From: Pacificibacter marinus
GTDB taxonomy: Bacteria > Pseudomonadota > Alphaproteobacteria > Rhodobacterales > Rhodobacteraceae
Length of the DNA: 64,000 nt
Assembly: GCF_900109555.1 (NCBI RefSeq)
Contig: NZ_FNZV01000002.1
Coordinates: forward strand, 310,001 to 374,000
Direction of reading: 5' to 3'
Position 1 is the stretch's first letter. Each line of letters opens with the position of its first letter. Shown here in pieces: positions 1 to 64,000 of the stretch. Below the pieces are notes generated by a model. It had not been told where the DNA came from. It made no database searches and saw nothing but the letters and a program-made list of their open reading frames with translations. The translations under genes and the position numbers were made by a program.

Positions 1-1
1 C

Positions 2-160
2 GGCTGGGCCGACGCGGGCACAGGCACGATGGATTGGCCTGCAATCATGGCCTGTGTGCGTGAATATACCTCAGCCAATCTGTTTGTGATGGAACATGAC
101 AACCCATCAGATCACAAACGATTTGCCGCAGTTTCCATTGAAAATGCACGTAAATTTTAG
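2..160 (+). CDS. Sugar phosphate isomerase/epimerase, C-terminal end only
   Basis: Only the last 52 residues are in the window; the gene begins upstream. The frame opening at base 2 reads through a TMDWPAIM stretch and an FVMEHDNPSD stretch to a TAG stop. These match the C-terminal strand and helix of TIM-barrel sugar phosphate isomerase/epimerases (xylose-isomerase-like superfamily), where a Glu-His pair near the C-terminus belongs to the active site. It is followed after 21 bp by a Gfo/Idh oxidoreductase, a pairing common in sugar and inositol catabolic operons. The substrate cannot be told from this fragment. Confidence 0.75.
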   Translation, partial: GWADAGTGTMDWPAIMACVREYTSANLFVMEHDNPSDHKRFAAVSIENARKF

Positions 161-181
161 AGTTTAAGAAAGAGAGTTTTT

Positions 182-1321
182 ATGAAAAAGCTTGGTGTTG
201 GCATCATTGGATGTGGAAATATTTCGACCTCTTACTTAGATCTTGCCCCTAATTTTGGGGCGCTAGACATACGCGCAGTCGCGGATTTGAATATGGATGC
301 AGCCACCGCGCGCGCTGGCGAATATGAGGGTGTGCGCGCCCTGTCTGTTGATGATCTTTTGGCTGCCGATGACATCGATTTGGTGCTTAATCTGACCATT
401 CCTGCGGCGCATTTCGGGGTGACAAAACAAATTTTGAATGCGGGCAAACACGCCTATTCCGAAAAGCCATTTGTTTTGACTTTGGATGAGGGCGAAGAGT
501 TGCGCAGTATTTGTGCAAAAACCGGCTTGCGGGTTGGCTCTGCGCCAGACACGTGGATGGGCGGCGCGCATCAAGCGGCGCGTGCGGCCATAGATGCAGG
601 GAAAGTTGGCACAATCACCGCAGGCACAGCGCATGTGATGTCCCCCGGTATGGAAATGTGGCACCCAAATCCCGACTTTTTCTTTGTCGAAGGCGGCGGT
701 CCGATGTTGGATTTAGGGCCGTATTACGTGACCAATCTGGTTCAATTGCTTGGCCCTGTGAAACGGGTTGTGGCGCTCACGTCTGCGGCGTCTGACACAC
801 GCACAATCACCACGCCGGGGCCGCGCGCTGGTGAAAAAATCCCTGTTGAGACGCCGACAAACATTCACGCTTTGCTTGAGTTCGTCTCTGGCGCCACGAT
901 CACGCTGTCCACGTCTTGGGATGTTTGGGCGCATCGCCATGCCAACATGGAACTTTACGGCACCCAAGGATCAATCTTTGTGCCTGATCCGAACTTCTTT
1001 GGCGGACTTGTGGAAATCTCGGGCATCGACAAAGAGATCAAGGAACTCAAGCAGCCAGAGCACCCTTTTGGCATCAACAACCAAGTGGATGGGCAAGGCG
1101 TGGATCGCGCCAATTACCGCACCGCAGGGTTGGCTGATATGGCCCAAGCGATTGTTGAAAACCGTCCGCATCGCTGTTCATTAGAATTGGCGCTGCATGC
1201 GGTTGAGGTGATGACGGGCGTGTTGAAATCTGGCGCAGAGGGGCGTTTTGTCGAGATGACAACAACCTGCGAGCGCCCGGCCGCCGTGACACCACAAGAG
1301 GCCGCGAAACTGCTTGGCTAA
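182..1321 (+). CDS. Gfo/Idh/MocA family oxidoreductase
   Basis: A 379-residue NAD(P)-dependent sugar or sugar-acid dehydrogenase. The N-terminus has the Rossmann motif VGIIGCGNIS (about residues 6-15). The family EKP motif (AYSEKPF, near residue 96) holds the catalytic Lys, and the C-terminal half is the Gfo/Idh alpha/beta substrate domain (GGGPMLDLGPYYV near 170). ATG at 182 is preceded by an AAGAGAG ribosome site. It sits between an isomerase/epimerase and an aldo/keto reductase in a beta-xyloside and xylose locus, so oxidation of a pentose, a glycoside or a derived intermediate is likely. The substrate is not resolved by sequence. Length is normal for the family. Confidence 0.85.
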   Translation: MKKLGVGIIGCGNISTSYLDLAPNFGALDIRAVADLNMDAATARAGEYEGVRALSVDDLLAADDIDLVLNLTIPAAHFGVTKQILNAGKHAYSEKPFVLTLDEGEELRSICAKTGLRVGSAPDTWMGGAHQAARAAIDAGKVGTITAGTAHVMSPGMEMWHPNPDFFFVEGGGPMLDLGPYYVTNLVQLLGPVKRVVALTSAASDTRTITTPGPRAGEKIPVETPTNIHALLEFVSGATITLSTSWDVWAHRHANMELYGTQGSIFVPDPNFFGGLVEISGIDKEIKELKQPEHPFGINNQVDGQGVDRANYRTAGLADMAQAIVENRPHRCSLELALHAVEVMTGVLKSGAEGRFVEMTTTCERPAAVTPQEAAKLLG

Positions 1322-1489
1322 ATTGACAACGGAGTGGCGCGGCGTTGGTGCGCCCTCCACATTTGTGCTCAAGGGGCATGCAGGCATGACACTGGTTTTT
1401 TCCGTGTTTTACTGCGCATCATGCCCACCAAGGCACTGGGATCGTGCAGCCGAGGAGGGCTGTGCCTTCCGTTATTTTTGGAGAATGTC

Positions 1490-2530
1490 ATGACTTATAC
1501 CCCCGCTGAAAATCGTTACGAGACAATGAAATACCGTCGCTGCGGCAATTCAGGATTGAAATTACCCGCGGTATCTTTGGGTCTTTGGCACAACTTTGGT
1601 GATGACACGCCACACCAAACCAAACGCGATATTTTGCACACCGCATTCGACGCAGGTATCACCCATTTCGATCTGGCCAACAACTATGGCCCGCGCCCGG
1701 GCGCTGCTGAATCTGCCTTTGGGGAGATTTTGAAAACCGACTTTGCGGGCTACCGTGATGAGATGATTATCTCATCCAAAGCGGGCTATCGCATGTGGGA
1801 TGGCCCCTACGGCGAATGGGGATCACGCAAATATCTGATGTCGTCTTGTGATGCATCGCTCAAACGTATGGGCTTGGATTACGTCGATATTTTCTATTCG
1901 CACCGCTTTGATCCCGACACGCCTTTGGAAGAAACCATGGGCGCTTTGGACAGCATCGTGCGTCAAGGCAAAGCGCTTTACGTTGGGATTTCCAGCTACA
2001 ACACCGAACGCACACGCCAAGCTGTGGCCATTTTGAACGACCTTGGCACGCCCTGCGTTATTCATCAGCCAAGCTACAATATGCTCAACCGTTGGGTGGA
2101 ACACGATGGGCTGAAAGATGCTCTGCAAGAGTTGGGTGTTGGATCAATCGCGTTTACGCCCCTCGCACAAGGCATGTTAACCAACAAATATCTGGGCGGC
2201 ATTCCTGAAGGGTCGCGCGCAACGCAAGGCAAATCCTTGAACCCAAGCATGGTGTCAGAGCGGGCCATCGCGAACCTCAATAAGCTTAACGATCTGGCAA
2301 AACAGCGCGGGCAAACACTGGCACAAATGGCTATCGCATGGGTTCTACGCAATGGCGGGATCACAACCGCTTTGATCGGCGCATCCAAACCCAGCCAAGT
2401 GACCGATTGTGTTGGCGCTGTCGCCAATCTTGAGTTCACAACAGAAGAGTTGGATTTGATCGACGAATACGCAGATGAAGAGCAAATCAACCTTTGGGCA
2501 CTGTCGTCAGAGAACAAAGGGGCCATCTAA
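1490..2530 (+). CDS. Aldo/keto reductase, L-glyceraldehyde-3-phosphate reductase (YghZ) type
   Basis: A 346-residue NADPH-dependent aldo/keto reductase. The MKYRRCGNSGLKLPAVSLGLW start, the FDLANNYGPRPGAAE segment with catalytic Asp and Tyr, and SSKAGYRMWDGPYGEWGS are typical of the YghZ/Kv-beta subgroup that reduces L-glyceraldehyde 3-phosphate and methylglyoxal. The open frame extends up to 1334, but ATG at 1490 is preceded by GGAGA at good spacing and starts the conserved part, so the upstream 52 codons are dropped. The stop overlaps the ATG of the GH43 gene (TAATG), implying coupled translation. In this locus it probably removes reactive aldehydes or reduces a pentose; that role is inference. 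Confidence 0.85.
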   Translation: MTYTPAENRYETMKYRRCGNSGLKLPAVSLGLWHNFGDDTPHQTKRDILHTAFDAGITHFDLANNYGPRPGAAESAFGEILKTDFAGYRDEMIISSKAGYRMWDGPYGEWGSRKYLMSSCDASLKRMGLDYVDIFYSHRFDPDTPLEETMGALDSIVRQGKALYVGISSYNTERTRQAVAILNDLGTPCVIHQPSYNMLNRWVEHDGLKDALQELGVGSIAFTPLAQGMLTNKYLGGIPEGSRATQGKSLNPSMVSERAIANLNKLNDLAKQRGQTLAQMAIAWVLRNGGITTALIGASKPSQVTDCVGAVANLEFTTEELDLIDEYADEEQINLWALSSENKGAI

Positions 2531-4137
2531 TGATCCGCAACCCGATCCTGCCGGGGTTTAACCCGGACCCTTCATTTTTGCGGGTTGGCGATGACTATTA
2601 CATCGCCACATCGACCTTTGAATGGTACCCTGGGGTACAGATTTTTCATTCAAAGGACTTGGTGAATTGGGATCTGGTTGCGCGTCCTCTTAATCGAGCG
2701 GCTTTGCTTGATATGCGAGGGAATCCAGACAGTTGCGGTGTCTGGGCTCCCTGTTTGTCCCATGATGGTGACAAGTTTTATCTGGTCTATACCGATGTAA
2801 AACGCTTCAATGGTAAGTTCAAAGATGCGCATAATTACATCACCGCTTGCGACACAATTGATGGCGATTGGTGCGATCCTTGGTATGTGAATTCGTCTGG
2901 GTTTGATCCGTCATTGTTTCACGACGCCGATGGCAAAAAATACTTTATGAACATGCAGTGGAACCATCGGGGCGCAGGCACTGGTGGCAATCCCAAGCAC
3001 TCGTCTTTCGATGGGATTTTGATGCAAGAATGGTCGCCTGAGCACGGCCTGACAGGGCCAGTTACAAACGTTTACCCGGGAACGCCTCATGGTTTGACCG
3101 AAGCACCACATGTGTTCAAACGAAACGAATATTACTACATGACCACGGCTGAGGGCGGCACTGGGTATGGCCACGCGGTCAGCCTTGCGCGGTCCAAATC
3201 CATCTGGGGCCCTTATGAGGATCACCCCGATTTACACGTGGTCACCACCAAAGATACGCCTTTGACGACCAGCCCCATTCAACGCACGGGGCATGGTCAA
3301 TATGTTGAAACACCTGAGGGTGAAATTTATCATACGTTTCTTATGGGGCGGCCCATTCAAAAACGTGGTTCGGGCCAATTTTTCTGCCCGATGGGGCGTG
3401 AAACGGGGATTGAGCGCGGCGTTTGGAAAGACGATTGGCTGTATCTAGAGACTGGCGGTTTGGTACCGCGCGCTGAACTGACAGGGCTCAAAGATGTAGT
3501 ATCTCGCGTGCCAAAAAAACGTGAAACCCAGTTCAAAGGCACTGAGCTGCCAAGCGATTTTCAGTGGTTGCGTCATCCACATCCTGAACGCCTGTTTCGG
3601 GTCGACAATGGCCTGCATGTTATTGGGCGCGAGAGCTTTGGCTCTTGGTTTGAAAACGCTTTGGTGGCGCGCCGCCAAGAACACTTCGTGTTTGAAGTTC
3701 AGACAGAAGTGTCTTTCGAACCTGATACTTATCAGCAAGCAGCTGGGCTGACGCATTACTACAATCGCCATAAATTCCACAAGCTTTTGGTCTGTTATGA
3801 GCCTGATATTGGTCGCTGTTTGCGCGTTGTGTCTTGTCTTGGCGACTTTGCCGACAATGAACTGACGTGGCACGGCGATGCTGTTGCCATTCCTGATGGA
3901 CCTGTCCAGATGCGGGCCAATGTGGATCATGCCGATTTGCAGTTCTCATGGCGCATGAATGATAGCGATTGGACCCCCATCGGCGGCACTTTGGACGCCA
4001 CGCTTATCTCGGATGAGGCGGGCTTTGGCGAACATGGGTCCTTTACGGGGGGCTTTGTTGGCATGTATGCGATGGACATCACGGGGCAGGGGCGCGAAGC
4101 ACTGTTTTCCCATTTCTCATATACGCCTCACCCTTAA
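2530..4137 (+). CDS. xynB: GH43 family beta-xylosidase / alpha-L-arabinofuranosidase
   Basis: A 535-residue glycoside hydrolase family 43 enzyme. NPILPGFNPDPSFLRVGDDYYIATSTFEW carries the catalytic-base Asp of the five-bladed propeller (NPDPS). A second acidic residue lies in the SSGFDPSLFHDADGKKY region and the acid Glu in HGLTEAPHVFKRNEYYYM (about residue 190). The C-terminal 200 residues match the beta-sandwich domain of two-domain GH43 beta-xylosidases. There is no signal peptide, so it would act in the cytoplasm on imported xylo-oligosaccharides. It is coupled to the aldo/keto reductase and lies just before xylR and xylAB, so its xylose product can go directly to XylA. Specificity for xylose or arabinose side chains is not certain. 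Confidence 0.92.
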   Translation: MIRNPILPGFNPDPSFLRVGDDYYIATSTFEWYPGVQIFHSKDLVNWDLVARPLNRAALLDMRGNPDSCGVWAPCLSHDGDKFYLVYTDVKRFNGKFKDAHNYITACDTIDGDWCDPWYVNSSGFDPSLFHDADGKKYFMNMQWNHRGAGTGGNPKHSSFDGILMQEWSPEHGLTGPVTNVYPGTPHGLTEAPHVFKRNEYYYMTTAEGGTGYGHAVSLARSKSIWGPYEDHPDLHVVTTKDTPLTTSPIQRTGHGQYVETPEGEIYHTFLMGRPIQKRGSGQFFCPMGRETGIERGVWKDDWLYLETGGLVPRAELTGLKDVVSRVPKKRETQFKGTELPSDFQWLRHPHPERLFRVDNGLHVIGRESFGSWFENALVARRQEHFVFEVQTEVSFEPDTYQQAAGLTHYYNRHKFHKLLVCYEPDIGRCLRVVSCLGDFADNELTWHGDAVAIPDGPVQMRANVDHADLQFSWRMNDSDWTPIGGTLDATLISDEAGFGEHGSFTGGFVGMYAMDITGQGREALFSHFSYTPHP

Positions 4138-4161
4138 AGGCGGCGTTTAAAGGACGATCAG

Positions 4162-5013
4162 ATGAGCTGGACCTCTCGCATAATGGTGTATGATTTTGAA
4201 GAGGCGCGCGCGTTCCCCGTTTTGGAAACGGATATGCACATCGAGGCCCCAAATTGGACGCCCGAAGGCGATGCTTTGATCGTTAATGGGGATGGCAGTC
4301 TGTTTTGGGTCGATCTGGAAAATCCTGAGCTGTGGGAAATTGACACAGGCCTGTGTATCAAGCTCAACAATGATCACGGCATCACGCCGGACGGCGAAAC
4401 GTTGATCTTTTCCGATCACACTTATGGCCAAGGGTCTGTCATCTGGACGCAGAACCTTGGCGATGACGACCCCGACCCACAACGCGTGACGTCCAACAGC
4501 CCGTCTTGGTGGCACGGTGTGTCGCCTGATGGCAAAACGCTGACCTATACGGCTGTGCGCGATGGCGTTTTTGGCATTTACACAATCGCGATTGAAGGGG
4601 GCGCGGAAACTTGCGTGACCCAAAGCGCACATCACTATGATGGCCCTGATTACACCCCTGATGGACAATGGATTTGGTTCAATTCCGAGCGCTCGGGAAA
4701 TGGGTCTTCTGACATTTGGCGGGTGCGTGTTGATGGCTCCGATGCCGAACAAATGACCAATGATGAGCGTGTGAATTGGTTCCCGCACCCCGCGCCTGAG
4801 GGCGATAAAATCGTCTACCTTGCATATCCCGAAGGCACCCAAGGCCATCCTGCGGGCAAAGACGTCGAGTTGCGTTTGTTTAAAGGCAAAGGCGAGACAC
4901 CCGAAACGCTGGTGTCTTTGTTTGGCGGGCAAGGTACGATTAATGTACCGTCTTGGTCGCCAGATGGCGTGGCCTTTGCCTATGTGGAATACGCGCGCGG
5001 GCTAGTCGATTAA
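4162..5013 (+). CDS. TolB-like PD40 beta-propeller protein
   Basis: A 283-residue protein built of repeated WD40-like PD40 blades. Six copies of a (W/Y)xPDGxxL/I pattern are visible: WTPEGDAL, ITPDGETL, VSPDGKTL, YTPDGQWI, APEGDKI and WSPDGVAF. This is the TolB-propeller fold without the TolB N-terminal domain and without a signal peptide, so it is probably cytoplasmic. It follows the GH43 gene by 24 bp and ends 12 bp inside the convergent ROK repressor gene. Such proteins recur in roseobacter sugar operons, and some propellers act as lyases or lactone/oligosaccharide binding proteins. A role in handling the GH43 substrates is inference. Confidence 0.75.
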   Translation: MSWTSRIMVYDFEEARAFPVLETDMHIEAPNWTPEGDALIVNGDGSLFWVDLENPELWEIDTGLCIKLNNDHGITPDGETLIFSDHTYGQGSVIWTQNLGDDDPDPQRVTSNSPSWWHGVSPDGKTLTYTAVRDGVFGIYTIAIEGGAETCVTQSAHHYDGPDYTPDGQWIWFNSERSGNGSSDIWRVRVDGSDAEQMTNDERVNWFPHPAPEGDKIVYLAYPEGTQGHPAGKDVELRLFKGKGETPETLVSLFGGQGTINVPSWSPDGVAFAYVEYARGLVD

Positions 5014-6222
5014 AATTTCGGTGGCGTGCTCTAATGCCAAAGCTGCTGCGCCCTGCGCCCAGATTAAATCACCCCAAGCGTGGATTTCTACCGGTGTTGG
5101 TGCGCGGCCTTGCTCGCTTGTTAGGCGCTGCATCTCGGCTAAAACTTCATCGGCATACAGATAGTCAAACCGTAAACGTTCGCCTGACAGCAAGATCAAC
5201 GCAGGGTCAAATAACGTCACAATATTGGCCAGTCCCATGGCTAAGTATCTGCCCGCTTTGGAAAAAATAGCACGCGCTGCGGCATCGCCAGTTTGTGCGC
5301 GTGCAAACAACGTCTCGATCATATCGCTTGTTGTCTCGCTCCCGTGTGGGGTTTGAAGCACGGTCGATGCTTCGCGCACCAAAGCATAATCGGCGATATA
5401 GGCCTCAAGACATCCGCGTCGACCACATCTGCACAGCGCGCCATCCAGTTGTACTTTGCTATGACCCAGCTCCATCCCAAGCCCAATGCCGCCGCGTTGC
5501 ATTTCGTGATTGATCACCAATCCCATGCCAACACCGTGCTCGATGGACACCACGGCAAAGTTGTCGCGCTCACGCCCTGCGCCAAACCACAACTCGGCCA
5601 AAGTCAGCAGATTGGCATCGTTGTCGATGCGCACGGGGTAGCCAAATGCGTCTTGCAACATGTCGCGCAGCGCAATGTCGCGTTCCTTTATAAATGGGCA
5701 CCAAATCAAACGCCCAGCATCAAAATCGACCATGCCTGGCAGGCCGACGGCAATCGCCGTGATTGCGTCTTTTTCCAATCCTGTGGCGTGCAGAGCAGCG
5801 TCAATCAGCGCGCCTGTTTCTTGGATGATGTCACGCGCGGTGCGCGGTGCGCGGTGTGTGGCCAGTGAAACGGTGTCAATCTTTGTGCCAGATAAATCCA
5901 AAATGACTGCTGAATTGAACTGGTCTGATATTTTGATGCCAATCACATAGCCTGCTGATCCAGTGACCTTTAATCCAGTGGGCGGACGTCCGCGCCCTGT
6001 GTTGGCCTCTTGGCGTTGCACAACTGTTTCTTCGATAAATCCGCGTGCTATTAAATCGGCCGATGTGGATGTCACTGTGGCGGGTGAAATGTCGAGCGTA
6101 CGGGCCACATCCACGCGTGCGATTGTGCCGCGCGCCCGCACCAGATCAAAGACGCGCCTTTTCAATGGCTTGTTCGGTTGAACGTGTCTCGTTAGGGTCG
6201 GGCCGCATCCGTCCTTGTCCAT
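5002..6222 (-). CDS. xylR: ROK family transcriptional repressor, XylR type
   Basis: About 406 residues. An N-terminal winged helix (KRRVFDLVRARGTIARVDVARTLDISPATV) is followed by a ROK sugar-binding/kinase-like domain. The ROK zinc motif is visible as CRCGRRGCLEAY, and the sugar site follows the GVGMGLVINHEMQRGGIGLGMELGH stretch. It is divergent from xylB and convergent with the propeller gene. The frame also permits TTG at 6258; ATG at 6222 is preferred because the first residues before the helix-turn-helix are not conserved. By position and family it should repress xylBA, and possibly the GH43 operon, and release DNA on binding D-xylose. Inducer identity is inference. Confidence 0.85.
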   Translation of the reverse strand: MDKDGCGPTLTRHVQPNKPLKRRVFDLVRARGTIARVDVARTLDISPATVTSTSADLIARGFIEETVVQRQEANTGRGRPPTGLKVTGSAGYVIGIKISDQFNSAVILDLSGTKIDTVSLATHRAPRTARDIIQETGALIDAALHATGLEKDAITAIAVGLPGMVDFDAGRLIWCPFIKERDIALRDMLQDAFGYPVRIDNDANLLTLAELWFGAGRERDNFAVVSIEHGVGMGLVINHEMQRGGIGLGMELGHSKVQLDGALCRCGRRGCLEAYIADYALVREASTVLQTPHGSETTSDMIETLFARAQTGDAAARAIFSKAGRYLAMGLANIVTLFDPALILLSGERLRFDYLYADEVLAEMQRLTSEQGRAPTPVEIHAWGDLIWAQGAAALALEHATEILID

Positions 6223-6375
6223 ACTATGGTGTGTTGGCAGACTTGAAGGCACGGTCAATATTCTTTCATTTTTATCGTAAATAAGCGGATGGACCCGTAG
6301 TGTAGAGTGGCATTTTTATTGTGGGTATTGGAAGAGGTTAAGTATTCTTTCAAGATGTCACAAGCTTTCGGACTT

Positions 6376-6400
6376 ATTTATTTTGACAGTTAAAATAAAT
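6376..6400. promoter_or_regulatory. Probable XylR (ROK) operator
   Basis: A perfect inverted repeat, ATTTATTTT / AAAATAAAT, with a 7-bp centre (GACAGTT) lies in the divergent xylR-xylB intergenic region, about 100 bp upstream of xylB. ROK-type XylR proteins bind AT-rich palindromes of this size. Assignment is by position and symmetry only. Confidence 0.6.
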
Positions 6401-6498
6401 TGCGCCACTTTCGGCATGCAAAGCGCGATTCGACATCGTGCCAATCTGCATGCGGTGCGCTGCATGCAACAAATTCAGAACCGCGCAGGGAGAACATA

Positions 6499-7938
6499 AT
6501 GTACATAGGTTTGGATCTCGGGACTTCAGGTCTTAAGGGCATTGTGATGGACGATGACCAAATTATTTTGGCAGAGGCGCATGTGTCATTGACCAATGAA
6601 CGCCCATTTGATGGCTGGTCCGAGCAAAATCCAGCGGCATGGATCGCCGCGACGGACACCATCATGCAAACCTTGAAAACCAAGATTGATCTAAGCGCTG
6701 TGCAGGCGATTGGTTTGTCGGGCCACATGCATGGCGCTGTGCTTTTGGATGCTGAGGATACGGTGCTACGCCCCTGTATTTTGTGGAATGACACTCGCAG
6801 CGCGTCCGAGGCTGCCACTTTAGATGCCGATCCACAGTTCCGTGCGCTCACCGGCAACATTGTTTTCCCCGGTTTTACAGCTCCTAAATTGGCATGGGTT
6901 AAAGCGCACGAACCCGATATTTTCAAAAAAATGGCCAAGGTTCTATTGCCCAAAGATTACCTGCGTTTGTACCTGACAGGTGATTATGTCGCCGAAATGT
7001 CGGATGCTGCGGGCACCAGTTGGCTCGACACAGGCGCGCGCGATTGGTCAGACGCCTTGCTCGCGGCCACAGATATGTCACGCGATCACATGCCGCGCCT
7101 TGTCGAAGGCTCTGAAGTTTCAGGCCAATTGCGAACCGCTTTGGCGCAAAAATGGGGTGTCCAAGCCTCTTGCGTTATTGCTGGCGGGGGCGGTGATAAT
7201 GCCGCGTCTGCCGTTGGTGTCGGTGTGGTTAAAGCGGGGCAAGCCTTTGTTTCTTTGGGAACATCTGGTGTATTATTTGCAGCCAATGATGGTTACCAAC
7301 CCGATGCCGACACAGCAGTACATACGTTTTGTCATGCTGTGCCCAACACGTGGCACCAGATGGGCGTGATCTTGTCAGCGACCGATGCTTTGAACTGGTA
7401 TGGCCGTTTTGTAGGGCAAGATGCCGCTGCGCTCACGTCGCAGCTTGGCGCATTGCAAGCTCCGACAAAAACACAGTTTTTACCCTATTTGGGCGGTGAA
7501 CGTACGCCGTTGAATTCGGCCAGCATTCGCGGGGCCTTTACTGGTCTTGAGCATGCCACAGACACCGCAGCCGGTACGCGCGCAGTGCTTGAAGGGGTGA
7601 CATATGCCATTCGTGATTGCCGTGATGCTTTGGCCAAAACGGGCACTAAAATTGATCGACTTTTGGCCGTCGGTGGCGGATCACAATCAAAATACTGGGT
7701 CGAAGCCATCGCAACTGCGCTGGGAACATCTGTTGACTTGCCTGTTTCTGGTGATTTTGGCGGGGCCTTCGGGGCTGCGCGGCTTGGTCAAATGGCCGCG
7801 TCAGGCGGGGGAGCTGAGCTGGCTTCAGCGCCTCAAATTCACGCAACGATTGATCCAAATCCATCTCTTATATCCGCGTTTGATGCTGGCTTTGCCCGGT
7901 TCAAAGCGGGCCAAGCTGCCGTAAAGGACCTGACATGA
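6499..7938 (+). CDS. xylB: Xylulokinase
   Basis: A 479-residue FGGY-family kinase that phosphorylates D-xylulose to D-xylulose 5-phosphate. It shows the N-terminal phosphate-binding motif [13 protein letters not shown], the [13 protein letters not shown] segment, a WNDTRS substrate contact, the central [14 protein letters not shown] ... SLGTSG block and the C-terminal [10 protein letters not shown] adenosine motif. ATG at 6499 is chosen over the longer frame from 6400 because it sits just before the conserved start and has a GGGAGAA ribosome site. The stop overlaps the xylA start by four bases (ATGA). Expression is probably controlled by the adjacent ROK repressor through the operator at 6376. 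Confidence 0.95.
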
Positions 7939-9239
7939 GCACTTTTTTCAAAGACATTCCCCAGATTAAATTCGAGGGCGCAAACAGCACAAATGAGTTT
8001 GCTTTCAAACACTACAACCCTGACGAAATTGTGCTTGGCAAGCGGATGGAAGATCATCTGCGCTTTGGGATCGCCTATTGGCACAGCTTTGCCTATGAGG
8101 GCGGTGATCCATTTGGCGGACGTACGTTTGAACGTCCGTGGTTTGATGGTGGGATGGAAAACGCTAAGCTTAAGGCCGATGTCGCTTTTGAAATGTTTGA
8201 TATTTTAAACGCACCGTTCTTTTGTTTTCACGATCTGGATGTGCGCCCTGAAGGGGCGACATATGCGGAAAATCAACGCAATCTTGAAGAGATCGTCGAT
8301 TACTTTGCCGGTAAAATGGAAACGTCCAACACGAAACTGTTGTGGGGCACAGCCAATCTGTTCACACATCGCCGCTTTATGTCTGGCGCTGCGACCAACC
8401 CTGATCCTGATGTGTTTGCCTATTCTGCCGCCACGATCAAATCGTGCATGGATGCGACGATCAAGCTTGGCGGGGAAAACTATGTGCTTTGGGGCGGGCG
8501 CGAAGGGTATGAAACCTTGTTGAACACCAACTTATCGCGTGAAGCAGACCAAGCTGCGCGGATGTTGGAAATGGTGGTGAATTACAAACACAAGATGGGC
8601 TGGGACGGGCAAATCTTGATCGAACCTAAACCACAAGAGCCGTCAAAGCATCAATATGATTTTGATGTGGCCACAGTCTATGGATTCCTTAAGCGGTATG
8701 GTCTTGAAAACGAAGTAAAAATGAACCTTGAACAAGGTCACGCGATTTTGGCTGGGCATTCATTTGAACATGAATTGGCGTTGGCTGGATCGCTTGATAT
8801 GCTCGGTTCAATCGATATGAATCGCAATGATTATCAATCTGGTTGGGACACGGACCAGTTCCCAAATAACGTGCCAGAAACGGCGTTGGCCTATTATGAA
8901 GTGATCAAATCGGGTGGTTTGACCAAAGGCGGCACCAATTTTGATGCGCGTTTGCGCCGTCAATCTCTTGATTCTGGGGATTTGATTTTGTCACATGTCG
9001 GCGCGATGGATATTTGTGCTCGGGGGTTCAAAGCTGCGGCAAAAATGTTTGAGGATGGCACACTCGAACAAGCGCGGGCGGAACGTTATGCCGATTGGGA
9101 TCTGCCAGCCAACCAAGAGATGCTGCAAGATGGTACATTGGAAGGCATTCAACGGCATGTGTTGACCCAAAATATCAATCCCGTGCCTCGCTCAGGACGT
9201 CAGGAACGTCTTGAAAATCTTGTGAGCACATATGTTTAA
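7935..9239 (+). CDS. xylA: D-xylose isomerase
   Basis: A 434-residue TIM-barrel enzyme that converts D-xylose to D-xylulose with two divalent metals. The catalytic His-Asp pair is in [12 protein letters not shown] (near residue 100). Metal ligands are in the [15 protein letters not shown] block, NLEQGHA, and the [20 protein letters not shown] segment. The length and the long insertion pattern fit the class II (longer) xylose isomerases. It is translationally coupled to xylB. With the cytoplasmic GH43 enzyme upstream, the locus gives a complete route from xylo-oligosaccharide to xylulose 5-phosphate. Confidence 0.96.
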
Positions 9240-9613
9240 ACCGCTTAGCTTACAGGTTTTTGAGGGTGTGATGTGATAGGGGCACTTTAATAAAGCGTGC
9301 AATCAGGTTTTGAGAGCCGTGGTAATTTGCACTTGGTCAAGCTTTCAAATGACGGCTCGAGAATGTGTCATATGGGTGTGCAAGGCACAGTCTGGATTGA
9401 GATATTGAGAGCTTGGCCTAAAAATTGATATTGGCGTTCACAAATCACGCCATCGGGGTTGCATTTTGGCGCAAGAGGCTCAATTAGTATGATTAATGAA
9501 GGGCGTGACATACGCGCCCTTTCATAGCACTTGCGAACGAGATCTTGGTCGACAAAAATAGATCTCTTGTGATTTAACCTGCGCACTTCAACAGTGGCAA
9601 AAAAGGAAGTCTC
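9240..9613. other. Intergenic region with one hairpin (9499-9521)
   Basis: No convincing gene is present in these 374 bases. A hairpin with arms AAGGGCG and CGCCCTT and a 9-nt loop lies at 9499-9521, about 90 bp before the next gene, and is followed only by a short T run, so it is a weak terminator or a regulatory structure. The leader of the next gene ends with a clear AAGGAAG ribosome site. Confidence 0.4.
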
Positions 9614-11128
9614 ATGACATTCACACCCCATGGAAAACATCTCATTTGTGGCGAATGGATCGGAACTCAAGACGTTTTTGCGTCAGAGCCCGCAACTGGA
9701 GACCCTCACAATTTTAGTGTCGGAACACCGGATTTGGTTGGGCAAGCGGCACGTGCCGCAGAGGATGCATTTTGGAGTTTTGGTTATTCCAGCCGTGAAG
9801 AACGCGCTGCATTTCTGACGGCAATTGCCGATGAAATCGAAGCACGGGCAGATGCCATTACTCAAATCGGGTCAGAAGAAACAGGTCTGCCAACCGGACG
9901 TTTACAAGGTGAACGTGGCCGCACTACAGGTCAGTTGCGTTTGTTCGCATCTCACATTTTGGCTGGGGACTATCTGGATCGCAGATATGACAAAGCTTTG
10001 CCAGATCGCGCACCCATGCCGCGCCCTGACATTCGGATGATGCAGCGCCCTATCGGGCCAGTTGCTGTTTTTGGAGCATCTAATTTCCCACTCGCATTTT
10101 CAACTGCTGGTGGTGACACTGCTGCGGCATTAGCTGCGGGCTGTCCTGTGGTGGTCAAAGGTCACTCGGCTCATCCTGGAACAGGTGAAATTGTTGCTGA
10201 GGCAATTCATGCCGCAATCAAATCTTGCGACCTACATCCTGGGGTGTTCTCTTTCATTCAAGGCGGCAACCGCGAAGTTGGGGCTGCTTTGGTTCAACAT
10301 CCATTGATCAAAGCTGTTGGGTTTACTGGTTCACTCGGTGGTGGTCGCGCTTTGTTTGATCTATGTGCTCAACGTCCTGAGCCAATCCCATTCTTTGGGG
10401 AACTTGGTTCGGTGAACCCTATGTTCTTTATGCCTGCAGCATTGGCCAATCGCGGGTCCGAGATTGCCGCTGGGTGGGCTGGATCTTTGACAATGGGCGC
10501 AGGGCAATTTTGCACAAACCCAGGAATTTGTATTGTGCTAGATGGGCCTGATGCAGACACTTTTACTGACGTGGCAACAAAATCGCTTTCATCAGTTGGC
10601 CCACAAACCATGCTGACAGATGGCATTGCCAAAGCTTACCGTTCAGGCAGCGCTCAGATTTCTGGTACCACTGGTGTACAAGAATTGTTGACCTCAACCT
10701 GTGATTTGCGTGAAGCCGCGCCATATTTGTTTGCAACGACTGGCAAAGAATGGTTGAAAAATGAAGTGCTTGGCGAAGAGGTCTTTGGCCCTCTTGGTTT
10801 GATCGTTCGGGTCAAAGACATGGACGAAATGCGCCAAGTTGCAATGTCTTTGAAAGGCCAGCTCACTTGCACGCTTCATCTTGATGATGAGGATGCAGAT
10901 GAGGCACGTGCCTTGCTTCCGATTTTGGAACGCAAAGCGGGCCGTGTTTTGGCAAATGGTTTTCCAACGGGTGTCGAGGTTTGTGATACGATGGTTCACG
11001 GTGGACCATACCCTGCCTCGACCAACTTTGGAGCAACGTCCGTTGGCACCTTGTCAATCCGTCGCTTTTTGCGCCCTGTGAGCTACCAAAATATCCCTGC
11101 GTCGGTCTTGCCGACAGATATTGCTTAA
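9614..11128 (+). CDS. 2,5-dioxovalerate (alpha-ketoglutaric semialdehyde) dehydrogenase, ALDH family
   Basis: A 504-residue NAD(P)-dependent aldehyde dehydrogenase. Visible motifs are GPVAVFGASNFPLAFSTAGGD, KGHSAHPGTGEIV (cofactor-binding Lys), VGFTGSLGGGRALFD, the general-base Glu in FFGELGSVNP and the nucleophile Cys in GAGQFCTNPG (near residue 300). This pattern, notably the GELGSVNP block, is typical of ketoglutaric semialdehyde dehydrogenases, which end the oxidative L-arabinose, D-xylose and galactarate/glucarate routes at 2-oxoglutarate. It stands alone after xylA and is closed by the terminator at 11138. The likely supplier of its substrate is the gguC/araD pair 20 kb downstream. Other aldehyde substrates remain possible. 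Confidence 0.85.
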   Translation: MTFTPHGKHLICGEWIGTQDVFASEPATGDPHNFSVGTPDLVGQAARAAEDAFWSFGYSSREERAAFLTAIADEIEARADAITQIGSEETGLPTGRLQGERGRTTGQLRLFASHILAGDYLDRRYDKALPDRAPMPRPDIRMMQRPIGPVAVFGASNFPLAFSTAGGDTAAALAAGCPVVVKGHSAHPGTGEIVAEAIHAAIKSCDLHPGVFSFIQGGNREVGAALVQHPLIKAVGFTGSLGGGRALFDLCAQRPEPIPFFGELGSVNPMFFMPAALANRGSEIAAGWAGSLTMGAGQFCTNPGICIVLDGPDADTFTDVATKSLSSVGPQTMLTDGIAKAYRSGSAQISGTTGVQELLTSTCDLREAAPYLFATTGKEWLKNEVLGEEVFGPLGLIVRVKDMDEMRQVAMSLKGQLTCTLHLDDEDADEARALLPILERKAGRVLANGFPTGVEVCDTMVHGGPYPASTNFGATSVGTLSIRRFLRPVSYQNIPASVLPTDIA

Positions 11129-11137
11129 GTGATTTAA

Positions 11138-11163
11138 GATACCGCGCCATGTGGCGCGGTATC
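11138..11163. terminator. Bidirectional stem-loop terminator
   Basis: A perfect 11-bp stem, GATACCGCGCC / GGCGCGGTATC, with an ATGT loop lies between the convergent dehydrogenase and chemoreceptor genes. T-rich flanks are weak on both sides, but position and stem strength support termination of both transcripts. Confidence 0.8.
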
Positions 11164-11197
11164 TGTTCTCTGGCAACTATATGTCAGTATACAGCTA

Positions 11198-13216
11198 TTA
11201 CGTGCTAAATTGATTGGTCTCGCGGTGTAAGTTCTGTGCTTGATTTTTCAACATAGTCACTGCGGCAGAACTTTCTTCAAACATCGCCGCATTTTGCTGA
11301 GTGACCTGATCAAGTTGGTCCACGGCTTTGTTGATTTCAGCTAGGCCGGTGGCTTGCTCTTGGGACGAACTGGATATGTTTTGTACAAGACCATCGACTT
11401 GCGACACGAGTGTTTCAATTTCTTTGAGTGCTGTCCCCGATTCATGGACCAATGCGACACCTGATTTAACTTGGTTCGATGAGGTTTCAATCAGATTTGC
11501 GATTTCGCGGGCGGCTTCTGAAGATCGTTGTGCCAGTGCGCGAACTTCGGATGCAACGACGGCAAATCCGCGACCACTTTCGCCCGCACGTGCTGCTTCA
11601 ACCCCAGCGTTCAAGGCTAGCAGATTGGTCTGAAACGCAATATCGTCAATGACTGACGTGATTTTTGAAATTTCTTCAGAACTGTGCGAAATATCGGTCA
11701 TTGCAGTGATGGTTTGTTCCACTACTTCGCGACCTTCACCTGAACGTTCGCGGGCACGCGACACAGCTTTGGCGGCTGTTTTGGCACCTTCAGCAGAGTT
11801 TTCTACTGATGAACTGAGCTGTGTTATGGCTGATGCCGTTTCGATCAATGAAGCCGCTTGGCTTTCTGTTCTGTGCCCTAAGTCCTCGGATGCTGCTGCA
11901 ATCCCATCTACTTCACTTTGTATGTTGTCGATACCAAGAGTGATTTGTTGGATGAGCGCCGCAAGACGTCCAAGTGAGGAATTGAAATTTGTGCGCAAAG
12001 CTTCGAGTTCGCCGGGCATCTCATCTGGCAAGCTGGTTGCAAGATTGCCGCGGCTGAGCTCTGTAATGGCAGCATTTATGTCGATGATAGATGTCTTGAA
12101 AAGTGTCACATCTGCTGCAAATTTAACGATTTTGTAGACTTTGCCGTGGGTGTCAAAAATTGGATTGTAGGTGGCTTGAATCCAAATTTCTTTACCCGTT
12201 TTGGTTACACGAACGAACTCAGAGTCGATGAATTCACCAGCATTGAGCATGTCCCAGAACTGTGTGTATTCTTCTGTGTTGCGCTCGTTTTCGCGCACAA
12301 ACATAGAGTGATGACGGCCTTTAATGTCTTCAAGCGTGTAATCGAGGGCGTCTAGAAAATTGTCATTGGCCGTGAGAATTGTACCATCGGGGGTGAATTC
12401 AATCACAGCTTGAACGCGGTGGATGGCATTCATCTGGCCTGTTAGGTCATTGACCGCAGTGCGCTGACTTGTGATATCAATGGCGGTTTTCATCACGCGC
12501 TCTGGTTTGCCTTGTGGATCTAAAATCACATTATAGCTGGCTTGGATAAAGACATCGGAGCCATCTTTGGCCTTGCGAATAAATTCACCTGCGATGAATT
12601 CTCCGCTTTGCAGTTTTTGCCAAAATTCTGCGTATTCGGCTGTGTTGGCTTCGTTCTTTGGCATAAAGATTTTGTGATGTTCACCTTTGATATCATCAAG
12701 AGTGTACCCAAGAGCGTTTAGAAAATTGTCATTGGCGGTTAAAATTTCGCCATTCATCGTGAATTCAATCACTGCCGTTGACCGTGACACAGCTTCGGCC
12801 ATCGCCCGATTCAGATTGGAACTGAGGGTTTTTTCAGTGACGTTCGATGCGATTTTGATCACACCTGTGACTTTATCATTTTGGTCTTTGAGCGGAATAT
12901 ACGAGGCCTCAATATAGACGACTGATCCATTTTTATGTAAGCGCGCAAAGGTTTTTTGCTGTGTCTGTCCGCCCCGCAAACTATCCCAGAACGCTAAGTA
13001 GCTAGCGCTTTTCGCCTCTTTGGGTGACACGAACATGGCGTGCTTTTGCCCGATGACTTCACTGGCATCATAGCCCATGGCTTGGCAAAAATTCTGGTTT
13101 GCGTTTGTGATTGTTGCATCTAAATCGAACCAAATCATTGCAAGGGCTGCATCTGCGGCTGCTAACGTGGCTAAGGATGTGTCTGTATCGCGCTTTGGAT
13201 TTCGAAAATGGAACAT
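11198..13216 (-). CDS. Soluble methyl-accepting chemotaxis protein with three PAS domains
   Basis: A 672-residue receptor with no signal peptide or membrane segment. Three tandem PAS domains cover roughly residues 20-130, 138-250 and 260-375. Each carries a near-identical ANxNFxxALGYxxxDIxGxHHxxF pattern and a PAC end, which suggests internal duplication. A short linker resembling HAMP is followed by the coiled-coil signalling domain, whose hairpin tip reads [29 protein letters not shown]. It is expected to pair with CheW/CheA in a cytoplasmic array and to sense redox, oxygen or an internal metabolite through the PAS pockets; ligand unknown. The ribosome site is GAGGTAGAC before ATG 13216. 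Its place inside a sugar locus suggests taxis linked to catabolic state, which is inference. Confidence 0.9.
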
Positions 13217-13320
13217 GTCTACCTCGTAAGTTTGAGGCAGTATTGAACCAAGAGTTCTAATAAATTATTTAACGACAAATTATTTTTCGCATATGCTCAA
13301 TTTGGGGACGCAAACAGAGC

Positions 13321-13354
13321 CTAAGCCCACACATTATATTTGTGCGTGAGCTTA
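13321..13354 (-). terminator. Imperfect hairpin downstream of kdgK, possible terminator
   Basis: Arms CTAAGCcCACaCA and TGtGcGTGaGCTTAG pair around an AT-rich loop just past the kdgK stop on the minus strand. There is no clear T run, so termination is only suggested. Confidence 0.4.
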
Positions 13355-13370
13355 GATGTGCAAGCAACGG

Positions 13371-14276
13371 TTAGAGCGCAACGAGGGCTCCGCGATGTTG
13401 CACCACTTGCGCTGACAGCATCATGCCTGCGCGCAAAGCCTCTTCGAGGTTGGCACCTTGCATACGCGCCGTGATATAGCCCGCGTTGAAGCTGTCGCCG
13501 GCCGCAGTGCTATCGACTGGGGTGACTGGATCGGGGGAAATTGAAATCCCACCTTCGCCTTGCGACCATGCATACATTTCATGTGCGCCATTTTTCACAA
13601 TAACAGTGTGTGCGCCAAGATCGCGATACCGCAGGGCTGTGTCTTGCGGTTTAGCATCGCCAAACATGTCTTCTTCTTCGTCAAAAGATGGCAGCATGAC
13701 ATCAGCGATAGAGGCCGCTTTTGACAACCATTCTTTGGTGATATTTGGGTTTTCCCAAAGGCGAGGGCGGATATTGGTGTCAAAGACAACTTGCGCGCCC
13801 TGTGCGCGGGCCCGTGCCAAAGCATCGATCAAATTTTGACGATGCTCAGGTGACAAAATCGCCAGTGTGATCCCTGAGAACAGCAAGATTTGGTCGCCGG
13901 AAAAAGCGGTATCAAGCGTGCTTGGGTCTGCAGCCAAAAGTTTCGCCGCCGAGGTGTCACGCCAATAGGCAAAAGAGCGTTCGCCATTGTCCAGTTGGAT
14001 CATATAAAGACCAAGGGTGCGGTCGGGGGTATGGCTGACATATGTGCTGTCAACGCCAGATTCCGACAAGAAATCAAGCATCTTTTGTGAAATACTATCG
14101 GTGCCCACGGCTGTGAGATAACCGACAGAATAATCGTCGAGCCCTGCAAGGCAGCGCTTGGCGTACCATGCGGTATTAAGAGTATCGCCCGCGAAATTCA
14201 TGGAATATTTCCCATGCCCGTCTGGCGCCATTTCGACCATGCATTCGCCAATCGTCAAAAGTCTTTTAGTTTTCAT
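13371..14276 (-). CDS. kdgK: 2-keto-3-deoxygluconate kinase (PfkB family)
   Basis: A 301-residue ribokinase-family enzyme that phosphorylates 2-dehydro-3-deoxygluconate to KDPG. It shows the LLTIGECMVEMAPDG start, the substrate segment MNFAGDTLNTAWY, and the C-terminal anion-hole/catalytic motif DSTAAGDSFNAGY, a DTxGAGD variant with catalytic Asp. The open frame runs to 14336, but ATG 14276, overlapping the end of the gntR gene by 11 bp, precedes the conserved start and fits operon coupling. It would receive KDG made by UxuA and by KduD from the operon on the other strand. No KDPG aldolase gene is visible in this window. Confidence 0.92.
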   Translation of the reverse strand: MKTKRLLTIGECMVEMAPDGHGKYSMNFAGDTLNTAWYAKRCLAGLDDYSVGYLTAVGTDSISQKMLDFLSESGVDSTYVSHTPDRTLGLYMIQLDNGERSFAYWRDTSAAKLLAADPSTLDTAFSGDQILLFSGITLAILSPEHRQNLIDALARARAQGAQVVFDTNIRPRLWENPNITKEWLSKAASIADVMLPSFDEEEDMFGDAKPQDTALRYRDLGAHTVIVKNGAHEMYAWSQGEGGISISPDPVTPVDSTAAGDSFNAGYITARMQGANLEEALRAGMMLSAQVVQHRGALVAL

Positions 14277-14976
14277 GATCGTCCTCTTCGAAAAATTCTG
14301 TATGTGCGGCATGTATCGTGTTGATTGATTTCGCAATGCGATTCAAATGGGCGCGCATCAGTTCTATAACATGGTTCTTATCTTTTGATTTCATAGCCTT
14401 GAGGATTTCTACATGTTCATCAAAGGCAATCTGAGATCCCTCTCTATCGAGGGACAAATACCGCACGCGGTCCATATGGGCCTTGTTGTCTTTGATCAGG
14501 GTCCACACTTCTGGATGGCCCGCAATCGCGCACAATTGGGCGTGAAAGGCATCATCCAACTCATGAAATCTTTCGCGATTTTCATCCGAGATGGCGCTCT
14601 TTTGTTTCTCAAGGTTATCTTCAAGGCGGGCGATATCTGCAGGCGTCGCCTTTTTCATCGCGGTGCAAGTGGTTTCAAGTTCCAAGGCGGTGCGAATAAA
14701 GCGCGCCTTGTGGACTGCTGCAGTAGAGATTTTCGTTACAACCGTGGCGCGTTGGGGGCGGATCAGTAAGAAACCCTGTTGGCTGAGACGGTAAAACGCA
14801 TCGCGCACAGGTTGACGTGACACGCCGAGTTTTTTCGCGACATCCGCCTCGGACATCTTTGTTCCGGGGGGCATGTGCAGGCCCACGATGCTGTCATAAA
14901 GTTGCCCATACACGACATCGGTGACAGAGGGCGGGCGGTCTTGTGTAAGCGTTTGCAGTTTTAGATCGTGTCCCAT
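14266..14976 (-). CDS. GntR/FadR-family (FCD) transcriptional regulator of uronate genes
   Basis: A 236-residue regulator. The winged helix (MSEADVAKKLGVSRQPVRDAFYRLSQQGFLLIRPQ) is followed by an FCD ligand domain with metal-ligand type residues in RFHELDDAFHAQL and HMDRVRYL ... FDEHVEIL. The frame opens at 15024, but ATG at 14976 has a strong AAGGAGA site. It overlaps kdgK and is divergent from uxaC-dctPQM, so it most likely controls both directions, in the manner of UxuR/ExuR, with a uronate or its keto intermediate as effector. Its operator probably lies in the palindrome and promoter at 15096-15160. Effector identity is inference. Confidence 0.88.
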   Translation of the reverse strand: MGHDLKLQTLTQDRPPSVTDVVYGQLYDSIVGLHMPPGTKMSEADVAKKLGVSRQPVRDAFYRLSQQGFLLIRPQRATVVTKISTAAVHKARFIRTALELETTCTAMKKATPADIARLEDNLEKQKSAISDENRERFHELDDAFHAQLCAIAGHPEVWTLIKDNKAHMDRVRYLSLDREGSQIAFDEHVEILKAMKSKDKNHVIELMRAHLNRIAKSINTIHAAHTEFFEEDDHEN

Positions 14977-15095
14977 CTGTCTCTCCTTGGCGTCTCTTGC
15001 TTGACCTATATGCGCGACATTCACGTCTTAGTGCAATCCTTGGTGGTCGCACCGCCACCCAGCCCAATGCGTATTCGGGCCTAATGCGTAATTGT

Positions 15096-15113
15096 GCTTC
15101 ACAGGTGTGAAGC
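15096..15113. promoter_or_regulatory. 18-bp palindrome in the gntR-uxaC divergent region
   Basis: GCTTCACA and TGTGAAGC form perfect 8-bp arms around a GG centre, just upstream of a TTGACA element. Such a tight two-fold site between a regulator and its target operon is a probable operator; which protein binds is not shown. Confidence 0.6.
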
Positions 15114-15117
15114 TGCG

Positions 15118-15146
15118 TTGACACGAATTACTAACTAGCATATTAG
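15118..15146 (+). promoter_or_regulatory. Probable sigma-70 promoter of the uxaC operon
   Basis: A perfect -35 TTGACA (15118-15123), a 17-bp spacer and a TATTAG -10 (15141-15146) lie about 90 bp before uxaC. Direct repeats of ATTACTA overlap the spacer and continue past the -10, which would let a bound regulator block RNA polymerase. Confidence 0.55.
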
Positions 15147-15233
15147 ATTACTAGAGGGAAGGATACCCCTGAGTGTGCAGTCAGTAATGCTTTCGAATGA
15201 CTGAACAAATCTATGGGGTGCAGGGGGAATCGT

Positions 15234-16643
15234 ATGCCGTTACTCGACCAAAATCGTTTGTTTCCAGTTGAGGATCGTACGCGCGCTTTGACGCGTGAGA
15301 TTTACGATGGCATCAAAGATTTGCCAATCATCTCACCGCATGGGCACACCGATCCGTCTTGGTTTGCGTTGAACGAAAACTTTCCCGATCCTGCGCGTTT
15401 GTTTGTCACGCCAGACCACTATGTGTTTCGGATGTTCTGTTCGCAGGGCATAGACTTGGCCACGCTTGGCGTGCCGCGCGCTGATGGTGGCGAGACAGAA
15501 CAGGACCCGCGCAAAATCTGGCAAGTGTTTGCTGAGAACCTCTACCTCTTGCGGGCCACGCCATCCTACATTTGGCTAAACCATGCCTTTCAAGAAACCT
15601 TTGGTATCAAGACACCATTGAACGGCGAGACCGCGGGCGAGATTTACGATCACATCGACGCGTGTCTGAAAACCGATGCGTTCAAGCCCCGTGCTTTGTA
15701 TGACCGGTTTAATATCGAAGCCCTGTCGACGACAGAGATGGCTTTGGATGATCTGAAACATCACAAAACCATTGCTGAGAGCGATTGGAATGGCAAAGTC
15801 ATTTCCGCTTATCGCCCTGACAATGTGATTGATCCTGAATTCGAAGGCTTTACAGATAACATCGCCCAGCTTGGCGCTTTGACTGGCGAAAATACAGCGA
15901 CGTGGCAGGGGTATCTAAATGCCCACCGTGCACGTCGCGCGTATTTCAAACAGGTTGGCGGTGTCACGTCTTCTGATCATGGTCATCCAACCGCGCGGAC
16001 CGAAGATTTCAGCCCCCAAGTGGCGAATGAGTTGTTCCAAAAGGCGCTCAAAGGCACCTGTACTGCGGATGAGGCCGACGCCTTTCGTGGACACATGTTG
16101 ACCGAAATGGCGCGCATGTCTTTGGACGATGGTTTGACGTTGCAAATACATGCTGGATCGCACCGCAATCACTCTGCGCCGATGATGGCACAGTTCGGTC
16201 GCGATAAGGGATTTGATATTCCGTCAAAGACTGAATTTGTAAACAATTTGAAACCCTTGTTGAACGCAGTTGGTATGGAACGTGATCTGACTGTGATCTT
16301 GTTTATGCTCGATGAAACCACGCAAAGTCGCGAACTTGCGCCGCTGGCGGGCGTGTATCCTGCGCTGCGTCTGGGGCCGCCTTGGTGGTTCCATGACAGC
16401 TTTGAAGGCATGAAACGGTTCCGCGAAAACACCACGGAAACCGCCGGATTTTACAACACTGTCGGCTTTAATGACGACACCCGCGCATTCTGCTCCATTC
16501 CAGCCCGCCATGATGTGGCGCGCCGTGTGGACGCTGGATATCTCGCCACTTTGGTCGCCACAGGGCGGTTGAATGTGAACGAGGCTCACGAGGTTGCACA
16601 AGACCTCACCTACAACTTGGTCAAAAAAGCATACAAGCTTTGA
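15234..16643 (+). CDS. uxaC: Glucuronate (uronate) isomerase
   Basis: A 469-residue amidohydrolase-fold enzyme that isomerises D-glucuronate to D-fructuronate and D-galacturonate to D-tagaturonate. It shows the metal motif [13 protein letters not shown] near the N-terminus, the [12 protein letters not shown] strand (near residue 305), and the family signature [12 protein letters not shown] ... [18 protein letters not shown] 15234 is used (ribosome site AGGGGGA); the frame also allows 15213. It heads the operon with the TRAP transporter 35 bp downstream. As only UxuB and UxuA follow in the window, glucuronate is the branch that can be completed here. Confidence 0.95.
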
Positions 16644-16678
16644 TCCGGTTTATCTTTAGTCTTCAGGGAGGAGACGAC

Positions 16679-17659
16679 ATGACCCATTTGAAATCCTTTA
16701 CGGCAGCCATCGCATTGATTGCAGCCTCTGCAGTGTCCGCAACAGCATGTGAGGTGACATTGCGTTCATCCGACACACACCCAGACGGGTACCCAACAGT
16801 GGAAGCTGTTAAAGTCATGGGCGCTGAGTTGGCAAAAGCCACAGGTGACAAGCTTTGTGTTGAAGTGTTCCACTCTGCGCAGCTCGGCCAAGAAAAAGAC
16901 ACCATCGAGCAAACTCAGTTCGGCGTGATCGACCTTAACCGCGTCTCTTTGGGGCCATTCAACAACATCATCGAAGAAACAAAGATCCCATCTTTGCCTT
17001 ACATCTTCCGGTCTGTTGAGCACATGCACAACGTAATGGACGGGCCTATTGGCGCAGAGATTTTGGCAGCTTTTGAAGCGCACGATCTTGTCGGTTTGGC
17101 GTTCTATGATGGCGGATCACGGTCTTTCTACAATAAAGAACGCCCCATCACCAAAATGGCAGACCTCGAAGGTCTAAAATTCCGCGTGATGCAGTCTGAT
17201 TTGTTCGTTGATATGGTCTCTGCTGTTGGCGCGAACGCGACACCAATGCCATACGGCGAAGTGTACTCATCTATCCAAACTGGCGTGATCGACGGTGCGG
17301 AAAACAACTGGCCTTCGTTTGAATCTTCAGGCCACTATGAAGTTGCTGGTTACTACACACTCGACCAACACCTCATCGTGCCAGAAGTTTTGGTGATGTC
17401 CAAATCATCTTACGACAAATTGTCCGCTGATGATCAAATGGCAGTGCGCGCCGCTGCAAAAGCGTCTGTGCCTGTGATGCGCGACCTTTGGGCTGAGCGT
17501 GAAAAAGTATCTGAAGCCAAAGTGCGTGCGGCTGGTGTTGAAATCATCACTGATATCGACAAAACACCGTTCATCGAAGCTATGGTGCCTGTCTATGAGA
17601 AATACGTCACAACTGACAAACTCAAAGATTTGGTAACACGTATCCAAGCGACTGAATAA
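16679..17659 (+). CDS. dctP: TRAP transporter substrate-binding protein (DctP family), probable uronate binder
   Basis: A 326-residue periplasmic binding protein. A cleavable signal peptide ([18 protein letters not shown]) leads into the DctP fold. The carboxylate-binding Arg region is in [20 protein letters not shown] (near residue 165), followed by [22 protein letters not shown], the most conserved DctP block. The start has a strong GGGAGGAG site. Position between uxaC and kdgF/kduI/uxuBA indicates D-glucuronate, galacturonate or an unsaturated uronate as ligand; many DctP proteins of this kind are known uronate binders. Two hairpins separate it from the permease genes. Confidence 0.92.
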
Positions 17660-17671
17660 GCTTAGATCTTG

Positions 17672-17702
17672 GCGTTTGCGGCATATGTCGCAAACGCTTT
17701 TT
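17672..17702 (+). terminator. Intrinsic terminator/attenuator inside the TRAP operon
   Basis: GCGTTTGCG / CGCAAACGC form a perfect 9-bp stem with an 8-nt loop, followed by TTTTT. It lies just after dctP and before dctQ, so it probably ends a fraction of transcripts and keeps the binding protein in excess of the permease. Confidence 0.8.
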
Positions 17703-17711
17703 CAATAAAAA

Positions 17712-17749
17712 GATCGGCTTCATCCCGTCCGTGTGATGTAAAGCCGATC
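17712..17749 (+). other. Second hairpin before dctQ
   Basis: GATCGGCTT / AAGCCGATC are perfect 9-bp arms around a loop that itself can pair CATC with GATG. It follows the attenuator by 10 bp and ends about 20 bp before dctQ, where it could protect the 5' end of a processed permease mRNA or affect translation start. Confidence 0.55.
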
Positions 17750-17770
17750 CGCCAACCCAGGGGCGGGGAT

Positions 17771-18301
17771 ATGCAACAATTTATGAAAAAAGTCGCACGT
17801 GTGATGGCCATTCTGGCCCGCACGTCGCTTTGGCTCGCAGGGCTGGGATTGGTTTTGATGACCGTCTTTATCGCCTATCAAGTGTTTGGGCGTTTCGTGC
17901 TCAACAATACCCCGACATGGACCGAAAGCTGGTCTGTTTTGATCATGGGGTGGTTTATTTTTCTTGGCGCAGCCGTGGGCACGCGCGAGGGGTATCACCT
18001 ATCGTTTGATGTGCTTTTGTATGTTTTGCCCAAGCGCGTCAAAGATGTGCTGCACACGATCTCTGACATTGTGATCACCGGATTTGGCATTGGTATGATT
18101 GTCTACGGCGCCCAGTTGGCCGAGAAAACATGGCAATCGACAATCCCAAACATCGGCATTTCAGGCGGTTGGGCTTTTGTGTCCATCATCATGGGCGGGG
18201 TCCTTATGGTTTTGTTTTCTATTGAGCGTATTTTGCGCCGCTCATGCGGCATGGTGACCGCACGTTTTGGCGAAACTGAACTTCCTTTGGAGGACCGCTG
18301 A
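17771..18301 (+). CDS. dctQ: TRAP transporter small permease (DctQ family)
   Basis: A 176-residue inner-membrane protein with four predicted helices. These are near residues 17-37, 53-72 (WSVLIMGWFIFLGAAVGTREGYH, the DctQ signature with the conserved charged pair), 93-115 and 130-155. The start at ATG 17771 is chosen over the frame from 17669, whose first 34 codons cover the intergenic hairpin region. It joins DctM, whose start lies 2 bp after its stop, to form the membrane part of the probable uronate transporter. Confidence 0.9.
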   Translation: MQQFMKKVARVMAILARTSLWLAGLGLVLMTVFIAYQVFGRFVLNNTPTWTESWSVLIMGWFIFLGAAVGTREGYHLSFDVLLYVLPKRVKDVLHTISDIVITGFGIGMIVYGAQLAEKTWQSTIPNIGISGGWAFVSIIMGGVLMVLFSIERILRRSCGMVTARFGETELPLEDR

Positions 18302-18302
18302 T

Positions 18303-19613
18303 ATGGGTTTCGCTGATTTAATTGGCCCAGGCATGGAGCTTTGGGTTCTGTTTGGCACATTCACTGTGTTGCTTTTGATCGGAACGCCCGTTGCGTTTTG
18401 TTTGGGCGTGTCGTCTTTCGCCACCGTTTTGTATTTAGGTTTGCCACCCGTCGTTGTCTTTCAGCGGCTCAATTCCGGTGTGTCGGTGTTTTCACTGATG
18501 GCCATCCCGTTCTTTATCTTTGCGGGTGAATTGATGGTGCGCGGTGACATTGCACGGCGTCTTGTCGCGCTGGCGGGCGCTGCTGTTGGCCATTTCAAAG
18601 GCGGCTTGGGGCAAGTTAACATCTTGGCGTCCGTGCTGTTCGGTGGGATTTCCGGCTCTGCTGCGGCTGATACGTCGGCCATCGGCGGGCTTATGGTGCC
18701 GCAAATGGTCAAGCGTGGCTATGACGCCGATTACGCGGTCAACGTGACTGTGACCTCGTCGATCATCGCGCTAATGTTGCCGCCGTCGCACAACTTGATC
18801 ATCTATTCGATCTCGGCGGGTGGGCGTATTTCTATCGCTGATTTGTTCACAGCAGGTATCATTCCGGGGCTTATCTTGGCGCTATCTTTGATGCTGGCGG
18901 CCTACATTGTTGCCCGTCGTCGTGGGTATCCAACCGAAGCCTTTCCAGGCGGACGCATGGTTTTGACCTTGATTGTCTCTGCTTTGCCGGGTCTGATTTT
19001 GGTCGCGATCATCTTTGGCGGGGTGCGCTCAGGCGTGTTTACAGCATCTGAATCGTCGTGTGTGGCGGTTGTTTATGCAATGGCTGTGACCTTTTTTATG
19101 TATCGATCCATGACGTTCAATGACTTTGTTCTTGCTGTCAAAGGCGCTGTGCGGACCACCGCTATGGTGCTTTTGGTCATCGGTTGTGCGGCGTCTTTCG
19201 GCTGGCTTTTGGCCTTTCTCAAAGTGCCTGCTCATATGGTCGACTTCATGCAAAGCGTGTCAGACAACCCAATCGTGATCTTGCTTTTGATCAACGTTTT
19301 GTTGCTGTTCTTGGGCACATTCATGGATATGTCGCCGCTGATTGTTATCACCACGCCGATCTTTTTGCCTGTGGCGATGGCCTTTGGTGTTGACCCTGTG
19401 CAGTTCGGGATCGTGATGATTTTGAACCTTGGTATCGGGTTGTGTACGCCGCCTGTTGGCTCTGTGTTATTTGTCGGCTGTGCTGTCGGCAACATTCCGA
19501 TTTGGGACGCCGTGCGCACGATTTGGCCGTTCTACTTTGCCTCAGTCTTTACGCTTTTATTGGTGACGTATATTCCGGTTCTGTCGCTCTGGCTGCCGTC
19601 TTTGTTCCACTAA
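18303..19613 (+). CDS. dctM: TRAP transporter large permease (DctM family)
   Basis: A 436-residue sodium-coupled permease with about 12 hydrophobic segments. Recognisable family stretches are VFSLMAIPFFIFAGELMVRG, GGISGSAAADTSAIGGLMVPQM, LMLPPSHNLIIYSISAGG and the GIGLCTPPVGSVLFVGCAVG segment near the C-terminus. The two re-entrant-loop regions (ISGSAAAD and CTPPVGS) hold the Na+/substrate residues in this family. The start at 18303 follows dctQ immediately and is preceded by GGAGGA inside the dctQ end. Together with DctPQ it imports the uronate used by the enzymes around it. Confidence 0.94.
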   Translation: MGFADLIGPGMELWVLFGTFTVLLLIGTPVAFCLGVSSFATVLYLGLPPVVVFQRLNSGVSVFSLMAIPFFIFAGELMVRGDIARRLVALAGAAVGHFKGGLGQVNILASVLFGGISGSAAADTSAIGGLMVPQMVKRGYDADYAVNVTVTSSIIALMLPPSHNLIIYSISAGGRISIADLFTAGIIPGLILALSLMLAAYIVARRRGYPTEAFPGGRMVLTLIVSALPGLILVAIIFGGVRSGVFTASESSCVAVVYAMAVTFFMYRSMTFNDFVLAVKGAVRTTAMVLLVIGCAASFGWLLAFLKVPAHMVDFMQSVSDNPIVILLLINVLLLFLGTFMDMSPLIVITTPIFLPVAMAFGVDPVQFGIVMILNLGIGLCTPPVGSVLFVGCAVGNIPIWDAVRTIWPFYFASVFTLLLVTYIPVLSLWLPSLFH

Positions 19614-19647
19614 TACACTGATATATAACCTAAAGGAGACCACTACT

Positions 19648-19965
19648 ATGTCCCATGTTCGTACATTCCCCGAAGTCCAAGTTGACGCTTTTGTGCGCCG
19701 CCAAGTTTTGTCGGAAAATGAAAATCTGATGGTGGTCTCCTTTTCCTTTGAAAAAGACGGAGAGGGTGCGTTGCACTCGCATCCGCACATCCAATCCACT
19801 TACGTGGAAAGCGGTGCTTTTACCTTTTCCATTGATGGTGAAAAATTCGATGTCAAAGCAGGTGACAGCTTTGTTATTCCGTCAAATGCTGTACATGGTT
19901 GCACCTGTCATGAAACTGGTAGACTAGTTGATACATTCACGCCGCGCCGCGACGATTTTTTGTAA
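19648..19965 (+). CDS. kdgF: KdgF-type cupin, unsaturated uronate linearising enzyme
   Basis: A 105-residue single-domain cupin. Metal ligands are visible as HSHPHIQ (near residue 50) with a later His in NAVHGCTCH (near residue 88). This size and motif match KdgF, which speeds ring opening of 4,5-unsaturated uronates from pectin or alginate lyases to 5-keto-4-deoxyuronate. Its place between the TRAP transporter and kduI fits that step exactly. AAGGAGA precedes ATG 19648. Confidence 0.88.
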   Translation: MSHVRTFPEVQVDAFVRRQVLSENENLMVVSFSFEKDGEGALHSHPHIQSTYVESGAFTFSIDGEKFDVKAGDSFVIPSNAVHGCTCHETGRLVDTFTPRRDDFL

Positions 19966-20014
19966 CGACAGGCGCGACGCCAGCTGCCCTTTAAACGATT
20001 GAGAAAGTATTGAT

Positions 20015-20845
20015 ATGACCAAACTGAACGTTGAAACCCGCCACGCGGTTCATCCAGACCACGCCAAAGGCATGGACACCCAAACGTTGCGCGACAACTT
20101 TTTGGCCCAAGGCATGTTTGCAGATGGCGAAATTCGCCTTGTCTACACGCATTACGATCGTTTCACGGTTGGGGGCGCTGTGCCTGCTGGCGGATCTTTG
20201 ACGCTGGATAAAGTCGACGAAACCCGCACTGCGACTTTCCTTGAGCGCCGCGAAATGGGCATCGTCAACATCGGTGACGCGGGCACGGTTGAAGCTGCCG
20301 GCGAAACCTATGCGATGAACAAGGGCGATGTTTTGTACCTTGGCATGGGCTCAGGTCCTGTGACGTTCAAAGGGCAGGGGCGTTTCTACATCACGTCGTG
20401 CCCCGCGCATCACACGCACGCCTCGCGGTTGATCACTGTGGAAGACGCCAAAAAGGTCGAAATGGGCGAGGCGGCAACGTCAAACAAACGCACCATCAAG
20501 ATGTTCATCCACCCGTTGGTGATGGAAAGCTGCCAGTTGGTTTTGGGCTACACATCGCTCGAAGAGGGCTCCGTTTGGAACACCATGCCTGCCCACGTGC
20601 ATGACCGCCGTATGGAAGCTTATCTCTATTGGGGTATGGCGGAAGAGTCCCGCGTGTTGCATCTGATGGGCGAACCGACAGAGACACGTCACCTGTTTGT
20701 GGCCGATGAAGAAGCCATCATTTCGCCAACATGGTCTATCCATTCGGGCGCTGGTATTGGTGAATACACCTTTATCTGGGCGATGGCGGGCGACAATGTC
20801 GACTACACCGACATGGATTTCGTTCAAGCTGCAGAACTGCGCTAA
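20015..20845 (+). CDS. kduI: 5-dehydro-4-deoxy-D-glucuronate isomerase
   Basis: A 276-residue KduI-family double cupin that converts 5-keto-4-deoxyuronate to 2,5-diketo-3-deoxygluconate. It shows the family start VETRHAVHPDHAKGMDTQTLRDNFL and GEIRLVYTHYDRFTVGGAVP. The zinc-ligand block is near residues 190-205 (TMPAHVHDRRMEAYLYW), with a late His in SPTWSIHSGAG. It follows kdgF and precedes kduD by 10 bp, giving the full unsaturated uronate route to KDG. Confidence 0.95.
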   Translation: MTKLNVETRHAVHPDHAKGMDTQTLRDNFLAQGMFADGEIRLVYTHYDRFTVGGAVPAGGSLTLDKVDETRTATFLERREMGIVNIGDAGTVEAAGETYAMNKGDVLYLGMGSGPVTFKGQGRFYITSCPAHHTHASRLITVEDAKKVEMGEAATSNKRTIKMFIHPLVMESCQLVLGYTSLEEGSVWNTMPAHVHDRRMEAYLYWGMAEESRVLHLMGEPTETRHLFVADEEAIISPTWSIHSGAGIGEYTFIWAMAGDNVDYTDMDFVQAAELR

Positions 20846-20855
20846 GGGGGCTTTG

Positions 20856-21599
20856 ATGTCTGATCTTTTCTCTCTCAAAGGGCGCAAAGCACTGGTCACT
20901 GGCGCCAACACAGGCATCGGCCAAGCCATTGCTGTGTCGCTTGCAGGCCAAGGCGCGCATGTGATTTGCGCAGGGCGTCGCACCTGTGCTGACACTGTCG
21001 CAATGATTGTGAAAAACGGGGGCACAGGTGAAAGCCTGATCCTTGATTTCGCCGACCCTATGGCCGCCAAAGAGGTGTTCAAAGGGCAGGGGATTTCGAT
21101 CCTCGTCAACAATGCGGGCATCATCCGCCGCGAAGATTCAGTCAACTATTCCGAAGAAGACTGGGACGCGGTGATGGATGTCAACCAAAAGGCATTGTTC
21201 TTTACCTGTCAGGCGTTTGGCAAAGAATTGATGGCCGTTGGCGGCACGGGATCGATCATCAACATCGCATCTTTGTTGTCGTTCCAAGGCGGCATTCGCG
21301 TGCCTGCCTACACCGCCTCAAAACATGCTGTTGCTGGGATCACGAAAATTTTAGCCAACGAATGGGCCGCTGCGGGCATCACCGTCAATGCAATCGCTCC
21401 GGGGTATATTTCCACCAATAACACCGAAGCATTGCGCAACGATCCCGTGCGCAACGACGCCATTTTGGCGCGCATTCCAGCGGGCCGTTGGGGCGATGCA
21501 GAAGACATTGGCGGCACGGCTGCATATCTTGCATCCAAGGCCGCGAAATATGTCACGGGCGCTGTTTTGAACGTTGATGGAGGTTGGCTGGCGCGCTGA
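20856..21599 (+). CDS. kduD: 2-dehydro-3-deoxy-D-gluconate 5-dehydrogenase (SDR)
   Basis: A 247-residue short-chain dehydrogenase that reduces 2,5-diketo-3-deoxygluconate to KDG. It shows the cofactor motif TGANTGIGQA, NNAGII, the catalytic Ser in IINIASLLSF, and Tyr-Lys in YTASKHAV, with the C-terminal GGW end typical of KduD. ATG 20856, after an AAGGGGG site, is chosen; the longer frame from 20697 overlaps kduI and is not conserved. Confidence 0.94.
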   Translation: MSDLFSLKGRKALVTGANTGIGQAIAVSLAGQGAHVICAGRRTCADTVAMIVKNGGTGESLILDFADPMAAKEVFKGQGISILVNNAGIIRREDSVNYSEEDWDAVMDVNQKALFFTCQAFGKELMAVGGTGSIINIASLLSFQGGIRVPAYTASKHAVAGITKILANEWAAAGITVNAIAPGYISTNNTEALRNDPVRNDAILARIPAGRWGDAEDIGGTAAYLASKAAKYVTGAVLNVDGGWLAR

Positions 21600-21609
21600 C
21601 CTTATATGC

Positions 21610-21636
21610 GACGCGCGGGATAAGATCTCGCGCGTC
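21610..21636 (+). other. Intercistronic hairpin between kduD and uxuB
   Basis: GACGCGCG / CGCGCGTC are perfect arms, with an inner GAT/ATC pairing, 10 bp after the kduD stop. There is no T run, so it is more likely an mRNA-stability or processing element than a terminator. Confidence 0.5.
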
Positions 21637-21681
21637 CAATTTGATAAAACGATACCATTTTCGGCCAAGGATACAGACACT

Positions 21682-23133
21682 ATGACACAAACGCATTCCC
21701 TGCCTCGGATCAGCCGATCTCAGGCCCCCAAACCGGCTGTTGGTATCGTCCATCTTGGCCTCGGTGCCTTTTACCGCGCTCATGCTGCGATTTATGTGGC
21801 ACAAGCGATGGAAAAATCTGGCGGCGATTGGGGCATCATCGGGGTGTCGCTGAAATCCTCTGGTCAACGCGACAAACTTGCCCCGCAAGACTGTGTTTAC
21901 ACCGCGTTGGAACTTGCCCCCACAGGACCAATTCCGCACCACGTTGAGATTGTGCAGAATGTGTTGGTTGTCCCCGAAAACCCTGCGGCTGTTTTGGATG
22001 CGATGATCGACGAGGCCGTGAAAATCGTCACGCTTACGGTCACCGAAAAGGGCTATTGCCATGAACCATCCACGGGCAAATTGTTGCAAAACCATCCTGA
22101 TATTGTCCAAGACCTAAGCGATCCTGCGAACCCAGCCTCAGCGCTTGGGTTTTTGGTCCGCGCTTTGGAAGCCCGTCGTGCCGCTGGTTTGCGTCCTTTC
22201 ACTGTGATGACCTGTGATAACCTGCCAGACAATGGTCGCGTTGTGCGTGGTGTTGTGCTTGAATTGGCGGGACTTTTGAGCGCGGATTTGGCCACTTGGA
22301 TCGCAGCAGAAGTCAAATTCCCTTGTACCATGGTGGACCGTATTGTGCCCGCGACCAAGCCTGAGGATATCGATGCTTTGGGCGCTTTGATCGGCAAATA
22401 TGATGCCTCGCCTGTGATGATGGAACCGTTTCGTCAATGGGTTATTGAAGATGATTTCGTTGACGACCTGCGCCCTGACTTGGGGGCTGTTGGTGTGCAA
22501 CTCGTTGATAACGTAACTGCTTTTGAAGATATGAAATTGCGTTGTCTCAATGGCACCCATTCAAGTCTGGCTTATTTGGGATACTTGGGGGGCTTAGAAA
22601 CCATTTCCGATACAGTGGCGCAGCCTGCGTATGCCGCATTCGTGAAGTCGCTGTGGACCAATGAAATTATCCCCGGTTTGACGCCGCCGCAAGGCGTGGA
22701 TCTACAGGCGTATGCCGACGCACTGTTTGCACGATATGAAAACCCGTCGATCCGCCATTTGACGTGGCAGATTGCGATGGATGGATCGCAAAAGTTGCCG
22801 CAACGAATTTTAACGCAACTTGAAAACGGTCTTGCGGCTGGTCGGTCTATGTCGGGTCTCATTTTAGCTGTGGCTGCATGGATGCGCTATGTGGGTGGTG
22901 TCGACGAAACTGGCGCGCCAATCGATGTGCGTGACCCAATGGCGCAGCATTTGAAAGCACTTTGCAACGCTGCTGAAACGAATGAACAAAAGGTACAAGC
23001 TTTGCTTGCTGTCACGGGAATTTTCCCTATGTCTTTGCAAAATAATACGCAATTCGTTGCCGCTGTCACAGCCGCTTATGAGGGTCTTGTGACGCAAGGG
23101 GCGCGTAAAATGGTGGAGATTTACAATGATTGA
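21682..23133 (+). CDS. uxuB: D-fructuronate reductase (mannitol dehydrogenase family)
   Basis: A 483-residue long-chain polyol dehydrogenase that reduces D-fructuronate to D-mannonate with NADH. The Rossmann start reads GIVHLGLGAFYRAHAAIY. VTEKGYC and CDNLPDNG are typical, and the catalytic Lys region is seen in DMKLRCLNGTHSSLAYLG. The start is at ATG 21682, 82 bp after kduD across a hairpin. It overlaps uxuA by 8 bp. Its partner in the pathway is UxaC upstream. Confidence 0.94.
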   Translation: MTQTHSLPRISRSQAPKPAVGIVHLGLGAFYRAHAAIYVAQAMEKSGGDWGIIGVSLKSSGQRDKLAPQDCVYTALELAPTGPIPHHVEIVQNVLVVPENPAAVLDAMIDEAVKIVTLTVTEKGYCHEPSTGKLLQNHPDIVQDLSDPANPASALGFLVRALEARRAAGLRPFTVMTCDNLPDNGRVVRGVVLELAGLLSADLATWIAAEVKFPCTMVDRIVPATKPEDIDALGALIGKYDASPVMMEPFRQWVIEDDFVDDLRPDLGAVGVQLVDNVTAFEDMKLRCLNGTHSSLAYLGYLGGLETISDTVAQPAYAAFVKSLWTNEIIPGLTPPQGVDLQAYADALFARYENPSIRHLTWQIAMDGSQKLPQRILTQLENGLAAGRSMSGLILAVAAWMRYVGGVDETGAPIDVRDPMAQHLKALCNAAETNEQKVQALLAVTGIFPMSLQNNTQFVAAVTAAYEGLVTQGARKMVEIYND

Positions 23134-24319
23134 GAGCTGGCGCTGGTACGGACCACTCGACAAGATTGAACTGGGTCAAATTGCCCAAACTGGCGCGCTT
23201 GGCATCGTCAATGCGCTGCATGAAATCCCGTATGGCGAAGTCTGGACCACGGACGCGATTGCTGCGCGTCAAAAGATGATTGCCGATGCGGGGCATGATC
23301 AGAAGTGGCATGTGGTTGAAAGTTTGCCGATCCACGAACGCATTAAGCGTGGCGAGGGCGATTTGTCCGAGTTGTTCGCAAATTACCGTCAATCTATGGC
23401 CAATTTGGCGGCTCAAGGGCTAACGACAATTTGCTATAATTTCATGCCGTTGATTGATTGGACCCGCACGCGGCTGGATCAACCTGTCAAGAATGGTGGT
23501 ACATCGTTGCGTTTTGAACAGGTACAAATCTGTGCGCTTGAGATGTTTATGCTTGAACGCGAAGGGGCGGGACAAGATTTCACCCCCGAGATCATCACCA
23601 AGGCCAAAGCATGGTTTGATGCATCTTCCGAGACTGATCGCGAAGCTCTGATTGCCGCGATTATGGCGGGGCTTCCTGGGGCGTATGATCGCTATGATGT
23701 GGCATCGATGAAAGAGGCGCTCAAGCTGTATAACGGCATTGGTCGTGATGAAATTCGTGACAATTATGCGCGTTTTCTTGCTGAGGTTATTCCCGCAGCC
23801 CAAGATTTGGGCATGCGCTTTGCTGTGCATCCTGATGATCCGCCGCGTGACATCTTTGGCCTGCCGCGTGTTGTGTCTAATGCTGAAGATATCGCTTGGA
23901 TTTTTGATCAGCAAAAGGCTGTTGAAAATGGTTTAACGCTTTGCGCTGGATCTTTGGGCGCGAACCCCGCGAATGACGTTCCTGCGATTGCGCGCAGATT
24001 TTCTGACCGCATCCATTTTGCCCATTTGCGCAATGTGTCCAAAGATGCGGACGGCTCCTTTGAAGAAGCCGCGCACCTTGAAGGCGACACAGATATGGTT
24101 GAATTGGTGTCGGTGCTTTTGGGCGAAGAAACGGCGCGCCGTAACACAGGGCGCCGCGATTGTGATATCGTTTGGCGCCCTGATCATGGGCATGAAATTC
24201 TGACAGACGTAGGCGCAGGCGCGCATCCCGGTTATCCGTTGGTCGGGCGATTGCGCGGCTTGGCGGAAATGCGTGGCGTGATCAAAGCCTTGTCGCATAA
24301 AAACGTTCAATTCAGTTAA
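23126..24319 (+). CDS. uxuA: Mannonate dehydratase
   Basis: A 397-residue TIM-barrel enzyme that dehydrates D-mannonate to KDG. It opens with the family signature ESWRWYGPLDKIELGQIAQTGALGIVNALHEIPYGEVW. Metal-site residues lie in RFAVHPDDPPRDIFGLPRVVS, CAGSLGANPANDV and the IHFAHLRNV and WRPDHGHE segments. It is the last gene of the uronate operon, followed by a terminator. Its KDG product feeds KdgK. Confidence 0.95.
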   Translation: MIESWRWYGPLDKIELGQIAQTGALGIVNALHEIPYGEVWTTDAIAARQKMIADAGHDQKWHVVESLPIHERIKRGEGDLSELFANYRQSMANLAAQGLTTICYNFMPLIDWTRTRLDQPVKNGGTSLRFEQVQICALEMFMLEREGAGQDFTPEIITKAKAWFDASSETDREALIAAIMAGLPGAYDRYDVASMKEALKLYNGIGRDEIRDNYARFLAEVIPAAQDLGMRFAVHPDDPPRDIFGLPRVVSNAEDIAWIFDQQKAVENGLTLCAGSLGANPANDVPAIARRFSDRIHFAHLRNVSKDADGSFEEAAHLEGDTDMVELVSVLLGEETARRNTGRRDCDIVWRPDHGHEILTDVGAGAHPGYPLVGRLRGLAEMRGVIKALSHKNVQFS

Positions 24320-24344
24320 GATTAGAACAGTAAAAACATGAGAG

Positions 24345-24370
24345 GCGCGTCCGAATTGGGCGCGCTTTTT
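24345..24370 (+). terminator. Rho-independent terminator after uxuA
   Basis: GCGCGTCC pairs with GGGCGCGC (one G-U) around a GAATT loop and is followed by TTTTT. It ends the uronate operon 25 bp after the uxuA stop. Confidence 0.85.
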
Positions 24371-24625
24371 AGGTTTTATCACGATAATAAATCGCATTCG
24401 CGCAGTGCTTTATCCCGTAATTTTAATCAATAAGCGGATGGCGGTTCGCCCATGTGCGCATGCCTATGAAGAGACGCGGGCGGTGTCGTTATGGGGCGGC
24501 AGATTATTACATGCGCAAAGATATTGTAGAGGATGATCTCAAAGATATCTGTCCAATGATGCGCGCCGCTGGCCGTCAAATTCTATGGGTGACTTTTGAC
24601 TTTTAGGGGCAACTGTCGCAGCGTG
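24371..24625. other. Spacer between the uronate operon and gbpR
   Basis: No gene with family support is seen between the uxuA terminator and the end of the convergent LysR gene. Short frames exist (for example a 31-codon frame from an ATG near 24511) but lack recognisable content. Confidence 0.3.
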
Positions 24626-25600
24626 TTAGGATTCAGACAGTCCAATCCCATTGCGTAGAAGTTGCAAAACGGACTGTGCTGCAGGGGTGAGCGTGCTGCC
24701 CGCGCGGGTCATAAGCCCATAGTCTTCGATTTCAAACACGACATCCGTGTCGATGATTTGAACCAAAGCGCCCGTGTCTTGTTCATTGGAATCGTGGCCC
24801 ACTGTAAAGCTTTGCGCAACAGAGGTGGCAATCGGCGCGATCGCATTGGTTTGAGAAATGGTGGCAAGCACCAGTAAAAACGACGATGTGCTGAGAATAC
24901 GCTCAGGCGAAGGATGCCCTTTGCGCGCCAAAGCTTGCGTCACTGTGTTGCGCAAAATCGCGCCTGTGTTTGGCATCACCCAGTCATAGTTCAGCAGGTC
25001 TTCTATCGGAACAGGGATGTTTTTGGCATAGTTTTCATGGCGAAACACTGGATGGTTTTTGCGTGCCACAAGGCTGAGCGGCTCTTTACCAAACACTGTC
25101 ATATGAAAGGCTGACGCATCTTGGCCCGTGGGCAATCTGGCCAACGAAAAGTCGATCTGTCCGTCCAGCAACATCGGGCCAAGCGTATCAGATGTGCCGA
25201 CCTCAATTTCGATCTGCACATTGGGCAAGGCAATCCGCGCTTGGCGCAGGGCAGGCAACACGTGCTCGATGGCGGGGCCTGTAACTGACCCGATGCAAAC
25301 CCGGCCTGACAGACCTGATTTAAGCTCATCAATCTCACGATCAGCATCTTGGATTTCGCGTAGAATCCGCGTGGCACGCCGTGCGAGGGCCAAGCCTTCG
25401 GGGGTCAATTCGATGCCTCTGCCCGCACGACTGTATAGCGGCGCTCCAATGATGCGTTCTGCTTCTGATGCCAGCCGTGATGCCGCCGGTTGGGCTATGC
25501 CCATTTTGAGGGCAGCGCTGGACAATTGCCCTTCGCGTGCTAATGCATCGGCAAGGCGTAGGTGGCTGATTTTTAGTCCTTTTTGCAGCAATCGTTCCAT
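24626..25600 (-). CDS. gbpR: LysR family regulator, GbpR type
   Basis: A 324-residue LysR-type regulator. The N-terminal helix-turn-helix is LRLADALAREGQLSSAALKMGIAQPAASRLASEAERIIG, and the rest is the periplasmic-binding-like effector domain. It is divergent from chvE-gguABC, the same order as gbpR in Agrobacterium, where GbpR activates chvE in response to arabinose, galactose or fucose. Expected role: sugar-dependent control of the downstream transporter and arabinose enzymes. The ribosome site is AGAGGA before ATG 25600. Effector identity here is inference from synteny. Confidence 0.88.
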   Translation of the reverse strand: MERLLQKGLKISHLRLADALAREGQLSSAALKMGIAQPAASRLASEAERIIGAPLYSRAGRGIELTPEGLALARRATRILREIQDADREIDELKSGLSGRVCIGSVTGPAIEHVLPALRQARIALPNVQIEIEVGTSDTLGPMLLDGQIDFSLARLPTGQDASAFHMTVFGKEPLSLVARKNHPVFRHENYAKNIPVPIEDLLNYDWVMPNTGAILRNTVTQALARKGHPSPERILSTSSFLLVLATISQTNAIAPIATSVAQSFTVGHDSNEQDTGALVQIIDTDVVFEIEDYGLMTRAGSTLTPAAQSVLQLLRNGIGLSES

Positions 25601-25668
25601 GTTTTTATCGGTCCTCTTGAGGTCTGCCGGTGGGCTGTATTTAAGTGGCGTTGGTTGACCTTAGGGAT

Positions 25669-25687
25669 ATTTATACATAGCGTAAAT
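25669..25687. promoter_or_regulatory. Candidate LysR box in the gbpR-chvE region
   Basis: ATTTA and TAAAT form a dyad with 9 bp between them and contain a T-N11-A core, in the divergent intergenic region. This is the form and position expected for GbpR binding. AT-rich sequence makes chance occurrence possible. Confidence 0.4.
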
Positions 25688-25748
25688 GGTATACTAATAT
25701 CACAAAATATAATTTGACGGTGATGTTATATATGTCTCTTATGAGCCG

Positions 25749-25785
25749 AGGCGTTTCACAGACGCCTGCGTCGAAGTTTGACGCA
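25749..25785 (+). other. Two adjacent hairpins in the chvE leader
   Basis: AGGCGT/ACGCCT (7-nt loop) and TGCGTC/GACGCA (7-nt loop) abut each other about 70-105 bases before chvE. They may form a 5' UTR structure; no known riboswitch class is recognised. Confidence 0.35.
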
Positions 25786-25853
25786 CATCGGGTGAAGGTC
25801 ACAAAATGACGGACATCGTGATGGTACATGCATTGCATCTGGGAGGATGACAC

Positions 25854-26921
25854 ATGAAATTGACTAAAACACTGGCCCTTGCTGCGGCCGTTTCAAGCTT
25901 GAGCCTAACAGCTGGTCTGACAGCCGCGTTTGCGGACGGTCTTGTGGGTATTTCTATGCCAACAAAATCTTCAGCACGCTGGATCGCTGACGGCGACAAC
26001 ATGGTGAAAGAACTGGAAGCTGCCGGTTACACCGCTGATCTGCAATACGCAGAAGACGACATTCCAAACCAACTCGCACAGATCGAAAATATGGTCACCA
26101 AAGGCGTTGACGCGCTGGTGATTGCATCCATCGATGGCACAACATTGTCCAACGCTTTGGAAAATGCTGCTGCTGCTGGTGTGAAAGTGATCGCATACGA
26201 CCGCTTGATCAAAGATTCTGGCGACGTTGATTACTACGCGACATTCGACAACTTCAAAGTTGGCGTTCAACAAGCGTCTTCTCTTGTAGGTGGTCTTGAG
26301 CAGCGTTTCGGCGAAGGCCCTTACAACGTTGAATTGTTTGGTGGTTCACCTGACGACAACAACGCGTACTTCTTCTACGATGGTGCGATGTCTGTGCTTC
26401 AGCCATTGATCGATGCGGGCACTGTCGTTGTTCAATCCGGTCAAATGGGCATGGATAAAGTCGGCACATTGCGTTGGGATGGTGCAGTTGCACAGGCGCG
26501 TATGGATAACATCTTGTCCGCCAACTACACTGACAAAGAAGTTCACGGCGTGCTTGCACCCTACGATGGCCTGTCCATCGGTATCTTGTCATCTCTCAAA
26601 GGTGTCGGTTACGGTTCTGGCGATTTGAAAATGCCAATCGTTTCTGGTCAAGATGCTGAAGTTCAGTCTGTGAAATCTATCCTTGCAGGCGAACAGTACT
26701 CAACCATCTTTAAAGACACACGTGAGCTTGCAAAAGTGACTGTGGGCATGGTTGACGCCGTTCTTGGTGGCAGCGAGCCAGAGATCAACGACACATCCAC
26801 ATACGACAATGGTGTGAAAGTTGTTCCATCCTACCTGTTGGAGCCTGTTGCGGTTGACGCATCCAACTGGGAAGAAATCCTCATCGGATCCGGCTACTAC
26901 ACAATGGACCAAATCAAGTAG
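25854..26921 (+). CDS. chvE: Multiple monosaccharide ABC transporter substrate-binding protein ChvE
   Basis: A 355-residue periplasmic sugar-binding protein of the XylF/ChvE group. The signal peptide is about 28 residues, ending in AAFADG. The mature start [19 protein letters not shown], the [31 protein letters not shown] segment, and [13 protein letters not shown] with [14 protein letters not shown] match ChvE closely. Ligands of this family are L-arabinose, D-galactose, D-xylose, D-glucose and related pyranoses. The ribosome site is GGGAGGATG. In plant-associated relatives ChvE also signals to a receptor kinase; no VirA-like partner is seen here. Confidence 0.93.
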
Positions 26922-26943
26922 GATATTGGTTTGAATTCTAAAT

Positions 26944-26970
26944 CCGCTCGTCCCTTGTCGGGGCGAGCGG
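26944..26970 (+). other. Strong hairpin between chvE and gguA
   Basis: CCGCTCGTCCC pairs with GGGGCGAGCGG (one G-U) with a 5-nt loop. The T run after it is weak. It probably partly stops transcription or stabilises the chvE mRNA, giving more binding protein than transporter. Confidence 0.65.
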
Positions 26971-27044
26971 TATTTGCCTCACGTTTTTAGGGCAAGAGAA
27001 ACAAAGGCGCTGGTCCTCCCCAGATCCTTTGAAAAGGGCAATCC

Positions 27045-28562
27045 ATGAGCACACTTTTAGAAATGCGCACCATCACCAAGGAGTTCCCCGGCGTGAAAGC
27101 GCTCGATCAGGTGAACCTTGTCGTGGAACGGGGCGAAATTCACGCAATTTGCGGTGAAAATGGCGCGGGAAAATCGACACTGATGAAGGTTTTGTCAGGC
27201 GTCTATCCAGCTGGAACCTATGATGGAGAAATCCATTTCGAAGGCGCACTTGCGACGTTTAAGAATATCCGCGAAAGCGAAGATCAAGGCATTATCATCA
27301 TTCACCAAGAACTTGCTTTGGTGCCTGAATTGTCCATCGCTGAAAACATCTTTTTAGGGAATGAAACGGCCAAAGGCGGCGTGATCAATTGGCACGAAGC
27401 CAACCAGCATACTGAAAAATTGCTGGCCAAAGTCGGATTGAGTGAAGCGCCGACAACGCGCATCGACAGTCTTGGCGTGGGCAAGCAGCAGTTGGTGGAA
27501 ATCGCCAAAGCGCTGTCCAAGGACGTGAAATTGCTGATCTTGGATGAACCTACTGCGGCGCTGCAAGAGAATGATTCCAAAAAATTACTCGACTTGATGC
27601 TTGAGCTGAAATCCCAAGGCGTCACCTCGATTATTATCTCGCACAAGCTGAACGAAGTCGGATTTGTCGCTGATACTGTTACCGTCATTCGTGATGGCAT
27701 GTCTGTGTCGACTATCGACGCCTCTAACGGTGTGTCCGAGGATGAGATAGTGCGCGACATGGTTGGCCGCGATATGTCGGATCGCTATCCTGCCCGTGAG
27801 CCCCGCGCTGGCGAAATGTTGCTTGAGGTCGAAAACTGGAACGTTTGGCACCCTGAGCACAGTGAGCGCCAAGTGATCAAAGACATTTCCTTTAACGTGC
27901 GAGCGGGCGAAGTTGTCGGCATCGCGGGTTTGATGGGATCAGGTCGCACAGAGCTTGCCATGTCGATTTTCGGAAAATCCTATGGTCGCAAAATATCAGG
28001 TACAGTGAAATTGCACGGTACAGTCGCAGACGTGTCTCGGGTGGATCGCGCCATTGATGCGGGGCTTGCTTATGTGACCGAAGACCGCAAATCTTTGGGT
28101 TTGATCTTGGATGAAACCATCCAGTTTAATACCACATTGGCCAATTTGGACGGCGTGTCCAAAGCGGGCGTATTGAATGCGAACTCGGAAACCAAAGTGG
28201 CCGAAGAGTACCGCGAAGCGCTTAAAACCCGCACGCCAAGCGTGTTCCAAAAAGTTGGAAATCTGTCGGGCGGCAACCAACAAAAGGTTGTTTTGGCCAA
28301 ATGGCTGTTCACAGGTCCCGAAGTTTTGATCCTCGACGAGCCGACACGCGGTATCGATGTTGGGGCTAAATACGAAATCTATTCGATCATCAATGATCTG
28401 TCCGCAGATGGCAAAGGGGTTGTAATGATCTCTTCTGAAATGCCGGAATTGCTGGGCATGTGTGATCGCATCTACGTTATGAACGAGGGCGCTTTGGTCG
28501 GTGAATTGGCCGCCAAAGACGCCAGCCAAGAGCGCATCATGTCGCTCATCGTCACGGAATAA
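27045..28562 (+). CDS. gguA: Sugar ABC transporter ATP-binding protein GguA
   Basis: A 505-residue tandem ATPase of the MglA/XylG class. The first half has Walker [10 protein letters not shown] (near residue 38), a signature-like [15 protein letters not shown] and Walker [12 protein letters not shown]. The second half has a degenerate Walker [10 protein letters not shown], the signature [15 protein letters not shown] and [13 protein letters not shown]. Such a degenerate second site is normal for this class. It forms a transporter with ChvE and GguB, with 11 bp to the permease gene. Confidence 0.95.
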
Positions 28563-28573
28563 GGACAGGCCAA

Positions 28574-29785
28574 ATGGACAAACATACAAACTCGGTTAAG
28601 GCCCATCTGGTTGCGCACATGCGCGACTTTGGTCTGCTTTTCGCGCTGATTGCCATCATGGCAATCTTTCAAATCGCCACGGGCGGCATCTTGTTGCGCC
28701 CTGTGAATCTCACCAACCTTTTGCTGCAAAACAGCTATATCATCATCATGGCCTTGGGCATGTTGTTGGTGATCGTGGCGGGTCATATCGACCTGTCTGT
28801 CGGCTCTGTCATGGGCTTTGTCGGTGCCTTGGCTGCCGTGATGATCGTCAGCAATGACGTTCCTGTGCCAATCGCAATTGCAGTGTGTTTGGTCGCAGGT
28901 GGTATCATCGGCGCGGCGCAGGGCTATTTCGTTGCCTTTTGGCGCATCCCCCCATTCATCGTGACGCTGGCGGGCATGTTGGTGTTTCGCGGCCTGACGC
29001 TTTGGTTGCTCGAAGGTCAATCCATCGGCCCGTTCCCCAAAGAATTCCAAGTGCTGTCCACGGGCTTTGTGCCTGACATCTTCCCCGCTGCTTGGGGCGC
29101 TGGTTTGGCTGAAATGGTTGGCGCGCGTAAATTCAATGTGCTGTCTTTGGCGCTTGGTATTGTGGCCGCTATTGGTGTGGTTGTGATGGGGGTGAAAAAA
29201 CGCAGCCGCGACGCAGAATACGGCATCGACAGCGAACCCAACAGCTTGTTCTGGGTGCGTAATGTGATCGTTTCTGGCGCACTTGTGTTCTTGATGTTCA
29301 AACTGTCCACGTTCCGTGGTGTGCCAAACGTGCTTGTCACCATGGCTATTTTGATTGCCATCTACGCCTTTATCACGGAGCGCACAGTCATTGGTCGCCG
29401 CATTTATGCGCTTGGCGGCAATGAAAAAGCGGCAAAACTGTCTGGTATCAAAACTGAACGCCTGACCTTTATCGCCTTTGTGAACATGGGTGTTATGGCC
29501 GCGCTGGCGGGGTTGATCTTTGCCGCGCGTTTGAATTCTGCCACTCCGAAAGCGGGCTTTGCGCTTGAACTTGATGTGATTGCAGCGGTGTTTATCGGCG
29601 GGGCGTCTATGTCTGGTGGCTCTGGTAAAATTATCGGGGCTGTGGTCGGTGCTTTCATCATGGGTGTGATGAACAACGGCATGTCTATTTTGGGTATTGG
29701 TATTGATTATCAACAAGTTATCAAAGGTCTCGTGCTGCTCGCAGCTGTGTTCTTTGACGTCTACAACAAACAAAAACAAGGGTGA
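28574..29785 (+). CDS. gguB: Sugar ABC transporter permease GguB
   Basis: A 403-residue polytopic permease of the XylH/RbsC family with about ten hydrophobic segments. The conserved MALGMLLVIVAGHIDLSVGSVMGFVGAL stretch lies near residue 60, and the cytoplasmic coupling loop IYALGGNEKAAKLSGI near residue 275. Compared with RbsC it has the extra hydrophilic loop (KKRSRDAEYGIDSEPNS) typical of the multiple-sugar branch. It is followed directly by gguC. Confidence 0.94.
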   Translation: MDKHTNSVKAHLVAHMRDFGLLFALIAIMAIFQIATGGILLRPVNLTNLLLQNSYIIIMALGMLLVIVAGHIDLSVGSVMGFVGALAAVMIVSNDVPVPIAIAVCLVAGGIIGAAQGYFVAFWRIPPFIVTLAGMLVFRGLTLWLLEGQSIGPFPKEFQVLSTGFVPDIFPAAWGAGLAEMVGARKFNVLSLALGIVAAIGVVVMGVKKRSRDAEYGIDSEPNSLFWVRNVIVSGALVFLMFKLSTFRGVPNVLVTMAILIAIYAFITERTVIGRRIYALGGNEKAAKLSGIKTERLTFIAFVNMGVMAALAGLIFAARLNSATPKAGFALELDVIAAVFIGGASMSGGSGKIIGAVVGAFIMGVMNNGMSILGIGIDYQQVIKGLVLLAAVFFDVYNKQKQG

Positions 29786-29790
29786 TCACA

Positions 29791-30783
29791 ATGCTATTGT
29801 CACAAGTTAAAAATGCTGACGGAACTGTCACTGTTGTGGCCCGCGACGGGTCTGAAGCCTACGCTGTTAAAAATGCAACCTCGACTTATGATCTTGCAAT
29901 GGAAGCTGCTGAAGCGGGTAAATCTTTGGCTGAGGTGATCCATGCTCACGGGTTTGGCGCGGCAATTGATCTGAATGCGGCCTATTCCGAGGGCCGGATG
30001 ATGTTGCCGATCCACCATGAAGCCCCATCTAGCTGTCATTTGACAGGCACGGGGCTGACCCATCTGGGGTCGGCTTCAACGCGCAATTCAATGCACGCCA
30101 AAAAAGACGTCGATGCGCCTATCACAGACTCTATGAAAATGTTTCAGATGGGTCTTGAGACAGGAAAACCCGCAGCGGGCACCGTCGGGGCACAGCCTGA
30201 ATGGTTCTACAAAGGCAACGGATCGCAAGCAGTTGCAGCAGGGGCGCCATTGGTGTCACCAAGCTTTGCCGAAGATGCAGGTGAAGAGCCAGAAGTCGCG
30301 GGAATCTATGTGATTTCTTCAGATGGCACACCGTTCCGTGTTGGGTTTGCTCTGTCCAACGAGTTTTCCGATCACATCACTGAGCGTGGAAACTATTTGT
30401 GGCTTGCGCACTCCAAACTGCGCCCTGCGTCCTTTGGGCCTGAAATGCTGATCGGCGATCTGCCCCGCGATATTCAAGGCATGTCACGCATCCTTCGCGA
30501 TGGTGCTGTTGTTTGGGAAAAACCATTCTTGTCAGGCGAAGACAACATGTCTCACACTTTGGCAAATCTTGAGCATCACCATTTCAAATACGATATTTTC
30601 CGCCAGCCTGGCGAATTGCACGTCCACTTTTTTGGCACAGCTACCCTGTCGTTTGCTGATAGCATTGCCCCACAAGATGGTGATGTTTTTGAAATCGAAG
30701 CCCCTGGTTTTGGTCTGCCGCTGCGCAATCCTTTGGTTCAAAAACCGGCTGTGTCTGGCACAGTCACTGTAAACGTTTTGTAA
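29791..30783 (+). CDS. gguC: GguC / AraD1-type 2-keto-3-deoxy-L-arabinonate dehydratase (FAH superfamily)
   Basis: A 330-residue FAH-fold protein of the AraD1/GguC family. The ATG at 29791 has an AAGGGTG site; a GTG at 29782 overlapping the gguB stop is an alternative. Recognisable parts are PIHHEAPSSCHLTGTGLTHLGSA, QPEWFYKGNGSQ, and the metal-ligand type Glu pair in EEPEVAGIYVISSDG. In Agrobacterium gguC lies in the same order after gguAB. In arabinose-oxidising bacteria the family dehydrates 2-keto-3-deoxy-L-arabinonate to 2-oxoglutarate semialdehyde. The following arabonate dehydratase supplies that substrate, so the assignment is well supported by context. Confidence 0.88.
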   Translation: MLLSQVKNADGTVTVVARDGSEAYAVKNATSTYDLAMEAAEAGKSLAEVIHAHGFGAAIDLNAAYSEGRMMLPIHHEAPSSCHLTGTGLTHLGSASTRNSMHAKKDVDAPITDSMKMFQMGLETGKPAAGTVGAQPEWFYKGNGSQAVAAGAPLVSPSFAEDAGEEPEVAGIYVISSDGTPFRVGFALSNEFSDHITERGNYLWLAHSKLRPASFGPEMLIGDLPRDIQGMSRILRDGAVVWEKPFLSGEDNMSHTLANLEHHHFKYDIFRQPGELHVHFFGTATLSFADSIAPQDGDVFEIEAPGFGLPLRNPLVQKPAVSGTVTVNVL

Positions 30784-30791
30784 GGTATCCG

Positions 30792-32537
30792 ATGACGTTC
30801 AAACCCGCTTCTTGGCCCCGCAAACTTCGGTCGCAATCTTGGTATGGCGGCAATTCACGCGATACAATTTACCACCGTGGTTGGATGAAAAACCAAGGCT
30901 ACCCGCATGATCTGTTCGATGGGCGGCCCATTATTGGTATTCTCAACACGTGGTCAGAACTGACGCCGTGCAATGGCAGCCACATGAAAGAGTTGGCCGA
31001 AAAGGTCAAAGCGGGCATCTGGGAAGCGGGTGGTTTTCCTGTAGAAGTGCCCGTGTTTTCCGCCTCTGAAAACACATTTCGTCCCACCGCGATGATGTTT
31101 CGCAACTTGGCGGCGCTGTCTATTGAAGAAACCATTCGCGGGCAACCTATTGATGGTGCTGTGCTTTTGGTCGGCTGCGATAAAACAACACCGTCCTTGA
31201 TGATGGCTGCGGCGTCTTGCGACATTCCATCTATCGTTGTGACTGGCGGACCTATGTTGAATGGTCAGTTTAAAGGCGAACGTGTCGGGTCTGGTACGCA
31301 CCTTTGGAAATTCTCCGAGGCGGTGAAAGCCGGCGAGATGACCCAAGAGGAATTCTTGGAAGCCGAACAGGGCATGTCACGCTCAACGGGCACATGTAAC
31401 ACCATGGGCACTGCGTCGACGATGGCGTCTATGGCCGAAGCTTTGGGCATGGCTTTGTCGGGCAATGCGGCCATTCCTGCGGTCGATTCCCGTCGCCGCG
31501 TGATTGCGCAACAATCTGGTCGCCGTATCGTGCAAATGGTCAAAGACGATTTGAAACCATCTGATATCATGACCAAAGAAGCGTTCGAAAACGCAGTGCG
31601 CACCAATGGTGCTATCGGTGGATCGACCAACGCGGTTGTGCATTTGCTTGCTATGGCAGGTCGTGTTGAAGTTGATTTCACCTTGGACGATTGGGATCGC
31701 TGCGGCCGTGATGTTGCTACGATTGTGAACCTGATGCCATCTGGTAAGTACCTGATGGAAGAGTTCTTTTATGCGGGTGGTCTGCCTGTTGTGCTCAAAC
31801 GTTTGGGCGAGGGCGGTCAGTTGAACAAAGACTGCATCACGGTCTCGGGCGAAACCATTTGGGATGAAGTCAAAGACGTTGAAAACTACAACGAAGATGT
31901 GATTTTGCCACTCGAACTTGCGCTGACTCAACAAGGCGGTATCGCGGTGTTACGCGGCAACTTGGCCCCCAAAGGCGCGGTGCTTAAACCGTCTGCGGCG
32001 TCGCCACATCTGCTCAAACACACAGGGCGCGCGGTGGTTTTTGAAGACATTGACGACTACAAAGCCAAGATCGAAGACCCAGATTTGGACATCGATGAAA
32101 CCTGCGTGATGGTGATGAAAAACTGTGGTCCCAAAGGGTACCCCGGCATGGCCGAAGTGGGCAACATGGGGTTGCCCCCTAAGGTTTTGAAAAAGGGCAT
32201 CACCGATATGGTGCGCATTTCTGACGCGCGCATGTCGGGCACCGCTTATGGCACGGTTGTCTTGCACACCTCACCCGAAGCGGCGGCTGGCGGACCTTTG
32301 GCTGTCGTTCGAAACGGCGATATAATCGAGATGGATGTGGCGAACCGCGTGTTGCGTGTTGATATTTCTGATGCAGAAATGGCGGCACGTCTTGCAGCAT
32401 GGAAGCCCCTCAATGATGCACCAACATCAGGCTATGCCTTCTTGCACAATGCCCATGTTGAAGGGGCTGACACCGGCGCGGATCTTGATTTTCTTAAGGG
32501 CTGCCGCGGCAATGCCGTTGGTAAAGACAGCCACTAA
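30792..32537 (+). CDS. araD: L-arabinonate dehydratase (IlvD/Edd family)
   Basis: A 581-residue Fe-S sugar-acid dehydratase. Cluster and metal residues are in LVGCDKTTPSLMMAAASC (near residue 115-135) and STGTCNTMGTAST (near residue 195). The start SWYGGNSRDTIYHRGWMKNQGYPHDLFDGRP is characteristic of the arabonate/xylonate/fuconate subgroup rather than of IlvD or Edd. It is followed by a sugar 1-dehydrogenase and preceded by GguC, so L-arabinonate is the probable substrate; D-fuconate or D-galactonate may also be accepted. Confidence 0.9.
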   Translation: MTFKPASWPRKLRSQSWYGGNSRDTIYHRGWMKNQGYPHDLFDGRPIIGILNTWSELTPCNGSHMKELAEKVKAGIWEAGGFPVEVPVFSASENTFRPTAMMFRNLAALSIEETIRGQPIDGAVLLVGCDKTTPSLMMAAASCDIPSIVVTGGPMLNGQFKGERVGSGTHLWKFSEAVKAGEMTQEEFLEAEQGMSRSTGTCNTMGTASTMASMAEALGMALSGNAAIPAVDSRRRVIAQQSGRRIVQMVKDDLKPSDIMTKEAFENAVRTNGAIGGSTNAVVHLLAMAGRVEVDFTLDDWDRCGRDVATIVNLMPSGKYLMEEFFYAGGLPVVLKRLGEGGQLNKDCITVSGETIWDEVKDVENYNEDVILPLELALTQQGGIAVLRGNLAPKGAVLKPSAASPHLLKHTGRAVVFEDIDDYKAKIEDPDLDIDETCVMVMKNCGPKGYPGMAEVGNMGLPPKVLKKGITDMVRISDARMSGTAYGTVVLHTSPEAAAGGPLAVVRNGDIIEMDVANRVLRVDISDAEMAARLAAWKPLNDAPTSGYAFLHNAHVEGADTGADLDFLKGCRGNAVGKDSH

Positions 32538-32559
32538 TTTACACGACTAAGGACTTATT

Positions 32560-33492
32560 ATGCCACGTAAAATAGCTTTGGTCGGTGTCGGTAAAATCGC
32601 CGTCGATCAACACATCCCCGCGCTCAATGCATCTTCGGAATGGGAACTTTCCGCAGCCGTATCACGTAACACCGTTGTGGATGGTGTGCCAAATTTCACC
32701 GACATGGATGAGATGCTAAAAGCGCACCCCGAGGTCGAAGTCGTGTCATTGTGCATGCCGCCAGTGCCACGTTTTGCCTATGCCCAAGCTGCGATTGCAG
32801 CGGGTCGTCATGTGATGCTTGAAAAACCTCCGGGGGCCACATTGTCCGAGGTGCATACCTTGGCTGATTTGGCGACCAAAGCGGGTTTGACGCTGTATGC
32901 AACTTGGCATTCGCGCGAAGCTGCCTTTGTTAAAGCTGCGAAAGCGTGGCTGGTGGGTAAAACCATCAAAAGCTTTACTGTGACGTGGCACGAAGACGTG
33001 CGCAAATGGCATCCAAACCAAGATTGGGTGTTCGAAGCGGGCGGCATGGGCGTTTTTGATCCGGGTATCAATGCGCTGTCGATTGTGACCGAAATTTTGC
33101 CCGATCCGATCCACTTGAAGTCATCGGTTTTGGACTTTCCCGAAAACCGCGATACGCCAATTTCTGCACAGCTTGATTTTTATCATCCCCATGGCGGAAC
33201 TGTGACGGCGGATATGAATTGGGATCATTCCGGCGATGATGTTTGGCAAATCGAAGCTGTGACCGATGCTGGCGTTTTGACGTTGAAAAACGGTGGTGGC
33301 GTGTTGTTGATTGATGGTGTGGTCCAAACAGGCGCAGAAGATGGCCTGTCTGGGGAATACCCGAACCTTTACGCCAATATGGCGCGACTGGTTGCTGACG
33401 CGGCATCCGATGTCGATCTGCGTCCAATGCTGCATGTGTCCGACGCGCTGACTTTGGGCAAACGTAATGTTGTCAAAGCGTTCGATTGGTAA
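32560..33492 (+). CDS. gal: L-arabinose / D-galactose 1-dehydrogenase (Gfo/Idh family)
   Basis: A 310-residue NAD(P)-dependent aldose 1-dehydrogenase. VGVGKIAVDQHIPAL, MLEKPPGATLSEV, TLYATWHSREAA and the KWHPNQDWVFEAGGMGVFDPGINALSIVTEILP block correspond closely to the Azospirillum L-arabinose 1-dehydrogenase. The catalytic Lys is in the EKPPG motif, and the Asp/Asn pair is in FDPGIN. It makes the aldonolactone for the araD-gguC route. No separate lactonase gene is seen nearby, so lactone opening is either spontaneous or done from elsewhere. Confidence 0.92.
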   Translation: MPRKIALVGVGKIAVDQHIPALNASSEWELSAAVSRNTVVDGVPNFTDMDEMLKAHPEVEVVSLCMPPVPRFAYAQAAIAAGRHVMLEKPPGATLSEVHTLADLATKAGLTLYATWHSREAAFVKAAKAWLVGKTIKSFTVTWHEDVRKWHPNQDWVFEAGGMGVFDPGINALSIVTEILPDPIHLKSSVLDFPENRDTPISAQLDFYHPHGGTVTADMNWDHSGDDVWQIEAVTDAGVLTLKNGGGVLLIDGVVQTGAEDGLSGEYPNLYANMARLVADAASDVDLRPMLHVSDALTLGKRNVVKAFDW

Positions 33493-33574
33493 AATTTTAC
33501 CGCTTAACTGCGAGCTAAGAGCGGTTTAAGCCGCTTTTACCTGTGTGCCACATTGTTTTGCAAAGATATAAAAG

Positions 33575-33607
33575 AGGGGCGTTTTTCGGAGCGCCCCCTT
33601 GTCTTTT
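33575..33607 (+). terminator. Terminator after the arabinose operon
   Basis: GGGGCG / CGCCCC stem with a 10-nt loop, followed by CTTGTCTTTT. It lies between the sugar dehydrogenase and the cysG-like gene. A smaller AGCGG/CCGCT hairpin with TTTT lies just before it, near 33520. Confidence 0.6.
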
Positions 33608-33682
33608 GCTGCGTGGTCCTAGATCACATTTAACAAATGATCTGAGAACACTTCTAAAAGCGCTTCAAAAGAGACAGCACAA

Positions 33683-34663
33683 ATGAAATTTTTCCCGATG
33701 TTTCTGCGGATGGCAGATCGCGATGTGGTGATTGTGGGCGGCGGTGAAACCGCGGCGCAAAAAGCGCGCCTGATGTTGAAATCCGAAGCGCGGATCACCT
33801 TTGTCGCACCGGAATTAGACGTCGAATTACAAGCGCTTGTCGATGAGAAACGTGCGTTTCACAAAAAAGGTGCCATTACGCCAGACCTCTTTAAAGGCGT
33901 GGCTTTGACCTTTGTTGGCACTGGGTGTCCGGGGATAGATGCATCGATCCATGCCTTGGTGCGCGAAGCTGGTGCTTTGGTCAATGTCGTTGATCAGCCG
34001 CACCTGTGCGAAGCCAATACACCCAGCCTTGTGGACCGCGACCCTTTGGTCGTTGCGATCGGCACCGAAGGCGCGGCCCCTGTACTGGCGCGGCAGATAA
34101 AAACGCATTTGGAACAAGTGCTTGAACCGAACCTTGGCGATCTGGTTGCTCTGGGAGGGCGGTTGCGCAGCGCTGCGGCCCAACAGGTGCACAAAGACAA
34201 ACGCCGTGCATTTTGGCGCTGGGTTTATGATGGAAAACCACGCCGTTTGTTTGCGCGCGGGGCAGGGCGCGAAGCTGCTGAATTGATCAAAGCCGCGATC
34301 CAAAATGGCGGCGCACCGGATGATGCGGACGTTGGGCAAATTTCGTTGGTGTGTGTCAGTACCACTGAGCCAGATTTGATGACATTGCGCGCCGTGCAAC
34401 GTTTGCAAGAGGCCGATTTGATCATTGTTTCCGATGAAAGTTTTACGTCAATTTTGGAACTGGCCCGCCGCGATGCTGATCGCGTTGTCGTAGGCAAAGA
34501 TCGCGGCACAGCAGATTGGCGGTTGTCAGATCAACGTAAATTGGCCCAATCTGAACGCGACAAGGGCGCGCGTGTGGTGTGGCTTGTACCTGCCCGCGAC
34601 GCTGACCGCGCCGCGATGGGATTAGAAACTGACACGGAATGTGTGCCGGCTGTTACGATTTAG
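33683..34663 (+). CDS. cysG: CysG-like precorrin-2 dehydrogenase with shortened methyltransferase tail
   Basis: A 326-residue protein. Residues 1-205 form the siroheme synthase N-terminal module: the NAD-binding motif [18 protein letters not shown], then [40 protein letters not shown], the precorrin-2 dehydrogenase/ferrochelatase core. Residues about 225-320 resemble the start of a uroporphyrinogen-III methyltransferase domain ([30 protein letters not shown]), but the glycine-rich loop is altered and the domain stops at about 100 residues instead of 250. So it probably oxidises precorrin-2 and inserts iron, while methylation needs a separate CobA. It ends 10 bp before ade. Confidence 0.85.
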
Positions 34664-34673
34664 GAGTGTCTTT

Positions 34674-36383
34674 ATGAACGATGTGAAAACGAGTAATCTT
34701 GAAACACGAATTGCCCAAGCCAAAGGTGATGAGATTGCGGATATCGTGCTAAAAGGCGGGCGTATTTTTGATCTGATGACAGGGGAATTGATCACAGGGG
34801 ATGTGGCGATTTGCGGTGATCGTATCGCGGGAGTGTTTGAAACCTATACGGGCAAGCAAGAGATTGATGTCACAGGACAAATCCTTGTGCCGGGGTTTAT
34901 TGACACGCATCTTCATATTGAGAGTTCGTTGGTCACACCGTTCGAATTTGACCGCTGTGTGACGCCGCGCGGTGTCACAACTGCGATCTGTGATCCGCAT
35001 GAGATTGCCAATGTGATCGGGCTTGATGGTATTCGCTATTTCCAAGAGGCATCCGAGCACACGCTGATGGACATTCGCGTGCAATTATCGTCCTGTGTGC
35101 CGTCAACCCATATGGAAACGGCGGGGGCTGAATTGTTGGCCGATGATTTGAAACAGGTTATGGGGCATCCGTCGTCCATTGGGCTGGCCGAATTCATGAA
35201 TTACCCGGGGGTGATGTTGCGCGATCCGCAAGCCATGGCCAAGATCAAACTGTTCGAAGATCAGCATATTGACGGCCATTGTCCACAGCTGTCAGGGCGC
35301 GATCTTAACGCCTATATCGCCGCAGGTATTCGGACCGAACACGAGGCCACAACGTTTGAAGAGGCGCGTGAAAAGCTGCGCAAAGGAATGCGGGTGTTAA
35401 TTCGCGAAGGATCTGTGTCTAAAGATATGCACGCGTTGCAGCCGCTTTTGACGGATATCACTTCGGCTTACATGTGCTTATGTACGGATGATCGCAATCC
35501 TTTGGATATCGGTGAACACGGCCATTTGGACTATATGATCCGCACACTGATCGCGCTTGGTTGTTCGCCTTTGGCGGTGTACCGCGCGGCAAGTCTGTCA
35601 GCCGCTGAAGCTTTCGGTTTGAAAGATCGCGGCATGATTGCGCCAAGCAAGCGCGCGGATATTGTGGTGATCGATAATTTAGAAAACTGCAATGCTTCCA
35701 AAGTGTTCTGCGGTGGTGTTGAGGTGACGCATAAGAATTTTGAGGCCCGTTTGGAGATCGCTCCAGTGGCCAGAAATTCTGTTCAAGCGCCCCGTGTGAG
35801 TGCGCAAAGTTTCCGCACCACCGGCAATCGTGAAGAGACAGATGTTATTGGCATTCTCGAAGGCAAGATCATCACCGAGCACCTGCACGAGGTGATCCCA
35901 ATTGAGGATGGTGATAAAAAGCCCGATCCCAAACGCGATTTAACGCGGATCACCGTGATTGAACGACATGGCAAAAATGGCAATATCGCCAGCGGATTTG
36001 TTAAAGGCTTCGGACTGCAAGCGGGGGCGATTGCGTCGACTGTTTGCCACGATCATCACAACATTGCCTGCGTCGGTGTGGACTATGATGATATGGCACT
36101 GGCCGCCAATCGCATGAGTGAAATCGAAGGTGGGTTTGTCGTGGTCAAAGACGGTCAAATCCTTGCTGAATTGGCTTTGCCCGTGGCAGGATTGATGAGT
36201 CTTGAGCCGTTTGAGGTGGTGCGCGATACGCTTGTTGATTTGCGAGCTGCGGCAAAAACGCTTGGGGTGACATTGGAAGAGCCGTTTTTGCAGCTGGCCT
36301 TTTTGGCATTGCCGGTTATCCCCGCGCTTAAAATCACTGATCGTGGCATGGTGGATGTGCATAAATTTGAAATCATCAGCTAG
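34674..36383 (+). CDS. ade: Adenine deaminase
   Basis: A 569-residue amidohydrolase-superfamily enzyme that converts adenine to hypoxanthine and ammonia. It shows the metal motif [16 protein letters not shown] (near residue 75), [11 protein letters not shown], and the C-terminal [35 protein letters not shown] block that is specific to Ade of the AdeC type. ATG 34674 after TAGGAG is chosen over the frame from 34641, which overlaps the cysG-like gene. Its pairing with siroheme synthesis looks positional rather than functional. Confidence 0.94.
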
Positions 36384-36858
36384 GTGGCTGTGATGTCATG
36401 AAATGTTGTGTGTTTTTTGCGTTGTTTTGGGGGCGTCTCCGCTATAAATCTGTTTAAATTCATGTGATTAAAGCTCAAACTTCAGGGGCTGTAAAAGGTT
36501 CCGAGGCAAGCTGATTTAGTCTTATTTTTAAGGCAGGCATGAGTTTTGAATAGCAAGCCAAATGAAACAAACACCAACGCATAATTGAAACCTTGTTTTA
36601 GCAATAGGCCCCATTGAGTGTGATCGATGGTCGGGAGATGGTGAACACTCTGGTCTGATTTGTACCGTCATGGAGGGTATATAATCTTGTTTACAATGGC
36701 TTCGCATTGTAGCGTTCTGTCATTGCCGTTAGGCCGAAAACACAAGGATGCAGTAAATTTATGCAAAGTGAACGGTCGCTAGCGCCAATTCCAGTCAATG
36801 TCGATATGATATTCCCTCTACATAGCTTTGCGGCCACACCCCGATTGTTGAATCAACC
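36384..36858. other. AT-rich intergenic region before the signalling cluster
   Basis: No gene or RNA is recognised in these 475 bases. A perfect 7-bp hairpin, TACAATG / CATTGTA with a GCTTCG loop, lies at 36692-36711. The region marks the switch from metabolic genes to histidine kinases. Confidence 0.4.
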
Positions 36859-38667
36859 ATGACCTGCTTTACGAATTTTGAATTCAGCCTTGCCTCTGCC
36901 TCTGTCGGAGCACTTTGGGTCGTCTGTGCATTTGTTGCGGTGTGGGTCGCACGGAACAATAACTTTGCTGGAAAGCCTGCGTTTATCGTCGCATTCTCGG
37001 GGATGCTTTGGTGGTTTTTTACGGTCGTCATTGATTTGAGCTCACATGGGCTACCATGCAAGATGTTGTGGTCTTTGGCCGCGTGGCCTGGGATTGTGTT
37101 ACTTCCGATGGCTTGGGCGTTTTTCTTGTTCGACTATACGATGAACACCAATCAAGCGCGTAAGCCGTTCCGCTTGATGTTGTATATTATTGTGCCCACA
37201 ATAGTGAGCATCGTTGCCACCACAAATGGCCAGACGCATCTTATTTATGGCGTGGATACCCAGCTTGTGGACACTGGGGGCAAAGCATTCGTTGTATATG
37301 ACCATGGTCCTTTCTTTTACGTTGTCGCCGCGTTCCTATACCTCTTTGTCATGAGCGCCTTGAGCGTGCTCATCTATGCCTTTTTCAAAGCTAAAAAGAG
37401 CGTCCGGCCTTTTTTGGGGGTCCTGTTCATCATCACGGCGACTCCATTGGTGGCCAATATCGCTTATGTCGGTTGGGGGATGGCGCTTTTCGGGCTTGAT
37501 CCGACACCATTCATGTTTGCTGTGGCTCTCATGGCATTCAGTTGGTTGATTTTGAACAACTCGATGATGGATACGGAAGCCCAAGGGCGAAACCTTTTAT
37601 TCTATGCCACACAAGACCCTGTGATCATCATGGATGCAGGTGGTAAGTTTGCCGGTGCAAATTCTGCGGCAAAATTGTTATTTGGCACACAGATGCCGAA
37701 AAATGGCGACACTGTGGATCACTTAGAAATAATTGGTCCGAGATTGCAGGAATTCAGAGAGACCGGCGAACTGAACTGTGCAGAGGCTATCCGGCTGGGG
37801 GGGCGTGTTTTCGATTTGCGGACCCTGCCAATTGAAAGCCCAATCCAGACTAAAAATAATCTGCTGGGGTGGTCCGTTTCACTGATGGATATCACGGAAA
37901 GGGAACGCTCGGCTGAAGTCCTGCGTGAGGCGGTGGCACATGCGGAAGCCGCAAACCACGCGAAGTCCCAATTTCTTGCAATGATCAGCCACGAATTGCG
38001 CACCCCTATGACATCGGTCAAAGGAGGATTGGATTTGGCGCTTCACGGGGCCTTAGGCGAGGTTAGCGACCCTTTGAAAAACGTGCTGACCATCGCTCAA
38101 AGAAACAGTCTTAGGTTGTTGAAGCTCATAGATGATGTTCTTGATCTTCAAAAAATCGATCTCAAAGAAATCAATCTTAAGTTGCAGGATTTAAACTCAC
38201 AAGAATTCTTGCAGGACATTATCGAGGAATACGATGCCTATGCCTCGAAAGAAAATATTAAGCTGGACATCATTTCAGATGGCAAGAGTTGGCCGTTGCG
38301 CGCCGATATTCATCGGTTGAAGCAGGTCGTTGGGAATGTAATTTCGAATGCCGTTAAGTTTTCTCCAGAAGGAGGACATGTCGAATGCTCAACGCATGTG
38401 GTTGGCTCGAATTTGAGGTTTTCAATTAAAGATAGTGGAATTGGCATTCCACAAGGCAACGAGGATCAAGTTTTCGGGCGTTTCAACCAAGTCCCGAGTT
38501 CCTCGTCCAAGGCGTCTGGTGGGTCCGGCCTTGGGATGAATATTGCCAAGCTTCTGATCGAGCATATGGATGGTTCTATTTCATATGAAAGCCACATTGG
38601 CACCGGCACGACGTTCTACATCGACATACCGCTTTCGCCCCAAGGCGATTTGGGACAGGCGACATAA
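36859..38667 (+). CDS. Histidine kinase with N-terminal 7TM sensor and PAS domain
   Basis: A 602-residue membrane kinase. Seven hydrophobic segments lie between residues 12 and 232, resembling the 7TM region found at the N-terminus of some histidine kinases. A PAS-like domain follows (about 245-350, ending in MDITERERSAEV). The HisKA box is AKSQFLAMISHELRTP with phospho-His 378. The ATPase domain shows VVGNVISNAVKFSPEGG (N box), DSGIGIP and GGSGLGMNIAKLL. There is no receiver domain, so the phosphate must go to a separate protein; the stand-alone receiver at 41258 is the nearest candidate. ATG 36859 lacks a clear ribosome site. Confidence 0.85.
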   Translation: MTCFTNFEFSLASASVGALWVVCAFVAVWVARNNNFAGKPAFIVAFSGMLWWFFTVVIDLSSHGLPCKMLWSLAAWPGIVLLPMAWAFFLFDYTMNTNQARKPFRLMLYIIVPTIVSIVATTNGQTHLIYGVDTQLVDTGGKAFVVYDHGPFFYVVAAFLYLFVMSALSVLIYAFFKAKKSVRPFLGVLFIITATPLVANIAYVGWGMALFGLDPTPFMFAVALMAFSWLILNNSMMDTEAQGRNLLFYATQDPVIIMDAGGKFAGANSAAKLLFGTQMPKNGDTVDHLEIIGPRLQEFRETGELNCAEAIRLGGRVFDLRTLPIESPIQTKNNLLGWSVSLMDITERERSAEVLREAVAHAEAANHAKSQFLAMISHELRTPMTSVKGGLDLALHGALGEVSDPLKNVLTIAQRNSLRLLKLIDDVLDLQKIDLKEINLKLQDLNSQEFLQDIIEEYDAYASKENIKLDIISDGKSWPLRADIHRLKQVVGNVISNAVKFSPEGGHVECSTHVVGSNLRFSIKDSGIGIPQGNEDQVFGRFNQVPSSSSKASGGSGLGMNIAKLLIEHMDGSISYESHIGTGTTFYIDIPLSPQGDLGQAT

Positions 38668-38787
38668 GACGTTTCAGGTTATGATTGTTGCAAGATAGGG
38701 CGTCATTCACAAGAGTGGGCGTATTGATCACGTGCTGCGTCATTAATCCGTGCGCCACAGGATTGCCCGTGGGTATCCAACGTCACA

Positions 38788-40143
38788 TCAGATGCAGGGA
38801 AGTTCCACGATGAATGTTGTCCCTAGGCCATCGTTCTTGCTGTATGCGATCTCGCCGCCCAGCGTTTCCATTATGCGTTTTGAGATGTTCATACCTAGAC
38901 CCGTGCCGCCGATTTTTCGCGTGTCCGAAGAGTCGACTTGCGTGAAGGGGTCGAAAACCGTGTCATAGTTATCTGGTGAAAGCCCCATACCACTATCGTT
39001 AAAGAGCACGCGAGCGGTGTCGCCATCCGTTTCCATAGATACGAAAACATTACTTCCCACAGGTGAATATTTGGCTGCATTCGACAGTACATTCGAGAAC
39101 ACTTGGCCCAAGCGCTTTTTGTCAACGGATACCACGACATCATTTCTGGGCGGTGTCGCCACGAATGTGACGTCTAGCTTCGCAGCGTAAGGATTGTTGT
39201 TAGAAATGGCATCCTCGACGGCATGCCACAGCTTGATGTCCTGAAAGTCAAACAGCATCGCTTCTGTTTCGATGTCTTGCAGATCAAGAATTTCGTTTAT
39301 CAAACCGAGAAGACGTTCACTGTTGCGTTGCGCTGCCTGCAAAAGAGCTTCGGCTTTTTCGGGTATTTCACCCACTTTTCCTGACGCCACGATATCGACC
39401 GCGCCCTTAATGACTGTCAAAGGTGTTCGAAGCTCATGACTCATCGTCGATAGAAATTCAGTTTTGGCCTTATATGCAATTTTGGATTTTTCGTGTTCAT
39501 TGCGCAGATTTCTGAGTTGGGACAATTGAGACTTATAAAAGTGCTGATAAATCCGTGAGCATTCGACGATGAAAAACAGCACAAAGATACTGGTAAAGAG
39601 TTGCGCCCAAAGTTCTGAATGAAGCGGCGCGCCCGTAATAACAATGTCTCGAACAGGGATGAACAGAAATGCTAAACCATAACACGCGAGCCGCAAGAAC
39701 AAGGCCGACGGCAATTGGTGGTTGTTCATTGACGCAAAAAGAGCCGCAGCAAACAAGAAAAATAGCGGCATAAAGTGCGGGATCGGCCCCTGCAGGGTGG
39801 CGATCCAGATCGCATATGTGATGATCACGGACGCACTTATGAGAGTGCTGATGGCTATCAATATATGAAACTGACGCACCTTGCGCACATCGAACGTCTG
39901 GCAACGCAGAATGCGGCGAAACAAATAGAAGTCGAATAATTCTGACGAGAGGATCATCGCCAAAACCACACCGGCCAACACTATATCGTAATAGAATGCG
40001 GCTAAGCCAAGAGCGGCCAAAAAAATCACCTGACGTTGCCACACCAAGGAAATCCCAAGTTGACTATAGTCACGTAGTTTCTGGGCAAGGATGTCGACGT
40101 CAGCGTCACACATCGCGGTTAATTTTCTAAACGGCACGTACAC
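38788..40143 (-). CDS. Multi-TM histidine kinase
   Basis: A 451-residue kinase with about six membrane segments in residues 35-200, different from the 7TM kinase next door. HisKA is KAKTEFLSTMSHELRTP with phospho-His 236. The ATPase shows VFSNVLSNAAKYSPVGS, DSGMGLSP and QVDSSDTRKIGGTGLGMNISKRIME. No receiver domain is attached. The frame opens with GTG at 40143 after GAGAGATAGAT; ATG 40113 is a possible alternative. It is convergent with the 7TM kinase and divergent from luxI, with a palindrome and direct repeats between, which suggests co-regulation with the signal synthase. Confidence 0.85.
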   Translation of the reverse strand: MYVPFRKLTAMCDADVDILAQKLRDYSQLGISLVWQRQVIFLAALGLAAFYYDIVLAGVVLAMILSSELFDFYLFRRILRCQTFDVRKVRQFHILIAISTLISASVIITYAIWIATLQGPIPHFMPLFFLFAAALFASMNNHQLPSALFLRLACYGLAFLFIPVRDIVITGAPLHSELWAQLFTSIFVLFFIVECSRIYQHFYKSQLSQLRNLRNEHEKSKIAYKAKTEFLSTMSHELRTPLTVIKGAVDIVASGKVGEIPEKAEALLQAAQRNSERLLGLINEILDLQDIETEAMLFDFQDIKLWHAVEDAISNNNPYAAKLDVTFVATPPRNDVVVSVDKKRLGQVFSNVLSNAAKYSPVGSNVFVSMETDGDTARVLFNDSGMGLSPDNYDTVFDPFTQVDSSDTRKIGGTGLGMNISKRIMETLGGEIAYSKNDGLGTTFIVELPCI

Positions 40144-40179
40144 ATCTATCTCTCATCATTTCATTCGGCGCCTAAAATG

Positions 40180-40191
40180 TAACCGCGGTTA
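40180..40191. promoter_or_regulatory. 12-bp perfect palindrome upstream of luxI and the kinase gene
   Basis: TAACCGCGGTTA lies in the divergent region, 37 bp from the start of the minus-strand kinase. It is a plausible operator; the binding protein is unknown. Confidence 0.45.
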
Positions 40192-40257
40192 TTCATTTTG
40201 AATCGCCATCTTCGTTTGATCCAACGCCGACCTTGACTAGACCCTTTGATTGGGACG

Positions 40258-40276
40258 AAATCATGATCAATGATGC
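40258..40276. repeat. Direct repeat copy 1 upstream of luxI
   Basis: AAATCATGATCAATGATGC. It recurs with one mismatch 62 bp downstream, about six helical turns. The copy contains an ATCAT/ATGAT dyad around five bases, as in many dimer operators. Confidence 0.55.
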
Positions 40277-40319
40277 AATAAACTTTGCCTTTGATTACTT
40301 AAATAGGTTGATTGAGGCA

Positions 40320-40338
40320 AAATCATGGTCAATGATGC
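40320..40338. repeat. Direct repeat copy 2 upstream of luxI
   Basis: AAATCATGGTCAATGATGC. It differs from copy 1 at one base and also keeps the ATCAT/ATGAT dyad. The 62-bp spacing is not a multiple of three, so the repeat is conserved as DNA and not as a protein repeat. Confidence 0.55.
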
Positions 40339-40411
40339 GGCAAATTAGTGTTGATCTATATAATAAAAAAGAAGTGCGGACCGCAGGCCGCGAGCATGAG
40401 CAGGCTACCAA

Positions 40412-41197
40412 GTGATTGAAAGCAAAAAGGCCAAACGAGCCTTTCCCAAGCTGCTTCCGCAGCACGAGTTTGATTGTAAAGAGCCGTCATCTATCAGGCG
40501 GCCTTTCTTTGCTTTTGGTTCGGGATCGAAAACGCCACGCGAAGCTGAGCCCGAGACTGTGAAGGTGCCACAGCTAGAAGCAGAACTGCCAGTGGATAGT
40601 CCGTTTGAAATTGAGGCGACAACGCTTTCGGTGCGTAACTTTCACGAATATGGCGATCTTTACTCTCGCTATTTGCGCGGCCGGCGTGACGTGTTCATCA
40701 TTGAAAAAGGATGGCAGTTGCCAGAAACCGATGGCATGGAGTTCGATCAATATGACACGCCACTTGCGCGGTGGATTGTTCTGCAAGGCAACGGCACAGT
40801 CTTGGGCGGTGCCCGCATTTCACCGACAACGGCGCAATGCGGTAATCACAGCTATATGTTAAGAGATGCGCAGCTTGGTCTGCTTCCAGGTTTGCCTGCC
40901 GACATGCTTGATGAAACGGCCCCTGTTGATAAAGAAATCTGGGAAGCAACGCGGCTATTTTTGACAGAAGCCGTGCCAACAGAGCTGCGTATGCAAGTTC
41001 AAAGCAGCTTGATGCTTGAAATGGCTGCCGCAGCACGCAGTGTAGGGGCCACTCATATTATTGGTATTGTTCCGGCGGTATTTAAGCGCTGGTTGAAGCG
41101 CATTGGCATGACTGCGACAGAGATGGGCCCGGTTAAAATCATTGATGGTGATAGGGTGCAAGCAGCGTTAATGAACGTGGTCGATGGTGTAGCTTGA
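40412..41197 (+). CDS. luxI: LuxI-type acyl-homoserine-lactone synthase with N-terminal extension
   Basis: A 261-residue autoinducer synthase starting at GTG 40412. All the invariant LuxI residues are present at the canonical spacing: Arg91, Phe95, Trp101, Glu110, Asp112, Asp115, Arg135, Glu178 and Arg181 (equivalent to R24, F28, W34, E43, D45, D48, R68, E97 and R100 of EsaI). It should make an acyl-homoserine lactone from S-adenosylmethionine and acyl-ACP. The first 67 residues are an unusual charged extension with no LuxI counterpart. No luxR gene is found within the window; instead it is embedded among four histidine kinases and one receiver. The upstream direct repeats and palindrome are probable control sites. 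Confidence 0.85.
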   Translation: MIESKKAKRAFPKLLPQHEFDCKEPSSIRRPFFAFGSGSKTPREAEPETVKVPQLEAELPVDSPFEIEATTLSVRNFHEYGDLYSRYLRGRRDVFIIEKGWQLPETDGMEFDQYDTPLARWIVLQGNGTVLGGARISPTTAQCGNHSYMLRDAQLGLLPGLPADMLDETAPVDKEIWEATRLFLTEAVPTELRMQVQSSLMLEMAAAARSVGATHIIGIVPAVFKRWLKRIGMTATEMGPVKIIDGDRVQAALMNVVDGVA

Positions 41198-41257
41198 TCA
41201 CATCAAACACATGACGTGAAAAGTATCACTCCAAGTGACAAAACATGTTTTGTTACT

Positions 41258-41674
41258 CTAGTGCCTTTGTGGATTTGCAACTCTAGCCTGAAACGCATTT
41301 GTCCAAACGTCAACGATTTCCGAAGCCACAGTTGTTGGGTCCAGCGGTTTTTTGATGATTGAATATGTGCCGCAATTCATGAACATTTCCTGATCTTCAT
41401 GCGTAACTTTTTCAGTCATAAAAATGGCAGGTGTTTGATCAAATCCGGGGATCTCGCGTAAGCGCCGAAGTGTTTCGATACCGTCTAATTTCGGCATAGT
41501 CACATCGAGTAGGAACAAATCCGGAGCGTACTTTGCAACGACTTCAAGAGCCTGACAACCAGAGCTGCATTGAACAATCGATAGACCACCGATCGCATCT
41601 AAAGCGCGCTTGGTGGTTTCCTGAATGTCCTGTTCATCTTCGATGTGCAGAATTAATGGTGCAGCGTTCGCCAT
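41258..41674 (-). CDS. Stand-alone response regulator receiver protein
   Basis: A 138-residue CheY-like single domain. The acidic pair is Glu12/Asp13 (HIEDE), phospho-acceptor Asp57 (LFLLDVTMPKLDG), the switch Thr near 87 and Lys109 (IIKKPLDP). No DNA-binding or enzymatic output domain is present. ATG 41674 follows an AAAGGAAA site; the frame opens at 41737. It is the only receiver in a cluster with four receiver-less kinases, so it is the likely shared phosphate acceptor, passing the signal to an output protein elsewhere. Confidence 0.88.
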   Translation of the reverse strand: MANAAPLILHIEDEQDIQETTKRALDAIGGLSIVQCSSGCQALEVVAKYAPDLFLLDVTMPKLDGIETLRRLREIPGFDQTPAIFMTEKVTHEDQEMFMNCGTYSIIKKPLDPTTVASEIVDVWTNAFQARVANPQRH

Positions 41675-41704
41675 GAGAGCTTTTTCCTTTTGCTCACTAA
41701 GAAA

Positions 41705-42082
41705 ATGATGTCCAAGCTGGAACTGAATTCTGATCATTTACGGAACATCGAAGCTGTTACATCTATGATGTACGCAGACAAGACGAGAGCAAATTTGGAC
41801 AACTTAATGTTCCGTTTTTATGATCTAAGTTTGTGGCGTAATTATGCTAACAAAAGGTTAACAATAGGACGGAAGCGGACAGGTTGGTCTTTGGTTTGTA
41901 TTTCAATCGACGTAATCTGCGCTGCGGTATGTCTTGTGATTTTATTCATGAAATCAATAGCTTGGTCCGATTGGATCAATGCGGCTATGGCTCTGACGGG
42001 AGTAGGGGCAAGTTACTGTGCAAAAGTCACGGCACGTAGTCGGTTCTTGATCAGTACAGATAAATGTCAGCAGTTTTTCTGA
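41705..42082 (+). CDS. Hypothetical protein with two predicted membrane segments
   Basis: A 125-residue frame with no recognised family. The N-terminal 60 residues are polar and helical (including NLDNLMFRFYDLSLWRNYANK). Two hydrophobic stretches follow, near residues 62-83 and 90-107. It starts 31 bp from the divergent receiver gene and has only a weak ribosome site. Codon use is AT-richer than in the sugar locus, like its neighbours. It may be a small membrane protein of the signalling cluster or a chance frame. Confidence 0.4.
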   Translation: MMSKLELNSDHLRNIEAVTSMMYADKTRANLDNLMFRFYDLSLWRNYANKRLTIGRKRTGWSLVCISIDVICAAVCLVILFMKSIAWSDWINAAMALTGVGASYCAKVTARSRFLISTDKCQQFF

Positions 42083-42112
42083 TTAAACGTTGCAGCCCCT
42101 AGAGTGGTTGGT

Positions 42113-42271
42113 TCACCTATATACCGAAGCCTTTTTTGGTTTTAGGGCCAACAATATCTTGGTTTTGGTGGCCTGACTGCGCAGGAAAAGAGTGACATCG
42201 GTAAAGGTCAATTCGGACGCTACATAGCGGAGTGTGCCACTTTTACCGGAAATGCGCCTCATAATTGTCAT
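42113..42271 (-). CDS. Small protein, 52 residues, with perfect Shine-Dalgarno
   Basis: A short minus-strand gene. ATG at 42271 is preceded at ideal spacing by AAGGAGGAAAC, the best ribosome site in this region. The product is basic (MTIMRRISGKSGTLRYVASE at the start, with KPKK near the end) and has no signal peptide or known domain. It fills the gap between two plus-strand genes and is divergent from the secreted protein at 42377. Evidence is the ribosome site plus an uninterrupted frame; no homologue is recognised. Confidence 0.5.
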   Translation of the reverse strand: MTIMRRISGKSGTLRYVASELTFTDVTLFLRSQATKTKILLALKPKKASVYR

Positions 42272-42376
42272 GTTTCCTCCTTAATAGACTTTTATCTTGA
42301 GAACAATATGGTCGAATTCACTTGATTGTGGTTACACTTGATGTTGAAAGGTCGACCAAATAAGGGGCCATTGAAT

Positions 42377-42838
42377 ATGATACGAACTGCTTTTTATGCT
42401 GCTACATTTGCAGCCTTTGCCTTACCAGTTGCCGCACAAACTGTTTTGACTGTCTCAAATGATGACAGTTCGTTAGAGTACGATCTCGCTGCACTTCAGG
42501 CTTTGCCTCAAGTAGAATACGCGACGAAGAATGCGTTCATTGATGGCTCTAGTGTGTTTTCAGGGCCTCTTTTAAGGGATGTGCTTTCGTCTTCGAATTT
42601 GCTTGATGATGAGATGGTTCGAATGGTCGCCATTAATGATTACGAAATTTCGTTTCCCGTATCGGATGCGCTTGAATTTGATGTCATCATTGCAACCCAG
42701 ATGGACGGCGCGCCCATGTCCGTGCGCGAAAAGGGACCATTGTGGGTTATGTACCCAATTTCGTCGGACCCCAAGCTAGAGGATTCAATCTATAAAGGTC
42801 GGATTATTTGGCAGCTTGAGGAAATCATTGCGGAATGA
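42377..42838 (+). CDS. Secreted sulfite-oxidase-fold (molybdopterin-type) protein lacking the Mo-binding Cys
   Basis: A 153-residue exported protein. A signal peptide (FYAATFAAFALPVAAQT) is followed by a domain with features of the small Oxidored_molyb fold: DLAALQALPQVEY, VFSGPLLRDVL, VRMVAINDYEISFPVSDALEF and KGPLWVMYPISSDP. The mature chain has no cysteine, so it cannot ligate molybdenum in the usual way. The stop overlaps the next kinase start by four bases (ATGA). This coupling suggests a periplasmic ligand-binding partner for that kinase and not an enzyme; this is inference. Confidence 0.7.
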   Translation: MIRTAFYAATFAAFALPVAAQTVLTVSNDDSSLEYDLAALQALPQVEYATKNAFIDGSSVFSGPLLRDVLSSSNLLDDEMVRMVAINDYEISFPVSDALEFDVIIATQMDGAPMSVREKGPLWVMYPISSDPKLEDSIYKGRIIWQLEEIIAE

Positions 42839-44181
42839 AACCACGCGCTTTCCAGCTCAAGCTGGTTCTTTTTGGCTTTGCGATTGCAGGATTAATTGCC
42901 GCAACCCTTAGCCTCGTGGGCTTGCGTACTCAGATTTTACAAGTGGGTGATAGCTCGTCAACGGGGCCGATCTGGTTCGTGACGGCAATTGAGCGCGACG
43001 TTCAAGAGTTCCAGATCGCCATCGCCAGCTATGAATTGGGTTTGGGGACCTTTGAAAATGCGAACCTGAGGTTCGACATTCTTTGGAGCCGTGTTAGCGG
43101 GGCAAATCGTGGGGAAGTCGCTGATAAATTGTTAGAGTATCAGGTCGACACATCGGTCATTAATCTGCTGCAAGTTAAACTGCTACAGTACGAGCAGCTT
43201 GTGATGAACATTGATACGGCGAGTCCTGCATCGATCCACAGTATGATCAATGACTTCAATATTTTGAACCGCGACATTCATGGATTGGCACTTGACGTCC
43301 TGCAGGCCTCATCGAATGAAACACGAGAGTGGCGTGAAGCATTGCTCCGTATTTCTGGTGAGAATGTAGCGATTGGGGTTGCCATTGGGCTGACGGCACT
43401 GGCTTTGATTTTGTTACTGCGATTGGATGCTGTCGCAGCCAGAAATCAACTTGCGGAAAAAGATGAGCTTTTAATTGCCGCAGAGGCTGCCAATCTGGCT
43501 AAATCGGAATTTATTGCTGCCGTTAATCATGAACTCCGTACCCCTTTAACGTCGATCAGTGGGGCCATTTCGCTCATGGGGTCGGGCGCTTATGGTGAGG
43601 TTCCTGAAGCGTTTAAAAAGCCCATTCAGATCGCGTCGCGCAATGCCAAGCAGCTTGGCGTTTTGATTTCAGACTTACTGAATGCTGAAAAATTGTCGTC
43701 AGGAAGTATGAATTTTCATGCCGATGAAATGGATTTAGCATCCTTTCTAACTGAACAGGTTGAAAGTAATAAACCGTATGTCGAGACCTTCAATGTAGAG
43801 TTGTCTTTAAACGCCAATTTGCCCAAACTATCTGTGCGAGGAGACCGCCAAAGATTGGGGCAGGTCTTAGCCAATTTGATCTCAAATGCAGCTAAATTTT
43901 CTAACGCGGGCACCCAAGTTGTTATAGGCTTGGAGCGGGTTCAAGACCGCGCTGTTATAAGTGTAAAAGATCAAGGTAGAGGGATTCCTGAATCCGCAGG
44001 CGAGCGACTTTTTGAACGTTTTCAACAAGTTGATTCGTCTGACGCTAGGGAGCGCGGAGGCACCGGCCTAGGGCTTTCAATTGTCAAATCTATCGTTGAC
44101 GCACATGGTGGTACGGTTTGGTATGATAGCGTTTTAGGAAAAGGGACGACGTTCTATTTTGACCTTCCATTAGAATCCTAA
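42835..44181 (+). CDS. Histidine kinase with periplasmic sensor domain
   Basis: A 448-residue kinase. TM1 lies at residues 8-29, a helical periplasmic domain at about 30-175, and TM2 at about 178-196. HisKA follows (LAKSEFIAAVNHELRTP, phospho-His 232), then an ATPase domain with VLANLISNAAKFSNAG, DQGRGIP and RGGTGLGLSIVKSIVD. It has no receiver. It is translationally coupled to the secreted sulfite-oxidase-fold protein, which may deliver the signal to the periplasmic domain. Confidence 0.88.
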   Translation: MKPRAFQLKLVLFGFAIAGLIAATLSLVGLRTQILQVGDSSSTGPIWFVTAIERDVQEFQIAIASYELGLGTFENANLRFDILWSRVSGANRGEVADKLLEYQVDTSVINLLQVKLLQYEQLVMNIDTASPASIHSMINDFNILNRDIHGLALDVLQASSNETREWREALLRISGENVAIGVAIGLTALALILLLRLDAVAARNQLAEKDELLIAAEAANLAKSEFIAAVNHELRTPLTSISGAISLMGSGAYGEVPEAFKKPIQIASRNAKQLGVLISDLLNAEKLSSGSMNFHADEMDLASFLTEQVESNKPYVETFNVELSLNANLPKLSVRGDRQRLGQVLANLISNAAKFSNAGTQVVIGLERVQDRAVISVKDQGRGIPESAGERLFERFQQVDSSDARERGGTGLGLSIVKSIVDAHGGTVWYDSVLGKGTTFYFDLPLES

Positions 44182-44250
44182 ATGAGTAAGCTGCATATGC
44201 CGAACCTCTTTTCGGCTTGCATTCTTTCAAGACGAAAAAAGGTTAAAGAC

Positions 44251-44877
44251 ATGAACGTTTCCTCGACCCTGATCGCTAGTTTTGCTGTTCTGGCAATGGC
44301 CACGCCCCAATTGGTATTTGCAGACGAGGTTCGCCCCGGTGTCACCTTTGCGGGGACCGTTGAGGCAGACGGAACGCCCCGTGCGGAAATGCAAAAAGTT
44401 ATATTTGATTTCGCCGCGGCGTGGACCACTTGTGAACCCGAATACATGACTTCATCGTTTCATGATGACGTGATTTTCTCATACCCGACAACGACGGTTA
44501 CGGGACTTGATGCGATGTTGGCCGATCTGGATTTGTTCTGTAATCAGGCGACTGACACCAGCTTTTATTTCCCAGAAGACGCATTTTACATTGACACAGA
44601 AACGGGCCGAGTGGCTGCAGAAGTGCAATTTCGGACATTCCAAAGAGGCAATCGCCAAGTTGTAAACGACGTCTGGGTCGCCACGATCGTTGACGGGCAG
44701 GGCGCTATTCTCAAGGAATACTTAGATGGTCGCGTAAAGGATTTGCAAGCTCTTGGTGTCCTTACGCTTGAGGAAGATCCTAAAATGCTAACCCCTTGGC
44801 CACCCAGAACCGAAGAATGGGAAACATGTTTCCCAATTGCCAAATCCGCGCCGGTCAACAGCTGTCCACCAACCTAA
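44251..44877 (+). CDS. Secreted NTF2/SnoaL-like protein
   Basis: A 208-residue exported protein. The signal peptide is LIASFAVLAMATPQLVFADE. The mature part has an NTF2-like pattern (FAAAWTTCEPEYMTSSFHDDVIFSYPTTTVTGLDAMLADL ... NDVWVATIVDGQGAILKEYLDGR). Three or four cysteines (CEPEY, FCNQ, CFPI, CPP) could make disulfides. The start is ATG 44251; the frame opens at 44182 directly after the kinase stop. It may bind a small molecule in the periplasm and belong with the upstream kinase pair. Function unknown. Confidence 0.7.
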   Translation: MNVSSTLIASFAVLAMATPQLVFADEVRPGVTFAGTVEADGTPRAEMQKVIFDFAAAWTTCEPEYMTSSFHDDVIFSYPTTTVTGLDAMLADLDLFCNQATDTSFYFPEDAFYIDTETGRVAAEVQFRTFQRGNRQVVNDVWVATIVDGQGAILKEYLDGRVKDLQALGVLTLEEDPKMLTPWPPRTEEWETCFPIAKSAPVNSCPPT

Positions 44878-44903
44878 ACGTACCCTCATATCCTGTAGAT
44901 TTT

Positions 44904-44939
44904 CAGGCGAGCAATGCAGATGCGTTGTTCGCCTGTTTT
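44904..44939 (+). terminator. Rho-independent terminator
   Basis: CAGGCGAGCAA pairs with TTGTTCGCCTG (one G-U) around a 10-nt loop, followed by TTTT. It ends the operon of the sulfite-oxidase-fold protein, kinase and NTF2-like protein. Confidence 0.8.
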
Positions 44940-45052
44940 ATGTGGGGCGTGCAGTGATACCTATTGTCGATGTCTCGGATTAAAGCGTCATTGCGTTCTC
45001 GACAATATGGAGCCCCTTGGGTCTTGGGTCTGTGACATTGAAATGGTTATGA

Positions 45053-46339
45053 CTAAATCCTGCGCGGAGGAAATTTGACTTTGAAGGTTGTGCCAGCGCC
45101 AAGCACGCTTTCATAGTCTATGGTAGCATTGTGCTGTTCGAGGATTTTCTGGCAAATGTGCATGCCTAGCCCGGACCCAGCCTGCGAACGGGTGTCAGAG
45201 CTGTCCACTTGTGAGAACAGGCCAAAAACCTTTGCCTTGGACCCTTCTGGAATGCCTGCGCCATCATCTTTTACCGTGATCTGTGGGCCTGTGTCCAAGC
45301 AGTGCAAACCGATTTCGACGTTGCCATTTGGCTTTGAAAATTTGAATGCGTTGGATAGCATATTTGCGATGACCTGATCCAATTGCGTTTTATCACCATT
45401 CACAAAACAAGGTTGCTCAACACCTGATACCGACAATTTTACGGCTCGATCCGCAGCATAATCTTGGTATGCTATAGCCGATGATTTGATCAAGGTGGCG
45501 AGATCAACAGGGTTAAGTACGGCTTTGGGGCTGCTGAAATTCTCTTTTTGAAGAGTTAGGATATCGCCGATCAAATTCAGAAGCCGTTCGCTATTTTCGT
45601 AAGCGATATTGATTAAACGTTGTGTTTTCTCTACGTCGGCATTTATTGCGTTGCCCTTCATCAAGCCGAGCGCGCCTTTGATCGAGGTTAGAGGGGTGCG
45701 AAGTTCATGGCTGACAATTGCCAGAAATTCACTTTTGGCTCTTTCTGCCGCGATGACTTTTTCCATTGAACTTTGCAAAGATGACGTCATCTCACCCAAT
45801 TCGAGATTTCGGGCTTCAAGTTCTCTTGAATGTTCAACTAAATCTAACTTTTCTCGGTGCGATATCAACAGAGCTGTGATTGCTTTTCCGATCTTTGAAA
45901 GAGACAACTTTACTTCATCGGAGTAAACTTTGGGTTTGATATCCAGAACGCACAGTGTGCCAAGTCGCATTTCGGGTTCGGGTTCTAAAACTGTCCCTAA
46001 ATAGGATCTAATATTTGGCGCGTCGACGACGAATGGATTGTCAGAAAATCTCTCGTCGAGCAGTGCATCTGGCACCTCAAACTGTTGGCTGCCCATAATT
46101 GCATGCGCACACATGGCAATTTCTCTGTCGGTTTGGCGCAAATCCCCAACGCCGATGCTTGCCAGAAAATTTTGCTGCGTTTCATCAATGAGACTGACCA
46201 ATGCGATAGGCGCGTCGGCCAAGTTTGATGCCACTTCGCATAGCCCTTGAATTTCATCGATAGGATGCGAAAGATCGAGCCGTAAGTTTTGAAGAAAAGA
46301 CAGCCGTTCAGCTTCATTCGTGGGGATTGGAACTCTCAT
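45053..46339 (-). CDS. Soluble GAF-domain histidine kinase
   Basis: A 428-residue cytoplasmic kinase. Residues about 20-165 form a GAF domain (CEVASNLADAPIALVSLIDETQQNFLAS ... CAHAIM, GTLCVLDIKP), the group that often reads light, nitric oxide or small molecules. HisKA follows a coiled linker (RAKSEFLAIVSHELRTP, phospho-His 211). The ATPase shows VIANMLSNAFKFSKPNG, DDGAGIPEGS and QVDSSDTRSQAGSGLGMHICQKIL. No receiver domain. The catalytic half is close in motif content to the other three kinases of this cluster. Confidence 0.88.
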   Translation of the reverse strand: MRVPIPTNEAERLSFLQNLRLDLSHPIDEIQGLCEVASNLADAPIALVSLIDETQQNFLASIGVGDLRQTDREIAMCAHAIMGSQQFEVPDALLDERFSDNPFVVDAPNIRSYLGTVLEPEPEMRLGTLCVLDIKPKVYSDEVKLSLSKIGKAITALLISHREKLDLVEHSRELEARNLELGEMTSSLQSSMEKVIAAERAKSEFLAIVSHELRTPLTSIKGALGLMKGNAINADVEKTQRLINIAYENSERLLNLIGDILTLQKENFSSPKAVLNPVDLATLIKSSAIAYQDYAADRAVKLSVSGVEQPCFVNGDKTQLDQVIANMLSNAFKFSKPNGNVEIGLHCLDTGPQITVKDDGAGIPEGSKAKVFGLFSQVDSSDTRSQAGSGLGMHICQKILEQHNATIDYESVLGAGTTFKVKFPPRRI

Positions 46340-46690
46340 ATAATCTCCCTCTCCTACTTAAATTAAGAAAGCTGCAGTATCGGCCTTGGGAACAAGTCCC
46401 ACGCAGCATGTTAACCGTCTGTATGGTTCTGAAATAGACTGAAAAATCGCGTTTTCTAGAACGTAGTGTGCCCAGCCTTTAGCCCTAAACGTTTATTGTT
46501 CTTTGTATTATGCAATGATTTGGAATGTTTGTGAATAAATTAACTTTATGGCTTAACTTTTTTCTGAAAGATAAAATTTAGCCACCAAAACTTGAAATAC
46601 ATCATGCATTTTAGGTGTGTCTTCAAAGCTCGTAGTGCTGATTTTTGTCAAACGCTTTGCGTGCCAAAATAGCGGTGAATAACAAGAACA
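46340..46690. other. AT-rich intergenic region left of the island boundary
   Basis: No gene is supported. The region contains the leader of the GAF kinase (GGAGAGGGAGA before its ATG) and AT-rich sequence with no recognised element. Confidence 0.4.
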
Positions 46691-46793
46691 AGCAAAAATG
46701 ATCTATGCTAAACGTGACTGATAAGGAAGTGGTTTGAGTTATATGTCGATTAAATCAATGGCCTGAAATGCTACACGCCTGTTCGTCGCAGCG
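46691..46793 (+). pseudogene. Degenerate copy of the dusA leader and 5' end
   Basis: This stretch aligns without gaps to 58813-58915, the leader and first 17 codons of intact dusA, at a constant offset of 12,122 bp. It includes a shared 13-bp GTGACTGATAAGG, AAATCAA and CACGCCTGT. By eye, identity is about 70% over the last 80 bp. Read from ATG 46743 it gives MSIKSMA, a TGA stop, then NATRLFVAAP, against MKNKSTACNASRLSVAP in DusA. Homology ends at 46793. It is best read as the left remnant of a dusA attachment site. Confidence 0.75.
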
Positions 46794-46998
46794 CCGCAGC
46801 TTTTGCTTTGCCTAACACAATGGGGGCCATTTTGTGTGTCGAGGCATTGAAGAAAACCATCACCAAATACAGTAAGTCCTAGATCATAAATACCGACTAG
46901 CGATCCCCGGCGCCGCATTCGTTGACGTAGAACAAACCAAAATACGGCCTGACAACAACCAGATCGCACCGAGGGAAAAAGTGATTTCTTAAGTGCTT
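46794..46998. other. Spacer downstream of the AGE isomerase operon
   Basis: The minus-strand frame that fills this stretch and overlaps the end of the isomerase gene has no recognisable content. No clear terminator was found for the operon here. Confidence 0.3.
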
Positions 46999-48237
46999 TT
47001 AGCGCATATGTTTCAGGTCGTCTGAATGCCTCGATAAGCCTGGTGTCAGCGGAAACAAGCACGCCTGTAACGCGTGATATATATCAGGTTTTCCAGCAAA
47101 AATTGTACTTGTAGCATTGCCTGCATTGTCAATTTCAGGGAACCAACCACCATGCGTGTGATCAATGAAGTTGGCATTCGCAAACGTCCATAATTTACGA
47201 TACCAGATTTCATCGGCTTCACGGCGCTCTAACTTAATTAGTGCAGCGATTGCGCCAATGGCTTCGGTAACTGGCCACCAAAAGCGTGCAGAAACGTCAA
47301 CGTCACCGCCAAATTTAAGTGTGTATGCAAGTCCGCCATCTGGCAGTGACGCGTCATGTAGGGCGCGTTCGATAAGGTGTCGTGCCTTTAATGGAGCGTC
47401 ACATGGCGGACGACCTTTTAGGTCCCAGTGTTGCAACAATAGTCGTCCCAATTCAAATGAATGCCCGGGTGTCGTGCCCGCGGGGCGGAACATCGGGTCT
47501 CCTGCATAATCATGGTCAATGTCCCAGTTTTCAGTGTAATGCTCTGGCAAACGCCAATCATTTTGCGGCGCAATTTTGTTAATGAAAAAATCTAAGATGC
47601 GGCCAGCACGATCTAAGTATATTTCGTCTCCTGTTGCTTCATAAGCCGTCAAAAGCGCTTCACTTGCATGCATATTTGCGTTCATGCCGCGATATGTAGA
47701 AAATGGGGTCCAGTCTCGGTTTAGCTCATCGCAAAACAGCCCAGTGTCTTCCTCCCAAAAATGCTGATCCAGAACCTTGCTTGTATTTTTGAGCATCGCG
47801 TCGGCTGTCGGGTGGCCGGATTGCTTCGCGCTTGCCGCGGCTAAAAGAACAAACATATGCCCATAAGCGAGCTTACGGTCGTCGACCATTTCACCATCGT
47901 TTAGCGCCCAAATGTAGCCGCCAAAAAACGAGTCGTGGTGATGGTCGGACAGATAAGACATACCCTGTTCGATCACTTTGTCCGCGTCAGGGTGCCCCCA
48001 AATTTTGGCAAGGGCGTACGAATGAACCAGCCGTGTTGTTGTATGCAGTTCTTGCGTTTTGTTGGCGAGGGGAATGCCCGAATGGTCAAGTGTTGCAAAC
48101 CCAGCATCGGCTTGCAGGCTATGCGCGAAAAATGCGAGTTGCTGATCTGCCTGTCGTGCAAGCCAAGTGCGATGGTCTGCATGGTCGATCCAAAAGCCTG
48201 AATAGTTTTGCGGGCCAGGGGAGGTCGTTACATTCAT
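46999..48237 (-). CDS. AGE-family aldose-ketose isomerase (YihS / mannose isomerase-like)
   Basis: A 412-residue (alpha/alpha)6-barrel enzyme. Segments TRLVHSYALAKIWG, GGYIWALNDG, YRGMNANMHASEALL, EHYTENWDIDHDYAGD, FRPAGTTPGHSFELGRLLLQ, RFWWPVTEAIG and GKPDIYHALQ follow the order seen in YihS-type sulfoquinovose/mannose isomerases more closely than in N-acylglucosamine 2-epimerases. The catalytic His residues of this fold are in the NANMH, TPGHS and DIYH stretches. ATG 48237 with AAAGGAAA is preferred over ATG 48258, which overlaps the upstream stop. It is the last gene of the island operon. The actual sugar is not determined. Confidence 0.8.
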   Translation of the reverse strand: MNVTTSPGPQNYSGFWIDHADHRTWLARQADQQLAFFAHSLQADAGFATLDHSGIPLANKTQELHTTTRLVHSYALAKIWGHPDADKVIEQGMSYLSDHHHDSFFGGYIWALNDGEMVDDRKLAYGHMFVLLAAASAKQSGHPTADAMLKNTSKVLDQHFWEEDTGLFCDELNRDWTPFSTYRGMNANMHASEALLTAYEATGDEIYLDRAGRILDFFINKIAPQNDWRLPEHYTENWDIDHDYAGDPMFRPAGTTPGHSFELGRLLLQHWDLKGRPPCDAPLKARHLIERALHDASLPDGGLAYTLKFGGDVDVSARFWWPVTEAIGAIAALIKLERREADEIWYRKLWTFANANFIDHTHGGWFPEIDNAGNATSTIFAGKPDIYHALQACLFPLTPGLSRHSDDLKHMR

Positions 48238-48254
48238 TTTGTTTCCTTTCATGA

Positions 48255-50642
48255 TCATCCGGCGAGCGGCGAGAGATAGCGAGCACCACGCCCGGGAAGT
48301 AACGCACGCGCGGCATGCATGATCGCGTTCGCATCCAAGCCGTGAAGGTGGTAAATGTCTTCGATCGTCCCCGCTTGACCGAAATGCTCGACGCCGAGAG
48401 ATTTAGTACGATGCCCCGTGACGCCGCCCAACCAGCTTAGTCCAGCAGGGTGGCCATCGGTAATCGTAACCAGACCTGCGTCGCGAGACACAGACATGAG
48501 GAGAGCCTCAATATGAGACTGCGCCGTCGTGTCGCCACGTTGCCGTGCGCGTTCTGCCGCTTGCCAACCCGCATTGAGCCGATCCGATGATGTAACTGCA
48601 AGAACTGCGACGTCGCGCATGTCCTCTGCCAATAGTCCCGCAGCGGAAATGGCTTCGGGAGCGACGACACCCGTATAGGCGATGATGACACTTGTGGAGG
48701 CAGTTAGCGGACGTAGCCAGTAACCACCTGCGATGATATCTTGCGCCAATGAATCCGTCATTGTGCGCTCGGGTTGTTCCTGCGGCAAAGTGGATAAACG
48801 TAAATAGAGTGATCCGCCTTTTTCATCGCGCAACCAGTTTTCTTCTGTCTGCGTCGATGAGCCAGTGCGTTGCATATAGTCAAAACCCCAGCGCATGATC
48901 ACATCCAGTTCATCCGCAAAGGACGGTTCAAACGTGGCCAATCCATCCTGCGCCATACCGATCAGTGGCGTCGATATTGATTGATGCGCTCCGCCTTCAT
49001 GGCTGAGCGTGACGCCAGATGGCGTGGCAGCAAGCATAAACCGCGCGTCCTGATAGCAGGCATAATTCAGTGCATCGAGGCCGCGACATATGAACGGGTC
49101 ATAGACCGTTCCAACTGGCAAAAGGCGCTGTCCAAAAAGAGAATGCGAAAGACCAAGTGCGCCAAGGAATGTGAATAAGTTATTTTCGGCGATGCCTAAT
49201 TCGATATGCCGCCCTGCTTTGTTTCGTTGTCATTTTTGGGTTGAGGGGATTGCCTCATCACGAAACACGTCGGGCTGGTCGGTCTTTGCGAATAATCCCG
49301 TTTTGTTAATCCAAGGGCCAAGATTTGTGGAAACCGATACGTCTGGCGATGTTGTCACGATCCGCTCTGCCAGTTCAGGAGCATCTGCCGCAATTGCAGC
49401 CAATATCTGCCCGAAAGCCTCTTGCGTGGAGGCATTGGATTTGATGCGAGGGGTAAAGGGCTCGGATATTGGAATTGCTGGCGCAGTAAACCGTCGATAC
49501 CCACGCGCGTTAAACTGATTGGATTCAAGAAAGTCACGCATTTCGGATTTGGGTATGTTGATGCCCGCAAAATGTTCCCATTCGTCCCCAGCCGAAATGC
49601 CCATGTCAGAGCGCAAACTTTCAATTTGACTGCTTGTCATGATGCCAGCGTGGTTGTCCTTATGACCAGCAAGCGGCAACCCATGGCCTTTAACTGTATA
49701 GCAAATGAAACAAACGGGGCGGTCGTGACTGATGGCATTCATCGTTTTCGCCATCAAAGCCGCGTCATGCCCAGCTAAGTTGCTCATCAGTTGAGCAAGC
49801 GCTATGTCGTCATGGTCAGCCACAAGCGCCAATGCTTCGTTGTCGCCCACAAAATCCGCTTCCAATCGGGCGCGCCATGCGGCTCCTCCTTTAAACGTAA
49901 GTGCTGAGTAAAGCCCGTTATCACAGCCATCGATCCAAGCGCGCAGTTGCAGACCTCCCGGCTTTTTAAACGCGGCTTGCATAAGCGTGCCGTACTTGAG
50001 TTCAATGACATCCCAACCGCAAGCTACAAAGATGTCGCGGAACCGTGCATTCAAACCTTGAGTTACAACCCCGTCAAGTGACTGCCGGTTATAATCAATC
50101 ACCCACCAGCAATTGCGCAAATCGTGCTTGGCGCCCTCAAGAAGCGCCTCATAAATATTGCCTTCATCCAACTCGGCATCACCTACAAGTGCGATCATCC
50201 GCCCCTTTGGGCCTTTCAGCCAACCATGACCTGCGAGATAATCTTGTGTCATACTTGCAAATGCGGTCATCGCCACACCCATGCCAACTGAACCCGTCGA
50301 AAAGTCCACGTCATCGCAGTCCTTTGTTCGCGAAGGGTAGGGCTGCGCCCCACCAAACCCGCGAAAATCTTGCAGTTGCTGAAGTGATTGATTGCCCAAC
50401 AAGTATTGGATTGCGTGAAACACAGGGCTGGCATGCGGTTTGACGGCCACACGGTCCTCTGGTCGCAGCACATCAAAATACAAAGCGTTTAGAATTGCAT
50501 TCATTGAGGCAGACGACGCTTGGTGGCCGCCCACTTTGATGCGCCCCTTTTCGCGGATGTTGTTTGCGTTGTGGATCATCCACGACGATAGCCAAAGGGT
50601 CTTTGCTTCCAGGGCGCGACGGATTTCAGTCTTGCGTGTCAT
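48255..50642 (-). pseudogene. Transketolase / AceE-like thiamine-diphosphate enzyme, interrupted by an in-frame TGA
   Basis: Read as one gene, this is 795 codons from ATG 50642, the size of the AceE-like transketolase family of alphaproteobacteria. The thiamine-diphosphate motif is GDAELDEGN ... DYNRQ, with the N-terminal GGHQASSASMN and GFGGAQPYPSRT. The C-terminal part carries SHEGGAHQS and GLSWLGG. At 49232-49230 (codon 471) a TGA interrupts the frame; reading continues in the same frame as QRNKAGRHIELGIAENNLFTF, which is clearly conserved. One transition, TGG to TGA, explains it. It may be a pseudogene, a sequencing error or a readthrough case. It starts 1 bp after the ABC ATPase stop. 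Confidence 0.85.
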
Positions 50643-50643
50643 T

Positions 50644-51723
50644 TCAGGCCTCGTTTGTATTGGTTTGCCGCAGAGCGACACCGTCCGCCGCAAAGGCATG
50701 TGCATTTTCAGACTGAATACGTAGCCCCAATCGGTCGCCAGTTTTTGCTGGGATGTTTCCGTGTTTGCGCACCAAAATCGGGCCAAGGCCTTCAACATCG
50801 ACATAGATATTGGTGTCAGATCCAAGATGCTCAACGACGTCTGCAATGCCGATCAAATGCCCTGCATTTACATCGACGACATCGATATGCTCAGGGCGAA
50901 TACCCATCTCTACGGCGCGTTCAGTACCCTTGAGATGCGGTAGCGCGATGGCAACGCCATCCGCGGTCGTGACCTTATTCTTGCCGCCAGTAACGGACAC
51001 AACGTTCATAGTTGGCGATCCAATAAATTGGGCAACGAACTTGTTGGCAGGCCTTTCATATAACTCGAGCGGGCTTCCAACTTGTTGAATATCACCGCCA
51101 TTGAGCACAACAATGCGGTCTGCGAGCGTCAAGGCCTCAACCTGATCGTGGGTGACGTAGATCATCGTCGCACCCAGTTTTTGGTGCAACCGCGCAATCT
51201 CAAGGCGCATCTCGACGCGCAGTGATGCATCTAAGTTGGACAATGGTTCGTCAAACAAAAACGCGCGCGGGTCGCGAATAATGGCACGGCCCATTGCGAC
51301 ACGTTGGCGTTGGCCACCCGAAAGCGCTTTTGGCAGGCGCTCCGTCAGCGCAGTCAGACCAAGAGTGTCTGCTGCCTGCTTGACGCGAGACATCCGTTCG
51401 TTGGCAGGATCTTTGCGAATTTCCATCGAAAATCCCATGTTCCTTGCCACATCCATGTGCGGATAAAGTGCGTAAGACTGGAACACCATCGCGATGTCAC
51501 GGTCACGCGGCCGCACATCGTTCATGCGCTCTCCACCAATCAGGAAATCGCCTTGGGATATGGGTTCTAGCCCTGCAATCATCCGCAATAGTGTTGATTT
51601 TCCACACCCGGATGGCCCGACGAGCACGATGAATTCGCCGTCTTTTATATCGAGGTTAATGTCCCGCAGCACTTCGACAGTCCCGTAGCATTTCACGACG
51701 TCTTTGAGTTCTATACGCGCCAT
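50644..51723 (-). CDS. ugpC: Sugar ABC transporter ATP-binding protein (UgpC/MalK type)
   Basis: A 359-residue CUT1-type ATPase. Walker A is GPSGCGKST (near residue 36), the Q-loop is VFQSYALYPHMD, the signature LSGGQRQRVAMGRA and Walker B AFLFDEPLSNLDA, with the H-loop THDQVEA. The C-terminal 120 residues are the MalK regulatory/TOBE fold (EMGIRPEHIDVV, LGSDTNIYVDV). It powers the permeases encoded directly upstream on the minus strand. The gene symbol marks the family and not the substrate. Confidence 0.93.
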   Translation of the reverse strand: MARIELKDVVKCYGTVEVLRDINLDIKDGEFIVLVGPSGCGKSTLLRMIAGLEPISQGDFLIGGERMNDVRPRDRDIAMVFQSYALYPHMDVARNMGFSMEIRKDPANERMSRVKQAADTLGLTALTERLPKALSGGQRQRVAMGRAIIRDPRAFLFDEPLSNLDASLRVEMRLEIARLHQKLGATMIYVTHDQVEALTLADRIVVLNGGDIQQVGSPLELYERPANKFVAQFIGSPTMNVVSVTGGKNKVTTADGVAIALPHLKGTERAVEMGIRPEHIDVVDVNAGHLIGIADVVEHLGSDTNIYVDVEGLGPILVRKHGNIPAKTGDRLGLRIQSENAHAFAADGVALRQTNTNEA

Positions 51724-51732
51724 AATGGTCCC

Positions 51733-52572
51733 CTATCCTTTGACGGCGCCGGACGTCAGTCCTTGCACCAAGTAGCGTTGAATGAAGATGAAGAAGAGAC
51801 AACTTGGAATGAGCGCCAGCACACCTGCCGCCATCATTTGTCCCCAATCGACCGAAAATTTTGACACGAAGGTCAGCAAACCAACTGGGAAAGTCATGGC
51901 CTCGTTCTTTGAGATGAGCATGAGAGCAAATAGCAATTCTGACCAAGCAGCCGTGAAGACAAAGCCGAGCGTGGCGCCAAGTCCGGGCAAGGTAAGTGGA
52001 AAAATAACTTTACGTAGTGCTTGGAACCGCGAGCAGCCATCCATCATCGCGGCTTCTTCCAAGTCCTTTGGGATGCCGTCAAAAAATGACTGCATCAGGA
52101 AGGTCGCGAATGGGATGTTAAACGCCGTATAAACGACGATCAAAGACGTGAGGGAATTGAGCAACCCTAGCGACGCCACCATTTTGTAAATGGGCGCGAT
52201 GATCATCAGCAGTGGAAACATTTGGGTTATCAACATGATGGCGATAATGATTTTTTTGCCACCAAAATCGAACCGTGAAAAGGCGTAGCCGGCGCCTGCC
52301 GCTATCAACGTTGTCGCAGCCGCGGTCCCCAAGGACACATAAAGAGAGTTTCCGAAATAATACAAGAAATCAGTCTGAAACAGAACTGTCCGGAAGTTAT
52401 CGAGCGTTAGGGAAGACGGCCAAAGAGTGGTGCCTTCCGAGAAAATCAATTGATCCGGTGTGATCGCGATTTTTAACAACCAATAAAGAGGGAAGAGCGC
52501 AAAGGTCAAATAGGCAAGTAAAGCGGCATATTTACCAGCCGTTAGGATGGGTTTCGAGCGTGCAACTGTCAT
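51733..52572 (-). CDS. Sugar ABC transporter permease (MalG type)
   Basis: A 279-residue inner-membrane protein with six hydrophobic segments. The EAA loop, DLEEAAMMDGCSRFQALRKVIFPLTLPG (near residues 175-200), couples it to the ATPase. It is 10 bp from both neighbours in the operon. The partner permease is the MalF-type protein at 52583. Confidence 0.92.
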   Translation of the reverse strand: MTVARSKPILTAGKYAALLAYLTFALFPLYWLLKIAITPDQLIFSEGTTLWPSSLTLDNFRTVLFQTDFLYYFGNSLYVSLGTAAATTLIAAGAGYAFSRFDFGGKKIIIAIMLITQMFPLLMIIAPIYKMVASLGLLNSLTSLIVVYTAFNIPFATFLMQSFFDGIPKDLEEAAMMDGCSRFQALRKVIFPLTLPGLGATLGFVFTAAWSELLFALMLISKNEAMTFPVGLLTFVSKFSVDWGQMMAAGVLALIPSCLFFIFIQRYLVQGLTSGAVKG

Positions 52573-52582
52573 GATATCAGCC

Positions 52583-53518
52583 TCAAGTCTTGACCAGCTT
52601 CTTACGAAGCCAAAGTAGGAAAACCGCGTAGGTCAGGAGAATAAAGAGTAGGGCGACGGCGATTGCTGATGCGTATCCGAAATCGAGTTTACGGAATGCG
52701 GTCGTGAAAATATAAGAACTGACAATTTGGGTCGAGTTCGCCGGTCCACCGCCTGTCATCACATAAATAAGGTCCGCAAAGTTAGCGATCCAAATCGTGC
52801 GCAACATCACCGTTATGGCAATCATCGGGGCAAGAAATGGCAGCGTAATCTTGGTAAAAACCTGCCATGCAGACGCGCCATCGATTTCGGCCGCTTCGTA
52901 CATATCGTTAGGAATAGACTGTAGTGCGGCTAAGAGAGTGATGGCAAAAAACGGGACACCAAACCAGATGTTGGCAACGATCGGCCCCCACATTGCAAGA
53001 TTGGGGTCGCCCATGATGTTATAGGGTTCTGACAATATTCCAAGGCTCGCCATCCAGTGCGGAAGCGGGCCGATAACGGGATTAAAGAGCCATGCCCATG
53101 TCAGCGCTGATAAAAAAGTCGGAACGGCCCAAGGTAGAAATACGAGCGCCTGAAATAACTTTTTACCGTAAAATTGGGTGGTCAGGAGCATCGCAAGGCC
53201 TAAACCCAGCAGAAACTGGAAACTGATTGACCAGAACGTCCACCAAAATGTGTTTTCGAGAGCGAGCCAGAATTTACGATCAGACCAGAGCTTTTGATAG
53301 TTTTCCAAACCAACCCAACCGGTGTCGAATGGCTTGAGCAGCTCAATGGACTGGAATGAATATGAGATACCGATAATCAGCGGGATCATCATGACTATGC
53401 CGATCAGGAAAATAGCTGGCGACAGATAGAGGTAGGGCTCAACCAAATACTGCCAATAGAGCGAGCGTCGTGCCCGGGTTCCCCCGGGCAAAATACTTTT
53501 GGAAGTGCGATCGGTCAC
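52583..53518 (-). CDS. Sugar ABC transporter permease (MalF type)
   Basis: A 311-residue permease starting at GTG 53518, whose first bases overlap the stop of the binding-protein gene (GTGA). Six hydrophobic segments are seen; the EAA loop reads DMYEAAEIDGASAWQVFTKITLPFLAPM. The longer frame to 53566 lies inside the binding-protein gene and is dropped. It forms a heterodimer with the MalG-type protein. Confidence 0.9.
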   Translation of the reverse strand: MTDRTSKSILPGGTRARRSLYWQYLVEPYLYLSPAIFLIGIVMMIPLIIGISYSFQSIELLKPFDTGWVGLENYQKLWSDRKFWLALENTFWWTFWSISFQFLLGLGLAMLLTTQFYGKKLFQALVFLPWAVPTFLSALTWAWLFNPVIGPLPHWMASLGILSEPYNIMGDPNLAMWGPIVANIWFGVPFFAITLLAALQSIPNDMYEAAEIDGASAWQVFTKITLPFLAPMIAITVMLRTIWIANFADLIYVMTGGGPANSTQIVSSYIFTTAFRKLDFGYASAIAVALLFILLTYAVFLLWLRKKLVKT

Positions 53519-54774
53519 TGATTTGCCTGCCAATTTGCATACTCGTCTGTGAGCAATTCCGCCCATTCGTCGGCGACGTCTTGTGCTGTGCGCTGCCCTA
53601 GCAATGCTTCTTGGCTTGTTTCAAGAAGAACGCTGCTCGCAAAATAGCCCCATTGCTCAAGATAGGTGGGCATTGTCGTTGGCTCGTATTGCTCTCCGTT
53701 TAGCGTATCAAACCAACCTTTGAACTGCTCGGTCTGGAAAAACGGATCTTGGTCTGCGCCCTTGTGGATCGGAATAACGCCAACGCGTTGTGCCCAAACC
53801 GAATTCGCCTCAGGTGAGGAAAGGGCCGCGACAAGGTCAAAGGCTTCGTCTTCATGCTCGGTCGAGTTAAAGATGGACCAGCCTGCAAATCCGATTGTTG
53901 GGAATGCCTTGCCCGATGGACCAACGGGCATCGGGATCACCGCAAAATCGTCGGCAGGCATGCGCTCGGAAATCGCTATCAATGCATCTGGATCTTGATC
54001 CAAGAACGCACAGGTGCCGGAATAGAAGCCAGCCACAATTTCGTTAAAGCCCCAGTTGACACTATCACGAGGGGCATTGCCGTTTTGATACATATCAATC
54101 ATGAACTGGATGCCCTCAACGGAGCCTGGCTCGTTGATGCGGCTGACACCATCTTCTGTGAAGAACTCATTCGAGCCATTCATCGTTGCAGCAAACATGA
54201 TCCAGCCGTTGGTACCGCCAGGGCCGCCGCGCAAACAATAGCCGTATTTGCCGTCAAGTTCGGAAACTGCGGCAGATGCAGCCATAAACTCTTCCATCGT
54301 TGTAGGTGGATTTTCAATACCAGCTTCAGCCAACAGTTTTTTATTGTAGAACATTGCTCGCAAATAGAAACCATATGGGATCATGTATAGATCGCCTGCT
54401 TGGCTTCCCATTGCGATGGTCTTATCGGTCAAAGTAGCACCATGTTCCCATCCGGCAACGTGATTTGTCAGGCTGGCCAACTGGCCAGCTCCGGCATAAA
54501 GCGCCTGCCACACGTCGGGCATTTCAACCACGTCAGGGATGTCGCCACCCGCAACCATAGTTGCCAATTTTTCGAATGCTTGGCCCCATGGCAAGCTGAC
54601 GATTTCGACCGTCACATCGGGGTTGTCGGCTTCAAATTGAGTAACCATGCCTTGCAGAACTTCGGTGCGCTCAGGGCTGGTGATTACCTCCACCAATTTA
54701 AGCGTTGTTTCCGCATAAGACGCACTTGCCATCATCATGACAGCGGCACTTACGCCTGTTAATAATTTCTTCAT
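53515..54774 (-). CDS. Sugar ABC transporter substrate-binding protein (family 1)
   Basis: A 419-residue extracellular solute-binding protein. The signal peptide is LLTGVSAAVMMMASASYAE. The mature domain has the LPWGQAFEKLATMVAGGDIPDVVEMPDVW segment and C-terminal VGVIPIHKGAD, typical of CUT1 di- or oligosaccharide binders. GGAGGAAG precedes ATG 54774. The ligand is not identified; the operon suggests a sugar that needs isomerisation and a thiamine-dependent cleavage. Confidence 0.9.
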   Translation of the reverse strand: MKKLLTGVSAAVMMMASASYAETTLKLVEVITSPERTEVLQGMVTQFEADNPDVTVEIVSLPWGQAFEKLATMVAGGDIPDVVEMPDVWQALYAGAGQLASLTNHVAGWEHGATLTDKTIAMGSQAGDLYMIPYGFYLRAMFYNKKLLAEAGIENPPTTMEEFMAASAAVSELDGKYGYCLRGGPGGTNGWIMFAATMNGSNEFFTEDGVSRINEPGSVEGIQFMIDMYQNGNAPRDSVNWGFNEIVAGFYSGTCAFLDQDPDALIAISERMPADDFAVIPMPVGPSGKAFPTIGFAGWSIFNSTEHEDEAFDLVAALSSPEANSVWAQRVGVIPIHKGADQDPFFQTEQFKGWFDTLNGEQYEPTTMPTYLEQWGYFASSVLLETSQEALLGQRTAQDVADEWAELLTDEYANWQANQ

Positions 54775-54820
54775 TTTTGTCTTCCTCCGTTGTTTTGTAA
54801 TGAAGCGTCTTTTTACCCTT

Positions 54821-55972
54821 TCAGGTCGCGCTTTGGCTTAAGGCGGACATGAAATCCGCCCAAAGATCTTCTGCATCTTCCAACCCAAGGCTCATACGAA
54901 CCAAGTTGGGTGAGACGCCAAATGCTTGCATCGAGTTTTTCTCGCCAGCCTGTGCGAGCCCGACGCGGGCTGGTAGGATTAGGCTTTCAAAGCCGCCCCA
55001 GCTGACGCCCAGTCTGAAATGCTTCAGTGCATCACAAAACTTTGGAATGTCGACATTATCGTTAAACTCAATGGATATAAGTCCACTTCGCCCAGTCAGT
55101 CCGGGCACTTCATTTGCACCTGGGCTATTGATTTTTACGACTTGCGGCACTGCGGCCAAGCGATCGACAAACAGGTTCGCCGTTGCCTGATGCTGCATCA
55201 TGCGGGCATTTAAAGTGCGCAATCCTCGGGTCAGCAGAAAGGCCTCAAAAGGTGCAAGCTTTGCGCCCAAAAGCGATAAGGTCAGATCACGGATGCGGGC
55301 GATGTGGGGTTGGGATGATACCACGACGCCCGCAACCGTATCCGAATGACCCGAGATATATTTCGATGCCGAGTGGATGACGATGTCGATACCGAGAGTT
55401 AAGGGGCGTTGAAAGACGGGGCTTGCCCATGAATTGTCGATCATCGTGAGCGTGCCGTGCCGCTTTGCAAGCTGCGCAACTTTTGGAAGGTTTAGTGGGG
55501 TGAAAATGACCGAACTGGGGCTCTCAAGAAAAGCAATTCCCACACCCGCTAATAGATCTTCATTGTTCTCAAATTCTGCTGCTGAGTGATAGCTGATCTC
55601 TACACCGAAAGGGCGCAAAATGCGTTCCATAAACCGGTAGGTATCGGGATAAACATGTTCAACGCAGGCAATGCGATCCCCTGGCTTTAGGAATGCGAGC
55701 AGAGTTGACGAAATCGCAGCAATTCCTGACGCAAACCCAACGGCGGCTTCGCCGTGTTCCGCCTTCGCCATCAGCCCCTCAAATGCAGCGACTGTCGGGT
55801 TTTGAATTCGTGTGTAGATCGCTTGGTTTGTGCGACCAGCCATGCGATCTTCAAAGTCTTTGTAGGTGTCAAATGAGAAAAGCGAAGTCTGTACGATTGG
55901 CGGCGTGATTGCCCCACTTGAGTCTGACAAAACTTCGGCCATCAACGTGGAAATGTTCTGGTCATTCATCAT
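54821..55972 (-). CDS. Cys/Met-metabolism PLP-dependent enzyme
   Basis: A 383-residue fold-type I PLP enzyme of the cystathionine gamma-synthase/beta-lyase family. The PLP Lys is in HSASKYISGHSD (near residue 205), the phosphate site is FASGIAAIS, the Asp contact is TMIDNSWASP, and YTRIQNPTVAAFE holds the Tyr/Arg pair from the neighbouring subunit. It starts at ATG 55972, overlapping the gntR stop (ATGA), and lies 46 bp before the sugar binding-protein gene. Finding such an enzyme inside a sugar ABC operon is unusual and hints at a sulfur- or amino-containing substrate. Confidence 0.88.
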   Translation of the reverse strand: MMNDQNISTLMAEVLSDSSGAITPPIVQTSLFSFDTYKDFEDRMAGRTNQAIYTRIQNPTVAAFEGLMAKAEHGEAAVGFASGIAAISSTLLAFLKPGDRIACVEHVYPDTYRFMERILRPFGVEISYHSAAEFENNEDLLAGVGIAFLESPSSVIFTPLNLPKVAQLAKRHGTLTMIDNSWASPVFQRPLTLGIDIVIHSASKYISGHSDTVAGVVVSSQPHIARIRDLTLSLLGAKLAPFEAFLLTRGLRTLNARMMQHQATANLFVDRLAAVPQVVKINSPGANEVPGLTGRSGLISIEFNDNVDIPKFCDALKHFRLGVSWGGFESLILPARVGLAQAGEKNSMQAFGVSPNLVRMSLGLEDAEDLWADFMSALSQSAT

Positions 55973-56727
55973 GACTGCTCCTCCATGACTTCACGCACTT
56001 CGGCTTCGACCATGTCCATAATTTGCTCCATATACGCGATTGCGATTTTGACTTCGCCAGCAACGATTGCTTTGGCAAGCGGCAGGTGTAACGGGATCGT
56101 CGCTTGTCCTAGGTGGGCACGCCCAAAAGGGGCCTCGTAGATGGCGTTGAACCCGTCTTGGATTTGCCGGATTAATTGCTCAAACAGAGGATTCCCTGAG
56201 GCTTCATAAATTGTGATGTGAAAACCATGGTCTGCCGTGCGCCAGTCTTCACCGGCCTCATAAACCGCTATCAGCTCTGTTGCGCGCGCCAAAATCACAC
56301 GGCCCTGTTGTTCGGTCACGTTTCGGCAAGCAACCCTGACGACTTCAATTTCAAGTGGGCGACGCACAGCGTGGGTTCTCAAAAGGCTTTCGGCTTCCAG
56401 TTTCAACGTCAATGGCATGTGAAGATCATTGGATGAGACTTCAGCAGCAAGGCGCGTTCCAGCTTTCTTATTGCGGGTCACAATTCCCATATTTTGCCAT
56501 GCAATAAGCGCCTCACGTACTTTCGAACGCCCAACATTGAGTTTTTTCGCGATCTCGATCTCTGGTGGAAGCCTGTCACCAATGCCAAGACCGGCGCGTT
56601 CGATCATCAGCGTCAGTGCCTCAAGGACATCTCTGCCGTTTTCCGACGCGACAAGGTGTTCAAGCATTTCGGCGTCTATGGGCTTAATTTTTGAAGCGGA
56701 AACTTTGCTCACTCTTCTTCTTTCCAA
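55969..56727 (-). CDS. GntR/FadR-family (FCD) regulator of the island operon
   Basis: A 252-residue regulator. The winged helix (GDRLPPEIEIAKKLNVGRSKVREALIAWQNMGIVTRNKKAGT, near residues 52-93) is followed by an FCD effector domain with helix residues RTADHGFHITIYEASGNPLFEQLI. It is the first gene of the eight-gene operon and faces the strong palindrome at 56747-56794, so autorepression with relief by the transported sugar or a metabolite is likely. Confidence 0.9.
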   Translation of the reverse strand: MERRRVSKVSASKIKPIDAEMLEHLVASENGRDVLEALTLMIERAGLGIGDRLPPEIEIAKKLNVGRSKVREALIAWQNMGIVTRNKKAGTRLAAEVSSNDLHMPLTLKLEAESLLRTHAVRRPLEIEVVRVACRNVTEQQGRVILARATELIAVYEAGEDWRTADHGFHITIYEASGNPLFEQLIRQIQDGFNAIYEAPFGRAHLGQATIPLHLPLAKAIVAGEVKIAIAYMEQIMDMVEAEVREVMEEQS

Positions 56728-56746
56728 ATAGTTATTTTCTAAATGC

Positions 56747-56794
56747 TATATTTAATGTCATACATAATCAACATAATGTATGACATTAAATATA
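56747..56794. promoter_or_regulatory. Operator of the GntR-led operon, 19-bp perfect inverted repeat
   Basis: TATATTTAATGTCATACAT and its exact reverse complement are separated by 10 bp, 20 bp upstream of the gntR start. Each arm contains TGTCATACA or TGTATGACA, which fit the GT-N3-AC core of FadR-subfamily operators, so two dimer sites may lie head to head. Confidence 0.8.
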
Positions 56795-56822
56795 TAATAA
56801 AAACAATACATTGAAAAATTCA

Positions 56823-56842
56823 CCTGTCAAAAAGTTGACAGG
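56823..56842. repeat. Small perfect inverted repeat beside the transposase remnant
   Basis: CCTGTCAA / TTGACAGG with an AAAG loop. The right arm contains TTGACA. It may be a promoter-operator or an insertion-sequence end; which is not clear. Confidence 0.45.
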
Positions 56843-56914
56843 CGGAAGCAGAAAATATGATGAGACAGTGCCTGGAACTGATTCAATTTACCTGTGAGTG
56901 CAGGGGGATTGGCG

Positions 56915-57439
56915 ATGATGGGACCGAAGCAAGAGGCGCAAGGCGCGTTGTTTTATGAATTCTCGCTTGAAGATCATGTGTCTCAAGTCCACCTGCTACG
57001 CTCGATTGACCGGTTTGTGGATTTGGGCGACATTAGCCAGTATCTCGCGGACTTCTAAAGCCACACCGGTCGTCCCTCCATCGATCCTGAGCTGCTGATC
57101 CGCATGCTGTTGGTGGGTTATTGCTTTGGCTTCAGGTCTGAACGTCGGCTGTGCGAAGAGGTGCATCTGAACCTCGCGTACCACTGGTTTTTCCACCACG
57201 ACTTGTCTGATCCAGTGTCAAATCATTCGACCTTTTCCAAGAATAGGCATGGGCGTTTTCGGGAAAGCAAACTGCTGCGGCATCTGTTCGAAAAGACCGT
57301 CGTGCGGTGCATTGCAGATGGTTTGGTAAGCGGCCAGCGGCTTGCGGCAGATGCCGGTTTGATCGAAGCGGACGCCAATAAACAGAACTCTATAGAAAAG
57401 AATCGCTTTGGTGAATCTTGTCATAGAAAAGCCATTTGA
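56915..57439 (+). pseudogene. IS1182-family transposase remnant, nonsense and truncated
   Basis: MMGPKQEAQGALFYEFSLED, LLRSIDRFVDLGDISQYL, GRPSIDPELLIRMLLVGYCFG and RSERRLCEEVHLNLAYHWFF are the start of IS1182-type transposases. An in-frame TAA interrupts codon 48 (57056-57058), where a Tyr or similar codon is expected. After LIEADANKQN the frame runs into unrelated sequence and stops at 57439, so about the last 60% of the gene is missing. It cannot make an active transposase. Confidence 0.85.
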
Positions 57440-57584
57440 AGTCGTTTTTAATAATCAGGCGTGACAGCGAAATCCTGTATTATTTGAGGAAGTGTAAATG
57501 TCGAATAATTTCGAACAAAAAATTTAATCTGGAACGAAAGCTCTTCGCGAAGATGGATTGGGTCAGAATGGTGGGGAATACTTC

Positions 57585-58279
57585 ATGCCCGATGTTGATA
57601 CCATTGAGCACGTTCACGTACCTTTGCCAGCGGCCACAGTAATCATGCGACGTCTATATTGGCTCACCAACATTGTTGCCAGCTTAGGGGGTATCGGTTT
57701 TTGCATCCATAACGCCAAGCGTGAATTATTTAATGCAGGACCAGATGCATTTGCAATTAGGCTTTATTCATCGTCTTAGTTTGGGCTATTTTATGTGCTG
57801 TCTTGTTACTCATCGGGTATGCTGTGTGTATAGTTCTCTTTTCTATTTCATCCTCAATTTTAATAACGTCTATTCGAAAGAATTATCTGCGTGTGTTGAA
57901 CGATGATTTTGCTTCGTCTCCTACACAAGTTCTCGAGCTTGGCGGCTTGGTATCTAATTTCGCTTTTTATGCGCTGGATTCAAATTCCCGCATGCCGTTT
58001 CAGTATGGTGCAAAAACGAAGTGGAATGTCGAGGCTGTGCCGCTTTCAATGGTGCAACGCTTCGAACACCTAACGAAAACATCGACTACGATCAACACAA
58101 GCCAGAACAGCTCTGGTAAGTTGTCATCGACAGCCAGCAGCAACACGCAAAACTCGTTGCGATTTCACATCATAGACTCAAATGGACGCCCACAACAGTT
58201 TGTCGTCCCCTTTGGTAATAAAGAAACCGAGTTGCAGGACTGGATTACTGAACTGAACTACATCACATCCAAAGGTTAA
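57585..58279 (+). pseudogene. Unrecognised membrane protein, probably frameshifted
   Basis: Two overlapping frames look like one gene. The first (ATG 57585, GGTGGGGA before it) reads MPDVDTIEHVHVPLPAATV and stops at 57779. The second has no ATG or in-frame start before its long hydrophobic stretch (VLVWAILCAVLLLIGYAVCI, 57773 on) and continues to 58279. Joining them by a shift near 57761 gives about 230 residues with a membrane helix and a soluble C-terminal domain rich in Ser/Asn. The family is not recognised. It may instead be two short genes with a TTG start at 57803. Confidence 0.45.
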
Positions 58280-58297
58280 TCCTGCGGCGAAAATGCC

Positions 58298-58510
58298 CAG
58301 CTTCGGTGTGCGTTTATCATCCAGCTTATAGCCATCCTCGGCCATGTCATAAAGCCAGACGTTTTCGGTGCCGCTGCTGTTGGTTTTGGTAAAGATCACG
58401 ATGGCGCAGGACACGCCCGCATCGGGGCGGAACACGCCCGACGGCAATTTGATGATCGCCTAAAACTGGTGATCCTTGACCAGCATGCGACCGATCTCTT
58501 TGACGCTCTG
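58298..58510 (-). pseudogene. Fragment of a type I restriction-modification methylase (hsdM)
   Basis: The minus strand reads VKEIGRMLVKDHQF, a TAG at 58462-58460, then [20 protein letters not shown] and [30 protein letters not shown]. This matches the part of HsdM after its NPPF catalytic motif (LPSGVF-xPYAGVSTAIL and the VWFYD-x-DG segment). Both the N-terminal methylase core and the C-terminus are missing, and no hsdS or hsdR is near. It is a scrap left by deletion. Confidence 0.75.
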
Positions 58511-58864
58511 TGCTATATACAGGTCTATCACTTTAGAAAGAGTTTCAGTGTCGCGCTTTTTTGATAAGTCTTCAAAATCTGCGGTGTTGATTTCTTTCAT
58601 GCGCTTTGCATGTCAATTTTTAGCTGTTGCAAGTTTGTCAAAAGAGCGTGCTTCACGGTAGGCTCATTTACCATTCTTTCGAATGGCAATCTTTGCAACA
58701 TATGATATTGAGCCATTCTTTAGGGTTCGTTTTTGTATCTGCGCCATCTGGACAACTCATCTTGCTTTTGAACAACTCAAGCTGTTCAAATAGCATTTAA
58801 TGGGCAGAAATAAGCGAAAATAAGCTCTGTTGCGAGTGACTGATAAGGATGTGATATTGTAAAT
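58511..58864. other. Intergenic region before dusA
   Basis: No complete gene is supported. A minus-strand frame of 46 codons (58600-58460) runs into the hsdM scrap and stops at its TAG. The last 52 bp before dusA are the right copy of the repeated dusA leader. Confidence 0.4.
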
Positions 58865-59857
58865 ATGAAAAACAAATCAACAGCTTGCAATGCGTCACGC
58901 CTGTCCGTTGCACCCATGATGGATTGGACAGATCGACATTGCCGGACCTTCCACAGATTGATGTCACATCATGCTCTTTTGTACACAGAAATGGTTACAG
59001 CACCTGCTTTGGTACGCGGCGGTGCGCGGCATTTGTTGACGTTCTCAAACCAAGAACACCCTGTGGCGGTGCAGCTTGGTGGCTCTGATCCTGTTGAATT
59101 GGCAGAAGCGACAAAGATGTGTTGCGATGAGGGCTATGACGAGGTGAACCTCAATGTCGGCTGCCCCTCTGATCGGGTGCAATCGGGCGCTTTTGGCGCG
59201 ATTTTGATGAGAGATCCTGATCTTGTGGCGCGTTGTGTTAGCGCAATGCGCGCAGTGTCTTCCGTCGATGTGACAGTGAAATGTCGTATCGGCGTGGATG
59301 ATCAAGTTGCCGAAGATATCCTGCCGGATTTCCTAACAAAGATGCAATCTGCTGGCGTGACGCGGCTGACCATTCATGCGCGCAAGGCATGGTTGCAAGG
59401 GCTGTCGCCAAAGGAAAATCGCGATATTCCGCCGCTGGATTATGATCTGGTACATGCGATGAAACGTGCTTTTCCCGATTTGCATCTGTCGATCAATGGC
59501 GGGATTGCGACCGAGGAAGCAATGCTTGAACAGCTTGACGTAATGGACGGTGTTATGGTGGGGCGCGCGGCCTATTATCAGCCGTATGACATTTTGGGCA
59601 ATGCTGATGCTTTGATTTACGGCGATACGCGTACCCCGCTGAGCCGTGCGGAAATTGTCTTTGCTATGCAAGAATATATCGAGCGCCATCTGAGTGGTGG
59701 TGGCAAGCTTGGACAGGTCACACGACATATGCTTGGTCTGTTTGCGGGCCAACCGGGTGCGCGGCGCTGGAGGCGCATTTTGTCAGAAGGAGCCCCACGT
59801 GAGGGCGCTGATTTTGCTTTGGTACATGAGGCGCTTAAAGCCGTCGAAGCCGTTTAA
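58865..59857 (+). CDS. dusA: tRNA-dihydrouridine(20/20a) synthase
   Basis: A 330-residue FMN enzyme that reduces uridine 20/20a in the tRNA D-loop. It shows the FMN-site start SVAPMMDWTDRHCR, catalytic Cys100 in NVGCPSDRVQSGAFGA, VKCRIGVDD, HARKAWLQGLSPKENR and SINGGI, all typical of DusA rather than DusB/C. ATG 58865 follows an ATAAGGATGTG site. The 5' end is the right boundary of the proposed island; the coding sequence itself is intact. Confidence 0.95.
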   Translation: MKNKSTACNASRLSVAPMMDWTDRHCRTFHRLMSHHALLYTEMVTAPALVRGGARHLLTFSNQEHPVAVQLGGSDPVELAEATKMCCDEGYDEVNLNVGCPSDRVQSGAFGAILMRDPDLVARCVSAMRAVSSVDVTVKCRIGVDDQVAEDILPDFLTKMQSAGVTRLTIHARKAWLQGLSPKENRDIPPLDYDLVHAMKRAFPDLHLSINGGIATEEAMLEQLDVMDGVMVGRAAYYQPYDILGNADALIYGDTRTPLSRAEIVFAMQEYIERHLSGGGKLGQVTRHMLGLFAGQPGARRWRRILSEGAPREGADFALVHEALKAVEAV

Positions 59858-59877
59858 AAACAATAATAGCTATGGAG

Positions 59878-59913
59878 AACCGCCCCCGATTTCTGGTTGG
59901 GGGCGGTTTCTTT
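59878..59913 (+). terminator. Rho-independent terminator after dusA
   Basis: AACCGCCCCC / GGGGGCGGTT is a perfect 10-bp stem with an 11-nt loop, followed by TCTTT. It sits between convergent dusA and the efflux pump gene and overlaps the pump stop region. Confidence 0.85.
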
Positions 59914-62900
59914 ATTCTGCGGCGCGAATGTTTGAGGTTTTGTCTTTGCTTACGGCTGGGTTTGTCGTTTCCGCTTTGGTCGACGTCTCGGGCAGATCGC
60001 CGTCTTGTTCGCTGTCGCTTTGCGCAAAGGGTTCCATTTCAAGGCCCCATACAAATTCGGGACTACGCGCGCGCTTGGCTTCGCGCGCCAAAGTAAAGTC
60101 GCGGGCGGTCTGGCCTTGTCGGCCAGCCATCGCGGCAAGACGCATGAAGATATAGCGCAAAATGACCCAAGCCCAAACCCGCAAGGCCAGCATGGCGGGG
60201 GTAAAGATCAACGTCAAAACTGTCGCAATCCCAAGCCCAAACACCACAGCTGTGGCAAGGTTTGTCCAAAAGGCAGCCGTCGGCGAATTGATCGAATAGC
60301 CACCACTGATAAAGTCCAGTGATAGTCCAAACATCATCGGTGTCAGACCCGCCATGGTTGTGATCGTGGTCAAAAGTACCGGACGAATGCGGTCTTCTGC
60401 GGTGCGCACGATGGCATCAATGCGCGGCATAAAGCGCGAGTATTCTTGATAGGTGTCGATCAAAACAATGTTGTTGTTCACCACAATTCCCGCCAATGCC
60501 ACGATGCCTGTGCCCGTCATGATCATGCCGAATGTCATGTCCATCACCAAGAGGCCCACAAGAACCCCCGCGACTGACATCACCACGGCCATAAGCACCA
60601 AAACCGAGTTGTAAAACGAATTGAACTGCGCCAGCAAAATGATGAACATCAAAGCCAGAGCTGCGCCAAACGCCTTGCCCAAAAAGGCACCTGTCTCGCG
60701 TTGCTCTTCGTCGTCACCGGTCCATTCCCATGTGATGCCTTCGGGCAAAGGGGTTTCGGTATCGAGCCATTCGGTCAGAGTTTCGATGCGTTCTGAGGGG
60801 GTGATTGTGATGCCGTCTTCGGTTTCTAGGTCAGAATCAACGCCCGCTTTCACATCATAGTAGCGCTTTTGGTCGATGCGATCGATTTGCGCCAATTTCG
60901 CCACCGGTTCGCGTGTGATGAAATTGGACAACGGCACCAGCCCGCCTGATGTGCGTACTTTTAGACTGTCCAAAGTGGACATTACGCGGTCTTTTTCCGG
61001 TAAACGCACGCGAATGTCGATTTCTTCGTCAGACGATGGCACGCGCATTGTGTCCAGCGTGATCCCGCGTGTGACCAGTTGCACCATGGCCCCCACTGTG
61101 GCCACATCCGCGCCATAACGGCCCGCTTTTGCGACATCTACATTGATTTGCCAGTCGATGCCGGGCAGGGGGCGGGTGTCTTCGATATCGGTCAAGGCCT
61201 TGGTGGTGTCAAATTTTTCCCGCACGATTTGTGTGGCGGTTTCCAGCGTTGCGAAATCATCGCCCATCAAGCGCAAATGCACTGGTTTGGCTGACGCAGG
61301 TCCGCCGGACAGGGCAAAAATTTCAACAAAGATGCCAGGGATTTGGTCAAGCCGCTCTTGCAGTTGTTCCAAAACCAAAGTGCCGTTGTATTGCTCAGAG
61401 ACATGGGTGTTTTCAAAAAACAAGAACCCGTCTTCGGTCACCGTTGGGCGTTGATCCCATGGGATCAGTTCGACTTGGATTTGGCCGATGGTGTCACGGG
61501 GGCCTTCGCCACCGCCGGTGTTTGCGTTCAGGCCACCTGAGCCAGCAAAGGCAAAGGCGTTGTCGACCCCGACTTGGGTGAGCACGATGTCTTCGGCTTG
61601 GCGCACCAAAGCGTCTTTTTCATCAAGCGATAGGTTGCCCCGCGCCTGCACGTATACGATGGCTTGTTCGGGTTCTGTGTCGGCAAAGAATTCGACGCCT
61701 TTGTTGTTGGCCCCGTAATATCCGAAAATGCTGACGACGGCAAAGATTACTGCCGCGATGGTGACGACTGGCATGACGGGGTTGCCAGCAATCGCATAGG
61801 TGAACCAGCCAAAAGCAGAGCGTTTGTAGCCCGCGTTGATTTTCTTTTCTTTCTTGTCTCGTGCGACCGCGGCCAAGGTGATGCCGGACAGGGACGACCC
61901 GATCAAGAACAGCACGCCCCCTAGGATCAATCCGACGGGGCCGTCTGGTGCTGTGCCGCCAAACAAGTAACCCGGGTTCATCATTTGGCGCAGGGATATG
62001 AAGACCAAATAGGTCGACGGCACGACCAAAATGGCGCGCACAAACCATGGCAGACGCGCTTTGAGAAACGCAGAACTGCGATCAAACAGGCGTGAAATAC
62101 GGCCCGACACACCGCCCATAACAGGCAGATAAATCAGTGCGACGATTAAAGACGCAGACAGTACGAAAATGATGGTGACAGGCAGCATGCCCATGAATTG
62201 GCCCGCAACACCGGGCCAAAATAGCATCGGCAAAAAGGCACAAAGCGTGGTCGCGGTTGAGGACACAATCGGCCAAAACATACGTTTAGCGGCTTCAACA
62301 AAGGCGGCCATCGGGCCGTGGCCTTCGTCCATTTTGCGGTCGGCGTATTCCACCACCACAATCGCGCCATCCACCAACATGCCCACGGCCAAAATCAGGC
62401 CGAACATAACGATGTTGGAAATGGTGATCCCCATAAGGCCCAACAGAATGAAACAGAGCAAGAATGAAGTTGGAATGGCAAAGCCAACCAACAGCGCAGA
62501 TCGAATGCCAAGCGATGCCAAAACCACGATCATCACCAGTGCAATGGCGGTCAAAACCGAGCCTTCAAGCTGGCTGACCATCGACGCGACCTGTGTGGAT
62601 TGATCGTTTGAGGTGCCCACATTGATAGCGTTTTGCAAGGTTTGCGGCCATGTGGCGACTTCGGCACCGACTTCGGTTTTGATCAGATCAACAGTATCAA
62701 TGATCGGAAAACCTTTGCGTTTGACGACTTGCAGCGCAACACTGTCGACACCGTTAAAGCGCGCGGTGCCTTCGCGATCTTCAAAGGTCAAATGGATAGA
62801 CGCCAGATCGCCCAGCGTGATAACACGGTCGCCATTCACTTTGACTGGCAGCCCCATCACATCGCGTTGATCATCAAAGGACGCGGGAATTTTGACAGAA

Positions 62901-63574
62901 AATGTGCCTGTTGGGGTGGTCACTTCGCCCGCAGCAACCAATTGGTTGTTTTGCGTCACAACTTGGATCAATTCGGCGGCTGTGACGTTATAGGCTTCGA
63001 GTCGCAAGGGATCGATTGTGACCTCAAGCATTTCATCGCGATTGCCTGTGAGCTGAGCGCTGAGAATGGGCTCAAGTCCCTCAAGTCTGTCTTGCAGTTT
63101 TTTGGCGTATTGTACCAAGGTGCGTTCGGGCACTTCGCCCGTTAGATTGACAATCAGAATGGGAAATTCAGAAAAGTTGATTTCGTTGATCGAGTAATTG
63201 TCGGCCCCATCGGGGAATTTACCTTCGACACGCGTCATCCGGTCCCGAACGTCGGCCATGATTTGGCTTTTGTCCCAGCCAAATTCAAACTGCAAGGCCA
63301 GACCTGCATAGCCTTCGGCAGCGGTGCCCGACATTACATCCAGACCGTCCAGATCCGACATTTCGGTTTCCATCGGCTTAACCAAAAGCCGTTCGCTGTC
63401 TTCAGCGGAAATTCCAGGAAAGGGAACGGACACAAATAGGGCAGGGATTTCAATGTCAGGTTCGCCCTCTTTGGGCAGGCTGATATAGGCGGCGGTCCCA
63501 AGCACAAGCGTGAGCGCGATAAACGCCATGATCATGCGGGCGCGTTCACCGGCCCAGTCGACGATCCCAGTCAT
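59912..63574 (-). CDS. RND efflux transporter permease subunit
   Basis: A 1220-residue AcrB-type proton-driven pump. TM1 is at about 14-32, followed by the large periplasmic loop starting LPKEGEPDIEIPALFVSVPFPG. The TM4 relay reads VGMLVDGAIVVVEYADR, with one Asp where AcrB has two. The second half repeats the layout with GIVALAGIVVNNNIVLIDTYQEY. It is about 180 residues longer than AcrB because of an extra segment between the halves (about residues 495-600, including hydrophobic AILVVPSTYLVFISL and GLILGGVLFLIGSSL) and a charged cytoplasmic tail. Its start overlaps the stop of the adaptor gene (ATGA). Confidence 0.92.
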   Translation of the reverse strand: MTGIVDWAGERARMIMAFIALTLVLGTAAYISLPKEGEPDIEIPALFVSVPFPGISAEDSERLLVKPMETEMSDLDGLDVMSGTAAEGYAGLALQFEFGWDKSQIMADVRDRMTRVEGKFPDGADNYSINEINFSEFPILIVNLTGEVPERTLVQYAKKLQDRLEGLEPILSAQLTGNRDEMLEVTIDPLRLEAYNVTAAELIQVVTQNNQLVAAGEVTTPTGTFSVKIPASFDDQRDVMGLPVKVNGDRVITLGDLASIHLTFEDREGTARFNGVDSVALQVVKRKGFPIIDTVDLIKTEVGAEVATWPQTLQNAINVGTSNDQSTQVASMVSQLEGSVLTAIALVMIVVLASLGIRSALLVGFAIPTSFLLCFILLGLMGITISNIVMFGLILAVGMLVDGAIVVVEYADRKMDEGHGPMAAFVEAAKRMFWPIVSSTATTLCAFLPMLFWPGVAGQFMGMLPVTIIFVLSASLIVALIYLPVMGGVSGRISRLFDRSSAFLKARLPWFVRAILVVPSTYLVFISLRQMMNPGYLFGGTAPDGPVGLILGGVLFLIGSSLSGITLAAVARDKKEKKINAGYKRSAFGWFTYAIAGNPVMPVVTIAAVIFAVVSIFGYYGANNKGVEFFADTEPEQAIVYVQARGNLSLDEKDALVRQAEDIVLTQVGVDNAFAFAGSGGLNANTGGGEGPRDTIGQIQVELIPWDQRPTVTEDGFLFFENTHVSEQYNGTLVLEQLQERLDQIPGIFVEIFALSGGPASAKPVHLRLMGDDFATLETATQIVREKFDTTKALTDIEDTRPLPGIDWQINVDVAKAGRYGADVATVGAMVQLVTRGITLDTMRVPSSDEEIDIRVRLPEKDRVMSTLDSLKVRTSGGLVPLSNFITREPVAKLAQIDRIDQKRYYDVKAGVDSDLETEDGITITPSERIETLTEWLDTETPLPEGITWEWTGDDEEQRETGAFLGKAFGAALALMFIILLAQFNSFYNSVLVLMAVVMSVAGVLVGLLVMDMTFGMIMTGTGIVALAGIVVNNNIVLIDTYQEYSRFMPRIDAIVRTAEDRIRPVLLTTITTMAGLTPMMFGLSLDFISGGYSINSPTAAFWTNLATAVVFGLGIATVLTLIFTPAMLALRVWAWVILRYIFMRLAAMAGRQGQTARDFTLAREAKRARSPEFVWGLEMEPFAQSDSEQDGDLPETSTKAETTNPAVSKDKTSNIRAAE

Positions 63575-64000
63575 TGAGACGTCTCCTTAAAATGCGGATC
63601 GACGGCGACACCTTCACGCACGTATTCTTGCCCAACTGTGATGATGTCGGCCTGTTCGGGCAGGCCAGCCACCCAAATGCCGTCTTGCGTGTCGCGGATC
63701 ACTTCGATGGGCATGAATGCGACCAGATGATCTGCAGTCACTGTGCGCAGGCCGATCACCCCATCGTTGTTGAGCGTCAAAGCTGACTGTGGCACCAGAT
63801 GCGCTAAGCGCCCTGCTGATGAGATGCCGATTTCAACGGTTTGACCATCGCGGATGCTAAAGTCTGTGTTGGGCACTTCGATTTCAACGCGAAAAGTGCG
63901 TGTGGCGGGGTCTGCCGAGCGCGACAAAAACGTGACGCGGCCCGAGACAGTTTTGCCCGATATCAATCGCGCGCCAGCCAAAGCCCCGACTTCGATTTTG
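63571..64000 (-). CDS. RND efflux periplasmic adaptor (membrane fusion) protein, C-terminal part
   Basis: The gene runs off the right edge; only the last 142 codons are seen. The frame from the edge reads KIEVGALAGARLISGKTVSGRV, then a beta-barrel pattern (FLSRSADPATRTFRVEIEVPN, IRDGQTVEIGISSAG) and the membrane-proximal end with VPQSALTLNNDGVIGLRTV. This is the AcrA/HlyD-type adaptor that links the pump at 59912 to an outer-membrane channel. It is coupled to the pump gene by a four-base overlap. Confidence 0.88.
   Translation of the reverse strand, partial: KIEVGALAGARLISGKTVSGRVTFLSRSADPATRTFRVEIEVPNTDFSIRDGQTVEIGISSAGRLAHLVPQSALTLNNDGVIGLRTVTADHLVAFMPIEVIRDTQDGIWVAGLPEQADIITVGQEYVREGVAVDPHFKETSQ

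Follow-up and report, generated by a model that had tools for sequence, protein, structure and literature searches.

A LuxI-type synthase adjoining a six-helix membrane histidine kinase, its putative acyl-homoserine lactone receptor, in Pacificibacter marinus and related bacteria

In the 64,000-nucleotide stretch of the Pacificibacter marinus genome analysed here (the window), a LuxI-type acyl-homoserine lactone (AHL) synthase adjoins a receiver-less histidine kinase with six predicted transmembrane (TM) helices, HK2, and the recurrence of this pairing in related bacteria points to the kinase as the probable receptor of the LuxI signal. Among the 64 LuxI relatives examined from 149 genera of the family, the synthase lies beside an HK2-type kinase in 16 cases and beside a LuxR protein in 48, never beside both and never beside neither. 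The scheme proposed from these gene patterns, which is probably correct, is that LuxI would make an AHL, that the six-TM domain of HK2, acting as a dedicated membrane receptor, would bind this lipophilic signal within the membrane, that the bound signal would set the kinase/phosphatase activity of HK2, and that the phosphoryl group would then pass to a lone receiver encoded next to LuxI (41258..41737) and/or to a second regulator, RRX, directly or via an Hpt protein. What the genomes show is the gene content, the single-partner pattern of LuxI, a signal synthase beside nearly every HK2-type kinase, and sensor clades and two sensor histidines that sort with the type of synthase; ligand binding, the direction of signalling, the phosphotransfer partners and the output are what we infer.

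AHLs made by LuxI are normally read by intracellular LuxR proteins. In the LuxM/LuxN (AinS/AinR) systems of Vibrio, an AHL synthase is accompanied by a membrane histidine kinase receptor that leads into a phosphorelay; there LuxM/AinS takes the place of LuxI as the synthase, and LuxN, a hybrid kinase, feeds LuxU/LuxO. The window differs in having a LuxI synthase and a receiver-less kinase with six predicted TM helices. In the CqsA/CqsS and LqsA/LqsS systems a synthase also adjoins a six-TM sensor kinase, although both the synthase and the ligand belong to other classes, and CqsS and LqsS are likened to HK2 by description, the window sensor having no Pfam or PDB sequence match. Cude and Buchan (2013; PMC3824088) describe LuxN as a hybrid kinase that responds to AHL, and LuxN, LuxU and LuxO are named together elsewhere (PMC8895600). 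Kinases beside orphan luxI genes of roseobacters were noted before, as topologies H, I and J, with seven strains listed, in a report which suggested a two-component relay and a LuxN-like role and noted up to 26% identity with LuxN (Cude and Buchan, 2013; PMC3824088). All three topologies have a histidine kinase upstream of an orphan luxI, which in J runs in the opposite direction, as in the window (PMC3824088). The kinases of the three topologies are set beside HK2 by description and may be its orthologues. The passages and appendix consulted give neither a comparison with LuxR-linked LuxI by census nor a sensor domain in common, a regulator or a FeeM variant (PMC3824088); the partner partition, the sensor family, the regulator and the FeeM variants described below are additions.

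The synthase gene (40412..41197, plus strand) begins with GTG and encodes 261 aa with an N-terminal extension of about 65 aa. Its Autoind_synth domain scores 47.6 bits where the Pfam cut-off is 24, which places it in the LuxI family, and it matches the solved AHL synthases 3p2f, 5w8a, 5w8c, 6wns, 6wn0 and 1ro5 at 5e-12 to 1.8e-5. The original prediction held that it carries every invariant LuxI residue, and indeed R91, F95, W101, E110, D112, D115, R135, E178 and R181, which we take to be the catalytic residues of LuxI, are identical in 49/49 aligned proteins, the window protein included, and are also kept in the two LuxI proteins that the same genome encodes on C26 and C27. All the genes of the block proved to be open frames at the positions first assigned to them, and the reported lack of a LuxR gene in the window was likewise confirmed: no autoinducer-binding domain (PF03472) is matched in the window or on contig C32, so that LuxI has no adjacent LuxR, and the three such domains of the genome are all on other contigs (C26, C18 and C23). 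Elsewhere the genome holds two LuxR-LuxI pairs (C23 and C26) and one more LuxI (C27). The canonical C23-type pair has a synthase of the same family with the same catalytic residues as the window LuxI, whereas its partner is an adjacent cytoplasmic LuxR and that of the window synthase is a membrane kinase. Since the window LuxI shares about 45-47% identity with the LuxI that belongs to the C23 LuxR, and the genome encodes two further LuxR proteins, cross-sensing is possible. A PF00765 match on C21 (26.1 bits) was not counted as a signal synthase because its sequence suggests an OlsB-like acyltransferase.

HK2 (38788..40143, minus strand; 451 aa) combines HisKA and HATPase_c domains with its six-TM sensor, and lacks a Response_reg domain (Pfam), so that it is not a hybrid kinase of the LuxN type. 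Its sensor, residues 1-215, has no Pfam match and no sequence match in the PDB, and the NCBIfam matches listed for the protein (the best 25 of 82) all fall in the kinase core. The predicted structure of the sensor (pLDDT 88.8, pTM 0.80) retrieved nothing below E 0.001 in a fold search, the best match being ImcA (E 0.08, TM 0.39-0.43). Seven residues, H123, F128, N141, H142, R151, Y155 and W179, are each present in 25/25 LuxI-linked HK2-type sensors, F124 in 24 and P126 in 23 of them. The HK2 six-TM sensor family is defined here by this conserved domain together with an adjacent acyl-signal synthase, and the window HK2, which has both, is a member.

The census behind the partition took LuxI relatives at 145 bits or more and read the partner of each; among matches at 111 bits or less, a partner was read for L089 alone. 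HK2 was not found in the fetched flanks of any of the 48 LuxR-linked relatives; LuxR was sought at the HK-type loci of other genomes by a tblastn search (1e-8) that used two LuxR proteins as queries and could miss a divergent LuxR. Viewed from the kinase, all 20 strong HK2-type sensors of the 149-genus sample adjoin a signal synthase (16 LuxI, and four FeeM-like with a methyltransferase), and two weak sensor matches (G004 and G082, about 32 bits), with no synthase match nearby, were excluded from these counts as different proteins. A synthase is present in 34 of the 36 HK2 loci inspected, and in 19 of the 21 outside the set from which the profile was built; the two without one nearby, L095 (on a 7.5-kb contig) and L097 (in a MAG), have sensors that still group with the LuxI-linked ones. 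Of 80 named loci, the ten with a match covering the sensor (L092-L101) were examined, and the other 70 match the kinase core, a few of them together with a short part of the sensor end. In the LuxI tree the two partner types are separated by a single change (support 95/89), which recurs in 96% of 200 bootstrap trees and in 0/500 shuffles. When the tree is rooted on two other LuxI proteins, the LuxR-linked group is nested inside the HK-linked one, on outgroup branches so long that the direction of the change is not readable. Distances among LuxI proteins track those of the sensor (r 0.77; partial r 0.48 after allowing for the core) more closely than those of the kinase core (r 0.69; partial r 0.17 after allowing for the sensor). 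One LuxI family is thus split between LuxR and a membrane kinase, with no exception among the 64 relatives examined, and the replacement of a receptor can therefore be studied inside a single synthase family.

It might be argued that the two genes merely share a regulatory island by chance, with LuxI a genuine orphan that has no relation to HK2, because the pair looks accessory. Within the genus, 17/20 genomes have a LuxI match, and scores typical of the window LuxI are reached only in the P. marinus genome and in G153; three of the matching genomes (G000, G153 and G159) were opened, G159 being the only one beyond the two of window type, and its LuxI is LuxR-type. Relatives of the pair are also plasmid-borne in Sulfitobacter, where S. 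pontiacus plasmids carry it, and in Loktanella. Among 12 plasmid HK2 genes, seven have a LuxI about 260 bp away and three have a FeeM, and the other two are both from Loktanella, one of which was opened and has FeeM (four of the 12 records were opened). However, a kinase-synthase pair within 1.3 kb would be expected in roughly 0.2% of genomes, on the assumption of three synthases in 4 Mb, and the census, with its 20/20 strong sensors, makes coincidence extremely improbable.

Further evidence that the sensor sorts with the chemistry of the synthase comes from the variants. A FeeM N-acyl amino acid synthase (PF21926) adjoins a kinase of the HK2 family in nine loci outside the window, which resemble the window in the pairing and differ from it in that FeeM, absent from the window, comes with a methyltransferase (in L175 a transposase gene interrupts the methyltransferase gene). 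In the sensor tree, types B and C of these FeeM-linked sensors each form one 100/100 clade among the LuxI-linked sensors, which amounts to two changes, the minimum. H142 is replaced by S in 6/6 type B sensors and H123 by R or L in 3/3 type C sensors, both histidines being kept in 25/25 LuxI-linked ones, and H123 and H142 are concrete residues for testing. Four of the five strong FeeM genes lie beside HK2, and for the fifth, in G010, no HK2 was found in the genome at 1e-6 or in the 18 kb fetched. Tentatively, and with somewhat less than an even chance of being right, the FeeM loci would be the missing NAME (N-acyl amino acid methyl ester) synthesis genes of roseobacters, a group in which Roseovarius tolerans EL-164 is a NAME producer, together with their receptor. 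Taken together, the census, the sensor tree and these residues support well, for HK2 alone, the original suggestion that AHL is sensed through a kinase in place of LuxR.

HK2 could, on the other hand, control luxI on another cue: as an upstream regulator it would convert an environmental signal into luxI expression, and the AHL would be read by a LuxR encoded elsewhere, for which the genome offers three candidate genes. The divergent region between the two genes (40144..40411), with the LuxI start 268 bp from HK2, contains a 31-nt direct repeat (40246-40276 and 40308-40338) near the LuxI start, and in L086, a FeeM-linked HK2 locus, a LuxR relative is adjacent to the kinase. Nevertheless, a repeat of this type is absent upstream of the 24 other HK-linked luxI genes tested, and the repeat was discarded as a feature of the module, being confined to the P. 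marinus genome among 25 loci. Furthermore, the gene order and strand of HK2-synthase loci vary (divergent, co-directional, or with the methyltransferase in between), so that a shared promoter is not conserved. An upstream regulator also fits poorly with sensors that sort with synthase type, both by clade and by the changed H142 or H123, and with the lack of HK2 in the fetched flanks of all 48 LuxR-linked relatives; this explanation is considered unlikely. Weaker upstream repeats in L043 and L056, with different sequences, beat their 20 shuffles.

If HK2 is the receptor, the stand-alone receiver (41258..41737, minus strand; 159 aa with a receiver domain only, Pfam) is its likely phosphoryl acceptor. 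Relatives of this receiver occur near HK2 in 11 other loci, and either a lone receiver or RRX, a regulator with REC and degenerate GGDEF domains, is near 20 of 24 LuxI-HK2 loci as compared with 0/25 LuxI-LuxR loci. The remaining four HK-type loci (L044, L045, L098 and L173) show neither in the stretch examined. RRX adjoins HK2 in relatives; that of P. marinus is not beside HK2 and is encoded on contig C42, which also carries genes for an Hpt protein, two PAS kinases and another lone receiver.

The original prediction proposed that four kinases converge on this lone receiver, joining several inputs to AHL production. Its inventory of four receiver-less kinases and one output-less receiver was upheld by the Pfam domains. 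HK1 (36859..38667, plus) has HisKA_7TM, HisKA and HATPase_c domains; HK3 (42835..44181, plus) and HK4 (45053..46339, minus) have HisKA and HATPase_c. That their sensor ends differ holds for the 7TM of HK1, the six TM segments of HK2 and the probable periplasmic sensor of HK3 (two TM segments, about 145 residues apart); the GAF domain ascribed to HK4 was not recovered, Pfam matching nothing in its sensor with the limit relaxed to E 5, and the protein has no clear TM, with one borderline segment. Convergence gains some weight from clustering: the genome has 21 kinases with a match to the HK2 core at 1e-10, and four of them lie within 7.8 kb around one receiver, with a random-placement chance of about 0.00025, and extra kinases also adjoin L040, L041, L092 and L100. 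In the kinase-core tree, however, those neighbours have closest relatives other than the window kinases. As a whole the block is not conserved: HK2 is kept with LuxI, and the receiver recurs near HK2 in the 11 loci mentioned, while the outcome named beforehand as refuting the original prediction, a lack of joint conservation in relatives, holds for HK1, HK3 and HK4 and not for HK2. Four other genera have an HK1 orthologue (59-66%), on a contig other than those of their LuxI matches, and relatives of the HK4 sensor in the 149-genus sample do not exceed 40%. The partner of HK3, an Oxidored_molyb-like (MoOx-like) protein (42326..42838, plus) with a signal-peptide-like start, which overlaps the HK3 start, has relatives in 82/149 genera. 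In the other genera sampled, neither HK1, the HK4 sensor nor this partner protein was found with LuxI; the one exception to the pattern is L097, where a MoOx-HK3-like pair adjoins the HK2 that lacks a synthase. Nor does the tree support the four kinases as a set of local duplicates: HK2 groups there with two orthologues (99/97), and neither HK3 nor HK4 belongs to the HK2-type group; HK1 falls inside it with weak support, and its core may or may not be a local duplicate. These distributions and the tree remove the many-to-one block as a conserved unit and make convergence on the receiver very unlikely, and HK1, HK3 and HK4 are best read as bystanders or extra inputs. Between HK3 and HK4 lies a gene for a SnoaL-like protein (44182..44877, plus) with a hydrophobic N-terminal segment.

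The original prediction had described a LuxI synthase set among four histidine kinases and one lone receiver, and this account of the gene content was right, with a reading frame at each place. The Pfam search identified the LuxI gene (40412-41197, + strand) as Autoind_synth at 47.6 bits against a cut-off of 24, and found HisKA and HATPase_c in HK1 (36859-38667, +), HK2 (38788-40143, -, divergent from the LuxI gene), HK3 (42835-44181, +) and HK4 (45053-46339, -), with HisKA_7TM in HK1. The same search found the receiver domain standing alone in the product of 41258-41737 (-), and in none of the four window kinases. Nine LuxI residues, which we take to be the catalytic ones, are identical in 49 of 49 aligned proteins and in the LuxI proteins on contigs C26 and C27 of the Pacificibacter marinus genome. 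This genome encodes three LuxI proteins beyond that of the window (on C23, C26 and C27); a LuxR gene adjoins those on C23 and C26, and contig C27 carries no LuxR gene. None of the genome's three LuxR-type receptors lies in the window, as had been claimed. A fifth PF00765 match, on contig C21 (26.1 bits), was read as an OlsB-like acyltransferase and set aside.

In a sample of the family that takes one genome from each of 149 genera, the window LuxI protein has a match at 1e-5 in 84 genera. The census set consists of the 64 places with 145 bits or more, spread over 62 genomes (the next-best one reaches 111 bits), and the surroundings of all of them were fetched, with flanks of about 1 to 9 kb, less at contig ends. 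Every one of the 64 has a single type of partner, an HK2-type kinase at 16 and a neighbouring C23-type LuxR at 48, with no place having both and none having neither; LuxR was sought by tblastn with two queries (C23 and C26) at 1e-8, a search that a very divergent LuxR could escape. Within the genus, a LuxI match is present in 17 of 20 genomes: the window type occurs in P. marinus and in genome G153, the LuxR type in G159, and the remainder by score resemble the LuxR type. In the LuxI tree a single change of partner divides 24 HK-linked from 25 LuxR-linked proteins (95/89), a split recovered in 96% of 200 bootstraps and in 0 of 500 shuffles. Since seven of the 24 HK-linked proteins in the tree were found through the kinase, the unbiased count is that of the 64-place census.

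The sensor of the window HK2 comprises approximately 215 residues and has no Pfam match; among 15 HK2-type sensors scanned, single members gave weak matches, the best at 7e-05 to DUF6056. Its predicted structure contains six membrane-length helices (pLDDT 88.8, pTM 0.80), in agreement with hydropathy. A sensor profile run against the 149 genera gave 22 matches, of which 20 score at least 233 bits and the other two about 32. Sixteen of the strong sensors are LuxI-linked, and four (in G135, G050, G128 and G006) adjoin genes for a methyltransferase and a FeeM-like N-acyl amino acid synthase. Because the profile itself included 14 of these 20 kinases, the independent test consists of the 21 loci outside it: 10 have LuxI, 9 FeeM and 2 no synthase (L095, on a 7.5-kb contig, and L097, in a MAG), and the sensors of loci L088 and L172 are identical, so that this pair is not independent. 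In the plasmid collection, HK2 occurs in 12 records; seven of these have LuxI at a distance of about 260 bp, as judged from coordinates, and three have FeeM, while of the remaining two the one inspected also has FeeM. Among 385 genomes drawn from across the class, the sensor matched at 1e-8 only in P. marinus and in G189 of the same family, and in none outside the family.

The FeeM-linked loci fall into type B (L085, L086, L099, L101, L174, L175) and type C (L087, L088, L172), each with synthase, methyltransferase and HK2-type kinase, and would be candidates for synthesis and sensing of N-acyl amino acid methyl esters. Three FeeM-like proteins scanned match PF21926 at 1e-38, 9.6e-38 and 1.9e-35, and the methyltransferase is either a soluble SAM enzyme or a PEMT/ICMT-like membrane protein. 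The 149 genera hold five strong FeeM genes (at least 117 bits; next 43), of which four adjoin HK2 and the fifth, in G010, has no adjoining HK2. The set is also found on a Loktanella salsilacus plasmid, an occurrence compatible with this role but no proof of it. At L175 a transposase gene interrupts the methyltransferase gene. At L086 (G050), tblastn places a LuxR relative (6934-7512) just past the FeeM-linked kinase, which is counted against reading the kinase as a receptor.

In the sensor tree, types B and C each form a single clade (100/100) amid the LuxI-linked sensors, and the synthase labels need two changes, the minimum. H123, F128, N141, H142, R151, Y155 and W179 are present in 25 of 25 LuxI-linked sensors; H142 is replaced by S in all six type B sensors, and H123 by R or L in all three of type C, two of which are identical. 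Over 25 loci, the correlation of LuxI distances is r 0.77 with sensor distances and 0.69 with kinase-core distances, and the partial correlations are 0.48 for sensor given core and 0.17 for core given sensor; linked, co-inherited genes correlate anyway, so it is the difference between sensor and core that supports co-adaptation. As judged from sequence, a sensor that changes along with the synthase is the pattern expected of a receptor for the synthase product, whereas a kinase merely controlling luxI expression would have no need to change with product chemistry. Gene neighbourhood and co-variation thus support HK2 as a candidate receptor kinase, and with it the proposal that the AHL is sensed through a kinase rather than a LuxR. 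The core idea of a kinase beside an orphan luxI is not new, as Cude and Buchan (2013; PMC3824088) report 7 strains whose orphan luxI genes have a histidine kinase upstream (their topologies H, I and J), and propose a LuxN-like two-component relay for them. In the accessible portions of later open-licence literature, PMC8895600 and PMC3907830 included, no test of such a kinase was found.

The other proposal, a many-to-one relay from all four kinases, did not gain support, given that HK1 orthologues (59-66%; in G138, G046, G044 and G137) lie on contigs other than those of the LuxI matches in the same genomes and that no relative of the HK4 sensor in the sample exceeds 40%. The gene for HK3 overlaps that of a MoOx-like protein (together 42326-44181) whose relatives occur in 82 of the 149 genera, with three in P. 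marinus; one such MoOx-HK3-like pair lies near an HK2, at L097. The kinase-core tree, in which many inner forks have no support, does not group the four window kinases as local duplicates: HK2 clusters with two of its orthologues (99/97), and HK1 falls weakly among HK2 relatives.

With regard to output, 16 of the 24 HK-linked loci have RRX (a REC protein of approximately 350 aa with a degenerate GGDEF part) nearby, 8 have a lone receiver resembling the window one, and 20 have at least one of the two; neither was found at the 25 LuxR-linked loci. When FeeM-linked, synthase-less and G189 loci are added, 12 loci, window counted, have the lone receiver close to HK2, and in G189 RRX, LuxI, HK2 and receiver lie together inside 5 kb. 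RRX is absent from the window, and one full-length relative is encoded on contig C42 of P. marinus in a locus (L065, 4258-10599) with two PAS kinases, an Hpt protein and a lone receiver; these kinases group with two encoded downstream of LuxI in G153 (100/100, 100/99). The C-terminal part of RRX is weakly GGDEF-like (DosC at 1.5e-4, profile against PDB), and with E values up to 1 allowed, Pfam GGDEF matches three of nine members, the best of them (0.0088) still short of the curated cut-off. GxGxF mostly replaces the GGDEF motif, making cyclase activity doubtful. The regulators near the HK-linked loci and the make-up of the C42 locus suggest that HK2 would signal to the lone receiver and/or RRX, possibly via Hpt.

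The region between the HK2 and LuxI genes contains a 31-nt direct repeat (40246-40276 and 40308-40338, 87% identical, 62 bp apart), whose 18-nt core has no further match in the window at up to three mismatches. A 24-nt inverted repeat (41234-41257; 12-nt arms, 92% complementary) lies between the LuxI and receiver genes, which converge on it. Pseudomonas phage Y5 (OQ572407.1, 15029-15475) encodes a protein weakly related to LuxI (30% identity).
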